DNA of 48,081 bases, from NCBI GenBank assembly GCA_902787305.1, contig CADAFS010000007.1:1-48081 (forward strand), read 5' to 3'. This document shows, in pieces, positions 1 through 48,081 of the stretch. Below the pieces are notes generated by a model. That model was not told the DNA's origin. It searched no databases and saw nothing but the letters and a program-made list of their open reading frames with translations. Position numbers and translations under genes: made by a program. Source of the stretch: an uncultured Pseudomonadota bacterium (GTDB lineage Bacteria; Pseudomonadota; Alphaproteobacteria; Rs-D84). Every line of letters starts with the position of its first letter. Position 1 is the first letter of the stretch.

Positions 1-5616: not shown

Positions 5617-7875
5617 TTAAAACTGTGTTTCGAACGAAAGCAAGAAACGGCGTTCGCGGTCGTGCGGGCCGGTTTTCAGTGGCCAACCCCAACTGAAATT
5701 CATCGGCCCCATAGGCGTGTTCCAATATATACCAAACCCTGCGGACGTGCGCAGTCCCGTCTCAATATAATTCGGTTGCCCAAGGTAAGTATCCTCACGC
5801 GCGGGCGGCTTGCCAAGTATACCATAGTCCATAAACACAAAACCCTTTATCTGATACTCGTCCGGAATAAATATCGGGAAATTGAGTTGCGTTGAACCGT
5901 TCGCCTTCCACATACCGCCCAGGGAATAGGATTGATACGCCCAATTACGACTGCCCACGCCGGCGACATCAAAACCGCGCAGTGATTCGCCACCCAAAAA
6001 GTACCGATACACACGCGGCACATAATCGCCACCAATCGTTTGAATATAACCAAATTCTAATGAAGAACGCAATTGCCACCGGTCGTCCCAAAAATTCACC
6101 ATTCCAATCACATCGGCGTTATAGCGGAAGAATTCTTCCGTTCCGCCAAAGCCGGTATATGCCACGCCGATATTTCCAACGATGCCGGTGTGGGTGTTCT
6201 GTTCAAAATTCGTATTCAAATTATGATACTTAAAATACGTCCCGAGCGTATACAGCGTCGCATTTCGCCAGCCGCCTTCCTGCAAATCATAGTTTTGATC
6301 GAACGCGGCCGAAAGGCGTAAAACCTGGGTCCAATGGTCGGTCAGTTGCCACCCAAGCCGCCCCGCCACCGTAAGTGAATCGCGATCGTATCCAAACCCA
6401 CCAAGTTTTTTATAGTTATACATTGTGTAAGACACATCAAATCCGGCCGACAGCGCACGCCCAAACAGGAACGGTTCAGTGAAACTGAACAACGCCTGCT
6501 TTTGATACTGCGCAAGCGACCCGCGCAATTGCACCGTTTGACCGCGGCCCATAAAGTTATTTTCCGTAATCCCCGCATCAACCATAAACCCGTTTATATT
6601 CGACCAACCAAACCCGCCGGAAAGTTCGCCCGTCGGTTGCTCTTCGACCTTGATATCCAAATTCATCATATTCGCGTCGGGAATTCTGCTCGGCACCATT
6701 TGGACATCTTTGAAATAACGCGTGCGCATCAAACGTTGCCGACCCTGTTCAATTGTTTGCAACGAAAACGGGTCACCCGCGCGCATCGGAATCAATTGAT
6801 TTATCACGGAATCAAACGTCCGCACATTGCCAAGTATATTGATAGAATTCAAATAAATTCGATTTGTTTTTTGAATTTTGAATTTCAAATCAATCGTGCG
6901 CGTGTCATCGTTTTTCTGTGGAATCGGGTCAACACTTATGAATGCATAGCCATAGTCCGCAACCGCACCACGAAGGGCGGAAATCGTTGCCTCAACATCA
7001 TCAACATTATACGTGTCGCCGGTGGAAATTTTCATAACATCAAACAGCTCCGCATCCGTGACATCCGAAAAAGGATTATCCAATTCAACCTTACCAATCT
7101 TGTATTTTTCGCCTTCGTCCACATTGAAAACAACAGAATAAAATTGTCGGTCGGGTGTAAATGTTCCCTTGGCACTTTTAACCTGAAAATCGACATACCC
7201 ATTACGCAAATAAAATTGACGCAGCATTTGTTGATCGTATTGAATTCTATCTTCGTCATACACATCAAATTGCGACATAAAACGCCACCACGCGTGTTCG
7301 CGCGAAAGAATTTCCCCGCGCAATGTCCGGTCACTAAACCGTTCGTTGCCTTCGAATTCAATCAATTCAATGTATGTCGGATGCCCTTCGGTAATTTCAT
7401 AGACAACATTCACGCGGTTGTCGTCCAACAAGATTTTTTTTGGTTCAACCTTTGTGCCGAAAAAACCCTTGCGCTGGTAAACCGTAAGGATGCGACCAAC
7501 ATCCGCACCAACGACCGATTCATCAAACGCCGCGCGTTCGGCAAGTTTAATTTCCTTTTTCAAATCATCGGTTGAAACATCATCGTTCCCTTCGACCGTG
7601 ACCATATTCACAATTGGGGCCTCTGTCACGCGGATTTGAAGCACATCGCCGACATTTTGCACGGATACCTTGGAAAAATATCCACTTTCTTGTAATTTTT
7701 TCGCAATTTGGTTTGCGCGTTCCACCCCCACATTTTCGCCGCGTTTAACATCCGCCAGAATTCGAACAGATTCCGCATCCATACGTTTATTGCCCATAAC
7801 ATCGATGCGCGAAATACCCGCGTGCGCCACGCCCATTACAAATAAAGCCAAACAAAAAACAATCTTTTTCATCAT
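5617..7875 (-). CDS. bamA: Outer membrane protein assembly factor BamA
   Basis: BamA is the central beta-barrel that folds and inserts other outer-membrane proteins. This 752-residue copy has a signal peptide (MMKKIVFCLALFVMGVAHA), POTRA repeats over roughly residues 22-345, and a C-terminal Omp85 barrel. The barrel includes the strand motif FTEPFLFG, the L6 motif LRGFD and a terminal phenylalanine (SFETQF). Length is normal. The start overlaps the rseP stop by 4 bases, so it is the last, coupled gene of the frr-uppS-cdsA-rseP-bamA operon. BamD is encoded separately at 27415-28143. Confidence 0.97.
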   Translation of the reverse strand: MMKKIVFCLALFVMGVAHAGISRIDVMGNKRMDAESVRILADVKRGENVGVERANQIAKKLQESGYFSKVSVQNVGDVLQIRVTEAPIVNMVTVEGNDDVSTDDLKKEIKLAERAAFDESVVGADVGRILTVYQRKGFFGTKVEPKKILLDDNRVNVVYEITEGHPTYIELIEFEGNERFSDRTLRGEILSREHAWWRFMSQFDVYDEDRIQYDQQMLRQFYLRNGYVDFQVKSAKGTFTPDRQFYSVVFNVDEGEKYKIGKVELDNPFSDVTDAELFDVMKISTGDTYNVDDVEATISALRGAVADYGYAFISVDPIPQKNDDTRTIDLKFKIQKTNRIYLNSINILGNVRTFDSVINQLIPMRAGDPFSLQTIEQGRQRLMRTRYFKDVQMVPSRIPDANMMNLDIKVEEQPTGELSGGFGWSNINGFMVDAGITENNFMGRGQTVQLRGSLAQYQKQALFSFTEPFLFGRALSAGFDVSYTMYNYKKLGGFGYDRDSLTVAGRLGWQLTDHWTQVLRLSAAFDQNYDLQEGGWRNATLYTLGTYFKYHNLNTNFEQNTHTGIVGNIGVAYTGFGGTEEFFRYNADVIGMVNFWDDRWQLRSSLEFGYIQTIGGDYVPRVYRYFLGGESLRGFDVAGVGSRNWAYQSYSLGGMWKANGSTQLNFPIFIPDEYQIKGFVFMDYGILGKPPAREDTYLGQPNYIETGLRTSAGFGIYWNTPMGPMNFSWGWPLKTGPHDRERRFLLSFETQF

Positions 7876-8927
7876 AACCCAAACACCCGCGCTATATCAT
7901 TCCACATGGTCAGCATGAATACAAATCCCAAAAAAATCCAACCGCACACGATTACGATTTCCATGCCCTTGCCACCTAATTTTTTGCGTGTCACCGCTTC
8001 GATAAGTAATATCAGCAAATAACCGCCGTCCAACACCGGCAACGGAAGCAAGTTTATCACACCCAAATTTACCGACAACAACGCAATAATGGACAGCAAA
8101 GCAAAGAATCCCGCCGCCAATGCCTGGCCTGATACTTGGGCAATGGTGATAAATGAACCCAATTGTTTCGAAGACCGATCGCCGGTTATGATTTGTTTTA
8201 ACACAACAACCAACGTCCGCGATTGATAATATGTTTCACGCGCGCCAGCATATAACGCCCCAAAGAAACCCTTTTTACGAAGTTCTGTTTTTGACCCGTC
8301 CGCAACCAGTCCCCACCGCGCCGCCGGCGACAACTTTACATTTACAATTTCACCGCCACGCGAAATCACAACATCCGCATCATGCGTGCCGGCCAATTCT
8401 TTCGCAATGACCAATTCGCCCCAGTTTGTAATATCCACATCATCAATCTTGCGGATAACGTCGCCCGGTTTAACGCCGGCATTAAATGCGACACTTTCCT
8501 GAATGACCTGGCCAACCACGGGCAATTGCACATTGCGCGGTTTGAACATAAATATCGCCGAATAAATCGCCCACGCCAAAACAAAGTTCATAAACACGCC
8601 CGCACCGATAATAATCATTTGCTTCCACGCCGGCGCCGACAGGTAATGCCCAACCTTTTTTGCCTTTGGTAAATCATTGTATTTTTTGCGATTGAACATA
8701 TCTTCTTGACCATAAATGGAAACATATCCGCCAAGGGGCAAACATGCAATCTTCCACACGGTGCCACGTTTGTCGTGCCATTTTATAATCGCGGGTCCAA
8801 ACCCAATAGAAAACGCATCAACGCGCACACCGGCCCATCGCGCCGCTAAAAAATGCCCAAGTTCGTGAATAAACACCACAACCCCAAGGACAATCAATAA
8901 TGCAATAATCGTTGTTATCGTATGCAT
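7872..8927 (-). CDS. rseP: RIP metalloprotease RseP (site-2 protease)
   Basis: This intramembrane zinc protease cuts membrane-anchored regulators and leftover signal peptides. The 351-residue protein has HELGH in the first membrane helix (about 21-25), a PDZ domain (about 115-190, containing GVKPGDVI) and the second active-site motif NLLPLPVLDGG in the third transmembrane region. I chose the ATG at 8927, which gives the standard N-terminus MHTITTIIALL. A longer open frame reaches back into cdsA to 8990 but is atypical. Only a run of nine G and eight A separates the start from the cdsA stop. RseP next to BamA fits envelope-stress control. Confidence 0.95.
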   Translation of the reverse strand: MHTITTIIALLIVLGVVVFIHELGHFLAARWAGVRVDAFSIGFGPAIIKWHDKRGTVWKIACLPLGGYVSIYGQEDMFNRKKYNDLPKAKKVGHYLSAPAWKQMIIIGAGVFMNFVLAWAIYSAIFMFKPRNVQLPVVGQVIQESVAFNAGVKPGDVIRKIDDVDITNWGELVIAKELAGTHDADVVISRGGEIVNVKLSPAARWGLVADGSKTELRKKGFFGALYAGARETYYQSRTLVVVLKQIITGDRSSKQLGSFITIAQVSGQALAAGFFALLSIIALLSVNLGVINLLPLPVLDGGYLLILLIEAVTRKKLGGKGMEIVIVCGWIFLGFVFMLTMWNDIARVFGL

Positions 8928-8931
8928 TTTC

Positions 8932-8948
8932 TTTTTTTTCCCCCCCCC
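8932..8948 (-). repeat. Homopolymer tract at the cdsA-rseP junction
   Basis: On the coding strand the tract reads nine G then eight A, beginning with the last base of the cdsA stop codon and ending 5 bases before the rseP start. It probably serves as the rseP ribosome site. Such a tract is prone to slippage. Confidence 0.7.
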
Positions 8949-9598
8949 TACGCAAGTATCATCCAAATCAGTGGCAACACATAAATCCAACCATCCATGC
9001 GGTCGATAATTCCACCATGCGCGCCAAGGACATGACTAAAATCTTTTATCTTTAACCGGCGTTTAACAAAACTTGCGGTCAAATCACCATATTGCGACAG
9101 CAATGAAACACTTATCCCAATCCAAAGCAACTGTGGCGCGAACGCACCAAGCGTCAAATATCCATACAGAACCGCAACCGCCGTTCCGCCAATAACACCG
9201 AAAATCTGCCCGGCCCAGGTTTTGTGTTCCGAAATGCGTTCCCAAAGCTTATCGCCACCGATTATGCGCCCAAACAGCCACGCGCAAACATCCGCCGCAC
9301 ATATCACACACAGCACGAACAGCAATAACATCGGCCGTCGTCCCAGTGTCAAAAGCGATGCAAAATCGACACCAAGCAAAGCAAGGAACAATCCGAACAG
9401 AACCAAACTTTTCAAACTAAACATAACCGCGCGTGGCGCATGCCAAAGGCAATATGCAAATTCGCCAATCATTGCCAAACCCACGATGATACAAAGCCAA
9501 TAAACACCGTGAATCCCCAAAAATTCCAACCATGCGGCGGCACCGATAACGAACGCCAAACCGGCAGCGACCAAAATCCTGTTCATTGTATCCGACAT
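8948..9598 (-). CDS. cdsA: Phosphatidate cytidylyltransferase CdsA
   Basis: CdsA makes CDP-diacylglycerol from phosphatidic acid and CTP, the branch point of phospholipid synthesis, in the inner membrane. The 216-residue polytopic protein ends with the CDP-alcohol signature region: SFVKRRLKIKDFSHVLGAHG followed by GIIDRMDG (canonical SxxKRxxxxKDxxxxxPGHGGxxDRxD). The usual PGHGG reads GAHGG here. It is somewhat shorter at the N-terminus than the approximately 270-residue enzymes, as is common. It lies 3 bases after uppS. Confidence 0.93.
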   Translation of the reverse strand: MSDTMNRILVAAGLAFVIGAAAWLEFLGIHGVYWLCIIVGLAMIGEFAYCLWHAPRAVMFSLKSLVLFGLFLALLGVDFASLLTLGRRPMLLLFVLCVICAADVCAWLFGRIIGGDKLWERISEHKTWAGQIFGVIGGTAVAVLYGYLTLGAFAPQLLWIGISVSLLSQYGDLTASFVKRRLKIKDFSHVLGAHGGIIDRMDGWIYVLPLIWMILA

Positions 9599-9601
9599 TT
9601 T

Positions 9602-10360
9602 TTATTTATCCTTTTTTCCAGAATAATTTGCTTTCTTGCCACCACCAAAGCGTCGATTGCGCTTGGCATATTCGTCCAAAACAAATTGCCAAAGTTTTTC
9701 GGACTTTACCAAATCCGGCCAATGTTGTGGCACAAAAAGTAATTCCGCATACGCCAATTTCCAAAGCAAGAAATTCGAAATCCTAAATTCATTACTTGTT
9801 CGCACCATCAAATCAATAGGCAACAAATCCCCCGTATCAAGGAATGTTTCAAATGTTTCACGTGTGACCGGCGCGCCCGCATCAATCGCGGCATTTACGG
9901 CGTTCACAATTTCATCTTGCCCGCCATAGTTCAGTGCGAACACAACCGTGCCACCGGTGTTTTCTGCGGATTTTTCTTCCAATTCGTCGCACATTTTCGC
10001 CAATTTTTTGGGAAGTCTATCGCGCGTCCCAATCACCCGATAGCGCAGATTTTTTTCCAATGCGTGTTTCAAATTCTTTTCCAATTCGGTATAAAACAGG
10101 TCCATAAGGAAATTCACTTCTTCTTCGGACCGGTTCCAATTTTCCGTTGAAAATATAAAGAACGTCACCGTCGTCACACCACGTGCGATAAACCAATCGA
10201 CCAAGGTTTCAAAATTTGCAATCCCCGCCCGATGCCCCAAAAGTGGTGGCAAACCACGCGCTTCGGCCCAGCGGCGATTCCCGTCGCAGATAAACGCAAC
10301 ATGTTTTGGAATTTTCACCGGCTGTGCGGTTTTCTCTCTCTTTTTAAACATTTTGAACAT
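9602..10360 (-). CDS. uppS: Undecaprenyl diphosphate synthase
   Basis: This cis-prenyltransferase extends farnesyl diphosphate with isopentenyl units to make the C55 lipid carrier for cell-wall synthesis. The 252-residue protein shows the family opening HVAFICDGNRRWA (catalytic Asp26), LGHRAG, FSTENWNR and the C-terminal RTSNEFRISNFLLWKLAYAE region. All conserved blocks and the normal length are present. A second ATG lies three codons in. It follows frr by 20 bases in the same operon. Confidence 0.96.
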   Translation of the reverse strand: MFKMFKKREKTAQPVKIPKHVAFICDGNRRWAEARGLPPLLGHRAGIANFETLVDWFIARGVTTVTFFIFSTENWNRSEEEVNFLMDLFYTELEKNLKHALEKNLRYRVIGTRDRLPKKLAKMCDELEEKSAENTGGTVVFALNYGGQDEIVNAVNAAIDAGAPVTRETFETFLDTGDLLPIDLMVRTSNEFRISNFLLWKLAYAELLFVPQHWPDLVKSEKLWQFVLDEYAKRNRRFGGGKKANYSGKKDK

Positions 10361-10380
10361 TTTTTTCGCTTTTGGTTTGG

Positions 10381-10941
10381 TTATACCGACATAATATCCG
10401 CTTCTTTCTGCTTGGCAATCGCGTCAACTTCGGCGCCGCGCGCATCAAACACCTTTTGCAGGTCGGATTCATATTTCCGTTGGTCATCTTCAGAAATTTC
10501 CTTGTCGGTGACGGCGCGCTTGATTTTGCCCATTGCATCTTGGCGGATATTACGCATAGAAATTTTTGCCTCTTCGGCGTATTTGCCCGCGACTTTGGTA
10601 AGTTCCCGGCGCCGTTCTTCGGTAAGTGGCGGCATATTTAGTCGGATAACGCCACCCGCACTCATAGGGTTCAGCCCTAGGCCCGAATCACGAATCGCCT
10701 TTTCAACGGCACCGACATTTCCAATATCCCAAACGGTGACGGAAAGTGTCTGATTATCCGGCGTTGATACGGTCGCCAATTGATTCAGCGGCATATCGGA
10801 ACCATACGTTTGCACCCGCACCCCATCAAGCAAATGCACCGATGCACGCCCCGTGCGGAGTCCCGCATATTCATCACGCAAAACGTCCAGTGTTTGCGCG
10901 GTTTTCTGTTCAACTTCTGATTTCAAAGATTGATAGTCCAT
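10381..10941 (-). CDS. frr: Ribosome recycling factor
   Basis: Frr, with EF-G, splits post-termination ribosomes. I set the start at 10941 (MDYQSLKSEVEQ), preceded by AAGGAGATATATAC; upstream codons in the frame are not typical. The 186-residue product matches family length and carries LRTGRAS, the hinge region with LNMPPLTEERRRELTK, and the helical C-terminus RNIRQDAMGKIKR. It is the first gene of the operon in this window. The usual partners rpsB, tsf and pyrH are not upstream; a divergent tRNA-Ala gene takes that place. Confidence 0.96.
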   Translation of the reverse strand: MDYQSLKSEVEQKTAQTLDVLRDEYAGLRTGRASVHLLDGVRVQTYGSDMPLNQLATVSTPDNQTLSVTVWDIGNVGAVEKAIRDSGLGLNPMSAGGVIRLNMPPLTEERRRELTKVAGKYAEEAKISMRNIRQDAMGKIKRAVTDKEISEDDQRKYESDLQKVFDARGAEVDAIAKQKEADIMSV

Positions 10942-10985
10942 GTATATATCTCCTTGCTTGTTGGATTTAAGGTTAGCAAATCCAT

Positions 10986-11014
10986 TTGACATTTGGCAAG
11001 AAGAAATATAAAAT
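10986..11014 (+). promoter_or_regulatory. Promoter of tRNA-Ala
   Basis: TTGACA (10986-10991), 17-bp spacer, TAAAAT (11009-11014), then the tRNA at 11028. Confidence 0.8.
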
Positions 11015-11027
11015 ACCTGTTCGATAT

Positions 11028-11103
11028 GGGGTTGTAGCTCAGTTGGTAGAGCACTTGCATGGCATGCAAGGGGTCGTCGGTTCGAGTCCGATCAGCTCCA
11101 CCA
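11028..11103 (+). tRNA. tRNA-Ala (GGC)
   Basis: This 76-base cloverleaf has acceptor arms GGGGTTG/CAGCTCC, a D arm with AGCTCAGTTGGTAGAGC, anticodon stem CTTGC/GCAAG with loop ATGGCAT (anticodon GGC), T loop GGTTCGAGTCC and an encoded CCA end. It decodes GCC/GCU. Confidence 0.96.
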
Positions 11104-11118
11104 CCAATTTTCGTTAAT

Positions 11119-11142
11119 AAAAACCGCCAAACGGCGGTTTTT
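11119..11142 (+). terminator. Terminator of tRNA-Ala
   Basis: Stem AAAAACCGCC (11119-11128), loop AAAC, stem GGCGGTTTTT (11133-11142). Confidence 0.85.
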
Positions 11143-11162
11143 GTTTAAGAAAATTGAGTGTC

Positions 11163-11236
11163 CCGCCGTAGCCTTGGCGAAGGCGGACAAGGTTCCAGAG
11201 AATTAATTTTGTTAGCCCGCACTTTTTGTGCGGGCT
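11163..11236. repeat. Post-tRNA palindromes shared with the tRNA-Gly locus
   Basis: A palindrome CCGCCGTAGCCTTGGCGAAGGCGG is followed by TTCCAGAGAA and a hairpin AGCCCGCAC (11214-11222) / GTGCGGGCT (11228-11236). The same order, with different paired bases in the last hairpin, follows tRNA-Gly at 38234-38257. The last hairpin may also end the convergent gene on the minus strand. Nothing else is seen in the gap 10942-11273. Confidence 0.65.
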
Positions 11237-11273
11237 TAAAAGAGTACGGTTATTTTTTTGTGAAAAGCAGAAA

Positions 11274-12002
11274 TTAGTACGTTTTAATTTTCTTAAGTGA
11301 ATTTAAAAAATCTACCTGTTTTTCTGTTGCGATTGCTTCGTCATAGAGAGCACGGCTTTTTGCGTTTAAGTATGAAAGCAAAAGCGAAAGTTTGTTTTGT
11401 GCTTCGTTCTGTGAAAACAGCGTTTTTTGCTCGGCAAGCCGATTGCTCGCTTCATTGAAACGTTTACATGCGTCATCGTATTCATCTTGACATATGGTCA
11501 CTTTTCCGAAACGCTCTTCATATTTCCGCAACGCTTGAAGGAATTTGGCTCTAGCCCGATTAACTGAGACTTCAGTTTCGTCAACTTGGGCTTCTGTCTC
11601 TGTATATCTGGCTAATTGTTTTTTCCAATACGTATTCACAATATGGTATGCGGTTTGTATAGTTTGCGTATCTACCTTGAAACCTGGGGCTGTATATTTT
11701 GGATCGTGGTCACGTAATCCCAGATGTTGTATTAGGCATAAGGTTGCGCATCTTTTATCCAGTTTCTTCATGTTAAAATCAGATGAAATTCCAAGTATGT
11801 GCTGTGCTTTTAGCACATCGTCAAAATAAATATCTCCGTTCCGCATAGATGCGATACGGTCGTGTTTGCGGGTTGTTTTATTGTTATAATTAGGTGTCGA
11901 ACGTATTTTCTTACCCAACAAGCGAAAAGTAAATATCATAACATCGGTCAAATGAACATCATTGTTGTTATCTACAAAATGCGAAATATGTGTTCTTGTC
12001 AT
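11274..12002 (-). CDS. Coiled-coil protein with a possible degenerate J-like segment
   Basis: This 242-residue protein has no signal peptide or membrane helix. Residues of about 56-125 (FDDVLKAQHILGISSDF to TIQTAYHIVN) resemble a DnaJ-type layout, with the ILGI and AYxxV positions present. The HPD tripeptide is absent (the region reads QHLGLRDHD), so chaperone stimulation is unlikely. The C-terminal half is charged and predicted to be coiled coil (RARAKFLQALRKYEERFGK onward). AAAGGAG precedes the ATG at 12002. It has its own promoter and sits alone, so its role is unknown. Confidence 0.65.
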   Translation of the reverse strand: MTRTHISHFVDNNNDVHLTDVMIFTFRLLGKKIRSTPNYNNKTTRKHDRIASMRNGDIYFDDVLKAQHILGISSDFNMKKLDKRCATLCLIQHLGLRDHDPKYTAPGFKVDTQTIQTAYHIVNTYWKKQLARYTETEAQVDETEVSVNRARAKFLQALRKYEERFGKVTICQDEYDDACKRFNEASNRLAEQKTLFSQNEAQNKLSLLLSYLNAKSRALYDEAIATEKQVDFLNSLKKIKTY

Positions 12003-12033
12003 ACATAGACTCCTTTATATTTTACAAGATTAA

Positions 12034-12061
12034 ACAATAGCACAATTTGCAATGTTGTCAA
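12034..12061 (-). promoter_or_regulatory. Promoter of the 11274-12002 gene
   Basis: On the minus strand TTGACA (12061-12056), 16-bp spacer, TATTGT (12039-12034). Confidence 0.75.
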
Positions 12062-12078
12062 GTGGTTTGTTTTTTAAT

Positions 12079-12107
12079 TTGCCTTTCGCCACTTTCCGTT
12101 CTATAAC
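12079..12107 (+). promoter_or_regulatory. Promoter of the phosphatase gene, leaderless type
   Basis: TTGCCT (12079-12084), 17-bp spacer, TATAAC (12102-12107). Only six bases separate the -10 box from the ATG at 12114, and no ribosome site is visible, so the mRNA would start at or next to the start codon. Confidence 0.6.
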
Positions 12108-12113
12108 CCCGGC

Positions 12114-12716
12114 ATGTTGTTATTACTAAGACATTCTTATACTACAAAAAAACCTGATATCATCCAGGGAACGGACAATACAATTGGACTAAGCGACTTT
12201 GGACGGGTTCAGGCGGCAAATGTTGCAGCCAGGTTAAAACCTTTTAATTTGGAATATATAGTTTCATCGGAGATTAGGCGGGCGCAACAAACCGCCGAAA
12301 TCGTGGCAGATGCGCTGAATATACCAATTATTACATATGATTCCCGCCTAAATGAATATAATTACGGTACACTGACGGGACATAGTGCAAAGGAATTATC
12401 CCCCACCACGTTGCAAAAATTTCTTGTGAATCCAGTTGATGATTTCGATGCCGAACCTTTTGAAAATGCTTTTGCGCGTGTGGGTGATTTTCTTGAATCG
12501 ATTGATTATAAAAAAAATATTCTGGCCGTAACGCACAGCACGATTTTGTATCTTATGATGTGCTATTTGGAAAACAAGACCGAGTTTAATGTGGGCTCAT
12601 GTTGGGAAAAAAGACGAATTTATCCAACCCAAAATTGCGACGTTTTTCGTATTAAGAACCCGGAATCAGATATGCAAATCCTTAGAAACAACTATTTTTG
12701 TAAAATGAAAACATAA
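12114..12716 (+). CDS. Histidine phosphatase superfamily protein
   Basis: This 200-residue protein opens MLLLLRHSYTT, the phosphoglycerate-mutase/phosphatase motif (usually LxRHGxT) with Ser in place of Gly after the catalytic His. It continues with LSDFGRVQAANVA, SSEIRRAQQTAEIVAD (second Arg), LNEYNYGTLTG (catalytic acid) and VTHSTILYLM (second His). All catalytic positions are present, so it should be an active phosphohydrolase or mutase; the substrate is unknown. The start has no leader, and the gene is flanked by opposite-strand genes. Confidence 0.88.
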   Translation: MLLLLRHSYTTKKPDIIQGTDNTIGLSDFGRVQAANVAARLKPFNLEYIVSSEIRRAQQTAEIVADALNIPIITYDSRLNEYNYGTLTGHSAKELSPTTLQKFLVNPVDDFDAEPFENAFARVGDFLESIDYKKNILAVTHSTILYLMMCYLENKTEFNVGSCWEKRRIYPTQNCDVFRIKNPESDMQILRNNYFCKMKT

Positions 12717-12722
12717 CGCGGC

Positions 12723-13655
12723 TCATAAAACCAAATACAAAACATAAACCCCATACACAATCAGAAATAAAACACCACCAACGCGCGAAAGACGTGACCG
12801 GCGCGCCACAAAAATCATTAGCATTGCGACCGCCAACAACGCCACCAACCCGTCCATCACAAACGCACGTTCAAAGGGCAGGGGGCTTATCGCCGCCGTC
12901 GCGCCCAGGACGAACAAAATGTTAAAAATATTCGACCCAACGATGTTCCCAACCGCCATATCATATTCGCGTTTTATCGCCGCGGCAATGCATACCACCA
13001 ATTCGGGCAAACTGGTCCCCAATGCCACAAGTGTAAGCCCAATCACGCGTTCCGATACACCAATGCGCGCCGCAATATCCGTTGCGGAATCCACGATTAA
13101 ATTACTGCCTATAACAAGTGCGGCAATACCGGCGACAATCATAATAATTGTTTCAATCATCGGAATTTTTTTGTAATCTTCTGTCGGTTCGTTTGATTTT
13201 TTTGCGATAATGACGGTGTAAACTATAAACCCGACAAACAGTGCCAAAAACACCGCCGCCGCCCCGCGCGATATTTCCCCAAACCATAGGCCTAATAAAC
13301 AGAGCATCAATGTTATAATTCCCACAAACGGCAATTCATAGAATTTGGTATTCTTGCGAATTGGCAGCGCCCCGATAACCGCGGTCATCCCCAAGATAAG
13401 GAAAATGTTTGTGATATTGCTGCCGATAATATTCCCGATTGAAACGCCGTCCGACCCGGCAATTGCGGCGGTAATACTAATTGCGGCCTCTGGCGCACTG
13501 GTGCCGATGGCGACAAGTGTTGTTCCAATTATAATCGGCGGAATCTTAAAACGTCGCGCAACATCCACCGCGCCATCAACAAAAGTATCCGCCCCGCGCA
13601 CCAGCAGTACAAAACCAACAGCCAATAAAACAAGTGATACCAACATACGAAACAT
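12723..13655 (-). CDS. Calcium/sodium antiporter, CaCA family (YrbG-like)
   Basis: This 310-residue polytopic membrane protein has two inverted alpha-repeats. The first holds GTTLVAIGTSAPEAAISI and GNIIGSNITNIFLILG. The second holds GLTLVALGTSLPELVVCI and GNIVGSNIFNILFVLG. These are the ion-binding motifs of the YrbG/CaxA-type Na+/Ca2+ exchangers, which expel Ca2+ using the Na+ or H+ gradient. Length and both repeats are complete. It ends 7 bases from the convergent phosphatase gene and starts divergently from the giant gene at 13732. Confidence 0.93.
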   Translation of the reverse strand: MFRMLVSLVLLAVGFVLLVRGADTFVDGAVDVARRFKIPPIIIGTTLVAIGTSAPEAAISITAAIAGSDGVSIGNIIGSNITNIFLILGMTAVIGALPIRKNTKFYELPFVGIITLMLCLLGLWFGEISRGAAAVFLALFVGFIVYTVIIAKKSNEPTEDYKKIPMIETIIMIVAGIAALVIGSNLIVDSATDIAARIGVSERVIGLTLVALGTSLPELVVCIAAAIKREYDMAVGNIVGSNIFNILFVLGATAAISPLPFERAFVMDGLVALLAVAMLMIFVARRSRLSRVGGVLFLIVYGVYVLYLVL

Positions 13656-13731
13656 ATTATCATAAAAAAACTTTTCTTATAACAACTTTTGTGATAGAAT
13701 ACAAAAAACAAACAAAAGGGAGAATAATATC

Positions 13732-16700
13732 ATGCCGACAAATACAAATATCAATGAAGAAGTGACCCGTATTCGGTCAAAAAATTCGGATCAAAATTTA
13801 GTTGCCTTGGCAAAACGGATTGCCATGGCTTATGGCGATAACAAGGTTCGGCTATTATCTGCACGCGAAGTAGAAAAAGTGCAAGATATGAACGATATTG
13901 ACGTGATAAATAAAATTATTGCGAAGGTTCCACAAATGTCGCCAGGCCAGCGTTTGGATTTTTGCGATGCCTTTATTGGTGAAGATATGTCGGGGCTTGA
14001 CCTGGCCACACCAATGATTTTAGGGGAAGCCTATGAGGCGATAAAAAAACGCGCAGAGGCAAAAGAGGAAAATCAACAAAATCGTCTTGATAAACTTGCG
14101 GCGCGCATCGATGATTTGTCGGCGGATTTTGCAAATTCCGGCGGTATGGTTGTAGGGCAAAGTGGATGGCCGTTGGTTGATATGGGGTGCATAGCCGATG
14201 TTTATCAGGGGTTCCAAAAAATGTTTGGTGCCCGGTTGGCCGAGTATAAATTAATGAATCAAGATAATAACAAGTACAAAGAAATTGAAAAAAATCAAAA
14301 ATATATAGAAAAACTGATTGGTGAATATGACAATGTATGGGGGCTGGATAAATTGCGCCCCGAATATGCATCAGAGTTAGAGGAACACTGGGATGAATTA
14401 TATAATGCCTTGAATCGTGCAGAACTGTCCGAAGGCACCAAGAAAAAATTATCAAAATATAAATTTTTAGATGGCAAAAATCAAACCATCCCACAGTTTA
14501 TATCTGGTAAACATGGTGATACAGAAAAATATAAAGAATATGAATCCGGATTCAAAATCGCCAAGGATGGGCGTCTTGAGTCAGTTGTTGAATTGGCACG
14601 TCATGACGTGGCGAAAAAACATGTCGCAGATTTTATTAAAAACCAAGAGTCTCAAATTGATGGTGATACACTCGAAATTGAATTGAACGATATGGTTTTA
14701 ACCAAGTTGTTCGAAATTGATGCGGCGGGCAAAATCGTCAACGCGGCAACTGAAAATCCTGAACTGTTCGCAGATCCGAAATATCGTGAAGAATTTATAC
14801 AAAATCTTGCGAATGATGGTGGTGAAATATCTGACATTGGTTATAATGCGGCAATAGACGCCCAAACAAACGCAACTGCGGGATGGGCCGCACGTGTTAA
14901 AAATAAACTTGGCGCAGCAGCTGAAAAAGCTGGCGGTTTTTTCAATAAAGTTTTCAATCCGATTAAACGTATTGATAAAATGGCGGACGTTCGTATGACA
15001 CGTCGCAGCATTGAAAAACGAGAAAAACGTATAGAGCTTCTTAAACGTATATTAAAGGGTTTTGCAAGTGCGGCCATTGCGAGTGCGCTTATAACAACAA
15101 TTGCGACCGCGGCTGCGGCTGCGGCGGGCATGTCGGCGGCCCTGTTTGTTGCGGCAATTGGCACCGTTACCGCAATTGGTATGGGTATGATTCAGGTTGG
15201 ACGTTGGCGCAAGGCCCAAGAAGCGGCAGGTTTGTCAACCGATATTAATGCGTTTTTTAAAGATAAACGTCTTGTTGCGTCGTTGGGGGCTAGTCTTTTG
15301 GCGGTTGTTGCGATGTGCTTTGGTGTGGCGGGGTTGGCCACGGCGGCAAAATGGCTTGGGTATGGTGCGTTGGCGATTGGTGGTTCTAATAACGCGGCCG
15401 CGGCATTTCGCGATGCGCGCGATGCAAAAATGTCTGCGGCGGAATCAATTGCGTGGGCAATTGCAAACGCGGGCGCGGTTATTGGTGGTGGTTTTGCGGG
15501 TCGTGCGGTGGGGCATGCGCTTACCGATACCATTAATTATCTAAGACCAAGAAACGAACTTTTCCAAACTAAAGAACCAGTTGAAAGTGAAACGCCAAAA
15601 GAACCGGTTAAAGAAGAAATCGTTGAAAATAGACCAATCGAAAGTGAAACGCCCAAGGAACCTGAGGGTATCACACACGAAAGAACGGTAAGATATTATA
15701 CAGATGAAATGTTGCAAAGCGCCAAGAAAGCCGTAGAAAATTGGTATGCGCACGATTATCCAAATCATCCGGAAATTTTGCAACAAGATATTGATGCTAT
15801 CAATCAGTACAACATTGACCATAATACAAACCTTGATCCATATCGTATATTGCGGGCAATGAAAATATCGCAACCGTCGCGTTTGGCGTACACACCTGCG
15901 TGGAGTAATACATACAATGTTCCGCAAGAACTGATTTCACAGGCGGCACATGCGGTCGGTGGCGGTGTTTATGATCCCGCCGGTATGGAAGCAGCCAAAT
16001 TTTTGGACGCAAACTATCTTGGCACCAAAGGGGAAGTCGGGGACGTGCTTGGGCGTACAATAAACAGAACCTATTCGCCGATTACAGAGTTGCCGACCGA
16101 AACCACCGAAACCCTGTTTGAAGAATTACCAACAGAAACCCCGATTAAAGAACCAGATTTGCCAGAAGAAATTACGGAATCCGCGGGCGATGAACCAAAT
16201 TACAGCAATGTTAGTACTTATTTTTATGCGCCGGCGCGTGGCGATGGTATGGCAATGTTTGGAAATTATACGCCCCGTGAACGTATAAGCAACCTGCGTA
16301 ACCGTATTGGTTTATTCCTTGACCGGGTTCGCAGCAATCGTCGCAATGAACCCGTGACAGAAGATGTCCCACAGTTTATTAGCAATGATGAACGAAAAAT
16401 ACCAACATTTACATTGGATGAACCCCAGGAACAACAATTACCACCGGTCATCTTGGATGAACAGGACGGAAAATTGCGCCCCACAGGGGCAAATACCCCA
16501 TCGCCGGCGCGCCGGGAATTTGTGGTGCCACCAATTTCATCAAAAAAATTGTTTCCAAAACCTTTGTTCAAAGATATTAAGAAACCCAGTGTCGAACCGT
16601 CACGCGTGCAAGAACCGGTTCAACCTGTACAATCGGGTCTTGAAAATATGACGGTCGCGTTGACAATTCCCGAAATCAAGAAATATGAACCATATTATGA

Positions 16701-17970
16701 CTTTGCATTGACCGAGGCCCAGGCCGAACGTTGGAATACATTGAATAAAGAACTTGGAACTACTCTTGCGAAAATGAGAAACCGGTCCACGCACGCGGAC
16801 GATTACATGCGTCTTCGCAAACAGGCAAATCGTCTCACTGATGAAATAAATTCGTTTACGGCGGAACTTGGAAACCCAACCGCATTTCAGATAGAACAGG
16901 CGTTAACCGAAATTGAACGTCGCAAAAAGTTAAAGGATTTGATCGCGCAATACGAACGTCATATGGCTAAGAAACCGCCTGAGGACAGTGTTTCAGATTG
17001 GCGCAACCTAAAATGGAAAGAAGAACTGTCAAAATTAGCTGATAAAATCGAGGCCCTTGGTGGTGCGGATTCTTTGGACGAATCAAAACTTCGTTTCGCC
17101 ACACCACAACCTGGGCGTTTGAAACAAAAACTTGAAGAAGTTGCACAACGCGAGGCAGCTAGACAACAACACCCCCAAAGGGTTTTTGAAATGCCAATGC
17201 GCGAAGAACAACCGGAAGAACGGCGGCCGTTTGAATCCGAACGTAAAGAACGTGATGCCTATATCTTGGAAAAACGGTTTGAATTTGAACACCCAAAACC
17301 AGATTTTGAAAATCGGTATCCGCGCGACAAACACCTTGATTTAAGAAATCGTGCCATGCCACAACCCGTGTTAAAATCTGCTATGCGGCAAAATTTGGTT
17401 TCTTATCAGTTAATGGAAATACGCGGCGTGCCGGTTAAATTACTTTATTTGGATGGTCAACCCAATCCAATTATAAAAAACGGCGGGCATTCAATGGTGA
17501 TTGTTGATGTTAATGGGTTGCGTATACCGTTCTTTTGTGCCAACGGTGATGAAGGAAACGCGTTGTTCAAGGCGGGGGAATGGTATCCCGCATTTGAATT
17601 TAGGAAAGATGAAACTAACAAAGCCAAATTATATATAAACGTTAAGGCTTATGGGTATAATTCAAAAGAATTGACCAAGATAGCCGAAGAATTAGGCAAC
17701 AGTTTAGAAAATCCTGACGGAAATAACATGTCAGTATTTGATTATGATACTATTAATAAGATTCTTTTTCACGGGACCGATGATAGTAATTCGTCATTGT
17801 GGGCACCTTCTGATTCAAGAATAGATACGACACCAAATGATATCGCAAACTATTTAAGGGAAGTAAAAGCCCCAGGGTATAATCCGTTTACACATGCGGT
17901 ATCAAGAATATCGGACCGTGTCGCCGGAGGCTTTTTCAATAGACGCAACGTTTCAAACGAACACAAATAA
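13732..17970 (+). CDS. Very large (1412-residue) membrane-associated protein of unknown function
   Basis: The start at 13732 has GGGAGA nine bases upstream. There is no N-terminal signal peptide. Residues of about 1-440 are charged and mostly helical. Residues of about 443-600 hold alanine/glycine-rich hydrophobic stretches (about 443-483, 513-556 and 572-598), likely two to four membrane helices. Next comes a long low-complexity linker rich in Glu, Pro and Thr, with repeated ETPKEP and PTET units. Two helical stretches follow (about 985-1110 and 1120-1180), then a compact C-terminal domain from about 1222 with GGHSMVIVDVNGLRIPFF. No family is recognised. Size, membrane block and Pro-Glu linkers would fit a surface or host-directed protein, but that is inference. 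It is transcribed alone with its own terminator. Confidence 0.75.
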   Translation: MPTNTNINEEVTRIRSKNSDQNLVALAKRIAMAYGDNKVRLLSAREVEKVQDMNDIDVINKIIAKVPQMSPGQRLDFCDAFIGEDMSGLDLATPMILGEAYEAIKKRAEAKEENQQNRLDKLAARIDDLSADFANSGGMVVGQSGWPLVDMGCIADVYQGFQKMFGARLAEYKLMNQDNNKYKEIEKNQKYIEKLIGEYDNVWGLDKLRPEYASELEEHWDELYNALNRAELSEGTKKKLSKYKFLDGKNQTIPQFISGKHGDTEKYKEYESGFKIAKDGRLESVVELARHDVAKKHVADFIKNQESQIDGDTLEIELNDMVLTKLFEIDAAGKIVNAATENPELFADPKYREEFIQNLANDGGEISDIGYNAAIDAQTNATAGWAARVKNKLGAAAEKAGGFFNKVFNPIKRIDKMADVRMTRRSIEKREKRIELLKRILKGFASAAIASALITTIATAAAAAAGMSAALFVAAIGTVTAIGMGMIQVGRWRKAQEAAGLSTDINAFFKDKRLVASLGASLLAVVAMCFGVAGLATAAKWLGYGALAIGGSNNAAAAFRDARDAKMSAAESIAWAIANAGAVIGGGFAGRAVGHALTDTINYLRPRNELFQTKEPVESETPKEPVKEEIVENRPIESETPKEPEGITHERTVRYYTDEMLQSAKKAVENWYAHDYPNHPEILQQDIDAINQYNIDHNTNLDPYRILRAMKISQPSRLAYTPAWSNTYNVPQELISQAAHAVGGGVYDPAGMEAAKFLDANYLGTKGEVGDVLGRTINRTYSPITELPTETTETLFEELPTETPIKEPDLPEEITESAGDEPNYSNVSTYFYAPARGDGMAMFGNYTPRERISNLRNRIGLFLDRVRSNRRNEPVTEDVPQFISNDERKIPTFTLDEPQEQQLPPVILDEQDGKLRPTGANTPSPARREFVVPPISSKKLFPKPLFKDIKKPSVEPSRVQEPVQPVQSGLENMTVALTIPEIKKYEPYYDFALTEAQAERWNTLNKELGTTLAKMRNRSTHADDYMRLRKQANRLTDEINSFTAELGNPTAFQIEQALTEIERRKKLKDLIAQYERHMAKKPPEDSVSDWRNLKWKEELSKLADKIEALGGADSLDESKLRFATPQPGRLKQKLEEVAQREAARQQHPQRVFEMPMREEQPEERRPFESERKERDAYILEKRFEFEHPKPDFENRYPRDKHLDLRNRAMPQPVLKSAMRQNLVSYQLMEIRGVPVKLLYLDGQPNPIIKNGGHSMVIVDVNGLRIPFFCANGDEGNALFKAGEWYPAFEFRKDETNKAKLYINVKAYGYNSKELTKIAEELGNSLENPDGNNMSVFDYDTINKILFHGTDDSNSSLWAPSDSRIDTTPNDIANYLREVKAPGYNPFTHAVSRISDRVAGGFFNRRNVSNEHK

Positions 17971-17999
17971 AAACATGGGGCAACGCCCCATGTTTTTTT
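17971..17999 (+). terminator. Terminator of the 1412-residue protein gene
   Basis: Stem AAACATGGGGC (17971-17981), loop AAC, stem GCCCCATGTTT, followed by further T. It starts right after the stop codon. A CACTAA-type tract follows at about 18008-18038. Confidence 0.9.
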
Positions 18000-18065
18000 G
18001 CAAATACCACACTAAGCACTTACACTAATCACTAACACTTTTATGTTTATTATTCTGAAAATTTA

Positions 18066-18074
18066 TGATATAAT
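18066..18074 (+). promoter_or_regulatory. Extended -10 promoter, leaderless type
   Basis: TGATATAAT (18066-18074) is an extended -10 box without a good -35. The ATG at 18084 is nine bases beyond it and no ribosome site is present. Confidence 0.6.
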
Positions 18075-18083
18075 ACCATCGTT

Positions 18084-19016
18084 ATGAGAAGTAGGATTTT
18101 ATCTTTTGTCGCCGTTTTATGCGGTCTTTACGCGGGTTCGGCGCTTGCGAATTGGCAATATACCGGTGGATATTTGTATGACACGGGCTATGGTGATAAT
18201 GGTTCGCGCGCCGCGATATCTTTGCGTGGCGGGGCAACATACGCCTTGGCCAAGATGCGTAATGATGCGCCAATGGTATTTGCATATTGCGTGAATACTG
18301 AAACAGGCGATGTTCAAGATTGGTCAGGGACTTGCCCCGATGGTTTTGAATATGCCACGGGCGGTCTTAATAGTGTCGGCTTAGATAAAATGTCACAGGT
18401 TAGTTTCGCCGCCGGGGCAAGTGTTGGTTGGATTCTACCAAACACACCACAGTGGCGTTTGGAACTGGGGTGGGACCATTTTTCGGATGTTGATTACAAT
18501 AAACCAAGATTGTTTTCTGGGAACATGCAACTAAGCAATGGTATGACATTGGATGTCAGCATGGGTAATGTTCAATCAACAATGGCCACCGATATCATCA
18601 GTTTTATGGCGTTTTATGATTTCTTTGATGGAATTCAAAAACCGATTCGCACAATGATTCCGTATATCGGTATCGGGTTCGGATACGCCGATACAAAAAC
18701 CGAAATGCACTTTTATGATGACACGGGTGAACTGTATGGATACCCGATTTTAGAAGACTTTGGAACCAGTGACGATGTGATGATGGATTTCTATCCGTCA
18801 ACGACAAATACAACAAATGTTGCGGGTGTCGTGGCATTGGGTTTTTCGTATGGTATAAATGAAAATTTATTCTTTGATTTTGGTGCGCGTGCGGCGTATT
18901 TACCGCGTGTAAAATATACGCTGTCCAATTCGGACGGAACGCGTCACCTTGATTGGTTCAGTGCTAAAAATTTGATATACGCAAATGTTATGTTGGGACT
19001 GCGTGTTGAATTTTAG
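18084..19016 (+). CDS. Outer-membrane beta-barrel surface protein
   Basis: This 310-residue protein has a signal peptide (cleavage after ALA, near residue 22). Alternating aromatic strands are typical of an 8-stranded barrel, such as FAAGASVGWIL, RLELGWDHFSDV, MIPYIGIGFGYADTK, VAGVVALGFSYGI and ANVMLGLRVEF with a terminal Phe. The general form matches OmpA-like/surface-antigen barrels of Alphaproteobacteria, including the Msp2/P44 type. It would be inserted by BamA. The stop overlaps the stop of the convergent comM gene by three bases. Confidence 0.82.
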   Translation: MRSRILSFVAVLCGLYAGSALANWQYTGGYLYDTGYGDNGSRAAISLRGGATYALAKMRNDAPMVFAYCVNTETGDVQDWSGTCPDGFEYATGGLNSVGLDKMSQVSFAAGASVGWILPNTPQWRLELGWDHFSDVDYNKPRLFSGNMQLSNGMTLDVSMGNVQSTMATDIISFMAFYDFFDGIQKPIRTMIPYIGIGFGYADTKTEMHFYDDTGELYGYPILEDFGTSDDVMMDFYPSTTNTTNVAGVVALGFSYGINENLFFDFGARAAYLPRVKYTLSNSDGTRHLDWFSAKNLIYANVMLGLRVEF

Positions 19017-20539
19017 TTCTTTAATTTAACGCCATATTTACCGCGGTTTATTGGACGATAAGAAATTGCTTCGGCCAAATCATCCATCGTGATATCGTTG
19101 CCCCCGCGCAGGTCGGCAATCGTTCGCGCAATACGTTTAATACGATTATATCCGCGCGCCGACATTCCCATTTTTTCCGCCGCATTATTTAGGAATGTCG
19201 TAAGTTCATCGCCCAGGACGACATATTTTTCCAAATCCGCCCCGTCCAGCAATGCGTTCACATACCCTTGACGGGAAATTTGTCGTTCGCGTGCGGCAAC
19301 CACACGGGCGCGTATTGTTTTACTGGATTCCGATGGCGCGCTATTTTTCATTTCCCACGGGTTCACCGGGTCAACATCAACATGCAAATCAATACGGTCA
19401 AGCAGTGGCCCCGAAATTTTATTCTGGTACGCTTCGGCACACCTGGGCGCGCGGGAACATGACAGTGCGGCATTCCCCAAATGTCCGCATGGACACGGAT
19501 TCATCGCGGCAATAAGTTGAAACCGCGCGGGATATGTCGCGTTCCGCTTTGCACGGGAAATCATAATTTTCCCTGATTCCATTGGCTGTCGCAAAATTTC
19601 CAGTGTCGCGCGATTAAATTCCGGCAATTCATCCAAAAACAAAACGCCGTTGTGCGCAAGTGATATTTCCCCCGGGCGCGCATCCGAACCACCGCCCGCA
19701 AGTGAAACCGGACTTGAAGTATGATGCACACTGCGGAACGGGCGACGCGCAACTAATGTTTTGTTATCTAATTTCCCGGCGATGGAATAAATTATCGATG
19801 TTTCCAAAACTTCATCAGCGGTCATTTCTGGCATAATCGTGGCCAATCGTGATGCAAGCATTGTTTTCCCCGACCCCGGTGGCCCAACCATCAACATTGC
19901 ATGCCCGCCCGCCGCCGCAATTTCGATGGCGCGTTTTGCCGCCGCCTGGCCATGCACTTCGGCCATATCGGCGGTCGTGTTTGCGTTTTCCGTATGCGCC
20001 ACCGGCAAATCCGGCAACAACAGTGGATTTTTTCCATTAAAATGGTTGATAAGTTCCAAAACATGGAACGGCGCAAGAATATCCAAATCGCCGGCCCATC
20101 GCGCTTCGGCCCCTTGGTCGCCGGGACATACTATACCAAATCCGTTTTTCTTGGCCCATACGGCCGCCGCCAAAACACCGTTTGTCTTTGCAACCGTACC
20201 GTTCAAGCCGACTTCGCCAATAATAATATATTTTGATAATTTATCTTGGGGCAAAATGTCAAACGCGCAAAGTATTCCACACAATATCGGCAAATCAAAA
20301 TGTGCGCCGCTTTTTTCGACATCCGCCGGCGAAAGGTTCACCGTCAACCGCTTTGGTGGTAATTGCAGGCCCAACGCCGAAAGCACATTTACAATGCGTT
20401 CCGCAGATTCCTTGACCGCGCGGTCGGCAAGCCCGATAATTTTGAAATCAGGTTTCCCAAGGCCCGCGGAAATTTGCACCTGGACATCAATTTTTATCGC
20501 ATCCATTCCGTTAAAAATAATAGAAGCCAAAGAAATCAT
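19013..20539 (-). CDS. comM: ComM/YifB-type magnesium chelatase-like AAA+ ATPase
   Basis: This 508-residue protein has the three-part ComM layout. An N-terminal Lon-like domain (opening MISLASIIFNGMDAIKIDVQ) comes first. The AAA+ core has Walker A GPPGSGKTML and Walker B VLFLDELPEF. A C-terminal Mg-chelatase lid follows. A cysteine cluster (CPCGHLG ... CSRAPRC) is also present. ComM is a hexameric helicase that drives branch migration during natural transformation, so uptake or recombination of DNA is likely in this organism. Length is normal. Its promoter places the mRNA start next to the ATG. Confidence 0.95.
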   Translation of the reverse strand: MISLASIIFNGMDAIKIDVQVQISAGLGKPDFKIIGLADRAVKESAERIVNVLSALGLQLPPKRLTVNLSPADVEKSGAHFDLPILCGILCAFDILPQDKLSKYIIIGEVGLNGTVAKTNGVLAAAVWAKKNGFGIVCPGDQGAEARWAGDLDILAPFHVLELINHFNGKNPLLLPDLPVAHTENANTTADMAEVHGQAAAKRAIEIAAAGGHAMLMVGPPGSGKTMLASRLATIMPEMTADEVLETSIIYSIAGKLDNKTLVARRPFRSVHHTSSPVSLAGGGSDARPGEISLAHNGVLFLDELPEFNRATLEILRQPMESGKIMISRAKRNATYPARFQLIAAMNPCPCGHLGNAALSCSRAPRCAEAYQNKISGPLLDRIDLHVDVDPVNPWEMKNSAPSESSKTIRARVVAARERQISRQGYVNALLDGADLEKYVVLGDELTTFLNNAAEKMGMSARGYNRIKRIARTIADLRGGNDITMDDLAEAISYRPINRGKYGVKLKN

Positions 20540-20548
20540 AGTTTTTGT

Positions 20549-20576
20549 ATTATATACTTGCCATAATCGAATTCAA
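20549..20576 (-). promoter_or_regulatory. Promoter of comM, leaderless type
   Basis: On the minus strand TTGAAT (20576-20571), 16-bp spacer, TATAAT (20554-20549). Nine bases then lead to the ATG at 20539, with no ribosome site. Confidence 0.7.
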
Positions 20577-20620
20577 GTCCTAAAATGCAAATCACGAAAT
20601 TGCCAAAGAAAGGAAAGAAA

Positions 20621-21499
20621 ATGATAAAAAAGCCCAAAAATCGCCTGCGCGAATGGTTTGATACACTGTTTTACGGAATCCTTATCGCCGTCGTTTTCCG
20701 CAGTTTGTTTCTTGAACCGTTTAATATCCCGTCTGGGTCAATGATACCGACATTGCATATCGGTGACCATATTTTCATCACAAAGTGGTCATACGGTTAT
20801 TCGCGCTATTCATTCCCGTTTGGGTCATGGCACCTGTGGAATGGGCGCATATTCAAAAGTATGCCAAAGGTTGGCGATGTTATCGTATTCCGTAACCCTA
20901 AAAATGAATCATTGGATTATGTAAAACGCCTGATTGGCCTGCCGGGTGATACGATTCAAATGCGCGACGGGCGCCTGTATATCAATGGCGAAATGGTTGA
21001 ACGGCGCGACCCGCGTCCCTATGTCGTTGCGGTTTTGCCACGGTCGCTGCGCAGTACCGGTTATTACTATGAAAATATGCAGGTTCGCGGAAATAAAATC
21101 TTGGTTGATGGTGCACCGGCGGACTTTAATTACACAATCGAATATCGCGCCGATCATATTTGCCGTACAACACCCGGCCTTTGCGGCGTTTTCCCGGCAA
21201 CGGAGTATACCGAGGTTTTGCCGAACGGCACCGAACACAGTATAATTGAATACACCGACAATGGCCCGATGGATAATACGATGGAATACCTGGTGCCGGA
21301 AAATCATTTGTTCTTTATGGGCGACAATCGCGACAACAGCAACGACAGCCGCGCGGATGTTGGATTTGTTCCGGTTGATAATGTCTTGGGACGCGTGTGG
21401 TTCGTATGGTATTCGCACAATTATGCATCGCCAATGGTTGCATTTTGGAATTGGAATGCTAAAATGCGCTGGAACAGATTTGGCAAAGGCATAAATTAA
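20621..21499 (+). CDS. lepB: Signal peptidase I
   Basis: LepB removes signal peptides from exported proteins on the periplasmic side of the inner membrane. I chose the ATG at 20621 (MIKKPKNRLREWFD), which has AAAGGAAAG upstream; an ATG 12 codons earlier lacks one. The 292-residue protein has one N-terminal membrane helix, the Ser motif IPSGSMIPTL, the Lys motif DYVKRLIGLPGD, and box E GDNRDNSNDSR. It is immediately followed by rnc with one base between, as in the lepB-rnc operons of Proteobacteria. Confidence 0.96.
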   Translation: MIKKPKNRLREWFDTLFYGILIAVVFRSLFLEPFNIPSGSMIPTLHIGDHIFITKWSYGYSRYSFPFGSWHLWNGRIFKSMPKVGDVIVFRNPKNESLDYVKRLIGLPGDTIQMRDGRLYINGEMVERRDPRPYVVAVLPRSLRSTGYYYENMQVRGNKILVDGAPADFNYTIEYRADHICRTTPGLCGVFPATEYTEVLPNGTEHSIIEYTDNGPMDNTMEYLVPENHLFFMGDNRDNSNDSRADVGFVPVDNVLGRVWFVWYSHNYASPMVAFWNWNAKMRWNRFGKGIN

Positions 21500-21500
21500 A

Positions 21501-22145
21501 ATGAAACTTTATTATAAATTCAAAGATAAATCATTGTTGGAACTTGCGCTGACGCAACGCGGCGTGAACAGTCATCATAACAATGAACGCCTTGAATTCG
21601 TGGGCGACCGCGTCTTGGGGCTAAGTGTTGCGGCCATGCTTTACGCGATGTACCCGAACGAAAACGAAGGCGAACTTGCGCGCCGTTTTGCATCACTGGT
21701 GTCAACCGAAACATTGGCGGATGTCGCGCGTTCGTTCGATTTGCATAAAGAGGTTCGACACAGTCATATGACCGCCGGACGCACGCGGCACATGCTTGCC
21801 AACGCGATGGAGGCGGTAATCGGTGCGATATTCTTTGACGGTGGTTTTGATAACGCGCAACGCTTTGTATGTGGCATTTGGCATGATTTGGCGGCGGCGG
21901 AACTGCGCCCACCAAAAGACCCGAAAACAATGCTCCAAGAATTTGTGCAAAAACATGCGGACGGCGCATTGCCGGTCTATGCCGATGCGGAAAAAACCGG
22001 CGAAGACCATAGTCCCGTATTCACCGTGACGGTCACCGCCATGGGCGAAAGTGCAAGTGGTGACGGCCCATCTAAAAAGTCCGCCGGCTCCGCCGCCGCG
22101 GCCGAATTACTGAAAATACTTGCAACCAAGAAAATTGATGGTTAA
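21501..22145 (+). CDS. rnc: Ribonuclease III
   Basis: RNase III cuts double-stranded RNA during rRNA maturation and mRNA decay. The 214-residue protein has the signature NERLEFVGDRVLGL and the second acidic motif AMEAVIGAIFFDGG in the catalytic domain. A C-terminal dsRNA-binding domain follows (about 145-214, with DPKTMLQEFVQ and KKSAGSAAAAELL). It starts one base after lepB with no ribosome site of its own, so translation is probably coupled. Many structured leaders in this window are possible substrates. Confidence 0.95.
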   Translation: MKLYYKFKDKSLLELALTQRGVNSHHNNERLEFVGDRVLGLSVAAMLYAMYPNENEGELARRFASLVSTETLADVARSFDLHKEVRHSHMTAGRTRHMLANAMEAVIGAIFFDGGFDNAQRFVCGIWHDLAAAELRPPKDPKTMLQEFVQKHADGALPVYADAEKTGEDHSPVFTVTVTAMGESASGDGPSKKSAGSAAAAELLKILATKKIDG

Positions 22146-22172
22146 AATGTTGCAGAAATAAAAGGATAAAAA

Positions 22173-22541
22173 ATGTTTTCAATTTTACTGGTATTACTGA
22201 TAATCGTTGCGGTATTCATGACCGGAATTATTTTGCTACAAAAGTCCGAGGGCAGTGGTATGTCCGGTTCATCTGCGGCATCTATGTTTGGCGGTGCGCT
22301 GACCGGGGCGGCGGCGGGAAATTTCCTAACGAAACTAACCACATGGCTTGCGATAATCTTTTTTGTTTTGTGTGCGGCATTGGCAATTGTGTCGTCAAAA
22401 ACCGCCGGTAACACGCAAAGCGAACTTCGCACTGAACTTGCGGCGGATGAATTGGCAAACGAACCAACCCCCACACCCGACGCGACAGGTGACACAACGC
22501 CCGCCGAACCGGTGACGACGACCGATGCGCCCGCAAATTAA
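22173..22541 (+). CDS. secG: Preprotein translocase subunit SecG
   Basis: SecG is the small third subunit of the SecYEG export channel. The 122-residue protein has two membrane helices (about 1-22 and 52-72). Between them lies the conserved loop ILLQKSEGSGMSGSS with a glycine-rich stretch. The C-terminal tail from about 80 is Thr/Pro/Ala-rich and poorly conserved, as in other SecG proteins. AAAGG lies ahead of the ATG. It is the last gene after lepB-rnc, grouping export functions together. Confidence 0.93.
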   Translation: MFSILLVLLIIVAVFMTGIILLQKSEGSGMSGSSAASMFGGALTGAAAGNFLTKLTTWLAIIFFVLCAALAIVSSKTAGNTQSELRTELAADELANEPTPTPDATGDTTPAEPVTTTDAPAN

Positions 22542-22558
22542 AAAATATGATAACAAAC

Positions 22559-22584
22559 GACGCCCCGACTGGGGCGTTGTTCTT
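22559..22584. terminator. Terminator after secG, facing a convergent gene
   Basis: Stem CGCCCC (22561-22566), loop GACT, stem GGGGCG (22571-22576), then TTGTTCTT. It abuts the stop codon of the convergent gene, so it can serve both. Confidence 0.75.
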
Positions 22585-23845
22585 AGATTCTAACCGGACT
22601 ATTTTGCATTATCTTTGTCTGTCTTTCTTTTGCAGTTTTAAGGTCCCTTTCTATCTGTTCAATATCAACGGCCTTGCGCAAATTATCTTCGACAATTTCC
22701 TGTAGTCCTTTGGCTTTTTGAATCGGCAATTCGCGTTTATCTGCGCGTTCGCCAAATATTTTCAAGAAAAGTTTAATTTTACCCTTCAAGAAATCAATGA
22801 TTGACATAAGATTGTCATTTTCGCGCAACAATTTTTCTTTATCGTCCTCTAATGTTCTTACTTTTTGATGTTCTTCATCCCAACTTTTAACCATTTTAAT
22901 GTGCGCCGGACGCAAAGTTTCCAATTCCTGTTGCATTTTTTCAAATGCTGGACGCATTTCTGCAATTTGAATTTCCGCCTGGTCCGCATATTGTTGAACA
23001 TAGTTTCCATGCTTAACGTCCAAGATTTTATTCATATCGAATTCCCGCGCTAATTCAGCCGCCACAGATTTTGCTTTTTCAACATCAGCCGCGGTCTGAT
23101 CGCCTTGTCTTGTGTCAACCATAAAACTTACAATTGCAACGATTTGCCGTGCAATACGTGGTATAGTGCCAGCCTCAAATGATTTTATGGTATCCATGTT
23201 CGGAATTGGTTTGCTAAGTTCCTGGCTCAACTTATCCTTGGTAATGGCGACCAAATCATTTAATTTTTTCTTCGCATCATTTATGGAACCAATAAACGGT
23301 GGCACGTCGGTGTAATTTGGTTTATGTTGATAGGTCACACCATTATGAGAAATCACATAAAGATTAAGCCAGCTTTCTAAGTCCGTCGGCGTTGCCAACG
23401 GGTGTAACGCCAATTCACGCGCCACAACATCATATTTATGATCATACTCCCCATCAATTTTTCGCAATAGTTTATAACTATTTTTCGAATTTTTGATAAC
23501 CCTACGTTGAATCGCATTTAATATAATCTTAATAAATTCTGTAAGTTTTCTTGAATCCGTAAAATCAAGATCATCGACCGCCGTCAGAACCTGTACGGTA
23601 TACAAGAAATTCTTGGCATCGGATGTTTCTGCCTTTTGCGCCTTGGCTATTTCCTCATACAACTCTTGTAATTCCGGTATTTTAATTTGATGTTTATGTT
23701 TTTCATACCACTCAAAAAACGCCGCTGGTGTTTCAGAGGCCACAGACCGAAAGAATCTATTTCCCCAAGCATATGGATCCTGTTCAAATGCGGCAAAATA
23801 TTTGTCCAAAAATTCATCGATACCCATATATTTTTCTTGTTCCAT
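22583..23845 (-). CDS. Cytoplasmic coiled-coil protein of unknown function
   Basis: This 420-residue protein has no signal peptide and no convincing membrane helix. The start at 23845 (MEQEKYMGIDEFLDKYF) has AAGGAG six bases upstream; a TTG one codon earlier is too close. The N-terminal 230 residues are helical. From about 285 onward the sequence is strongly heptad-like (IAEMRPAFEKMQQELETLRP, TLEDDKEKLLRENDNL), ending in another helical charged segment. No family is recognised. It is a single-gene unit opposite secG. Confidence 0.65.
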   Translation of the reverse strand: MEQEKYMGIDEFLDKYFAAFEQDPYAWGNRFFRSVASETPAAFFEWYEKHKHQIKIPELQELYEEIAKAQKAETSDAKNFLYTVQVLTAVDDLDFTDSRKLTEFIKIILNAIQRRVIKNSKNSYKLLRKIDGEYDHKYDVVARELALHPLATPTDLESWLNLYVISHNGVTYQHKPNYTDVPPFIGSINDAKKKLNDLVAITKDKLSQELSKPIPNMDTIKSFEAGTIPRIARQIVAIVSFMVDTRQGDQTAADVEKAKSVAAELAREFDMNKILDVKHGNYVQQYADQAEIQIAEMRPAFEKMQQELETLRPAHIKMVKSWDEEHQKVRTLEDDKEKLLRENDNLMSIIDFLKGKIKLFLKIFGERADKRELPIQKAKGLQEIVEDNLRKAVDIEQIERDLKTAKERQTKIMQNSPVRI

Positions 23846-23900
23846 CAAAAACTCCTTTTGTTTTACAGAATTATACCATAAAAAATATGGAATTCAAAAT

Positions 23901-23928
23901 AAAAACCGACCATAAACGGTCGGTCTTG
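23901..23928 (-). terminator. Terminator downstream of the tRNA-Arg 3'-end fragment
   Basis: Read on the minus strand, AAGACCGACC (23928-23919) pairs with GGTCGGTTTTT around a short loop. It stands in the same relation to the tRNA fragment at 23932-23952 as the real terminator does to tRNA-Arg. Confidence 0.65.
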
Positions 23929-23931
23929 AAT

Positions 23932-24124
23932 TTCTGGCGCACCCAGAAGGATAGTTCGCTTTGCTCACCACGCGTAAGGCGCGAACTACGCGCAAATATG
24001 CGCTTGTTCTTGCCAACTATCGTGTCGAACCCTCTGTTCGGGTTCGCATCCCAATAGGCGACGATAAAAATAAAACACGGTGTTAAACCGTGTTTTACTT
24101 TTATTCTGGCGCACCCAGAAGGAT
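23932..24124 (-). repeat. Duplicated tRNA-Arg 3' end bracketing about 170 bp
   Basis: The 21 bases TTCTGGCGCACCCAGAAGGAT occur at 24104-24124, where they are the 3' end of tRNA-Arg with CCA, and again at 23932-23952, where no tRNA body exists. Between them lie the tRNA terminator and a set of palindromes: CGAACCC/GGGTTCG, GCGCA/TGCGC and TAGTTCGC/GCGAACTA. This is the footprint expected of an element integrated at a tRNA 3' end, or of a lost second tRNA copy. No integrase gene is nearby. The rest of 23846-24345 holds no gene. Confidence 0.7.
24072..24096 (-). terminator. Terminator of tRNA-Arg
   Basis: AAAACACGGT (24096-24087 on the minus strand) pairs with ACCGTGTTTT (24081-24072) around a 5-base loop. 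It is followed by ATTTTT. Confidence 0.85.
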
Positions 24125-24183
24125 TCGAACCCTCAGTCTTCTGATCCGTAGTCAGACGCTTTATCCAGTTGAGCTATGGGTGC
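24107..24183 (-). tRNA. tRNA-Arg (ACG)
   Basis: This 77-base cloverleaf has acceptor stem GCACCCA/TGGGTGC, D arm AGCTCAACTGGAT, and anticodon stem TCTGA/TCAGA with loop CTACGGA (anticodon ACG, normally edited to ICG by TadA). The T loop is GGTTCGAATCC, the discriminator is G, and CCA is encoded. Confidence 0.95.
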
Positions 24184-24235
24184 AACGTACATTATTCTAT
24201 ACCAAAATATTCCGATTGCAAGAAAAAAGATTTAA

Positions 24236-24343
24236 TTAGTGATCAGTGTAAGTGATTAGTGGCTAGTAGCGTCTGGAATTAGGTCGTAATCGCGCGATTA
24301 TTCCAGAGAATACTAACCACTAACACTAACCACTAACACTATC
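24236..24343. repeat. Large palindromic composite: TTAGTG tract, 36-bp element, CACTAA tract
   Basis: TTAGTG/AGTGATTAGTGG units at 24236-24270 lead into TCTGGAAT (24272-24279). A 20-bp core containing AATCGCGCGATT follows, then ATTCCAGA (24300-24307) and ACTAACCACTAACACT units to 24343. The two flanking tracts are roughly reverse complements, so the whole unit is an inverted repeat. The element at 1901-1975 shares the 36-bp length, the end sequences and the flanking tract. Confidence 0.7.
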
Positions 24344-24345
24344 GA

Positions 24346-25272
24346 CTACATACTTTCCAACCGCCGGATTCTTTCCTTAATCGGTGGGTGGGTCGCCATA
24401 ATTTCACCGAAAAACGCGCGCGCCCGTGTTGGGTTCGCGATGCATATTGCCGCCATCGTCCTGCGACCATCAAGGTTTTTAACAACCGAATGTTCCGAAA
24501 TTTTACGCAGTGCCGCCGCGAGTGCCCGCGGATTCCGTGTTATATACGCACCCGTCGCATCCGCCGCATATTCACGCCGCCGCGAAATCGCCATATGCAA
24601 AATCGGCGAAATCAGAACATTGAAAAGTGTGAATGCCAACCACACCATCATTATCACCGCCGCGCTGTTGTTTTTATCATCACCATCCGAACGTGCATAC
24701 ATCATATTCCGCGCCAGCATATCTGCAATAAAGACCGTGACGCCAATGCCGGTAATAATAAACATATCAAGCCTTATATCGCGATTCCCAATATGCGCCA
24801 TTTCGTGGGCGATTACAGCCTCCAGTTCCGGTCGGTCCAATTTTTCAATAATTCCACGTGTGAGTGCCACCGTCGCATCGCGTGGACCGCGCCCCGTTGC
24901 GAACGCGTTAAGGCCACCGTCTTCGATAACATAAACCCGTGGCGTTGGCAACCCGGCGGCGATTGCGACATTTTCCACCGATTTGTAAATATACCGGTAT
25001 TCCGGGTCAGTGTCGTTTATTTGCTTTGCACCCGCCATGGAAAGCATCATAGAATCACCAAACGCCCACGATATCAGCATCCAAATAACACACACCACCA
25101 CGGTCGGCACCGCCACCATAGTGGTTGTATTGATTGCATCATTTAACGGTTGCACACACCAAACGCACAAAAATACCAATGCAATAAAAATAACCGGAAA
25201 CAGCACCACCAACACCGCGGTTTTTATGTTGTTTGCACGTATATGGTCATAAACAGTTTTGACTTTTTTCAT
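24346..25272 (-). CDS. htpX: HtpX-type membrane zinc metalloprotease
   Basis: HtpX (family M48) degrades damaged membrane proteins, acting in membrane quality control alongside FtsH. The ATG at 25272 gives the familiar N-terminus MKKVKTVYDHIRANN and a 308-residue protein. The upstream part of the open frame is atypical. Two N-terminal membrane helices are followed by the zinc motif HEMAHIGNRD, two more hydrophobic helices and REYAADATGAY, which supplies the third ligand. The C-terminal THPPIKERIRRLE is also typical. It is transcribed divergently from the gene at 25375. Confidence 0.93.
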   Translation of the reverse strand: MKKVKTVYDHIRANNIKTAVLVVLFPVIFIALVFLCVWCVQPLNDAINTTTMVAVPTVVVCVIWMLISWAFGDSMMLSMAGAKQINDTDPEYRYIYKSVENVAIAAGLPTPRVYVIEDGGLNAFATGRGPRDATVALTRGIIEKLDRPELEAVIAHEMAHIGNRDIRLDMFIITGIGVTVFIADMLARNMMYARSDGDDKNNSAAVIMMVWLAFTLFNVLISPILHMAISRRREYAADATGAYITRNPRALAAALRKISEHSVVKNLDGRRTMAAICIANPTRARAFFGEIMATHPPIKERIRRLESM

Positions 25273-25319
25273 GCCCCAATCATACCGAACCCGCCCCACA
25301 GAATTCAAGAAATTTTTAC

Positions 25320-25347
25320 TTGACATTGTAAAATTTTGTGTTATATT
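25320..25347 (+). promoter_or_regulatory. Promoter of the 25375 gene
   Basis: TTGACA (25320-25325), 16-bp spacer, TATATT (25342-25347). It is followed by a good AAAGGA site ahead of the ATG. Confidence 0.75.
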
Positions 25348-25374
25348 TGTGTTGAACAAACAAAAGGATGATTC

Positions 25375-25977
25375 ATGAACACACCAGAATTTAATCAAAT
25401 CGTAACTAATAAAAGTCTAAAAAAGTTGCAAACTAGGAGTAGAGAAATAAAGAGATACATTGAGATCCTTGTGGGGGTATCATTAGTTGGGGCTCTGTCT
25501 GGGTTAGTGATTGGGCGATCCGATAGTGAAAAAAGACATAATACTGTAGAGGATGGCGTCGTTTGTGGCGCATTTAGCAGCGCAATGATAGCTTTTGCGT
25601 TATTGATGAATTCACTTAAGATAGACGCTGATATTGACAAAGAAAAAACAAAAAATGATAAGGCCCGCAATTTGTTTATGAGTAACATTGGGGCCGATTA
25701 TGATGCAAAAAATTTTGATGCCGCGAAAAATCTGGCCGAATACATATTGTCGTATATGGACGCAACAGACAAACAGAAAATAGAAAGTGAATATAAACAA
25801 CTTGATTTGAACGATAACAAGGCCTGTGCCAAATTCATAAACCTTGTTCGGGATAGCATCGAAAAGGTTATTAACGATAACCAAGGGATGAGGAGTATAT
25901 TACAAGAAATTGCTGCCGGCAAAACATACATGTTTCACGGTTGGAATTATGGCACAACGGGGCATGGCGGTCGGTAA
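25375..25977 (+). CDS. Small membrane protein of unknown function
   Basis: This 200-residue protein has a short charged N-terminus, then two hydrophobic segments: about 29-47 (YIEILVGVSLVGALSGLVIG) and 60-80 (VVCGAFSSAMIAFALLM). The region from about 85 to 180 is helical and charged and probably cytoplasmic. The extreme C-terminus, WNYGTTGHGGR, is glycine-rich. AAAGGA precedes the start and a terminator follows, so it is a single-gene unit. No family is recognised. Confidence 0.65.
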   Translation: MNTPEFNQIVTNKSLKKLQTRSREIKRYIEILVGVSLVGALSGLVIGRSDSEKRHNTVEDGVVCGAFSSAMIAFALLMNSLKIDADIDKEKTKNDKARNLFMSNIGADYDAKNFDAAKNLAEYILSYMDATDKQKIESEYKQLDLNDNKACAKFINLVRDSIEKVINDNQGMRSILQEIAAGKTYMFHGWNYGTTGHGGR

Positions 25978-25997
25978 AACTTCCATATGTTATTAAA

Positions 25998-26023
25998 CTG
26001 GGCGCGTTCGCGTCCAGTTTTTG
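25998..26023 (+). terminator. Terminator of the 25375-25977 gene
   Basis: ACTGGGCGC pairs with GCGTCCAGT around a TTC-containing loop, followed by TTTTTG. Confidence 0.75.
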
Positions 26024-26150
26024 TTTCTTCGTGGTGCTTTGCACCGCGCACTCTCCGCTTACACCAAGCCGGGGCAAAGCCCTGGCGCAGTCTCGGCACC
26101 GCACCAGCGGTGACGGATAACCCTTGTCCCACGAAGCCTTGGCGAAGTGG
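26024..26150. repeat. Dispersed palindromic repeat, inverted copy of one at 47 kb
   Basis: Positions of about 26062-26098 (ACACCAAGCC ... CAGTCTCGGC) are nearly the reverse complement of 47054-47090. A second palindrome follows at about 26129-26152 (CCCACGAAGCC ... GAAGTGGG). No gene is present in this 180-bp gap. Confidence 0.65.
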
Positions 26151-26160
26151 GAACCAACAC

Positions 26161-26188
26161 TTGCACTGGCCACTAAATATGATAAAAT
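26161..26188 (+). promoter_or_regulatory. Promoter of the M23 peptidase gene, leaderless type
   Basis: TTGCAC (26161-26166), 16-bp spacer, TAAAAT (26183-26188). Nine bases separate it from the ATG at 26198, with no ribosome site. Confidence 0.55.
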
Positions 26189-26197
26189 ACATACATA

Positions 26198-27043
26198 ATG
26201 TGGGGCGGGGCAATTGTTTCTTTTGCGATGGCGATGTTTACACACACGGCGGTTTACGCCGGGTTCATTGCGCCAATGGAATTTCCAAAGGTCGCGGCGG
26301 ATTTGTCTTTTGTTGACCGTATGGCACTAAACGCCGCCGGATATGAACCATACGAAAGCGAATACGATGAAAACGGCAAATGTATTTCGGGGTGCGCGTA
26401 TGCGTTACCAAATATCGAAGATGAAATCGCCGCAATGGAACGTCGCAATGCGATGGCCCGCCAAGATTTGGTGGACGATTACGGATACACCGAAAACGAA
26501 GATGGCGATTTAATCCCGCCGGCCGAAGATATGCCGTGGGACGATGGCCAGGGGGACCTTGATACGCCATTTCCAATCGAATACAAACAATGTGCGATTC
26601 AAAACCCAAAGTTCAAAAATACCAATGTGCCGTACGGGTCACCACTTGGGTATATAACATGCATAACGTCCGAATATGGCGTGCAAAGAAAATTATCTTG
26701 GTACAACAAAACAAAGATTCATTATGGTATTGATTTGGCCGCAAATACGGGAACACCGATATACGCGCCGGCAAATGGTACTGTTGTGACAGTATTCAAT
26801 ATGAACAGAACTTGCGGCAACGGAATCATCATAAAACACCCAAGTGGTTATGCAACACAATACTGTCACCTAAGCCGGGTGTCTGTGTCGCGTGGTGAAT
26901 CGGTCGCGTCGGGGTGTCTTATTGGATACACGGGCAACACCGGCCAGAGTACCGGACCGCACCTGCATTACGCGGTAAAGAAAGATGGTTATGCGATAAA
27001 CCCAAAAAACTTTATCGAACCCGGACACAGAATGTGTCACTAG
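26198..27043 (+). CDS. Secreted M23 family peptidase (LytM-like)
   Basis: This 281-residue protein opens with a hydrophobic export segment (MWGGAIVSFAMAMFTHTAVYA). An acidic, disordered stretch follows (about 60-120). The C-terminal LytM domain has HYGIDLA (zinc His and Asp near residue 175) and PHLHYAV (second zinc His near 255), with the usual GNTGxSTGPHLHY block complete. Such enzymes cut peptide cross-links of peptidoglycan or regulate amidases in cell separation. The gene ends in CTAG, shared as the stop codon with the convergent Smr gene. Confidence 0.9.
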   Translation: MWGGAIVSFAMAMFTHTAVYAGFIAPMEFPKVAADLSFVDRMALNAAGYEPYESEYDENGKCISGCAYALPNIEDEIAAMERRNAMARQDLVDDYGYTENEDGDLIPPAEDMPWDDGQGDLDTPFPIEYKQCAIQNPKFKNTNVPYGSPLGYITCITSEYGVQRKLSWYNKTKIHYGIDLAANTGTPIYAPANGTVVTVFNMNRTCGNGIIIKHPSGYATQYCHLSRVSVSRGESVASGCLIGYTGNTGQSTGPHLHYAVKKDGYAINPKNFIEPGHRMCH

Positions 27044-27411
27044 TCATCTTTCAATTTGCGGAATTTTACCGCGAAACTGCCGTTATTTATCGGTGTGCAT
27101 GAAACGATATACGGCGAAAGCAAACTTTCGCGCACCCATTCTTGAAATTTGATTTTAAGTATCCCACTTGCCCCCGTTATGATTTTCGCATCCTTTACCC
27201 CCGATAACGCAAGTTCCATGATTTCATCCCATGACTGTTCGATTGTTTTCATATGTAAATCAAGTGTCGCGTGTTCGGGAACATGCACGGGCGCAGGAAT
27301 CCGTGTTGACAGGTGTAATTCGGTTCTAACGCGCCGACGCGTCACGGAATCATCCGGCGAAAAATCCGCCCCAATCATTTCGGCAATATCTTGGTCCGTA
27401 AGTTTGCGCAT
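27040..27411 (-). CDS. Smr domain protein
   Basis: This 123-residue protein carries the Smr signature LDLHMKTIEQSWDEI (usually LDLHGxxxxEA) and KDAKIITGASGILK (usually IIHGKGxGxLR). These are known from the C-terminus of MutS2 and from stand-alone nicking endonucleases. The last part of the fold continues to the C-terminus. The Gly after LDLH is Met and the HGKG loop is TGAS, so nuclease activity may be weakened. It follows bamD by 3 bases, probably co-transcribed. Confidence 0.82.
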   Translation of the reverse strand: MRKLTDQDIAEMIGADFSPDDSVTRRRVRTELHLSTRIPAPVHVPEHATLDLHMKTIEQSWDEIMELALSGVKDAKIITGASGILKIKFQEWVRESLLSPYIVSCTPINNGSFAVKFRKLKDD

Positions 27412-27414
27412 CGA

Positions 27415-28143
27415 TTATTTATCTTTCAGTTTTTTCGCCCATTTGCCATCTGGAAAGTTTAGTTTTAACATTTCGGCAAACCCGTCCGCTTGTTCCGTCA
27501 GGCCAATTGCGGTATATGCCTCGGTAAGTCTATACATCGCCTCTTCGGGCATGACGGTTTCGGGCGCATCGGTTATAACAGATTGAAACTTTGTAATCGC
27601 ACTTGCCCAGTTTTCTTTACGCATATCGTTGCGCGCGGAATACATAACCTTGCCCGCGATATAGTTTTTTAGGATATTGATTTTATTTTTGGCATTTTCG
27701 GCGTACGGCGACCGCGGAAACCGGTCAACGATTTGCTGAAATTGTTGTAATGCATAGACCGACATTCCCGGTTCACGGCGGACATCACTAACCTGGCGAT
27801 AATAGCACATCCCGCGCAGGTATAATACATATGGCACATCCCGATGCCCCGGGTGAAACCGCATAAACCGGTCGGCGGTAAGGATTGCGCCCGGAAAATC
27901 ATCGTCCAAGTATTGTGAATATGCCGCCATAATCAACGCGTCCGCCGACCAGCTGCTTGCCGGGTATTGTGTTTCAACCATTTGAAACTTTTCGGCCGCA
28001 TCGTCATAGTTTTCTTTTTCAAATTCGCCGTACGCATCGTCATAGAGTTCCGTAATCGATTTATTCGTTATGATTTTATCGGTATCGCCACTGCATCCGG
28101 CAACGGCAATCCCCAGAAAAAGCGGTAAAAATAATTTTTTCAT
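27415..28143 (-). CDS. bamD: Outer membrane assembly lipoprotein BamD
   Basis: BamD (ComL) is the essential lipoprotein partner of BamA. The 242-residue protein has a lipobox, IAVAGC (Cys17), and TPR-like helical repeats throughout: LYDDAYGEFEKENYDDAAEKF, YLDDDFPGAILTADRFMRF, YALQQFQQIVDRFPRSPYA and NWASAITKFQSVITDAP. These give the usual five-TPR array and normal length. It is transcribed divergently from murJ, with overlapping -10 regions (TATACT here, TATAAT on the other strand). Confidence 0.95.
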   Translation of the reverse strand: MKKLFLPLFLGIAVAGCSGDTDKIITNKSITELYDDAYGEFEKENYDDAAEKFQMVETQYPASSWSADALIMAAYSQYLDDDFPGAILTADRFMRFHPGHRDVPYVLYLRGMCYYRQVSDVRREPGMSVYALQQFQQIVDRFPRSPYAENAKNKINILKNYIAGKVMYSARNDMRKENWASAITKFQSVITDAPETVMPEEAMYRLTEAYTAIGLTEQADGFAEMLKLNFPDGKWAKKLKDK

Positions 28144-28160
28144 TTCTTTTTATTCCTGTC

Positions 28161-28190
28161 TTGATTTTGCTTGTTCGTGTTTAGTATAAT
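28161..28190 (+). promoter_or_regulatory. Promoter of murJ, leaderless type
   Basis: TTGATT (28161-28166), 18-bp spacer, TATAAT (28185-28190). Only seven bases separate it from the ATG at 28198, with no ribosome site, so transcription should begin at or beside the start codon. Confidence 0.75.
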
Positions 28191-28197
28191 CCAAACT

Positions 28198-29661
28198 ATG
28201 AAACTTGGCAAACATATTTTCGGCGTTGGTGCCATGACGGGAATAAGTCGCATATTCGGATTCGTCCGCGATATGCTAATTGCGCGCGTACTGGGTGCGG
28301 GGCGGCTTTCGGATATTTTTCTTGCCGCGTTCAAATTGCCAAATTTGTTTCGTGACCTGCTTGGCGAAGGGGCATTGTCGGCGATATTTATTCCGATGTA
28401 TGCGGATTCACGGCACGATGAATCGTTTGCAAAAAATGTGTTTTCGTGGCTCTTTGTTATATTGCTTGGAATAACATTGGTCTTTGAAATTTTTATGCCA
28501 CTTGTTGTGTGGGGCCTTGCGCCCGGGTTTGCGGATGTGCCGGGTAAAATGGAAATGACCGTTGTTATATCGCGGATAATGTTTTTCTATGTTATTTTCA
28601 TTTGCGCGGCGGCGTTTTTGTCGGCGGTGCTAAACGCTTTTTCGCGGTTTATGCTTGCGGCGTTTATGCCGGTGCTGTTAAATATCATGCTTATTGGCGC
28701 ACTGCTGTTTTCGATGCATATCGGCGCATCGGACACGGTCCTTTACATAATGGCGGGCACGGTCGTTTTGTCCGGAATAATTCAATGTTTGGTACTGCTG
28801 TGGCGAATACACAGAAAACATTTTGGTTTGTGCCTTGTGGTGCCGCGATGGACGCCGGCGATAAAGACGATGTTCAAACGTTTTGGTGTAAGTTTGATTG
28901 GCAACGGCTTTTATCAAATTACTATAATTCTTGGGACATTGGTGGCAAGTTTTGAAAGTGGTGCGGTGTCGTGGCTTTATTATTCCGACCGAATTGTTCA
29001 GTTGCCATTTGCGATGATTGGACTTGCGGTTGGAACGGTTTTAATGTCGTCGATATCAAATGCAATCGCCGAAAAAAATATGCGCAGTGTCCATATCCAA
29101 CAAAATTCTTCGATGCGCCAATCAATGATGTTGATTATGCCGTGCGTGGCGGGATTGTTCGTGTTGGCGGAACCGATAATAAAATATCTTTTTGAATACG
29201 GCGCATGGACGGCGCATTCAACGCACGCGGTCGCAATCGCAATTATGATTCAGGTTTTTGTTCTGCCCGCAATGCTGATAAGTCAGATTTATAGTAAAAC
29301 ACTCTATGCATCCCAGGATGTAAAAACACCGGTTAAAACAAGTATTGTATCGCTTGGTGTTGCGTCGGTGATATATTTGGGACTTTTCTGGTTCGTTGGA
29401 TATTTGGCGATTCCGATTGGCGTGGTGGTAAGTGGTTATGTGAAAAATTACCTGCTGGGGCGCGCGTGTCGTCGGCGTGGACTTGCCAAAATTGATGGCC
29501 GAACGGTTCGTGCGATTGTTGTTTTTGGTGTAATTGCGGCGGCACTTGGGGTTGGACTTTGGGTTGTCCCGGTGACAAGTATTTTTGCACTTGGACTTGC
29601 GATTGCGGGTTATGGAATTATCTATATGCCGATTGCATTTTTAATAAATCGTAAAATATAA
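28198..29661 (+). CDS. murJ: Lipid II flippase MurJ
   Basis: MurJ moves lipid II across the inner membrane for peptidoglycan synthesis. The start at 28198 (MKLGKHIFGVGAMTGISR) matches family N-termini; an upstream in-frame start at 28171 lies before the -10 box. The 487-residue protein has about 14 membrane helices. It carries the MurJ motifs RIFGFVRDMLIARVLGAG, LFRDLLGEGALSAIFIP and YYSDRIVQLPFAMIGLAVGT. With uppS and lepB in the window it completes much of the wall-precursor and export machinery. Confidence 0.96.
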   Translation: MKLGKHIFGVGAMTGISRIFGFVRDMLIARVLGAGRLSDIFLAAFKLPNLFRDLLGEGALSAIFIPMYADSRHDESFAKNVFSWLFVILLGITLVFEIFMPLVVWGLAPGFADVPGKMEMTVVISRIMFFYVIFICAAAFLSAVLNAFSRFMLAAFMPVLLNIMLIGALLFSMHIGASDTVLYIMAGTVVLSGIIQCLVLLWRIHRKHFGLCLVVPRWTPAIKTMFKRFGVSLIGNGFYQITIILGTLVASFESGAVSWLYYSDRIVQLPFAMIGLAVGTVLMSSISNAIAEKNMRSVHIQQNSSMRQSMMLIMPCVAGLFVLAEPIIKYLFEYGAWTAHSTHAVAIAIMIQVFVLPAMLISQIYSKTLYASQDVKTPVKTSIVSLGVASVIYLGLFWFVGYLAIPIGVVVSGYVKNYLLGRACRRRGLAKIDGRTVRAIVVFGVIAAALGVGLWVVPVTSIFALGLAIAGYGIIYMPIAFLINRKI

Positions 29662-29671
29662 AAATAAAAAG

Positions 29672-29700
29672 TTGAAACCACCTTTTTTATATGGTATAAT
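29672..29700 (+). promoter_or_regulatory. Promoter of the RlpA-like gene
   Basis: TTGAAA (29672-29677), 17-bp spacer, TATAAT (29695-29700). An AAGGAG site precedes the ATG at 29730. Confidence 0.85.
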
Positions 29701-29729
29701 ATGCGCATAAAGAATGTAAGGAGTAATCA

Positions 29730-30638
29730 ATGAAAAAATTGGTATCTTTGGCGGTGTTGACCGCGTTGGTCGCGGGTTGCGCCGATTTGTCACAGACAGG
29801 TAGTTCGGATTATGGTTCCGATGGTATCGGTGAAGAAACCCTTGCCACAGAGGCAAAAACCACACCGGCACCGGTAAATGACGATTCGTATCTGCTTGCG
29901 GCGGCACCACGTTATTATGTTGGAAATGCGTACAAGGTCGAAGATACTCAATACATCCCGGCCGAAGATTGGACATATAACCAGGTCGGCATGGCGGGTA
30001 TAATTCCAACTGAATTAAACGGCACGAAAACAAGTAATGGCGAAACATACAACATGAATCAAATGTTGGGAACAAGCAAAACTTTGCCACTGCCCACGAT
30101 TGCCAAGGTCACAAATTTGGAAAACGGCGAATCGGTTGTTGTTCGTATAAACAATCGTGGCCCGTTTGTTAATACGCGTATTATCGATTTGTCTGCCGCC
30201 GCTGCGGAAAAGATTGGCGTAACCAATCAATCCAAGGTCCAGGTTCAGATTATGCCTGAACAAACAATGTTGGTAAAGACCGCAACGGTTGGCAAAACCG
30301 CGATGGTGCCGGCCACGGAAACGGTTGCAAAGCAACAGGTTGTTGCGGAACCCGTTCAAACATCCGAACCTGCGCCCGCACCGGCACCGGTTGCGTCCGG
30401 CGATTACAGTGTCCAAGTTGCGGCGTTTTATGCCGAAGACAGTGCGAATACATTATTGCAAAAAATGCGTAATTATGGCGATGCAATTGTCGTAAAGGAA
30501 GGCGATATGTACAAGGTTCGTATTGTAAATCTTGATGCCGCCGGCGCGCGTCGCGTGATTGATGCACTGCGTAATGGCGAAGGCATGGCGCCGGGTCTGT
30601 TAAAGAACGGACGCTGGATAAATGCCGACAGCATTTAA
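29730..30638 (+). CDS. rlpA: RlpA-like septal lipoprotein with SPOR domain
   Basis: This 302-residue lipoprotein has lipobox LVAGC (Cys17). A double-psi beta-barrel domain covers about residues 65-175, including ETYNMNQMLGTSKTLPLPT, KVTNLENGESVVVRINNRGP and RIIDLSAAAAEKIG, the standard RlpA blocks. A Pro/Ala-rich linker leads to a C-terminal SPOR domain (about 222-300, GDYSVQVAAFY), which binds denuded glycan at the division septum. RlpA enzymes are lytic transglycosylases acting on such glycans. It has its own promoter and terminator. Confidence 0.92.
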   Translation: MKKLVSLAVLTALVAGCADLSQTGSSDYGSDGIGEETLATEAKTTPAPVNDDSYLLAAAPRYYVGNAYKVEDTQYIPAEDWTYNQVGMAGIIPTELNGTKTSNGETYNMNQMLGTSKTLPLPTIAKVTNLENGESVVVRINNRGPFVNTRIIDLSAAAAEKIGVTNQSKVQVQIMPEQTMLVKTATVGKTAMVPATETVAKQQVVAEPVQTSEPAPAPAPVASGDYSVQVAAFYAEDSANTLLQKMRNYGDAIVVKEGDMYKVRIVNLDAAGARRVIDALRNGEGMAPGLLKNGRWINADSI

Positions 30639-30661
30639 AAAGTTTCTCATGTGTGTACCTC

Positions 30662-30689
30662 CAAATCCTCGTTGCAAAACGGGGATTTT
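30662..30689 (+). terminator. Terminator of the RlpA-like gene
   Basis: AAATCC-T-CGTT pairs with AACG-G-GGATTT around a GCAA loop, followed by TTTT. It reaches the stop codon of the convergent gene. Confidence 0.75.
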
Positions 30690-31190
30690 TTAGTGCGCTT
30701 TTGCACTTGTGGCATTTGTGGTAATTGATTTATATATAACACCGGCTTCATCAAACATTTTAAGAGATAAATTTAAAGTATCGCGCCAGCCGGGTATTTG
30801 TTTCTTTTCTTCTGGTTCCATATAAATTACTTCTTTGATATTAGATTGAATAATAGCTCCCGCACAACGCATACATGGCGGCATAGTGACATATAAAATC
30901 GCTTGGCTAAGATTAGTTCCATTTCTTGCCGCATTTAATATAGCGTTTACCTCGGCATGAACAACGTATTCATATTTTATTGGTCGTTCCCATCTTTGGG
31001 AAATATCATCATTGACGCCACGCGGAAAACCGTTATACCCCATAGAACGAACCTCTTTATCCGGTCCAATGATAACGCATCCGACTTTGGTGCTGCCATC
31101 CTTGGACCACCCTGCGATAAGTTTTGCCATTTCCATAAATCGTTGGTTCCATTTTTCGTCAAAAGTAAATTCTCTTTTTTCGTTAGTCAT
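30690..31190 (-). CDS. Deoxycytidylate (dCMP) deaminase family protein
   Basis: This 166-residue zinc enzyme has the cytidine-deaminase motif HAEVNAIL (zinc His78, catalytic Glu80) and PPCMRCAG (zinc Cys106 and Cys109). Upstream is the dCMP deaminase block VGCVIIGPDKEVRSMGYNGFPRGV. The reaction dCMP to dUMP feeds thymidylate synthesis. The length fits the ComEB/dCMP deaminase family; the late-competence name comEB is used for relatives, but function here is most simply nucleotide metabolism. It is a single-gene unit, convergent with the RlpA-like gene. Confidence 0.9.
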   Translation of the reverse strand: MTNEKREFTFDEKWNQRFMEMAKLIAGWSKDGSTKVGCVIIGPDKEVRSMGYNGFPRGVNDDISQRWERPIKYEYVVHAEVNAILNAARNGTNLSQAILYVTMPPCMRCAGAIIQSNIKEVIYMEPEEKKQIPGWRDTLNLSLKMFDEAGVIYKSITTNATSAKAH

Positions 31191-31279
31191 GGTAAATCCT
31201 TTTTGGTTAATTTACAATAACTACGCAGATTTTCAAGTTTTTTGTTCACTTTTGAAATATGTGTGCTATTGTTTATGGT

Positions 31280-32173
31280 ATGAACAAGACATATTCTGGA
31301 TTTATCGCAATTGCGGGGCCGACAAACGCCGGCAAAAGCACCCTGTTGAATCAAATCATGGGGCGCAAGGTTTCAATTGTTTCGCACAAGGTTCAAACAA
31401 CGCGAACGAACCTGCGTGCCGTGAAAATGGTTGGGCCCCGCCAATTGATTTTTGTTGATACCCCCGGGATTTTCCGCCCCGCCCGTCGCCTTGATCGCGC
31501 AATGGTTTCGGCGGCGATGACCGCGCTTTCCGATGCGGATGCGGTTTTGTTGATTATCGATGCGACCAAGGGAATTACCGATACGGTGCGCGAAATTATC
31601 GGAAAAATCCGCGAACACAAAAATTTGTTTGTTGCGCTAAATAAAACCGACGCGGTAAAGAAAAGCGAGCTTTTGCCGATTGCCGCGGAATTAAATGAAA
31701 TGGCGGATTTTCGTGAAATCTTTATGATTTCGGCAATGAAAAATGACGGCGTTGTGGAAATGTTGACGTCGTTGGCGGCGGTTATGCCGGCATCGCCATA
31801 TTTGTTTGATGCGGCGGATGCAACCGATGTGCCGGATAATTTATACCTTGCGGAACTAACGCGGGAAAAGGTTTATCGTTATATTCACCAAGAATTGCCG
31901 TATCACATAAATGTCGTGACGGAACGTGTTGATGTCGATGCCGACGGGGTACTTGATATTTATCAGAAAATTGTTGTGCAAAGTGACGCACATAAAAAGA
32001 TTGTGATTGGTCGCGCAGGGGCGCAACTTAAAAAAATTGGAACGGCGGCGCGGCATGATATCCAAGATCAATGGGGCGTGAACGCGCGCCTGCATTTGTT
32101 CGTGCGTGTTGAACCGGACTGGGAAAACACCGCCGAAAATTACACCGACCAAGGGTTAGAGTTTAAGAAATAA
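31280..32173 (+). CDS. era: GTPase Era
   Basis: Era binds the 3' end of 16S rRNA and is needed for 30S subunit maturation. The start at 31280 (MNKTYSGFIAIAGPTNAGKS) is the usual N-terminus; an ATG seven codons earlier is atypical. The 297-residue protein has G1 GPTNAGKST, G3 DTPGIF and G4 NKTD. A C-terminal KH domain carries VIGRAGAQLKKIGTAARHDI. A TATTGT box at 31267-31272 seven bases before the ATG suggests a leaderless transcript. A small lipoprotein gene follows. Confidence 0.95.
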   Translation: MNKTYSGFIAIAGPTNAGKSTLLNQIMGRKVSIVSHKVQTTRTNLRAVKMVGPRQLIFVDTPGIFRPARRLDRAMVSAAMTALSDADAVLLIIDATKGITDTVREIIGKIREHKNLFVALNKTDAVKKSELLPIAAELNEMADFREIFMISAMKNDGVVEMLTSLAAVMPASPYLFDAADATDVPDNLYLAELTREKVYRYIHQELPYHINVVTERVDVDADGVLDIYQKIVVQSDAHKKIVIGRAGAQLKKIGTAARHDIQDQWGVNARLHLFVRVEPDWENTAENYTDQGLEFKK

Positions 32174-32194
32174 CTAAAAATAAAGGACATAAAA

Positions 32195-32593
32195 ATGAAA
32201 AGCAAAAAACATGTATTAGCAATGACAATACCGTTTATGCTGGTTGGCATCAATGCGTGTCGGGAATATGAACATCCTGTTGTTATCGAAGGGTTGGGAT
32301 CTTTGGGGCCAAACGATTATTTTGCGAAACTACGCGATGTAGAAACAGATAGTATCAAACTGTATTATTGGGACCAAAAACCAAATTTATTTGATAGTTT
32401 CGCATTAGATGATACCGCGTATATTATTTGTCGCGAAGGTTTTTATAATCAAGAGTTTTATTATAACAATCATCGGATTATCAGTTGCCGCGATGCAAGC
32501 ATGAATGTTGATGGACAAACAATGGCGGCGCGTAATCCAGATAATAAACTTATGCAATTAATCGGCCCTGGTGGCAAAATACGCGTTTATTAA
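32195..32593 (+). CDS. Small lipoprotein of unknown function
   Basis: This 132-residue protein has a signal peptide ending VGINAC (Cys22), a plausible though not perfect lipobox. The remaining 110 residues are hydrophilic with two further cysteines (IICREG, ISCRDA) that may pair. AAAGGA precedes the ATG. It lies 21 bases after era, and its stop codon is one base from the queA start, so it links the two genes in one transcript. No family is recognised. Confidence 0.7.
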   Translation: MKSKKHVLAMTIPFMLVGINACREYEHPVVIEGLGSLGPNDYFAKLRDVETDSIKLYYWDQKPNLFDSFALDDTAYIICREGFYNQEFYYNNHRIISCRDASMNVDGQTMAARNPDNKLMQLIGPGGKIRVY

Positions 32594-32594
32594 A

Positions 32595-34481
32595 ATGCTG
32601 CACACATCGGATTTTGATTTTGAATTGCCACCGGAACTTATTGCGTCGCACCCCCTTGTGCGCCGTGATGCATCGCGTATGTTGGTGGTGCAAAGTTCCC
32701 CTCCGTTGGAGGGGTGCCCGCAGGGCGGGGTGGTCAGAGACACCGTAAATTACCGCACATTACCATTTAATCCAAACCTGAAACAACGCGCCTGCGAATT
32801 GCGCAGGGCCGGCAGTTTGCCAGAGGCTTTACTCTGGAACGAGATAAAAAACAAAAAGTTAAATGGCCTTGATTTTGATAGGCAAAAAATAATTGGAAAT
32901 TACATAGTTGATTTTTTCTGCGCATCAAAGTTTTTGGTAATCGAAATAGATGACAAAACGCACGACTTTAAAATCGAATATGACAAAGCGCGTGATGAAT
33001 ATTTGAAATCATTGCACCTTAATGTGATACATGTGTCCGCCGCGGAAGTGTTGAAAAATCCGCACGGTATTTTTCTCTGGCTCTCTAACCACCCTGGCAC
33101 TTCGTGCCACCCCTCCACAGGAGGGGAACCCGCTCTCTCTGACAAACATATTCGTGATTTTTTAGATTACCTGCGCCCAGGCGATGTTGTTGTGTTTAAC
33201 AATTCGCGGGTAATTCCGGCGCGCTTTGATGCGGACGGCCATGAAATCACACTGCACACCGCGGTGGATGATAAAAATTGGTGGGGCCTGTGTAAAAAGT
33301 TTAACAAAATAAACATCGGCGACACACTTACCATGACGGACGGCACAACAATAACCGTTATGGATAAAGACGACGAAAGCGGCCTGTTGTTACAATTCAA
33401 TTGCGACAATGTTTTTGATGTGCTGAACCGCGTTGGTAAAATGCCATTGCCACCGTATATGAAACGTGACGCCGAAATCGCCGACCAAACGCGCTATCAA
33501 ACGGTTTATGCGGATCCGCTTGGGTCAATGGCGGCACCGACGGCGGGTTTGCACTTTACCGATGAATTGATGCATGAAATAGAGGCGCGCGGCGCAAAAA
33601 TAGTAAAAATCACATTACATGTTGGCGCGGGAACATGGATGCCGGTTAAAACTGAAAACCTTTCCGAACATAAAATGCACAGTGAATGGTGCCAAATCAC
33701 ACCCGCCCAGGCCGACATTATAAACAACGCAACGCGTGTAATCGCCGTTGGAACAACAACACTGCGCACATTGGAATCCGCCGCGTCAAGTTCCCCTCCT
33801 TTGGAGGGGTGGCGGGTAGCACCCGCCGGGGTGGTTAGAGACACCGCAAACTATCGCACATTACCATTTAACCCAAAATTAAAAGAGCGTGCACGCGAAT
33901 TGCGTCATGCTGGCAGTTTGCCCGAGGCATTATTGTGGAACGAAATCAAAAATAAAAAATTAAATGGTCTGGATTTTGATAGACAGAAAATAATTGGAAA
34001 TTACATCGTTGATTTCTTTTGTGCGTCAAAATTTTTAGTTATCGAGGTTGACGATAAAACCCGTGACACAAAAGTTGATTATGATAGGCAGCGTGATGAA
34101 TATCTAAAATCTTTAAATCTTGCAGTGATACATATCCAGGCCAAAGATGTCTTGCAAGACCCTCACGGTGTTTTTAACTGGCTGTCTAACCACCCCGGCA
34201 CTTCGTGCCACCCCTCCAACGGAGGTGAACGTGCGCGTGTTGCACCGTTTTGTGGTACAACGGATATTTTTATCACACCGGGATATAAATTTCGTGCGGT
34301 TGACGTTTTGCTGACGAATTTTCACCTGCCGAAATCAACACTTTTTATGTTGGTGTCGGCGTTTAGTGGACTTGCCGAAATGAAGGCCGCATACGCCCAC
34401 GCCGTCGCCGAAAAATATAGGTTTTTCAGTTATGGCGATTGCTGTTTATTGTTCAGAAAGGAGAACCAGGATGAAATTTGA
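32595..34481 (+). CDS. queA: QueA tRNA ribosyltransferase-isomerase with two in-frame DUF559 inserts
   Basis: QueA transfers the ribosyl part of S-adenosylmethionine to preQ1 in tRNA, making epoxyqueuosine. The 628-residue frame is much longer than the normal 350 or so. Residues of about 34-178 and 399-545 are DUF559/Vsr-like endonuclease domains from mobile elements; without them about 336 residues of QueA remain. All QueA blocks are intact: FELPPELIASHP, VVFNNSRVIPAR, KMPLPPYM, APTAGLHF, TLHVGAGTW, VGTTTLRTLES, ITPGYKFRAVDVLLTNFHLP and YRFFSYGD. The inserts sit in two loops variable in other QueA proteins (by comparison with the E. coli enzyme from memory). I chose the start at 32595 (MLHTSDFDFELPP), one base after the lipoprotein gene's stop. 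The end overlaps the next gene by 11 bases. Whether the fusion is active or the inserts are processed out is unknown. Confidence 0.9.
   Translation: MLHTSDFDFELPPELIASHPLVRRDASRMLVVQSSPPLEGCPQGGVVRDTVNYRTLPFNPNLKQRACELRRAGSLPEALLWNEIKNKKLNGLDFDRQKIIGNYIVDFFCASKFLVIEIDDKTHDFKIEYDKARDEYLKSLHLNVIHVSAAEVLKNPHGIFLWLSNHPGTSCHPSTGGEPALSDKHIRDFLDYLRPGDVVVFNNSRVIPARFDADGHEITLHTAVDDKNWWGLCKKFNKINIGDTLTMTDGTTITVMDKDDESGLLLQFNCDNVFDVLNRVGKMPLPPYMKRDAEIADQTRYQTVYADPLGSMAAPTAGLHFTDELMHEIEARGAKIVKITLHVGAGTWMPVKTENLSEHKMHSEWCQITPAQADIINNATRVIAVGTTTLRTLESAASSSPPLEGWRVAPAGVVRDTANYRTLPFNPKLKERARELRHAGSLPEALLWNEIKNKKLNGLDFDRQKIIGNYIVDFFCASKFLVIEVDDKTRDTKVDYDRQRDEYLKSLNLAVIHIQAKDVLQDPHGVFNWLSNHPGTSCHPSNGGERARVAPFCGTTDIFITPGYKFRAVDVLLTNFHLPKSTLFMLVSAFSGLAEMKAAYAHAVAEKYRFFSYGDCCLLFRKENQDEI
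32695..33129 (+). mobile_element. DUF559-coding palindromic element, copy 1 in queA
   Basis: This 435-bp insert (145 codons exactly) is bounded by perfect 10-bp inverted ends GTTCCCCTCC (32695-32704) and GGAGGGGAAC (33120-33129). Each end carries further hairpins, for example GGCACTTCGTGCC at the right. It encodes, in the queA frame, a DUF559 domain with LPEALLWNEIKNKKLNG, GNYIVDFFCASKFLVIEIDD (Asp and Glu of the Vsr/PD-ExK-type site) and RDEYLKSLHLNVIHV. There is no stop codon. Confidence 0.85.
33790..34230 (+). mobile_element. DUF559-coding palindromic element, copy 2 in queA
   Basis: This 441-bp insert (147 codons) is bounded by GTTCCCCTCC (33790-33799) and GGAGGTGAAC (34221-34230, one mismatch from perfect). 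By eye its protein is about four fifths identical to copy 1. The core from SLPEALLWNEIKNK to FFCASKFLVIE is unchanged, while many third codon positions differ. That pattern implies separate insertions or an old duplication with selection on the encoded domain. Confidence 0.85.
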
Positions 34482-35739
34482 ACCGACACTACACAAATTA
34501 TCAAATGGAATAACGGTAATCCTTGACCCAATGGATTTAGAAACCGTTGCAATAAAGGTTAGTTTTGCGACCGGTTCTCGTGATGAAACGGCCGATACAT
34601 TTGGAATAACACATTTTTGTGAACATATGTTATGCAAGGGAACACCAAAATTTCCGACGCGCAAAGAACTGCGCGATTTCTTGGAAAACATGGGTGGCGC
34701 ATCAAATGCGTCAACGTCTGGTTCATCGCTAAGATTTTATGGACGCATAATCGCGGAAAATATAAATGTTTTATTAGAGGTTTTTGCCGACCAGTTAAAA
34801 AATTCTTTGTTTGATGCAGAAAAAATAGAAATCGAACGCAGTGTTATATTGGATGAATTGCGTCGCGCACAAAGTAATAATCAAAGAAAAAACGTCGATT
34901 TCATAGAAACAAATTTATTCGGATTTTCCGCTTATCGAACATTGGGAACGGTGGAAAATATCAAATCGTTTACGCGTAATCAAATGATTGATTGGTTAAA
35001 AAAACGATTGTCAGCCAAGAATTGCACGATATGTGTTTCGGGGCGCATTGACGATGCGACGGAATTGTTGCAAAGAATTGAAGATTTATTTAATTTCTTG
35101 CCGACACACGATGTATCAAAGAACACAGAATTGAATTATACACCATGCACAGAATTTTTGTCTGAACCAAGTATCAAAAATGTTTGTGTCGATATTTTGT
35201 TTCCATACATACGCGCCGACACTTATGAAAACCTGCGGATCAATATGGCCGAAGGAAAATTTCGCAAATATCTTAGCCAAGAATTGGGTGAAGTTTTGCG
35301 CCAACAAAATGGTCTTGTTTACGGTCTTGGAATGACATCGTTTGGAAATGAATTTGACGGGGTTCGTGGAATTCATACGGAAACATCGCCGGAAAATTTG
35401 AAAAAAGCAATCGCACTTATGGCACAAACCGCATATCGTATTTATAATATTGATAAAATTACACAACCAGTAATAGACAGATTTCGTAATATACATCGAT
35501 TGATGGATGCGGATTTCTTGGAATCTGCGGTGCGTCGTTGTGATGTTCTGATTGGACATTGGGTCGACTTTGGTAAACTTTACGATTATGATAATATGAT
35601 AAAAATTGATAAAGAAATTACCGCCGATGAAGTAATAAATTCTGCAACTGGATTTTTTGATGGCACAATGTCCATCATGACATTCGGCGCAGAACATAAC
35701 ATGGATACAGAAAAAATTTGGAAAGATAATTTTAAGTAA
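34471..35739 (+). CDS. M16 family zinc peptidase (insulinase-like)
   Basis: This 422-residue protein starts at 34471, with AAAGGAG upstream, inside the end of queA. It has the inverted zinc motif HFCEH (His48, Glu51, His52) and the distal glutamate in the IEIERSVILDELR region. This is the processing-peptidase/PqqL-type half-enzyme fold in two repeats. No signal peptide is seen, so it is cytoplasmic. Such peptidases degrade short peptides or process precursors. Its place between queA and tgt is unusual, and no role in queuosine synthesis is known to me. Confidence 0.88.
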   Translation: MKFEPTLHKLSNGITVILDPMDLETVAIKVSFATGSRDETADTFGITHFCEHMLCKGTPKFPTRKELRDFLENMGGASNASTSGSSLRFYGRIIAENINVLLEVFADQLKNSLFDAEKIEIERSVILDELRRAQSNNQRKNVDFIETNLFGFSAYRTLGTVENIKSFTRNQMIDWLKKRLSAKNCTICVSGRIDDATELLQRIEDLFNFLPTHDVSKNTELNYTPCTEFLSEPSIKNVCVDILFPYIRADTYENLRINMAEGKFRKYLSQELGEVLRQQNGLVYGLGMTSFGNEFDGVRGIHTETSPENLKKAIALMAQTAYRIYNIDKITQPVIDRFRNIHRLMDADFLESAVRRCDVLIGHWVDFGKLYDYDNMIKIDKEITADEVINSATGFFDGTMSIMTFGAEHNMDTEKIWKDNFK

Positions 35740-35751
35740 GGGAAATAAGCA

Positions 35752-36858
35752 ATGTCACTGAAATTTAATCTTATCACAACGGATGGAAATGCGCGGCGGG
35801 GCGCGGTGGAAACCGCACATGGAACTTTTCAAACGCCCGCGTTTATGGCGGTTGGAACGGCGGCAACGGTCAAGGCGTTGACGATGGACCAGGTTCGCGC
35901 GACCGGAACCGAAGTGATTTTGGGCAACACATATCATCTGATGATGCGGCCCGGCGGTGACCTGGTGGAAAAGATGGGTGGTCTGCACAAATTCAGTGGT
36001 TGGCACGGGCCGATTTTGACCGACAGTGGCGGTTTTCAGGTTATGTCGCTTTCGAACCTGGTAAAAATGAAGGAAGAGGGCGTAGAGTTCACTTCGCACA
36101 TTGACGGCGGGATAAAACACTTTTTGCGCCCCGAAGATTCCGTGCATATTCAACACCAACTTGATTCCAATATCACAATGGTTTTGGACGAATGTTTGAA
36201 ATTACCGACAACACGCGCCCGCGCGGAAAAAAATGTTGATATGGTGACGCGTTGGGCGGAGCGCAGTAAAAACGCGTTTGTTAACCGCCCGGGCTATGGT
36301 ATTTTCGGCATTGTCCAAGGGGCCGATTTCCCCGACCTGCGTGAAAAGTCCGCACGGGAACTGACCGCAATTGGGTTTGACGGGTATGCAATCGGTGGAC
36401 TTGCGGTTGGGGAACCGCAAAGCGTTATGTTCGATATGATATCGGTTGTCGCGCCAATGTTGCCAACGGACAAACCACGATATTTAATGGGCGTTGGAAC
36501 ACCACTGGATATTTTGGGTGCGGTGGAACGCGGCGTTGATATGTTCGATTGTGTTATGCCAACGCGCGCGGGTCGTACCGCGATGGCGTTTACGCGCCAT
36601 GGCACAATGAATATGCGCAACGCGAAATACCGCGACGATAACGCGCCATTGGACGACAAATGTGGTTGCCCGGCGTGTAAACTTTCGCGCGCGTATTTGC
36701 ACCACTTGATAAAGTGCAACGAAATTTTGGGTGCAACCCTGCTTACCGGGCATAACCTTTGGTTCTATCAAGACCTGATGTGCGGCATCCGCGAAAGCAT
36801 AGAGCAGGGGCGTTTTGCCGAATTCAAGGCAGAGTTTATAAAGAATTATATGGGTTAG
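35752..36858 (+). CDS. tgt: Queuine/preQ1 tRNA-guanine transglycosylase
   Basis: Tgt swaps guanine 34 of GUN-anticodon tRNAs for the queuosine precursor preQ1, the step before QueA. The 368-residue protein has TPAFMAVGTAATVKAL, the catalytic-base motif LTDSGGFQV (Asp91), the DECLK and GIVQG blocks, and the nucleophile region DCVMPTRAGRTA. The zinc site is CGCPACKLSRAYLHHL plus KCNE. Length is normal. AAGGGAA precedes the ATG. The final base of the TAG stop is the first base of a palindromic repeat end. Confidence 0.97.
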   Translation: MSLKFNLITTDGNARRGAVETAHGTFQTPAFMAVGTAATVKALTMDQVRATGTEVILGNTYHLMMRPGGDLVEKMGGLHKFSGWHGPILTDSGGFQVMSLSNLVKMKEEGVEFTSHIDGGIKHFLRPEDSVHIQHQLDSNITMVLDECLKLPTTRARAEKNVDMVTRWAERSKNAFVNRPGYGIFGIVQGADFPDLREKSARELTAIGFDGYAIGGLAVGEPQSVMFDMISVVAPMLPTDKPRYLMGVGTPLDILGAVERGVDMFDCVMPTRAGRTAMAFTRHGTMNMRNAKYRDDNAPLDDKCGCPACKLSRAYLHHLIKCNEILGATLLTGHNLWFYQDLMCGIRESIEQGRFAEFKAEFIKNYMG

Positions 36859-36900
36859 TTCTCCTCCTGTGGAGGAGTACGGCGAAGCCGGGAGGTGGTC
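36858..36900. repeat. Solo end of the DUF559-type palindromic element
   Basis: GTTCTCCTCC starts at the last base of the tgt stop codon. GGAGGAG, a small hairpin (GGCGAAGCC) and GGAGGTGGTC follow, almost as in the left arm at 1762-1803. No opposite arm is seen. Confidence 0.7.
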
Positions 36901-36922
36901 TTTTTGAAAAAATAATTTTCCG

Positions 36923-36952
36923 TTGCAATGAAATTTGTTTCTTTGTTAAAAT
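36923..36952 (+). promoter_or_regulatory. Promoter of the 36980 gene
   Basis: TTGCAA (36923-36928), 18-bp spacer, TAAAAT (36947-36952). An AAAGGAG site precedes the ATG. Confidence 0.7.
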
Positions 36953-36979
36953 GAAAATAATTAAAGCAAAGGAGCAAAC

Positions 36980-37954
36980 ATGCCAAAGAAAAAAGAAATT
37001 GAAGTAATCGACCGCGGTGGCGCGAAAACCGTCGCCAAGAAAACGTCCGTCGTGACGCACGCGCGGCGCATATTCTTAATTGTGTCTGTTTTGTGGCTTG
37101 CGTTCGTTGTGTGGTTTCCGTTGCATGTCAAAAATAAATATTCTGATTCGATAAAGCAATCGACCGTTGTTGCAATTTTCTATGATTTGCAACGCAATGT
37201 CGCGGAACAATACGAACGGATGCTGAATGGGGTTAAAAATGCAATAAACCTTGAAAAGCCCGTCGCGTTTGCAATTGACAAGGTTAAAATGGTTGAAACC
37301 CAGGTAAACAAGGTGACCGACACAACCGCAAAAGCCAAAGAACAAACCGCCAAGGTCAAAGAACAAACATCGGGTGTTCGCGGACTTACCGGACTTGCCA
37401 ATAAATTTGGAATAAATACCGATGCGGTTGATAACGTGCTGGACACCGCGGATGGGGCGGTGGACAAGGCGAACGCCGCGGTGGACAAGGTTGATAACGT
37501 TGCGAAGATGGTGAACGAAAAATTGGACGGCGTTGAAAAAGAATTGACGCGTGTCACACAGATAGAGGTTGATAAAGTAATCGATGCCGCAATCAAAAGC
37601 CAAATGGATTCGGCGGTCGCAATGCTGTTCACGAAATATGATATTAAACACGTGTATCCATGGGAACCGTCGTCTTGGCCGACCGCGCGCAAGATTTATC
37701 GCGAATTGGTGAATTCTAATTTGGACTTTGTTCAAACGATTATCAAAACCGTGAATAAGTATTTCGGCTATGTGATTTGGGGTTTTGTAATCGCGGCTTG
37801 GGCTTTGGGGCTTTATATCTGGACATTTATACGCGGTAAATACAAGGCAACAATTGCACCGTTTATCGTATGCCCGCGTTGTGGCCACACATTTGCAGAC
37901 CGGCGTACAGCAATGAGTTTTATGAAGTTGTTGCAACCATGGAAATGGTTTTAA
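36980..37954 (+). CDS. Membrane protein with coiled coil and C-terminal zinc-knuckle-like motif
   Basis: This 324-residue protein has two membrane helices: about 29-47 (FLIVSVLWLAFVVWFPLHV) and 262-285 (YVIWGFVIAAWALGLYIW). The intervening region, likely periplasmic, is rich in alanine, lysine, valine and aspartate with heptad-like repeats (TTAKAKEQTAKVKEQ, DNVLDTADGAVDKAN). The cytoplasmic tail has one CPRCGHTF motif, half a zinc ribbon, so metal binding might need a dimer. No family is recognised. It is a single-gene unit with its own promoter and terminator. Confidence 0.7.
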   Translation: MPKKKEIEVIDRGGAKTVAKKTSVVTHARRIFLIVSVLWLAFVVWFPLHVKNKYSDSIKQSTVVAIFYDLQRNVAEQYERMLNGVKNAINLEKPVAFAIDKVKMVETQVNKVTDTTAKAKEQTAKVKEQTSGVRGLTGLANKFGINTDAVDNVLDTADGAVDKANAAVDKVDNVAKMVNEKLDGVEKELTRVTQIEVDKVIDAAIKSQMDSAVAMLFTKYDIKHVYPWEPSSWPTARKIYRELVNSNLDFVQTIIKTVNKYFGYVIWGFVIAAWALGLYIWTFIRGKYKATIAPFIVCPRCGHTFADRRTAMSFMKLLQPWKWF

Positions 37955-37967
37955 GATTGTTTGATAA

Positions 37968-37992
37968 CACCGCCCCATCTGGGGCGGTTTTT
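37968..37992 (+). terminator. Terminator of the 36980-37954 gene
   Basis: Stem ACCGCCCC (37969-37976), loop ATCT, stem GGGGCGGT (37981-37988), then TTTT. Confidence 0.9.
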
Positions 37993-38009
37993 GTATGAAT
38001 ATTTTTTTC

Positions 38010-38037
38010 TTGCAAACTGGATTTTTATATGTAAAAA
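38010..38037 (+). promoter_or_regulatory. Promoter of tRNA-Gly
   Basis: TTGCAA (38010-38015), 16-bp spacer, TAAAAA (38032-38037). The tRNA begins 14 bases later. Confidence 0.6.
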
Positions 38038-38050
38038 TATCCGACGACTT

Positions 38051-38127
38051 GCGGGCGTAGCTCAGTTGGCTAGAGCGCAACCTTGCCAAGGTTGAGGTCG
38101 AGGGTTCGAGCCCCTTTGCCCGCACCA
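38051..38127 (+). tRNA. tRNA-Gly (GCC)
   Basis: This 77-base cloverleaf has acceptor stem GCGGGCG/TGCCCGC, D arm AGCTCAGTTGGCTAGAGC, anticodon stem CAACC/GGTTG with loop TTGCCAA (anticodon GCC), T arm GGGTTCGAGCCC and an encoded ACCA end. Confidence 0.96.
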
Positions 38128-38142
38128 TAAATTTTTGTTAAT

Positions 38143-38169
38143 AAAAACGACGTCAATGACGCCGTTTTT
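38143..38169 (+). terminator. Terminator of tRNA-Gly
   Basis: AAAAACG-A-CGTC (38143-38154) pairs with GACG-C-CGTTTTT (38158-38169), with one internal mismatch. Confidence 0.8.
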
Positions 38170-38187
38170 ATTTAAAAAAATTTAATG

Positions 38188-38257
38188 CCGCGGCGGAGTG
38201 CGCAAAGCACACGAAGACGGGCAATATTCCAGGAAATTTTGTTAGCCCACGCAACAA
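38188..38257. repeat. Post-tRNA palindromes matching the tRNA-Ala locus
   Basis: A GC-rich palindromic segment (38188-38221) is followed by ATTCCAGGAA and the hairpin AGCCCACGC (38234-38242) / GCGTGGGCT (38249-38257). The frame TTTTGTTAGCCC ... GGGCTTAAAA is identical to 11207-11240, while the inner paired bases differ in a compensated way. Confidence 0.65.
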
Positions 38258-38347
38258 AGCGTGGGCTTAAAAAATTTCAGCATAATATTTTTCTATTGAT
38301 TTTATATTTCGTTTTTTTATACAGTTCCAACAGGAAAGGAGAAGATT

Positions 38348-38977
38348 ATGAAAAAAATCATAGGAATATGTTTCGCAATCGTTGCATTGGTTGCATGCAC
38401 GGTTAAATTAAGCACTGTATTAAATGTTTCTGATATCTTATCGGACCAAAACAAGGCATTGATGGTTGATGTGCGTGTTGTGGTGATGTCTTGTGCCGAT
38501 GAAAATATCGAAAAAATTAAACGCGAATTTGAAAAACGCAAAATTACCGCCCGGTATAACAAGTGTGGTTCGGGCGATATGTTTAATGAATACGCGGATT
38601 TTTCGTTGCCAATCGCAATAGTCAAGGATTTATCAAAACCCGTTCCGGTTGAAAATGGGATATATTTCTATGTCGCAGATGATACTTTGTCATTGCGCAC
38701 ATCGGATAATTTTGCATCTCTTTTGGTTTCTGATTCGGATTTAATGTCGGACAAGATAAATATATCTTCAATTGAATTTTCACTAACGAACGATGGTATG
38801 TCGGATTTTGTTATAAATCCGTTGTTGGTGTTTGTTGATGAAAGCCCGGTATTTAACACTGAAATCACAATTCCATCTTTTAGCAAGGTTTTAATAAAGT
38901 TGCCCGATGTTGCAAATAAATTACTTGAAAAATCAAATGCCGAATATCCGTTGTTTAGGTTTGTGCATAATGACTAA
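38348..38977 (+). CDS. Lipoprotein of unknown function
   Basis: This 209-residue protein begins MKKIIGICFAIVALVACTV, with lipobox LVAC (Cys17). AAAGGAG lies upstream of the ATG. The mature part is beta-rich and includes two more cysteines (VMSCADE, NKCGSGD). The opening KLSTVLNVSDILSDQNK recalls a group of uncharacterised lipoproteins seen in many Proteobacteria, but I cannot name the family with confidence. It is flanked by tRNA-Gly repeats and a strong palindromic terminator. Confidence 0.72.
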   Translation: MKKIIGICFAIVALVACTVKLSTVLNVSDILSDQNKALMVDVRVVVMSCADENIEKIKREFEKRKITARYNKCGSGDMFNEYADFSLPIAIVKDLSKPVPVENGIYFYVADDTLSLRTSDNFASLLVSDSDLMSDKINISSIEFSLTNDGMSDFVINPLLVFVDESPVFNTEITIPSFSKVLIKLPDVANKLLEKSNAEYPLFRFVHND

Positions 38978-38981
38978 GGTT

Positions 38982-39007
38982 TAACGCCGGTGCACACCGG
39001 CGTTAAC
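38982..39007. terminator. Terminator-like palindrome after the lipoprotein gene
   Basis: TTAACGCCGGTG (38982-38993) and CACCGGCGTTAA (38996-39007) form a perfect 12-bp inverted repeat. There is no clear T run, so it may be a bidirectional or factor-assisted terminator. The gap to 39117 also holds a CACTAA-type tract at about 39073-39112 and no gene. Confidence 0.6.
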
Positions 39008-39117
39008 ACGAATGTTTTTATATACATCTGTGACCACGCCTAAGATCTTTGGTGTATCATTTATCAGTGTTAAAAAAGTTCACTAACCACTAATCACTTG
39101 CACTAACACTTAAACAC

Positions 39118-41193
39118 CTATGCCAATGCGCCGACGGACATTGTGATACGGCGGATACCACTGCTGATAGATTTTTCCTTGTTTATTTTTGCACGCAAAA
39201 TTTCGCCGGTGTGATTTACATGCGTTCCGCCACACAGTTCGCATGACACATCGCCCGCGGTTATCACGCGCACGACATCGTCATACTTTTCGCCAAACAG
39301 TGCCATCGCCCCGCGCTTTTTTGCCGCATCAATTGGCATTTCTTCGTGTGAAACCGGCATGTCGGCTGCAATCCATTTGTTCACCAAATCTTCAACCGCG
39401 GTTTTTTCTTCCGCCGTCATCGCGCGTCCAAACGAAAAGTCAAATCGCACAGAATCCGGCGCAACCCGTGACCCACGTTGTTCCACGTCGGTATTAAGGA
39501 CTTGTCGCAACGCCGCCTGTAACAGGTGTGTTGCGGTATGCGCACGCGCCGTCTGCGCCCGAATATCCGCGTTTATGACCGTTGTCACCGTGTCACCCAC
39601 AGAAATTTTTCCAACGACCGTTCCACGGTGCAAAACAACATTGTTTGCGCGTGCGGCATCCGTCACATCCAAAACGACATTGTCGCCAATTTTTAATTTA
39701 CCGCTGTCGCCAACCTGGCCACCTTGGGTGCCATAGAAATTTGTTTTATCCAATGCAACCTCTACCACATCACCATCGGTTGCGGTGTCCACAAAATCTT
39801 CCCCGCGCAGTATCGCCAAAACGCGCGATTGCATATTCGCCACGGGCGCATACTTTGTCGTGTCATCCGTCGCCGTCACATCGCCACGCGATTCCCAGAG
39901 CAATTTTGTTCCGCGTGTGTCGGCGCGACTGCGTTCTTTTTGCGCCGCCATTTCGGATTCAAACCCGGCGACATCAACATCGATTCCCTTTTCACGCAAA
40001 ATCATTTGCGTTAAATCAAGTGGGAATCCATATGTATCAAATAACTTAAACGCGACCGCCCCCGGCAATGTTTTCCCGGAAAGTTTCGGCAATTCATTGT
40101 CCAACAACTTCATACCATTATTCAACATATCGGCAAAGGCGTTTTCTTCGTTCGTTATAATTTCAACAACATGCGCCCGGTTTTTGGCGAGTTCCGGATA
40201 TGCACCACCCATCTGTTCAACCAACGCTGGATAAAGTTTTGATAGTAGCGCCCCCGAATGCCCAAGTAATTGCCCATGCCGCATCGCACGACGCAAGATA
40301 CGGCGAATCACATAACCACGGTCGGTGTTTGATGGTATAACCCCATCGGCAATTGCAAAACCAACCGAACGCAAATGGTCGGTAATAACCTTGAAACTGG
40401 TTTTGTTTTCATTTGTTTCGGCAACGCCGGTCACATCACTTACCGCACGTTTAAGGTTCCGGAATAAATCGGTGTCATAGTTATCAAATTTCCCCTGAAG
40501 CATTGCCGCCCATCGTTCCAGTCCCGCACCCGTATCAACATTTTGCTTTGGCAATTTTGTTAAATTCCCATTTGCATCACGGTCGTATTGCATAAAAACA
40601 TCGTTCCAAATTTCAACAAAACGCCCGCCGTCTTCGTCCGGTGTCCCGGGCAATCCACCCGGAATATCCGCCCCAAAGTCATAGAAAATTTCGCTGCACG
40701 GACCGCACGGACCGGTATCGCCCGCCGACCACCAGTTATCTTTATCCAAACGGATTGCGTCTTTGCCCGCGACTTTTTTCCAAATTTCCGTTGCTTCGTC
40801 ATCGGAAATATGTGTCGTCACAACAAGGCGCGCCGGGTCAATCCCAATAACACGCGTTAGTAAATCCCAAGACATTTCGATTGCACCCTGTTTGAAATAA
40901 TCGCCAAACGACCAATTCCCCATCATTTCAAAGAAAGTATGATGCCGACCGTCAAAACCAACATCTTCTAAATCATTATGCTTGCCACCCGCGCGAATGC
41001 ATTTTTGCACATCTGCAACACGTGGCGCCGGTGCGGGTTCGATGCCCTGTAAAATACCTTTCCACGGAACCATGCCCGCCACGGTAAAAAGCAATGTTGG
41101 GTCATTCGGTATAAGCGACGCAGACGGTACAATTTTATGCCCGTGCGATTCAAAATAATCCAAGAAAACTTTTCTAATTTCATCGTATGTCAT
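39118..41193 (-). CDS. alaS: Alanyl-tRNA synthetase lacking the C-terminal C-Ala domain
   Basis: AlaRS charges tRNA-Ala. This 691-residue copy has the class II catalytic domain (MTYDEIRKVFLDYFESHGH ... GRHHTFFEMMGNWSFGDYFK) and the central tRNA-recognition helices. The editing domain has its zinc ligands HTATH (about 549) and CELCGGTH (about 648). It stops shortly after the editing domain, while most bacterial AlaRS proteins are about 870 residues with an oligomerisation/C-Ala (DHHA1-like) domain. The 100 bases beyond the stop are repeat DNA, with no coding remnant visible. It should still charge and edit, with altered tRNA binding. Confidence 0.94.
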   Translation of the reverse strand: MTYDEIRKVFLDYFESHGHKIVPSASLIPNDPTLLFTVAGMVPWKGILQGIEPAPAPRVADVQKCIRAGGKHNDLEDVGFDGRHHTFFEMMGNWSFGDYFKQGAIEMSWDLLTRVIGIDPARLVVTTHISDDEATEIWKKVAGKDAIRLDKDNWWSAGDTGPCGPCSEIFYDFGADIPGGLPGTPDEDGGRFVEIWNDVFMQYDRDANGNLTKLPKQNVDTGAGLERWAAMLQGKFDNYDTDLFRNLKRAVSDVTGVAETNENKTSFKVITDHLRSVGFAIADGVIPSNTDRGYVIRRILRRAMRHGQLLGHSGALLSKLYPALVEQMGGAYPELAKNRAHVVEIITNEENAFADMLNNGMKLLDNELPKLSGKTLPGAVAFKLFDTYGFPLDLTQMILREKGIDVDVAGFESEMAAQKERSRADTRGTKLLWESRGDVTATDDTTKYAPVANMQSRVLAILRGEDFVDTATDGDVVEVALDKTNFYGTQGGQVGDSGKLKIGDNVVLDVTDAARANNVVLHRGTVVGKISVGDTVTTVINADIRAQTARAHTATHLLQAALRQVLNTDVEQRGSRVAPDSVRFDFSFGRAMTAEEKTAVEDLVNKWIAADMPVSHEEMPIDAAKKRGAMALFGEKYDDVVRVITAGDVSCELCGGTHVNHTGEILRAKINKEKSISSGIRRITMSVGALA

Positions 41194-41221
41194 GGCAATT
41201 TTCCTTTTTTATTATGGCAAG

Positions 41222-41249
41222 ATTATAGAACATTATTGCGCATCCGCAA
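41222..41249 (-). promoter_or_regulatory. Promoter of alaS
   Basis: On the minus strand TTGCGG (41249-41244), 16-bp spacer, TATAAT (41227-41222). An AAGGAAA site precedes the ATG. Confidence 0.75.
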
Positions 41250-41339
41250 CCATATTTTGCGCGATTGTATAAATACCCTGAATTTTCTTGTTTTTTGTAT
41301 ATTTTATGTTAGTATCCGGCTAACAAAGAGGTGTTGATT

Positions 41340-42266
41340 ATGTCCACGGAGTTAACAAAAGACGGAATGAGAGAAATGGTGGAAAACCTTTTGAGGGGGC
41401 TTCCGTTTATGACAAAAGAATACAAAATAAAAGTAGAGAAATTAAAACAACAAATACTGCCGGCCCCAAACGAAGAATCGGCAAATTTACAACCATTAGG
41501 TACGCACAAAGTTTTTTCAAGTGTGTTAAACGATGTGAAATTGAATATACCGGTCATGTTGGTGGGACCCGCGGGTTGCGGAAAATCAACATTGCTGGAC
41601 CAAGTCGCGAAAAAATTAAATTTACAACATTATCCAATGTCTGTAAATGGTCAAACAGCCGAATATCATATCATTGGATATAAAAATGCAAATGGCGATT
41701 ATATTGGAACGGCTTTCCGTGATGCGTATGAAAAAGGCGGATTATTTTCATTTGAAGAAATTGACGCGGGAAATCCAAATGTTTTGACCGTTATCAATAA
41801 TGCGCTTAGTCAGGATTTTTATTTGTTTCCTGATAAACTTGTTCAAAAAAACAGAGATTTCAGATTATGTGCTTCGGCGAACACATATGGATACGGTGCA
41901 ACCCGACAATACGTTGGACGCAATCCCTTGGATGCCGCAACATTGGATAGGTTCGGTATGACTTATGTAGATTATGACGAAGAATTAGAAAAACAAATTG
42001 GCCCAGTACCAGAATGGACATTTTTTGTTCAGGCTTTGCGGCATACAGTGTCAGATTGGGATAATTCCATACCACCAATTGTAATAAGTACCCGTGCGGT
42101 CGTCTTAGGGGGGCGTGATGTGCAATCAGGAACAAATTGGGACAATGCTTTGCACAAATTTGTTTGGCGCGGTGTTGCTTTAAAACCAGAGGTTATCGAT
42201 GCCATGAAAAGAAACGCGTTCGAATCCTTTATTAAAACATATTTTGAATATGCACGGGCAAAATGA
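41340..42266 (+). CDS. AAA+ ATPase, CobS/MoxR-like
   Basis: This 308-residue protein starts at the ATG 41340 with AAAGAGG upstream. It has Walker A GPAGCGKSTLL (from about 76), Walker B LFSFEEIDA (about 135-143) and a sensor 1 region ASANTYGYG. An arginine-finger stretch, LDAATLDRFGMTYVDYD, follows. This is the pattern of CobS-like and MoxR-like ATPases, which remodel partner proteins, often together with a VWA-domain partner, and which also occur in phage genomes. It overlaps the next gene by 4 bases (ATGA), so the two probably act together. Confidence 0.85.
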   Translation: MSTELTKDGMREMVENLLRGLPFMTKEYKIKVEKLKQQILPAPNEESANLQPLGTHKVFSSVLNDVKLNIPVMLVGPAGCGKSTLLDQVAKKLNLQHYPMSVNGQTAEYHIIGYKNANGDYIGTAFRDAYEKGGLFSFEEIDAGNPNVLTVINNALSQDFYLFPDKLVQKNRDFRLCASANTYGYGATRQYVGRNPLDAATLDRFGMTYVDYDEELEKQIGPVPEWTFFVQALRHTVSDWDNSIPPIVISTRAVVLGGRDVQSGTNWDNALHKFVWRGVALKPEVIDAMKRNAFESFIKTYFEYARAK

Positions 42267-43177
42267 ATATGAAGGTATTTGAAAGGTATTTTTTGTGGGA
42301 TGATTTTTTAGAATATGTTGATTGGCAACCATCAAATTCCCAAGAAGCTAGCCACGGAGCGGAGTTTTCACCGCATGGTTTACCTGTCACTTTTGATTTA
42401 GAATACAAAAAACAACGCTGGTATGGAACATTTTCGTTTGAAGAAGCGATGCTTATGGGCCGTAATGGATGGCCAGAAATGGCGAAAGAAGTGAAAGACG
42501 TGGTTGTAAATCCTTGGGATACCATTATTGATATTCGTCCATGGAATCCGATACATTCAATTGCGGGTTCCGGCATAGATATAAACGGTTATATCGTTGG
42601 TGTCCCAGAATGTATGTTTCGACAAAACGATTCCGTTACCAAAGCCGTGAATATTGTTATAAATGTTGGGCATGCATACCGCATTAGGCCGTCCGAGATT
42701 GTGAGAAACGGCAAACAGATAGTTGATATAGTAAATGCATTTGAAATAAATAATATACATACACGGCTTGTTGTTATGGTGGCGGTATCAGACGATTACA
42801 AGGATGTATTCCGAACTTTTGTTGTTTGTAAAGACCTTTATGATAGTTTTGATTTAAAAAGGGTTATGTTCGCGGTTGCACACCCCAGTTTTTTACGCAG
42901 ATTATGGTTTTCTATGGCGGAACGTGAACCGATGGAAATTCGTAATAAATTTGGTTTTTTATTTGATTGTGGCTATGGGGAATGTGTACATGATTTTGAA
43001 TATAAAGATGATAAAAATATATTGTATTTTGTTGTAACAAAAGGAAATAAAAATTCAATAATAAAAAACCAAATGTCCGATATTGCAAAATCGTATCGTT
43101 TTTCATATTCCGAATTTAGCCAAAATTTACAAGACCTGACACAACGGCGTTTTATAAAAATAGATAAATCATATTAG
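42263..43177 (+). CDS. Partner of the AAA+ ATPase, possibly phage-type DUF7192-like
   Basis: This 304-residue protein has no signal peptide. The N-terminal block WYGTFSFEEAMLMGRNGWPE and then GYIVGVPECMF resemble, from memory, a phage-associated family annotated DUF7192. The C-terminal half (VNIVINVGHAYRIRPSEIVRNG, RLVVMVAVSDDYKDVF) has the strand-helix rhythm of a VWA-like fold such as CobT, but no clear MIDAS motif is visible. Its ATG lies in the stop of the ATPase gene, so the stoichiometry is likely coupled. The function of the pair is unknown. Confidence 0.6.
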   Translation: MNMKVFERYFLWDDFLEYVDWQPSNSQEASHGAEFSPHGLPVTFDLEYKKQRWYGTFSFEEAMLMGRNGWPEMAKEVKDVVVNPWDTIIDIRPWNPIHSIAGSGIDINGYIVGVPECMFRQNDSVTKAVNIVINVGHAYRIRPSEIVRNGKQIVDIVNAFEINNIHTRLVVMVAVSDDYKDVFRTFVVCKDLYDSFDLKRVMFAVAHPSFLRRLWFSMAEREPMEIRNKFGFLFDCGYGECVHDFEYKDDKNILYFVVTKGNKNSIIKNQMSDIAKSYRFSYSEFSQNLQDLTQRRFIKIDKSY

Positions 43178-43221
43178 GTATCATTTTTTATGTTACAAGA
43201 ATGATGGCAAATATATAAATA

Positions 43222-44013
43222 CTATATTTGCGCCGCGGCGCGTTCAAACATTTCGGTAAATTTTTTAATAACATTATTGTTGAAAGTCCGCGCGGATGTT
43301 GCCGGCACCATACGCAGACCGTATTTATGTGTTGCCCGCCCAAGTTTTATTGAAACATAATTTGTTTGATTCATATAGATTGCGGACATTTCCGGATATC
43401 GCACGCGCATAAAGGTTTTTAACCCCACCCACATGATTGCCCCCACCGGCACGCGATATTTGAAACCGTGTTCGATTTTTTTTATTTCCGGTAATATCGT
43501 GCGCATAAAATGTGCGAATTCAATTGCCACATCCCGCCGAACAAGTGTCCCCGTGATATCAAAATGTGCACCCGTCTTGCCATATTCCGAACCGGCCGTC
43601 CATTTTGGGCTAATTTTAAATATGTCCGTTATGTTATCCGAAATTGTTGTTGCGTTTTGAACAATTGCAAAGGTTGATTCCGAAACATTTGGCACAGTCG
43701 CATCAATCAGTGCATCATCGTCATCAACAAACAAAATCCAATTGCCCGGAATCTTTTCATTATCAATATATTCCAAAGTTGCAATTCGTGATTCAAATTC
43801 GCCAAGATTATTTTTTTCGTTTATAATATGCAACGCGCCACGCCATCCGGTCCCGCGCACAAAATCACGCGAAAGTTCGGTGCCCGGATTGTCATTATGT
43901 ATAACCAGTGTCGCATCGCGCGCGCACCGCCGCACCGCCGGTATGGAAAGGCGCAACGCATCAATATCGTATGTGGTTATCGCGATAACAAGGTCTGATT
44001 TCCGTGCAAACAT
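43222..44013 (-). CDS. Glycosyltransferase family 2-like protein
   Basis: This 263-residue soluble protein opens SDLVIAITTYDIDALRLSIP, a typical GT-A start. Its metal-binding motif is ILFVDDDDALID (DxD-type, about residues 92-103). The acceptor part toward the C-terminus is less typical (GAIMWVGLKTFMRVRYPEMS). It probably transfers a sugar from a nucleotide donor in the cytoplasm, perhaps for surface glycans, but donor and acceptor are unknown. It is a single-gene unit between convergent and divergent neighbours. Confidence 0.75.
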   Translation of the reverse strand: MFARKSDLVIAITTYDIDALRLSIPAVRRCARDATLVIHNDNPGTELSRDFVRGTGWRGALHIINEKNNLGEFESRIATLEYIDNEKIPGNWILFVDDDDALIDATVPNVSESTFAIVQNATTISDNITDIFKISPKWTAGSEYGKTGAHFDITGTLVRRDVAIEFAHFMRTILPEIKKIEHGFKYRVPVGAIMWVGLKTFMRVRYPEMSAIYMNQTNYVSIKLGRATHKYGLRMVPATSARTFNNNVIKKFTEMFERAAAQI

Positions 44014-44042
44014 AATTAAATCTTAAATAAAACTTTCAAAAA

Positions 44043-44072
44043 TTGCAATTGGTTAGTTTTTTGTGGTATAAT
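44043..44072 (+). promoter_or_regulatory. Promoter of the 44097 gene
   Basis: TTGCAA (44043-44048), 18-bp spacer, TATAAT (44067-44072). An AAAGGAAA site precedes the ATG at 44097. Confidence 0.75.
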
Positions 44073-44096
44073 ATAACAACAAAGGAAAAATCCCAC

Positions 44097-44576
44097 ATGA
44101 AAAAGTCAATGATTTCGGTAATAACTTTTTTGACCATCATTGTTTTGATGGCGGCGTTTGATTTTTCACTGGGGCCCGATACGGTGATAAATGTTCCGGC
44201 GGATATGCGTGGAAAGGCTTTATTTATATGTCCCGCCGAAAGCAGTTTATGGGACGCACTTGCCGCCGGATTCGGACATTTTTATAAATATATAACAATC
44301 GGATTTTTCTTTGCGGCGATTATATTGGTGTTTGTTTGGGGGTGGGCGCTGTATCAAAATTTATTAAAAGATTCATTTAAAAAAGATGATTTTTCCAAAC
44401 CGTGGGGATTTACCAAGTTGCTTTTTTGGGCGGGCGTCATAATGATTCTTGTGTTTAATACGCCAAACAAATATCGCACGGTTAGTGTCACAAATCGCCC
44501 AGGAAACTGGGTTTTATGTGAAAATTCATCGGATGGTGCAATCGCAGTAAACAGCGACCTTGTCCATGCAAGATAA
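44097..44576 (+). CDS. Small polytopic membrane protein of unknown function
   Basis: This 159-residue protein starts at 44097 (MKKSMISVITFLTIIVLMAA). It has three hydrophobic segments: about 5-24, 63-84 and 104-122. The loop after the first carries CPAESSLWDALAAGFGHF. The C-terminal part (about 123-159) is hydrophilic with one cysteine. It could be a component of an envelope machine, but I recognise no family. It has its own promoter. Confidence 0.65.
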   Translation: MKKSMISVITFLTIIVLMAAFDFSLGPDTVINVPADMRGKALFICPAESSLWDALAAGFGHFYKYITIGFFFAAIILVFVWGWALYQNLLKDSFKKDDFSKPWGFTKLLFWAGVIMILVFNTPNKYRTVSVTNRPGNWVLCENSSDGAIAVNSDLVHAR

Positions 44577-44605
44577 TAAAAAATCGGGCTTTTTATAAAT
44601 ACATC

Positions 44606-44634
44606 TTGACTTACACCGCGGAATTCTTTACGAT
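44606..44634 (+). promoter_or_regulatory. Promoter of hup
   Basis: TTGACT (44606-44611), 17-bp spacer, TACGAT (44629-44634). The predicted start near 44641 leaves a 140-base leader. Confidence 0.75.
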
Positions 44635-44640
44635 TCGGTC

Positions 44641-44780
44641 AGGCGTTTCGGGCAATGCCCTTGAAAATTGCTTGGTTGCGTTTTGATGTTTTTTGTAATC
44701 GGCGCAAATACAATGATTTTCATGGGCATTGCCAACGAAGCGTTGGACACCTTAAATAAATTTATGAAAGGAGAAAACAA
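44641..44780 (+). promoter_or_regulatory. Long structured 5' leader of hup
   Basis: GGCAATGCCC-T-TGAAAAT (44651-44668) pairs with ATTTTCA-T-GGGCATTGCC (44716-44733), a 17-bp helix with one mismatch closing a 47-base internal domain. A second hairpin CCAACG-AAG-CGTTGG (44732-44746) follows, and then AAAGGAG before the ATG. This may control HU translation or mRNA stability; RNase III could cut the long helix. Confidence 0.6.
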
Positions 44781-45053
44781 ATGAACAAACAACAATTAAT
44801 CGAAGCAATGGCAAACGAAGTTGACATCACCAAAGCAACCGCGGCGGCATGTCTTGATGCGTTTATCAACACTGTCACAAAAGTTCTGAAAAAGAAAGGT
44901 GACGTTCGCTTGGTCGGTTTTGGAACATTCACAACCGCAAAGCGCAAGGCCACAACCGGCCGCAACCCACAAACGGGTGCCGCTATTAAAATTCCGGCCT
45001 CTACTCAGCCGAAATTTAAACCTGGCAAGGCTTTGAAAGATGCTTTGAATTAA
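44781..45053 (+). CDS. hup: DNA-binding protein HU
   Basis: HU is the abundant nucleoid protein that bends DNA as a dimer. The 90-residue protein begins MNKQQLIEAMANEVDITKA. It has the dimer core VTKVLKKKGDVRLVGFGTF and the DNA-wrapping arm RKATTGRNPQTGAAIKIPAS with the intercalating proline. It ends with FKPGKALKDALN. Length is exactly that of the family. Its strong promoter, folded leader and terminator make it a highly expressed single-gene unit. Confidence 0.97.
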   Translation: MNKQQLIEAMANEVDITKATAAACLDAFINTVTKVLKKKGDVRLVGFGTFTTAKRKATTGRNPQTGAAIKIPASTQPKFKPGKALKDALN

Positions 45054-45073
45054 ACAATTGTTTGATTTATCGC

Positions 45074-45100
45074 ACACCCCGCAACCGCGGGGTGTTTTTT
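45074..45100 (+). terminator. Terminator of hup
   Basis: Stem ACACCCCGC (45074-45082), loop AACC, stem GCGGGGTGT (45087-45095), then TTTTT. Confidence 0.9.
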
Positions 45101-45119
45101 CATATGCTTACTATTTTTC

Positions 45120-45148
45120 TTGTGTTTGATATAAAAAAACTGTAATAT
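45120..45148 (+). promoter_or_regulatory. Promoter of the RNase J gene
   Basis: TTGTGT (45120-45125), 17-bp spacer, TAATAT (45143-45148). An AAAGGA site lies ahead of the ATG at 45183. Confidence 0.6.
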
Positions 45149-45182
45149 CCCTGCATAAATTTTTAACAAAGGATTTTATAAC

Positions 45183-47006
45183 ATGGTTAAATTGCACGAA
45201 TATGTTGAACCAGATCTTGAATTGGATGCCGATACGGATGAAGATTTATCTGTGCACGTTTCGAACGAAAAATCGGATAAAAAGAAAAAAAATGCGACAT
45301 CGAATTCAACCGATGAAAAGGTTTATTTTATGGCGCTTGGCGGATTGGAACACGTTGGGCAAAATATGTACCTTTACAAATACAAGAATAAATTTATCGT
45401 GGTTGATTGCGGCATGGGTTTTTTAGAGGAAGAAATCGGTGCCGGCGATGTGCAATACTGTGATACAAAATGGCTTGAAAAGCACAAAAAAAATGTCGTT
45501 GCTTTTGTTATTACGCATGGACACGAAGACCATATTGGCGCGTTAAAATACATTTGGCCAAAGTTCCGCAAACCAATTTATTGCACGCGTTTTCCGGCGG
45601 AAATTTTGCGTGAAACTTTTCGTGGCATTGAATTAGATTTTGATCCAAAGCGTGATATTGTTGAATTTGATGCGGCGGGCGCAACATTAAAACTGGACCC
45701 GTTTGAAATCGAAACTTTCCACGTAAGTCATTCTGTGCCAGAGGCGCAAATGTTGATTATCAAAACCGGCGCGGGCAAGATTTTGCATACCGGCGATTGG
45801 ACGTTTAACGATGATAACCCGATTGAACCGGGAACGGATTATGCGCGCCTGCGTGAAATTGGTTCGGATCCAAAACTTATTGCGTGCGCGTGCGATTCGA
45901 CCTCTGTGTCGCGTCAAAATCCGCAAACAACGGAAATTCAGGTTCGCGACACATTGACACAAATTATGCGCGATGCACCGGGGCGTGTGATTGTGACCGG
46001 ATATTCACGCAGTATTGCGCGATTAAAAATGTTTGCAGAGGCCGCACGTGCCACCGGGCGCATGGCCGCGATTAAGGAACGCAGTAATCCAAACCCCGTG
46101 CCATACGTTGGGTTGCCTGAATTCCGTGAAATGGGAATTGAATTCAAATACCTAAATGAAAATGATATTTTTCAGTTTTCAGAAATCAAAGATTTGCCGG
46201 CGGAAAAACAGGCGATATTTTTGACCGGGTCCCAGGGCGAAAAATATGCGATGTTAACCCGTCTTTGCCGGGGCCAGGTAAAAGAAATGAAACTTATGCC
46301 GACCGACACGGTGGTGTTTAGTGCGATTATTATCCCCGGCCGCGAACAAGATGTTTCGTTCCTTTATAACAAACTTGCGAAAATGGGAATTCACACGCAC
46401 ACGATTTATGACACCGACCATGTGCATGCCAGTGGCCACGCCGGCCGGCCGGAACTTGAACGATTCTATGATATGGTCCACCCCCAGGTTTCAATCCCGA
46501 TGCACGGCGATTATATAAATGAAATGCTGAACGGGAAAATGGCGATGGAACGTGGCGGCGCAAAGCATATGATGTTGGTGCGAAATGGCGAAATGATTGC
46601 ACTGGGCGATGGTGCGGAACCATACGTTTGCGAAACAATCGAAACCGGTTATGTGGTGATGGAGGGTGAAACCGAACGCAGCGCCAATGACCCAGTGTAC
46701 AAAAACCGCAAGAAAATCGCATCGAACGGCGCGATATTCGTGACATTGCCGGTGGATAAACGCGGTTACCTTAAAGGTACGCCGGATGTTTCCAGTGCGG
46801 GTATTTTCGAATCTGACACGACCGGGTTTATGAAACGTCAAATTCAAATCGAAATTACCAAGGCGATTGACGAATTATCAAAGGCCGAACGCAAGTCCCA
46901 GGATAATTTAACCCGTGCGGTTCAAACAGCGGCGAACAAGGTTGTACGCGCATCACTGGGGGCGGATAAAAAACCACAATACAGTGTGCACTTTGTGCAG
47001 AAATAG
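45183..47006 (+). CDS. rnj: Ribonuclease J
   Basis: RNase J is a metallo-beta-lactamase/beta-CASP enzyme with 5'-3' exonuclease and endonuclease activity in rRNA maturation and mRNA turnover. This 607-residue copy has an extra acidic and lysine-rich N-terminal tail of about 45 residues. It then shows LGGLEHVGQNMYLYKY, the metal site THGHEDHIGAL (about 111-121), VSHSVPEAQ and HTGDWTFND. The beta-CASP blocks include HASGHAGRPELERF and IPMHGDY, and a C-terminal domain follows. It is typical of Alphaproteobacteria. A palindromic repeat follows the stop at once. Confidence 0.95.
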   Translation: MVKLHEYVEPDLELDADTDEDLSVHVSNEKSDKKKKNATSNSTDEKVYFMALGGLEHVGQNMYLYKYKNKFIVVDCGMGFLEEEIGAGDVQYCDTKWLEKHKKNVVAFVITHGHEDHIGALKYIWPKFRKPIYCTRFPAEILRETFRGIELDFDPKRDIVEFDAAGATLKLDPFEIETFHVSHSVPEAQMLIIKTGAGKILHTGDWTFNDDNPIEPGTDYARLREIGSDPKLIACACDSTSVSRQNPQTTEIQVRDTLTQIMRDAPGRVIVTGYSRSIARLKMFAEAARATGRMAAIKERSNPNPVPYVGLPEFREMGIEFKYLNENDIFQFSEIKDLPAEKQAIFLTGSQGEKYAMLTRLCRGQVKEMKLMPTDTVVFSAIIIPGREQDVSFLYNKLAKMGIHTHTIYDTDHVHASGHAGRPELERFYDMVHPQVSIPMHGDYINEMLNGKMAMERGGAKHMMLVRNGEMIALGDGAEPYVCETIETGYVVMEGETERSANDPVYKNRKKIASNGAIFVTLPVDKRGYLKGTPDVSSAGIFESDTTGFMKRQIQIEITKAIDELSKAERKSQDNLTRAVQTAANKVVRASLGADKKPQYSVHFVQK

Positions 47007-47011
47007 TGGAT

Positions 47012-47135
47012 ATCCGTCTTCGTCCGTCACCGCGAAGCGGCGCCGTGACTACGCCGAGACTGCGCCAGGGCTTTGCCCTGGCTTGGTGTTAGTACGGGCA
47101 CGTCTGGTCGCGACGGAGCGGTAGCGAAGACGGAT
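47012..47135. repeat. 124-bp palindromic element after RNase J
   Basis: ATCCGTCTTCG (47012-47022) and CGAAGACGGAT (47125-47135) are perfect 11-bp inverted ends. Inside lie further palindromes, including CGCCAGGGC...GCCCTGGC, shared in reverse orientation with about 26062-26098. The gap 47007-47355 holds no gene. Confidence 0.7.
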
Positions 47136-47212
47136 GCGCCGGTTTTGTTATTTTGCAAGCATCAAAAATGCACGATTTTTGGGGTGCTTTTTTGGGGTGG
47201 TGGATTTTACGC

Positions 47213-47237
47213 AAACCCGCGGAATTCGCGGGTTTTT
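47213..47237 (+). terminator. Intrinsic terminator downstream of RNase J
   Basis: Stem AAACCCGCG (47213-47221), loop GAATT, stem CGCGGGTTT (47227-47235), further T. A weaker GCAC/GTGC hairpin with six T lies just upstream at about 47171-47194. Confidence 0.8.
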
Positions 47238-47245
47238 GGTGGTAA

Positions 47246-47380
47246 AAAGTGTATAAAAAAAACCAAGGTTTTTAGTCAACACTTTTTTTCAAAAAATCAA
47301 AATTTTTATTTTCTGTAAAATCAATGACTTACGAATTTTGGTTTTTTAGCCCAAAGTGTATAAAAAAAACCTTGGTTTTT
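47246..47380 (+). repeat. Direct repeats with AAAACC-palindromes before the right-end surface gene
   Basis: AAAGTGTATAAAAAAAACC occurs at 47246-47264 and 47353-47371. The first continues AAGGTTTTT and the second TTGGTTTTT, so each ends in a dyad (AAAACCAAGGTTTT or AAAACCTTGGTTTT). They could be paired operator sites or a repeat. The only start codon option with the long frame (GTG 47356) lies in the second copy. Confidence 0.55.
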
Positions 47381-48009
47381 GTTACACTATTATCAGGGTG
47401 CTACCCGCCACCCCTCTCGAGAGGGGAACTTTGGGCCGCTATAAAACTGGCGGGGTGTGGTTTGCCACCATTATCGCGATTGTAATCGCCATGCCGGCAT
47501 ATGCGGACACGGCCGCCAAAACCGTCACATCACAAAAATATGTTGATGACCAAATCGCAACCAAGCAACCCATATTAAACGCGGGCGGCACCGATTTACG
47601 CAACAATGTCGTTATGTATACGAATCAGGCGGGCGAAGTCACATCAAAGCCGATATCAACAACGCTTTCGGGCACCGGTATCGATAATAATTTACCAACG
47701 GTTGGTGCGGTAAACACCGGACTTGCCACCAAGCAAGATGAATTATCCGGAACATCGGGCAATGTTGTCACATACACATCAAACGCGGGAACACTGGGCG
47801 AACATGCGGTGTATAAAACAACGACCACATACGACACCACAAACGCGGGTGCATTGGTAGAGGCAAATCATGCGAACAGTGCGATAGCGAAAGGATTAAA
47901 TGAACATTTAACATGTGCGCCCAATGGTGTTGACCCGGTTAGTAATAATTGTTGGCTGTGGCAAATAAATGACCAGGCGGCGGGCACGGTATATACCGAA
48001 CATCAATAA
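47356..48009 (+). CDS. Secreted repeat-type surface protein with palindrome ahead of the signal-peptide core
   Basis: This protein of up to 217 residues is related to the one at 606-1694. The start is uncertain: GTG 47356 gives the longest frame and lies in a direct repeat without a ribosome site; GTG 47398 or 47455 are alternatives. Residues of about 15-25 are translated from a palindromic repeat end (47396-47429). A hydrophobic core ending IAMPAYA (about 37-52) follows. The mature part is KTVTSQKYVDDQIATKQP, with Gly/Thr-rich repeats (NVVMYTNQAGEVTS, NVVTYTSNAGTLGE). It ends near CAPNG and NNCWLWQIND with two cysteines. Function is unknown; a surface-exposed or periplasmic protein is likely. 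Confidence 0.65.
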   Translation: MYKKNLGFCYTIIRVLPATPLERGTLGRYKTGGVWFATIIAIVIAMPAYADTAAKTVTSQKYVDDQIATKQPILNAGGTDLRNNVVMYTNQAGEVTSKPISTTLSGTGIDNNLPTVGAVNTGLATKQDELSGTSGNVVTYTSNAGTLGEHAVYKTTTTYDTTNAGALVEANHANSAIAKGLNEHLTCAPNGVDPVSNNCWLWQINDQAAGTVYTEHQ

Positions 48010-48032
48010 AAAAAGAGCGAGAGAGATTCCAA

Positions 48033-48081
48033 ATGAAAAAATTACTATCGTTATTGCTGATAATCTGTTCGATTGGTGTTG
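48033..48081 (+). CDS. Start of an exported protein, cut by the window edge
   Basis: Only 16 codons are visible: MKKLLSLLLIICSIGV, a typical signal-peptide start. AGAGAGA lies upstream and the gap from the preceding surface gene is 23 bases, so they may be co-transcribed. The product cannot be named. Confidence 0.55.
   Translation, partial: MKKLLSLLLIICSIGV

Follow-up and report, generated by a model that had tools for sequence, protein, structure and literature searches.

DUF559 nuclease domains inserted in frame in queA as a probable non-splicing, protein-embedded, homing-like mobile element

Introduction

Selfish elements that reside within genes are thought either to need splicing, as introns and inteins do, or to stay tiny, as the Rickettsia palindromic elements (RPEs) do. 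Inteins recur at fixed sites and excise by protein splicing. The homing endonuclease I-Bth0305I is a group I intron enzyme, and Vsr is a free-standing repair enzyme. Inteins with homing endonucleases are described as in-frame, nuclease-bearing and sporadically distributed elements that spread horizontally (PMC1635734, PMC10643990). RPEs are described as palindromic elements of ~150 bp, each encoding a conserved peptide, that lie in frame in unrelated protein genes and are predicted to form translational fusions (PMC10969869). The mORFs of fungal mitochondria are described as endonuclease open reading frames that keep the phase of a host gene and are said to spread by cleaving alleles that lack the ORF; they bring a replacement C-terminus that displaces the native one (PMC3630166).

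Here we describe two in-frame inserts in a queA gene, found in a 48,081-nucleotide stretch of DNA (the window), which appear to unite what characterises two known kinds of element, those that home and those that are palindromic and inserted in frame. Like RPEs, each is an in-frame palindromic insert in a protein gene. Unlike RPEs, compared by description only and as described in PMC10969869, where no nuclease is named, the queA insert carries a conserved nuclease domain under selection and recurs at the same two sites of a single gene. Unlike mORFs, the inserts are internal, and a single native QueA C-terminus follows insert 2. We found no description of a protein-internal, DUF559-bearing, non-splicing element in the open-access literature. 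The sequence comparisons presented below indicate that the inserts are probably a non-splicing, protein-embedded, homing-like mobile element.

Results

The window queA gene (positions 32595-34481) is a single open frame of 628 codons comprising an intact QueA and two in-frame inserts of 145 and 147 codons, which make the protein 87% larger. When the whole window protein was scanned, the Pfam match to QueA (E 2.9e-111) was divided over three stretches, and DUF559 was matched twice (whole-protein E 2.2e-52), once in each insert, as the initial annotation had read from the frame. The NCBIfam QueA model scored 400.9 bits against a cut-off of 324 with the inserts left in, and both inserted domains exceeded the curated cut-off of 20.6 bits for DUF559 (PF04480; Table 1). 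The upstream neighbours are the gene for the GTPase Era and a small frame without a Pfam match, and those downstream encode an M16 peptidase and the queuosine transglycosylase Tgt (tgt). A profile search of the window's genome (G000; 904 kb, 91% complete) found one queA and no second intact copy. The same genome had no DUF559 besides the queA pair in a profile search at E 0.001.

Table 1. Positions of the queA segments, inserts and hairpin ends in the window
Feature	Position	Strand	Evidence
Nuclease-free miniature element, same kind of ends, between two open frames	1763..1892	.	Two end matches and sequence
queA N-terminal part, residues 1-33	32595..32693	+	Pfam/NCBIfam QueA; QueA HMM positions up to ~38
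Insert 1, in-frame element at site 1, residues 34-178	32694..33128	+	Absent from empty queA genes; hairpin ends
Left outer hairpin, insert 1	32696..32716	+	Pattern match, 0 mismatches
DUF559 (PD-(D/E)XK, Vsr-like) domain, insert 1	32778..33071	+	PF04480, 92.1 bits; predicted fold similar to 3hrl, 3r3p and Vsr
Right outer hairpin, insert 1	33108..33128	-	Pattern match, 0 mismatches
queA middle part, residues 179-398	33129..33788	+	PF02547 positions 35-258
Insert 2, in-frame element at site 2, residues 399-545	33789..34229	+	Absent from close relative G114 and from empty queA genes
Left outer hairpin, insert 2	33791..33811	+	Pattern match, 0 mismatches
DUF559 domain, insert 2	33876..34178	+	PF04480, 91.8 bits
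Right outer hairpin, insert 2	34209..34229	-	Pattern match, 1 mismatch
queA C-terminal part and stop, residues 546-628	34230..34481	+	PF02547 positions 251-322

Alignment with empty queA genes showed that both sites vary naturally in length, in agreement with the initial placement of the inserts in variable loops. The further claim that QueA resumes precisely after each insert held at the protein level. At the DNA level, loops that vary naturally allow neither the exact boundaries nor a target duplication to be fixed. At site 2, comparison by eye with the empty gene of the close relative G114 suggested that ~15 nt of native loop had been replaced, and no clear target-site duplication was visible in this variable loop. 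A GGAGG lies in the left hairpin, with an in-frame GTG after it; judged from these letters, the nuclease might also be translated on its own from a start within queA.

The whole protein was modelled with AlphaFold from 75 homologues (mean pLDDT 85.3), and the QueA core and both inserted domains were predicted with confidence. Low confidence was confined to residues 345-347, the last three residues and the stretches 36-50, 172-176, 405-417 and 536-544. The four stretches are the hairpin-encoded peptides, and the model suggests that these linkers around the inserts are disordered. Modelled alone, the insert reached a pLDDT of 92.9. It matched 3hrl (Z 13.4, rmsd 1.6, 91 residues aligned), the homing endonuclease I-Bth0305I (3r3p; Z 11.3, rmsd 2.4, 91 aligned) and Vsr (Z 9.8, rmsd 2.0, 96 aligned); the match to TnsA was weak (Z 6.8, rmsd 3.3, 98 aligned). 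Four acidic residues, E28, D57, E68 and D70 (numbered on a 120-residue piece), were invariant in 89 aligned DUF559 domains, and we take them to be the catalytic residues. The predicted model and the invariant acidic residues together place the domain in the PD-(D/E)XK/Vsr-like nuclease fold, and from the model we infer a homing nuclease.

Like inteins, the queA inserts are in-frame, nuclease-bearing, sporadic and recurrent at fixed sites. This intein-like architecture would fit a self-splicing intein or intron that carries an unusual nuclease and is removed at the protein or RNA level. Unlike inteins, the inserts have no splicing domain and lie in variable loops. Scans of the whole protein with Pfam and NCBIfam (E 0.01) found no splicing (Hint) domain, and Rfam gave no group I or group II intron match at E values up to 1; its only match was to an sRNA, on the other strand and below the gathering score. 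Splicing was rejected on these grounds, and a self-splicing origin of the inserts is extremely improbable. Searches against PHROGs returned weak matches only.

Filled and empty alleles of the same sites coexist in the family, as they do for homing elements. A QueA match was obtained in 170 of 183 family genomes, and in 127 of these 170 QueA was matched end to end, unbroken, so that the insert-free versions for which the initial annotation had suggested searching exist. DUF559 was located in queA in 29 of the 183 genomes. These contain 32 inserts, always in the same two loops, with 17 at site 1 and 15 at site 2. Both sites are filled in G000, G067 and G088, the last being spread over two contigs. 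Where queA ends at a contig end near a site, as in G096, G162, G146 and G115, the allele is unreadable. Nuclease-free inserts or remnants occupy the same two sites in G020, G193, G103, G087, G100 and G204, and the genes fetched, with one that was retrieved twice entered once, included 99 uninterrupted queA in the family and 14 outside it. In an order-wide search of 192 genomes, DUF559 matches outside the family were found only in G044, in frames of up to 129 aa.

Among named records, 22 of 56 loci, from 21 genomes and several projects, have DUF559 in a QueA frame. All are titled as metagenome bins or uncultured organisms, under the names Alphaproteobacteria, proteobacterium or bacterium, and many come from rumen or gut samples. 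An assembly chimera was rejected in view of the presence of DUF559 in queA of 29 genomes and in these 22 named loci from several projects.

In G017 (L122:1360-2200), a truncated 5' copy of queA stops at an element end in site 1; as read by eye, it is joined to the apparent 3' end of era, and an intact queA follows. This tandem partial duplication is perhaps the trace of a misrepaired break. In G066 (L136/L152), two partial queA frames overlap, one covering HMM positions 2-190 and the other 73-345; either a tandem duplication or faulty assembly may account for them. G083 has two full-length queA copies, on contigs C5 and C11.

Insertions of this size could also be neutral accidents in a queA whose function is being lost. 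The enlargement of the window protein, the broken extra 5' copy in G017 and the case of G107 fit such decay. In G107 (L098, first 130 nt, reverse strand), an in-frame stop lies 27 codons before DUF559, near the contig end. All the sequence that the contig has to the left of the domain differs from QueA and from the left end found in other inserts. DUF559 and the downstream QueA share one frame; this may be a broken gene or an assembly edge. The inserts of G068 and G064 run off the contig end on their left, with the frame open. Against decay, a single open frame joins the insert to QueA on either side in the other 29 of the 32 cases. Between the window and G114, both filled, host queA showed a pN of 0.021 against a pS of 0.24, and the window's genome yielded no other queA. 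We therefore consider a decaying queA very unlikely.

The inserts' proteins had been reported as more alike than their silent positions, and the counts bear this out. Between window inserts 1 and 2, 46.7 of 60.8 silent sites differ, which is saturated, compared with 28.3 of 233.2 replacement sites. Among nearest insert pairs, the dN/dS of window insert 1 was 0.055 against the insert of G105 and 0.032 against that of G133, a pair whose silent sites are near saturation. For the nine queA-insert pairs with dS between 0.05 and 1, the median dN/dS was 0.18; two pairs, both cross-lineage, had values of ~0.8. Collectively, these substitution patterns and those of the host gene point to purifying selection on both the DUF559 domain and the filled host queA.

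Comparison of individual genomes suggested movement of the element between species. The site-1 inserts of G067 and G013 encode an identical DUF559 protein, with an insert dS of 0.02 against a host queA dS of 0.77. In the alignment, near-identity extends from the left end of the insert almost to its right end, which is diverged, and returns for ~90-100 bp of queA downstream of the insert. Silent divergence in this 3' flank was 3 in 22.0 sites, compared with 0.51 for the remaining downstream part of queA and 0.55 for the part before the insert, and the flank ratio was the lowest among 416 pairs of similar divergence, this pair included. The flank is thus a probable co-conversion tract, and horizontal spread with co-conversion of the flank, as expected of a homing element, is seen in this one clear pair. 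A second pair, G123 and G161, had an insert dS of 0.07 against a host dS of 0.22, based on 67 host codons only. The pair G013 and G128 is a counter-example, the insert dS (0.88) exceeding the host dS (0.65).

The window and G114 (host dS 0.29) illustrate turnover at the sites. The left end of insert 1 is nearly unchanged in both, and the core that follows switches to another DUF559 lineage, which shows partial in-place replacement of the resident element. G114 lacks insert 2, so after the two diverged this insert was either acquired by one of them or lost by the other.

A queA protein tree of 148 rows was built with the insert parts removed. Site 1 (15 filled rows) required 14 changes on this tree and site 2 (14 filled rows) required 13. 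For genes filled at either site (27 rows), 20 changes were needed compared with a shuffled mean of 25.2. Only 1 shuffle among 500 gave a value as low, so the filled genes show mild clustering. In the tree behind these counts, 48 of the 145 inner branches lacked support and were drawn open, one row labelled empty (L137) is a fragment from a filled gene, and two rows (L114, L115) retained part of an insert. If only branches with good support are counted, the number of changes required falls to 3-6.

The DUF559 tree (69 rows, 98 columns) contains a clade of 26 (SH-aLRT 98) composed of 13 site-1 inserts, 12 site-2 inserts and one free copy, with the two sites interleaved. The site label changes 10 times per site in the whole tree and 9 times among the queA rows alone. 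The window insert 1 is nearest to a site-2 insert, that of G105 (96% identity). Two further DUF559 lineages occupy the same queA sites, one beside inserts in TsaB and TruA and the other grouped with inserts in QueH and RecO. Free-standing copies cluster apart (5 changes compared with 21.5 shuffled). The sole free copy of the queA-dwelling clade (L105:620-1290, G187) lies between hairpins after a gene, in a stretch taken as intergenic, with a miniature element beside it.

The recurrence of different lineages at the same sites bears on whether DUF559 was retained for a benefit that the fusion brings to the host, such as defence or the regulation of tRNA modification. Purifying selection on the domain would be expected of such domestication, and several of the host proteins are tRNA-modification enzymes. 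The sporadic presence and turnover of the inserts, and the occurrence of different DUF559 lineages and nuclease-free remnants at the same sites, argue in the other direction and make domestication unlikely. The suggestion that the inserts are a selfish element surviving inside host proteins is supported by these data: alleles are filled or empty, insertion has recurred at two sites, and one lineage is present in both. Interspecies transfer with probable co-conversion, purifying selection and the presence of related inserts in other host genes add to its support.

The search of the 183 family genomes gave 114 DUF559 matches at E 1e-20 or better, from which all 45 in frames of at least 200 aa and 24 others were fetched; 45 in shorter frames were left out. 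By host, scored for representatives, the 45 long-frame matches comprise 32 in queA, 4 in QueH, 2 in RecO, 2 in TsaB, 1 in TruA, a single N-terminal case in pyruvate:ferredoxin oxidoreductase and 3 (L091, L105, L118) for which no host was recognised. Hence the inserts have relatives in other host genes, namely QueH, RecO, TsaB and TruA, for which the initial annotation had suggested looking. The oxidoreductase case (L106) was rejected as an internal insert, the junction being N-terminal. The QueH inserts (L063, L065, L066 and L067, in G069, G134, G149 and G150), in another queuosine enzyme, form one clade.

Such a distribution could also arise by transposition of a palindromic element with survivor bias. 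Elements would insert anywhere, only those in frame in tolerant loops would survive, and the nuclease would serve random transposition. The natural length variation of both QueA loops, the frequent occurrence of intergenic copies and miniature elements, and the existence of other hosts fit such a process. Random insertion sits less easily with the finding of 32 of 45 long-frame matches in one gene of genomes of ~0.9 Mb, or with 25 of the 26 members of one clade in queA, and the probable co-conversion tract points instead to recombination between alleles. Survivor bias is the less likely explanation, and we favour the homing-like element.

Each insert is bounded on the outside by TTCCCCTCCnnnGGAGGGGTG and its complement, which can form hairpins. 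When as many as 3 mismatches are allowed, this end pattern occurs 36 times in the 904-kb genome, including the four queA ends, compared with 0 occurrences of a reversed-pattern control. Many of the 32 palindromic ends outside queA flank apparently intergenic elements of ~100-130 nt that lack a nuclease. One of these lies at the start of the window (Table 1); a search for its target-site duplication against four relatives found no empty site in this repeat-rich region. A further end of a nuclease-free miniature element lies at ~36859-36879 of the window, apparently between genes.

Counts of the end pattern per genus genome ranged from 0 to 35. As raw counts that ignore kinship, the pattern was present in 41 of 59 genus genomes with DUF559 compared with 14 of 97 without; after discounting two ends per DUF559 copy, the counts, likewise ignoring kinship, were 27 of 59 and 14 of 97. 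The 14 genomes that have ends without DUF559 argue against a strict link between ends and nuclease. The frame is open through both nearest hairpins in all 23 queA inserts that have hairpins on both sides (23 of 32 inserts) and in 10 of the 31 free copies with hairpins (31 of 53), a comparison that is partly circular since a host gene must stay open. In one queA gene (L072, G013), a third in-frame palindromic insert of ~81 nt, without a nuclease, lies at approximately HMM position 67.

Discussion

The mechanism that we propose begins with a coding frame that neither hairpin end closes. An element that enters a tolerant loop in frame would then yield one continuous host protein with a nuclease domain held on flexible linkers, and nothing would be removed at the RNA or protein level. 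The DUF559 domain, made within QueA, would nick or cut DNA at or near empty queA loops, or at what earlier elements have left there. A filled copy would then serve as the template for repair and the element would be duplicated, which is homing in effect. The occupation of two queA sites by one lineage argues against strict site-specific homing. Remnants of earlier elements at both loops may serve as landing pads, which would account for one lineage using both sites. The hairpin ends would aid recombination, and through them miniature copies that lack the nuclease could reach other parts of the genome.

We tentatively suggest, at somewhat less than even confidence, that these inserts form a new class, a non-splicing protein-embedded homing element that has become a permanent nuclease domain of a housekeeping enzyme, and that the QueA domain may mobilise miniature elements genome-wide. 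The latter idea follows from the finding that the only DUF559 located in the window's genome is the QueA pair, with 32 further ends scattered through it.

A whole nuclease domain persists in a conserved enzyme of tRNA modification, by all appearances without being spliced, and seems to spread by interspecies recombination. It offers a case from nature in which selfish DNA drives domain insertion, a possible route to new multidomain proteins, and a testable model for homing without splicing.

It also places the DUF559 family, which is widespread but poorly understood, in the setting of mobile elements. VsrA of Caulobacter is described as a chromosomal Vsr-like protein (PMC12907096), and DUF559 segments of Legionella are described as recombination hotspots (PMC12308824). 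DUF559 relatives in other phyla (e.g. Methylomonas, Balneatrix, Calditrichaeota and Planctomycetia) have the same domain as the queA inserts and, unlike them, mostly look free-standing; several lie between similar hairpins, CCCCTCCnnnGGAGGGG. One relative departs from this arrangement. In Methylotenera (L283:779-3394), DUF559 interrupts, in frame, the C-terminal domain of a restriction enzyme of type ISP, with PF18135 positions 1-192 preceding it and positions 182-341 following it, suggesting that a protein-internal life is not confined to the window's family.
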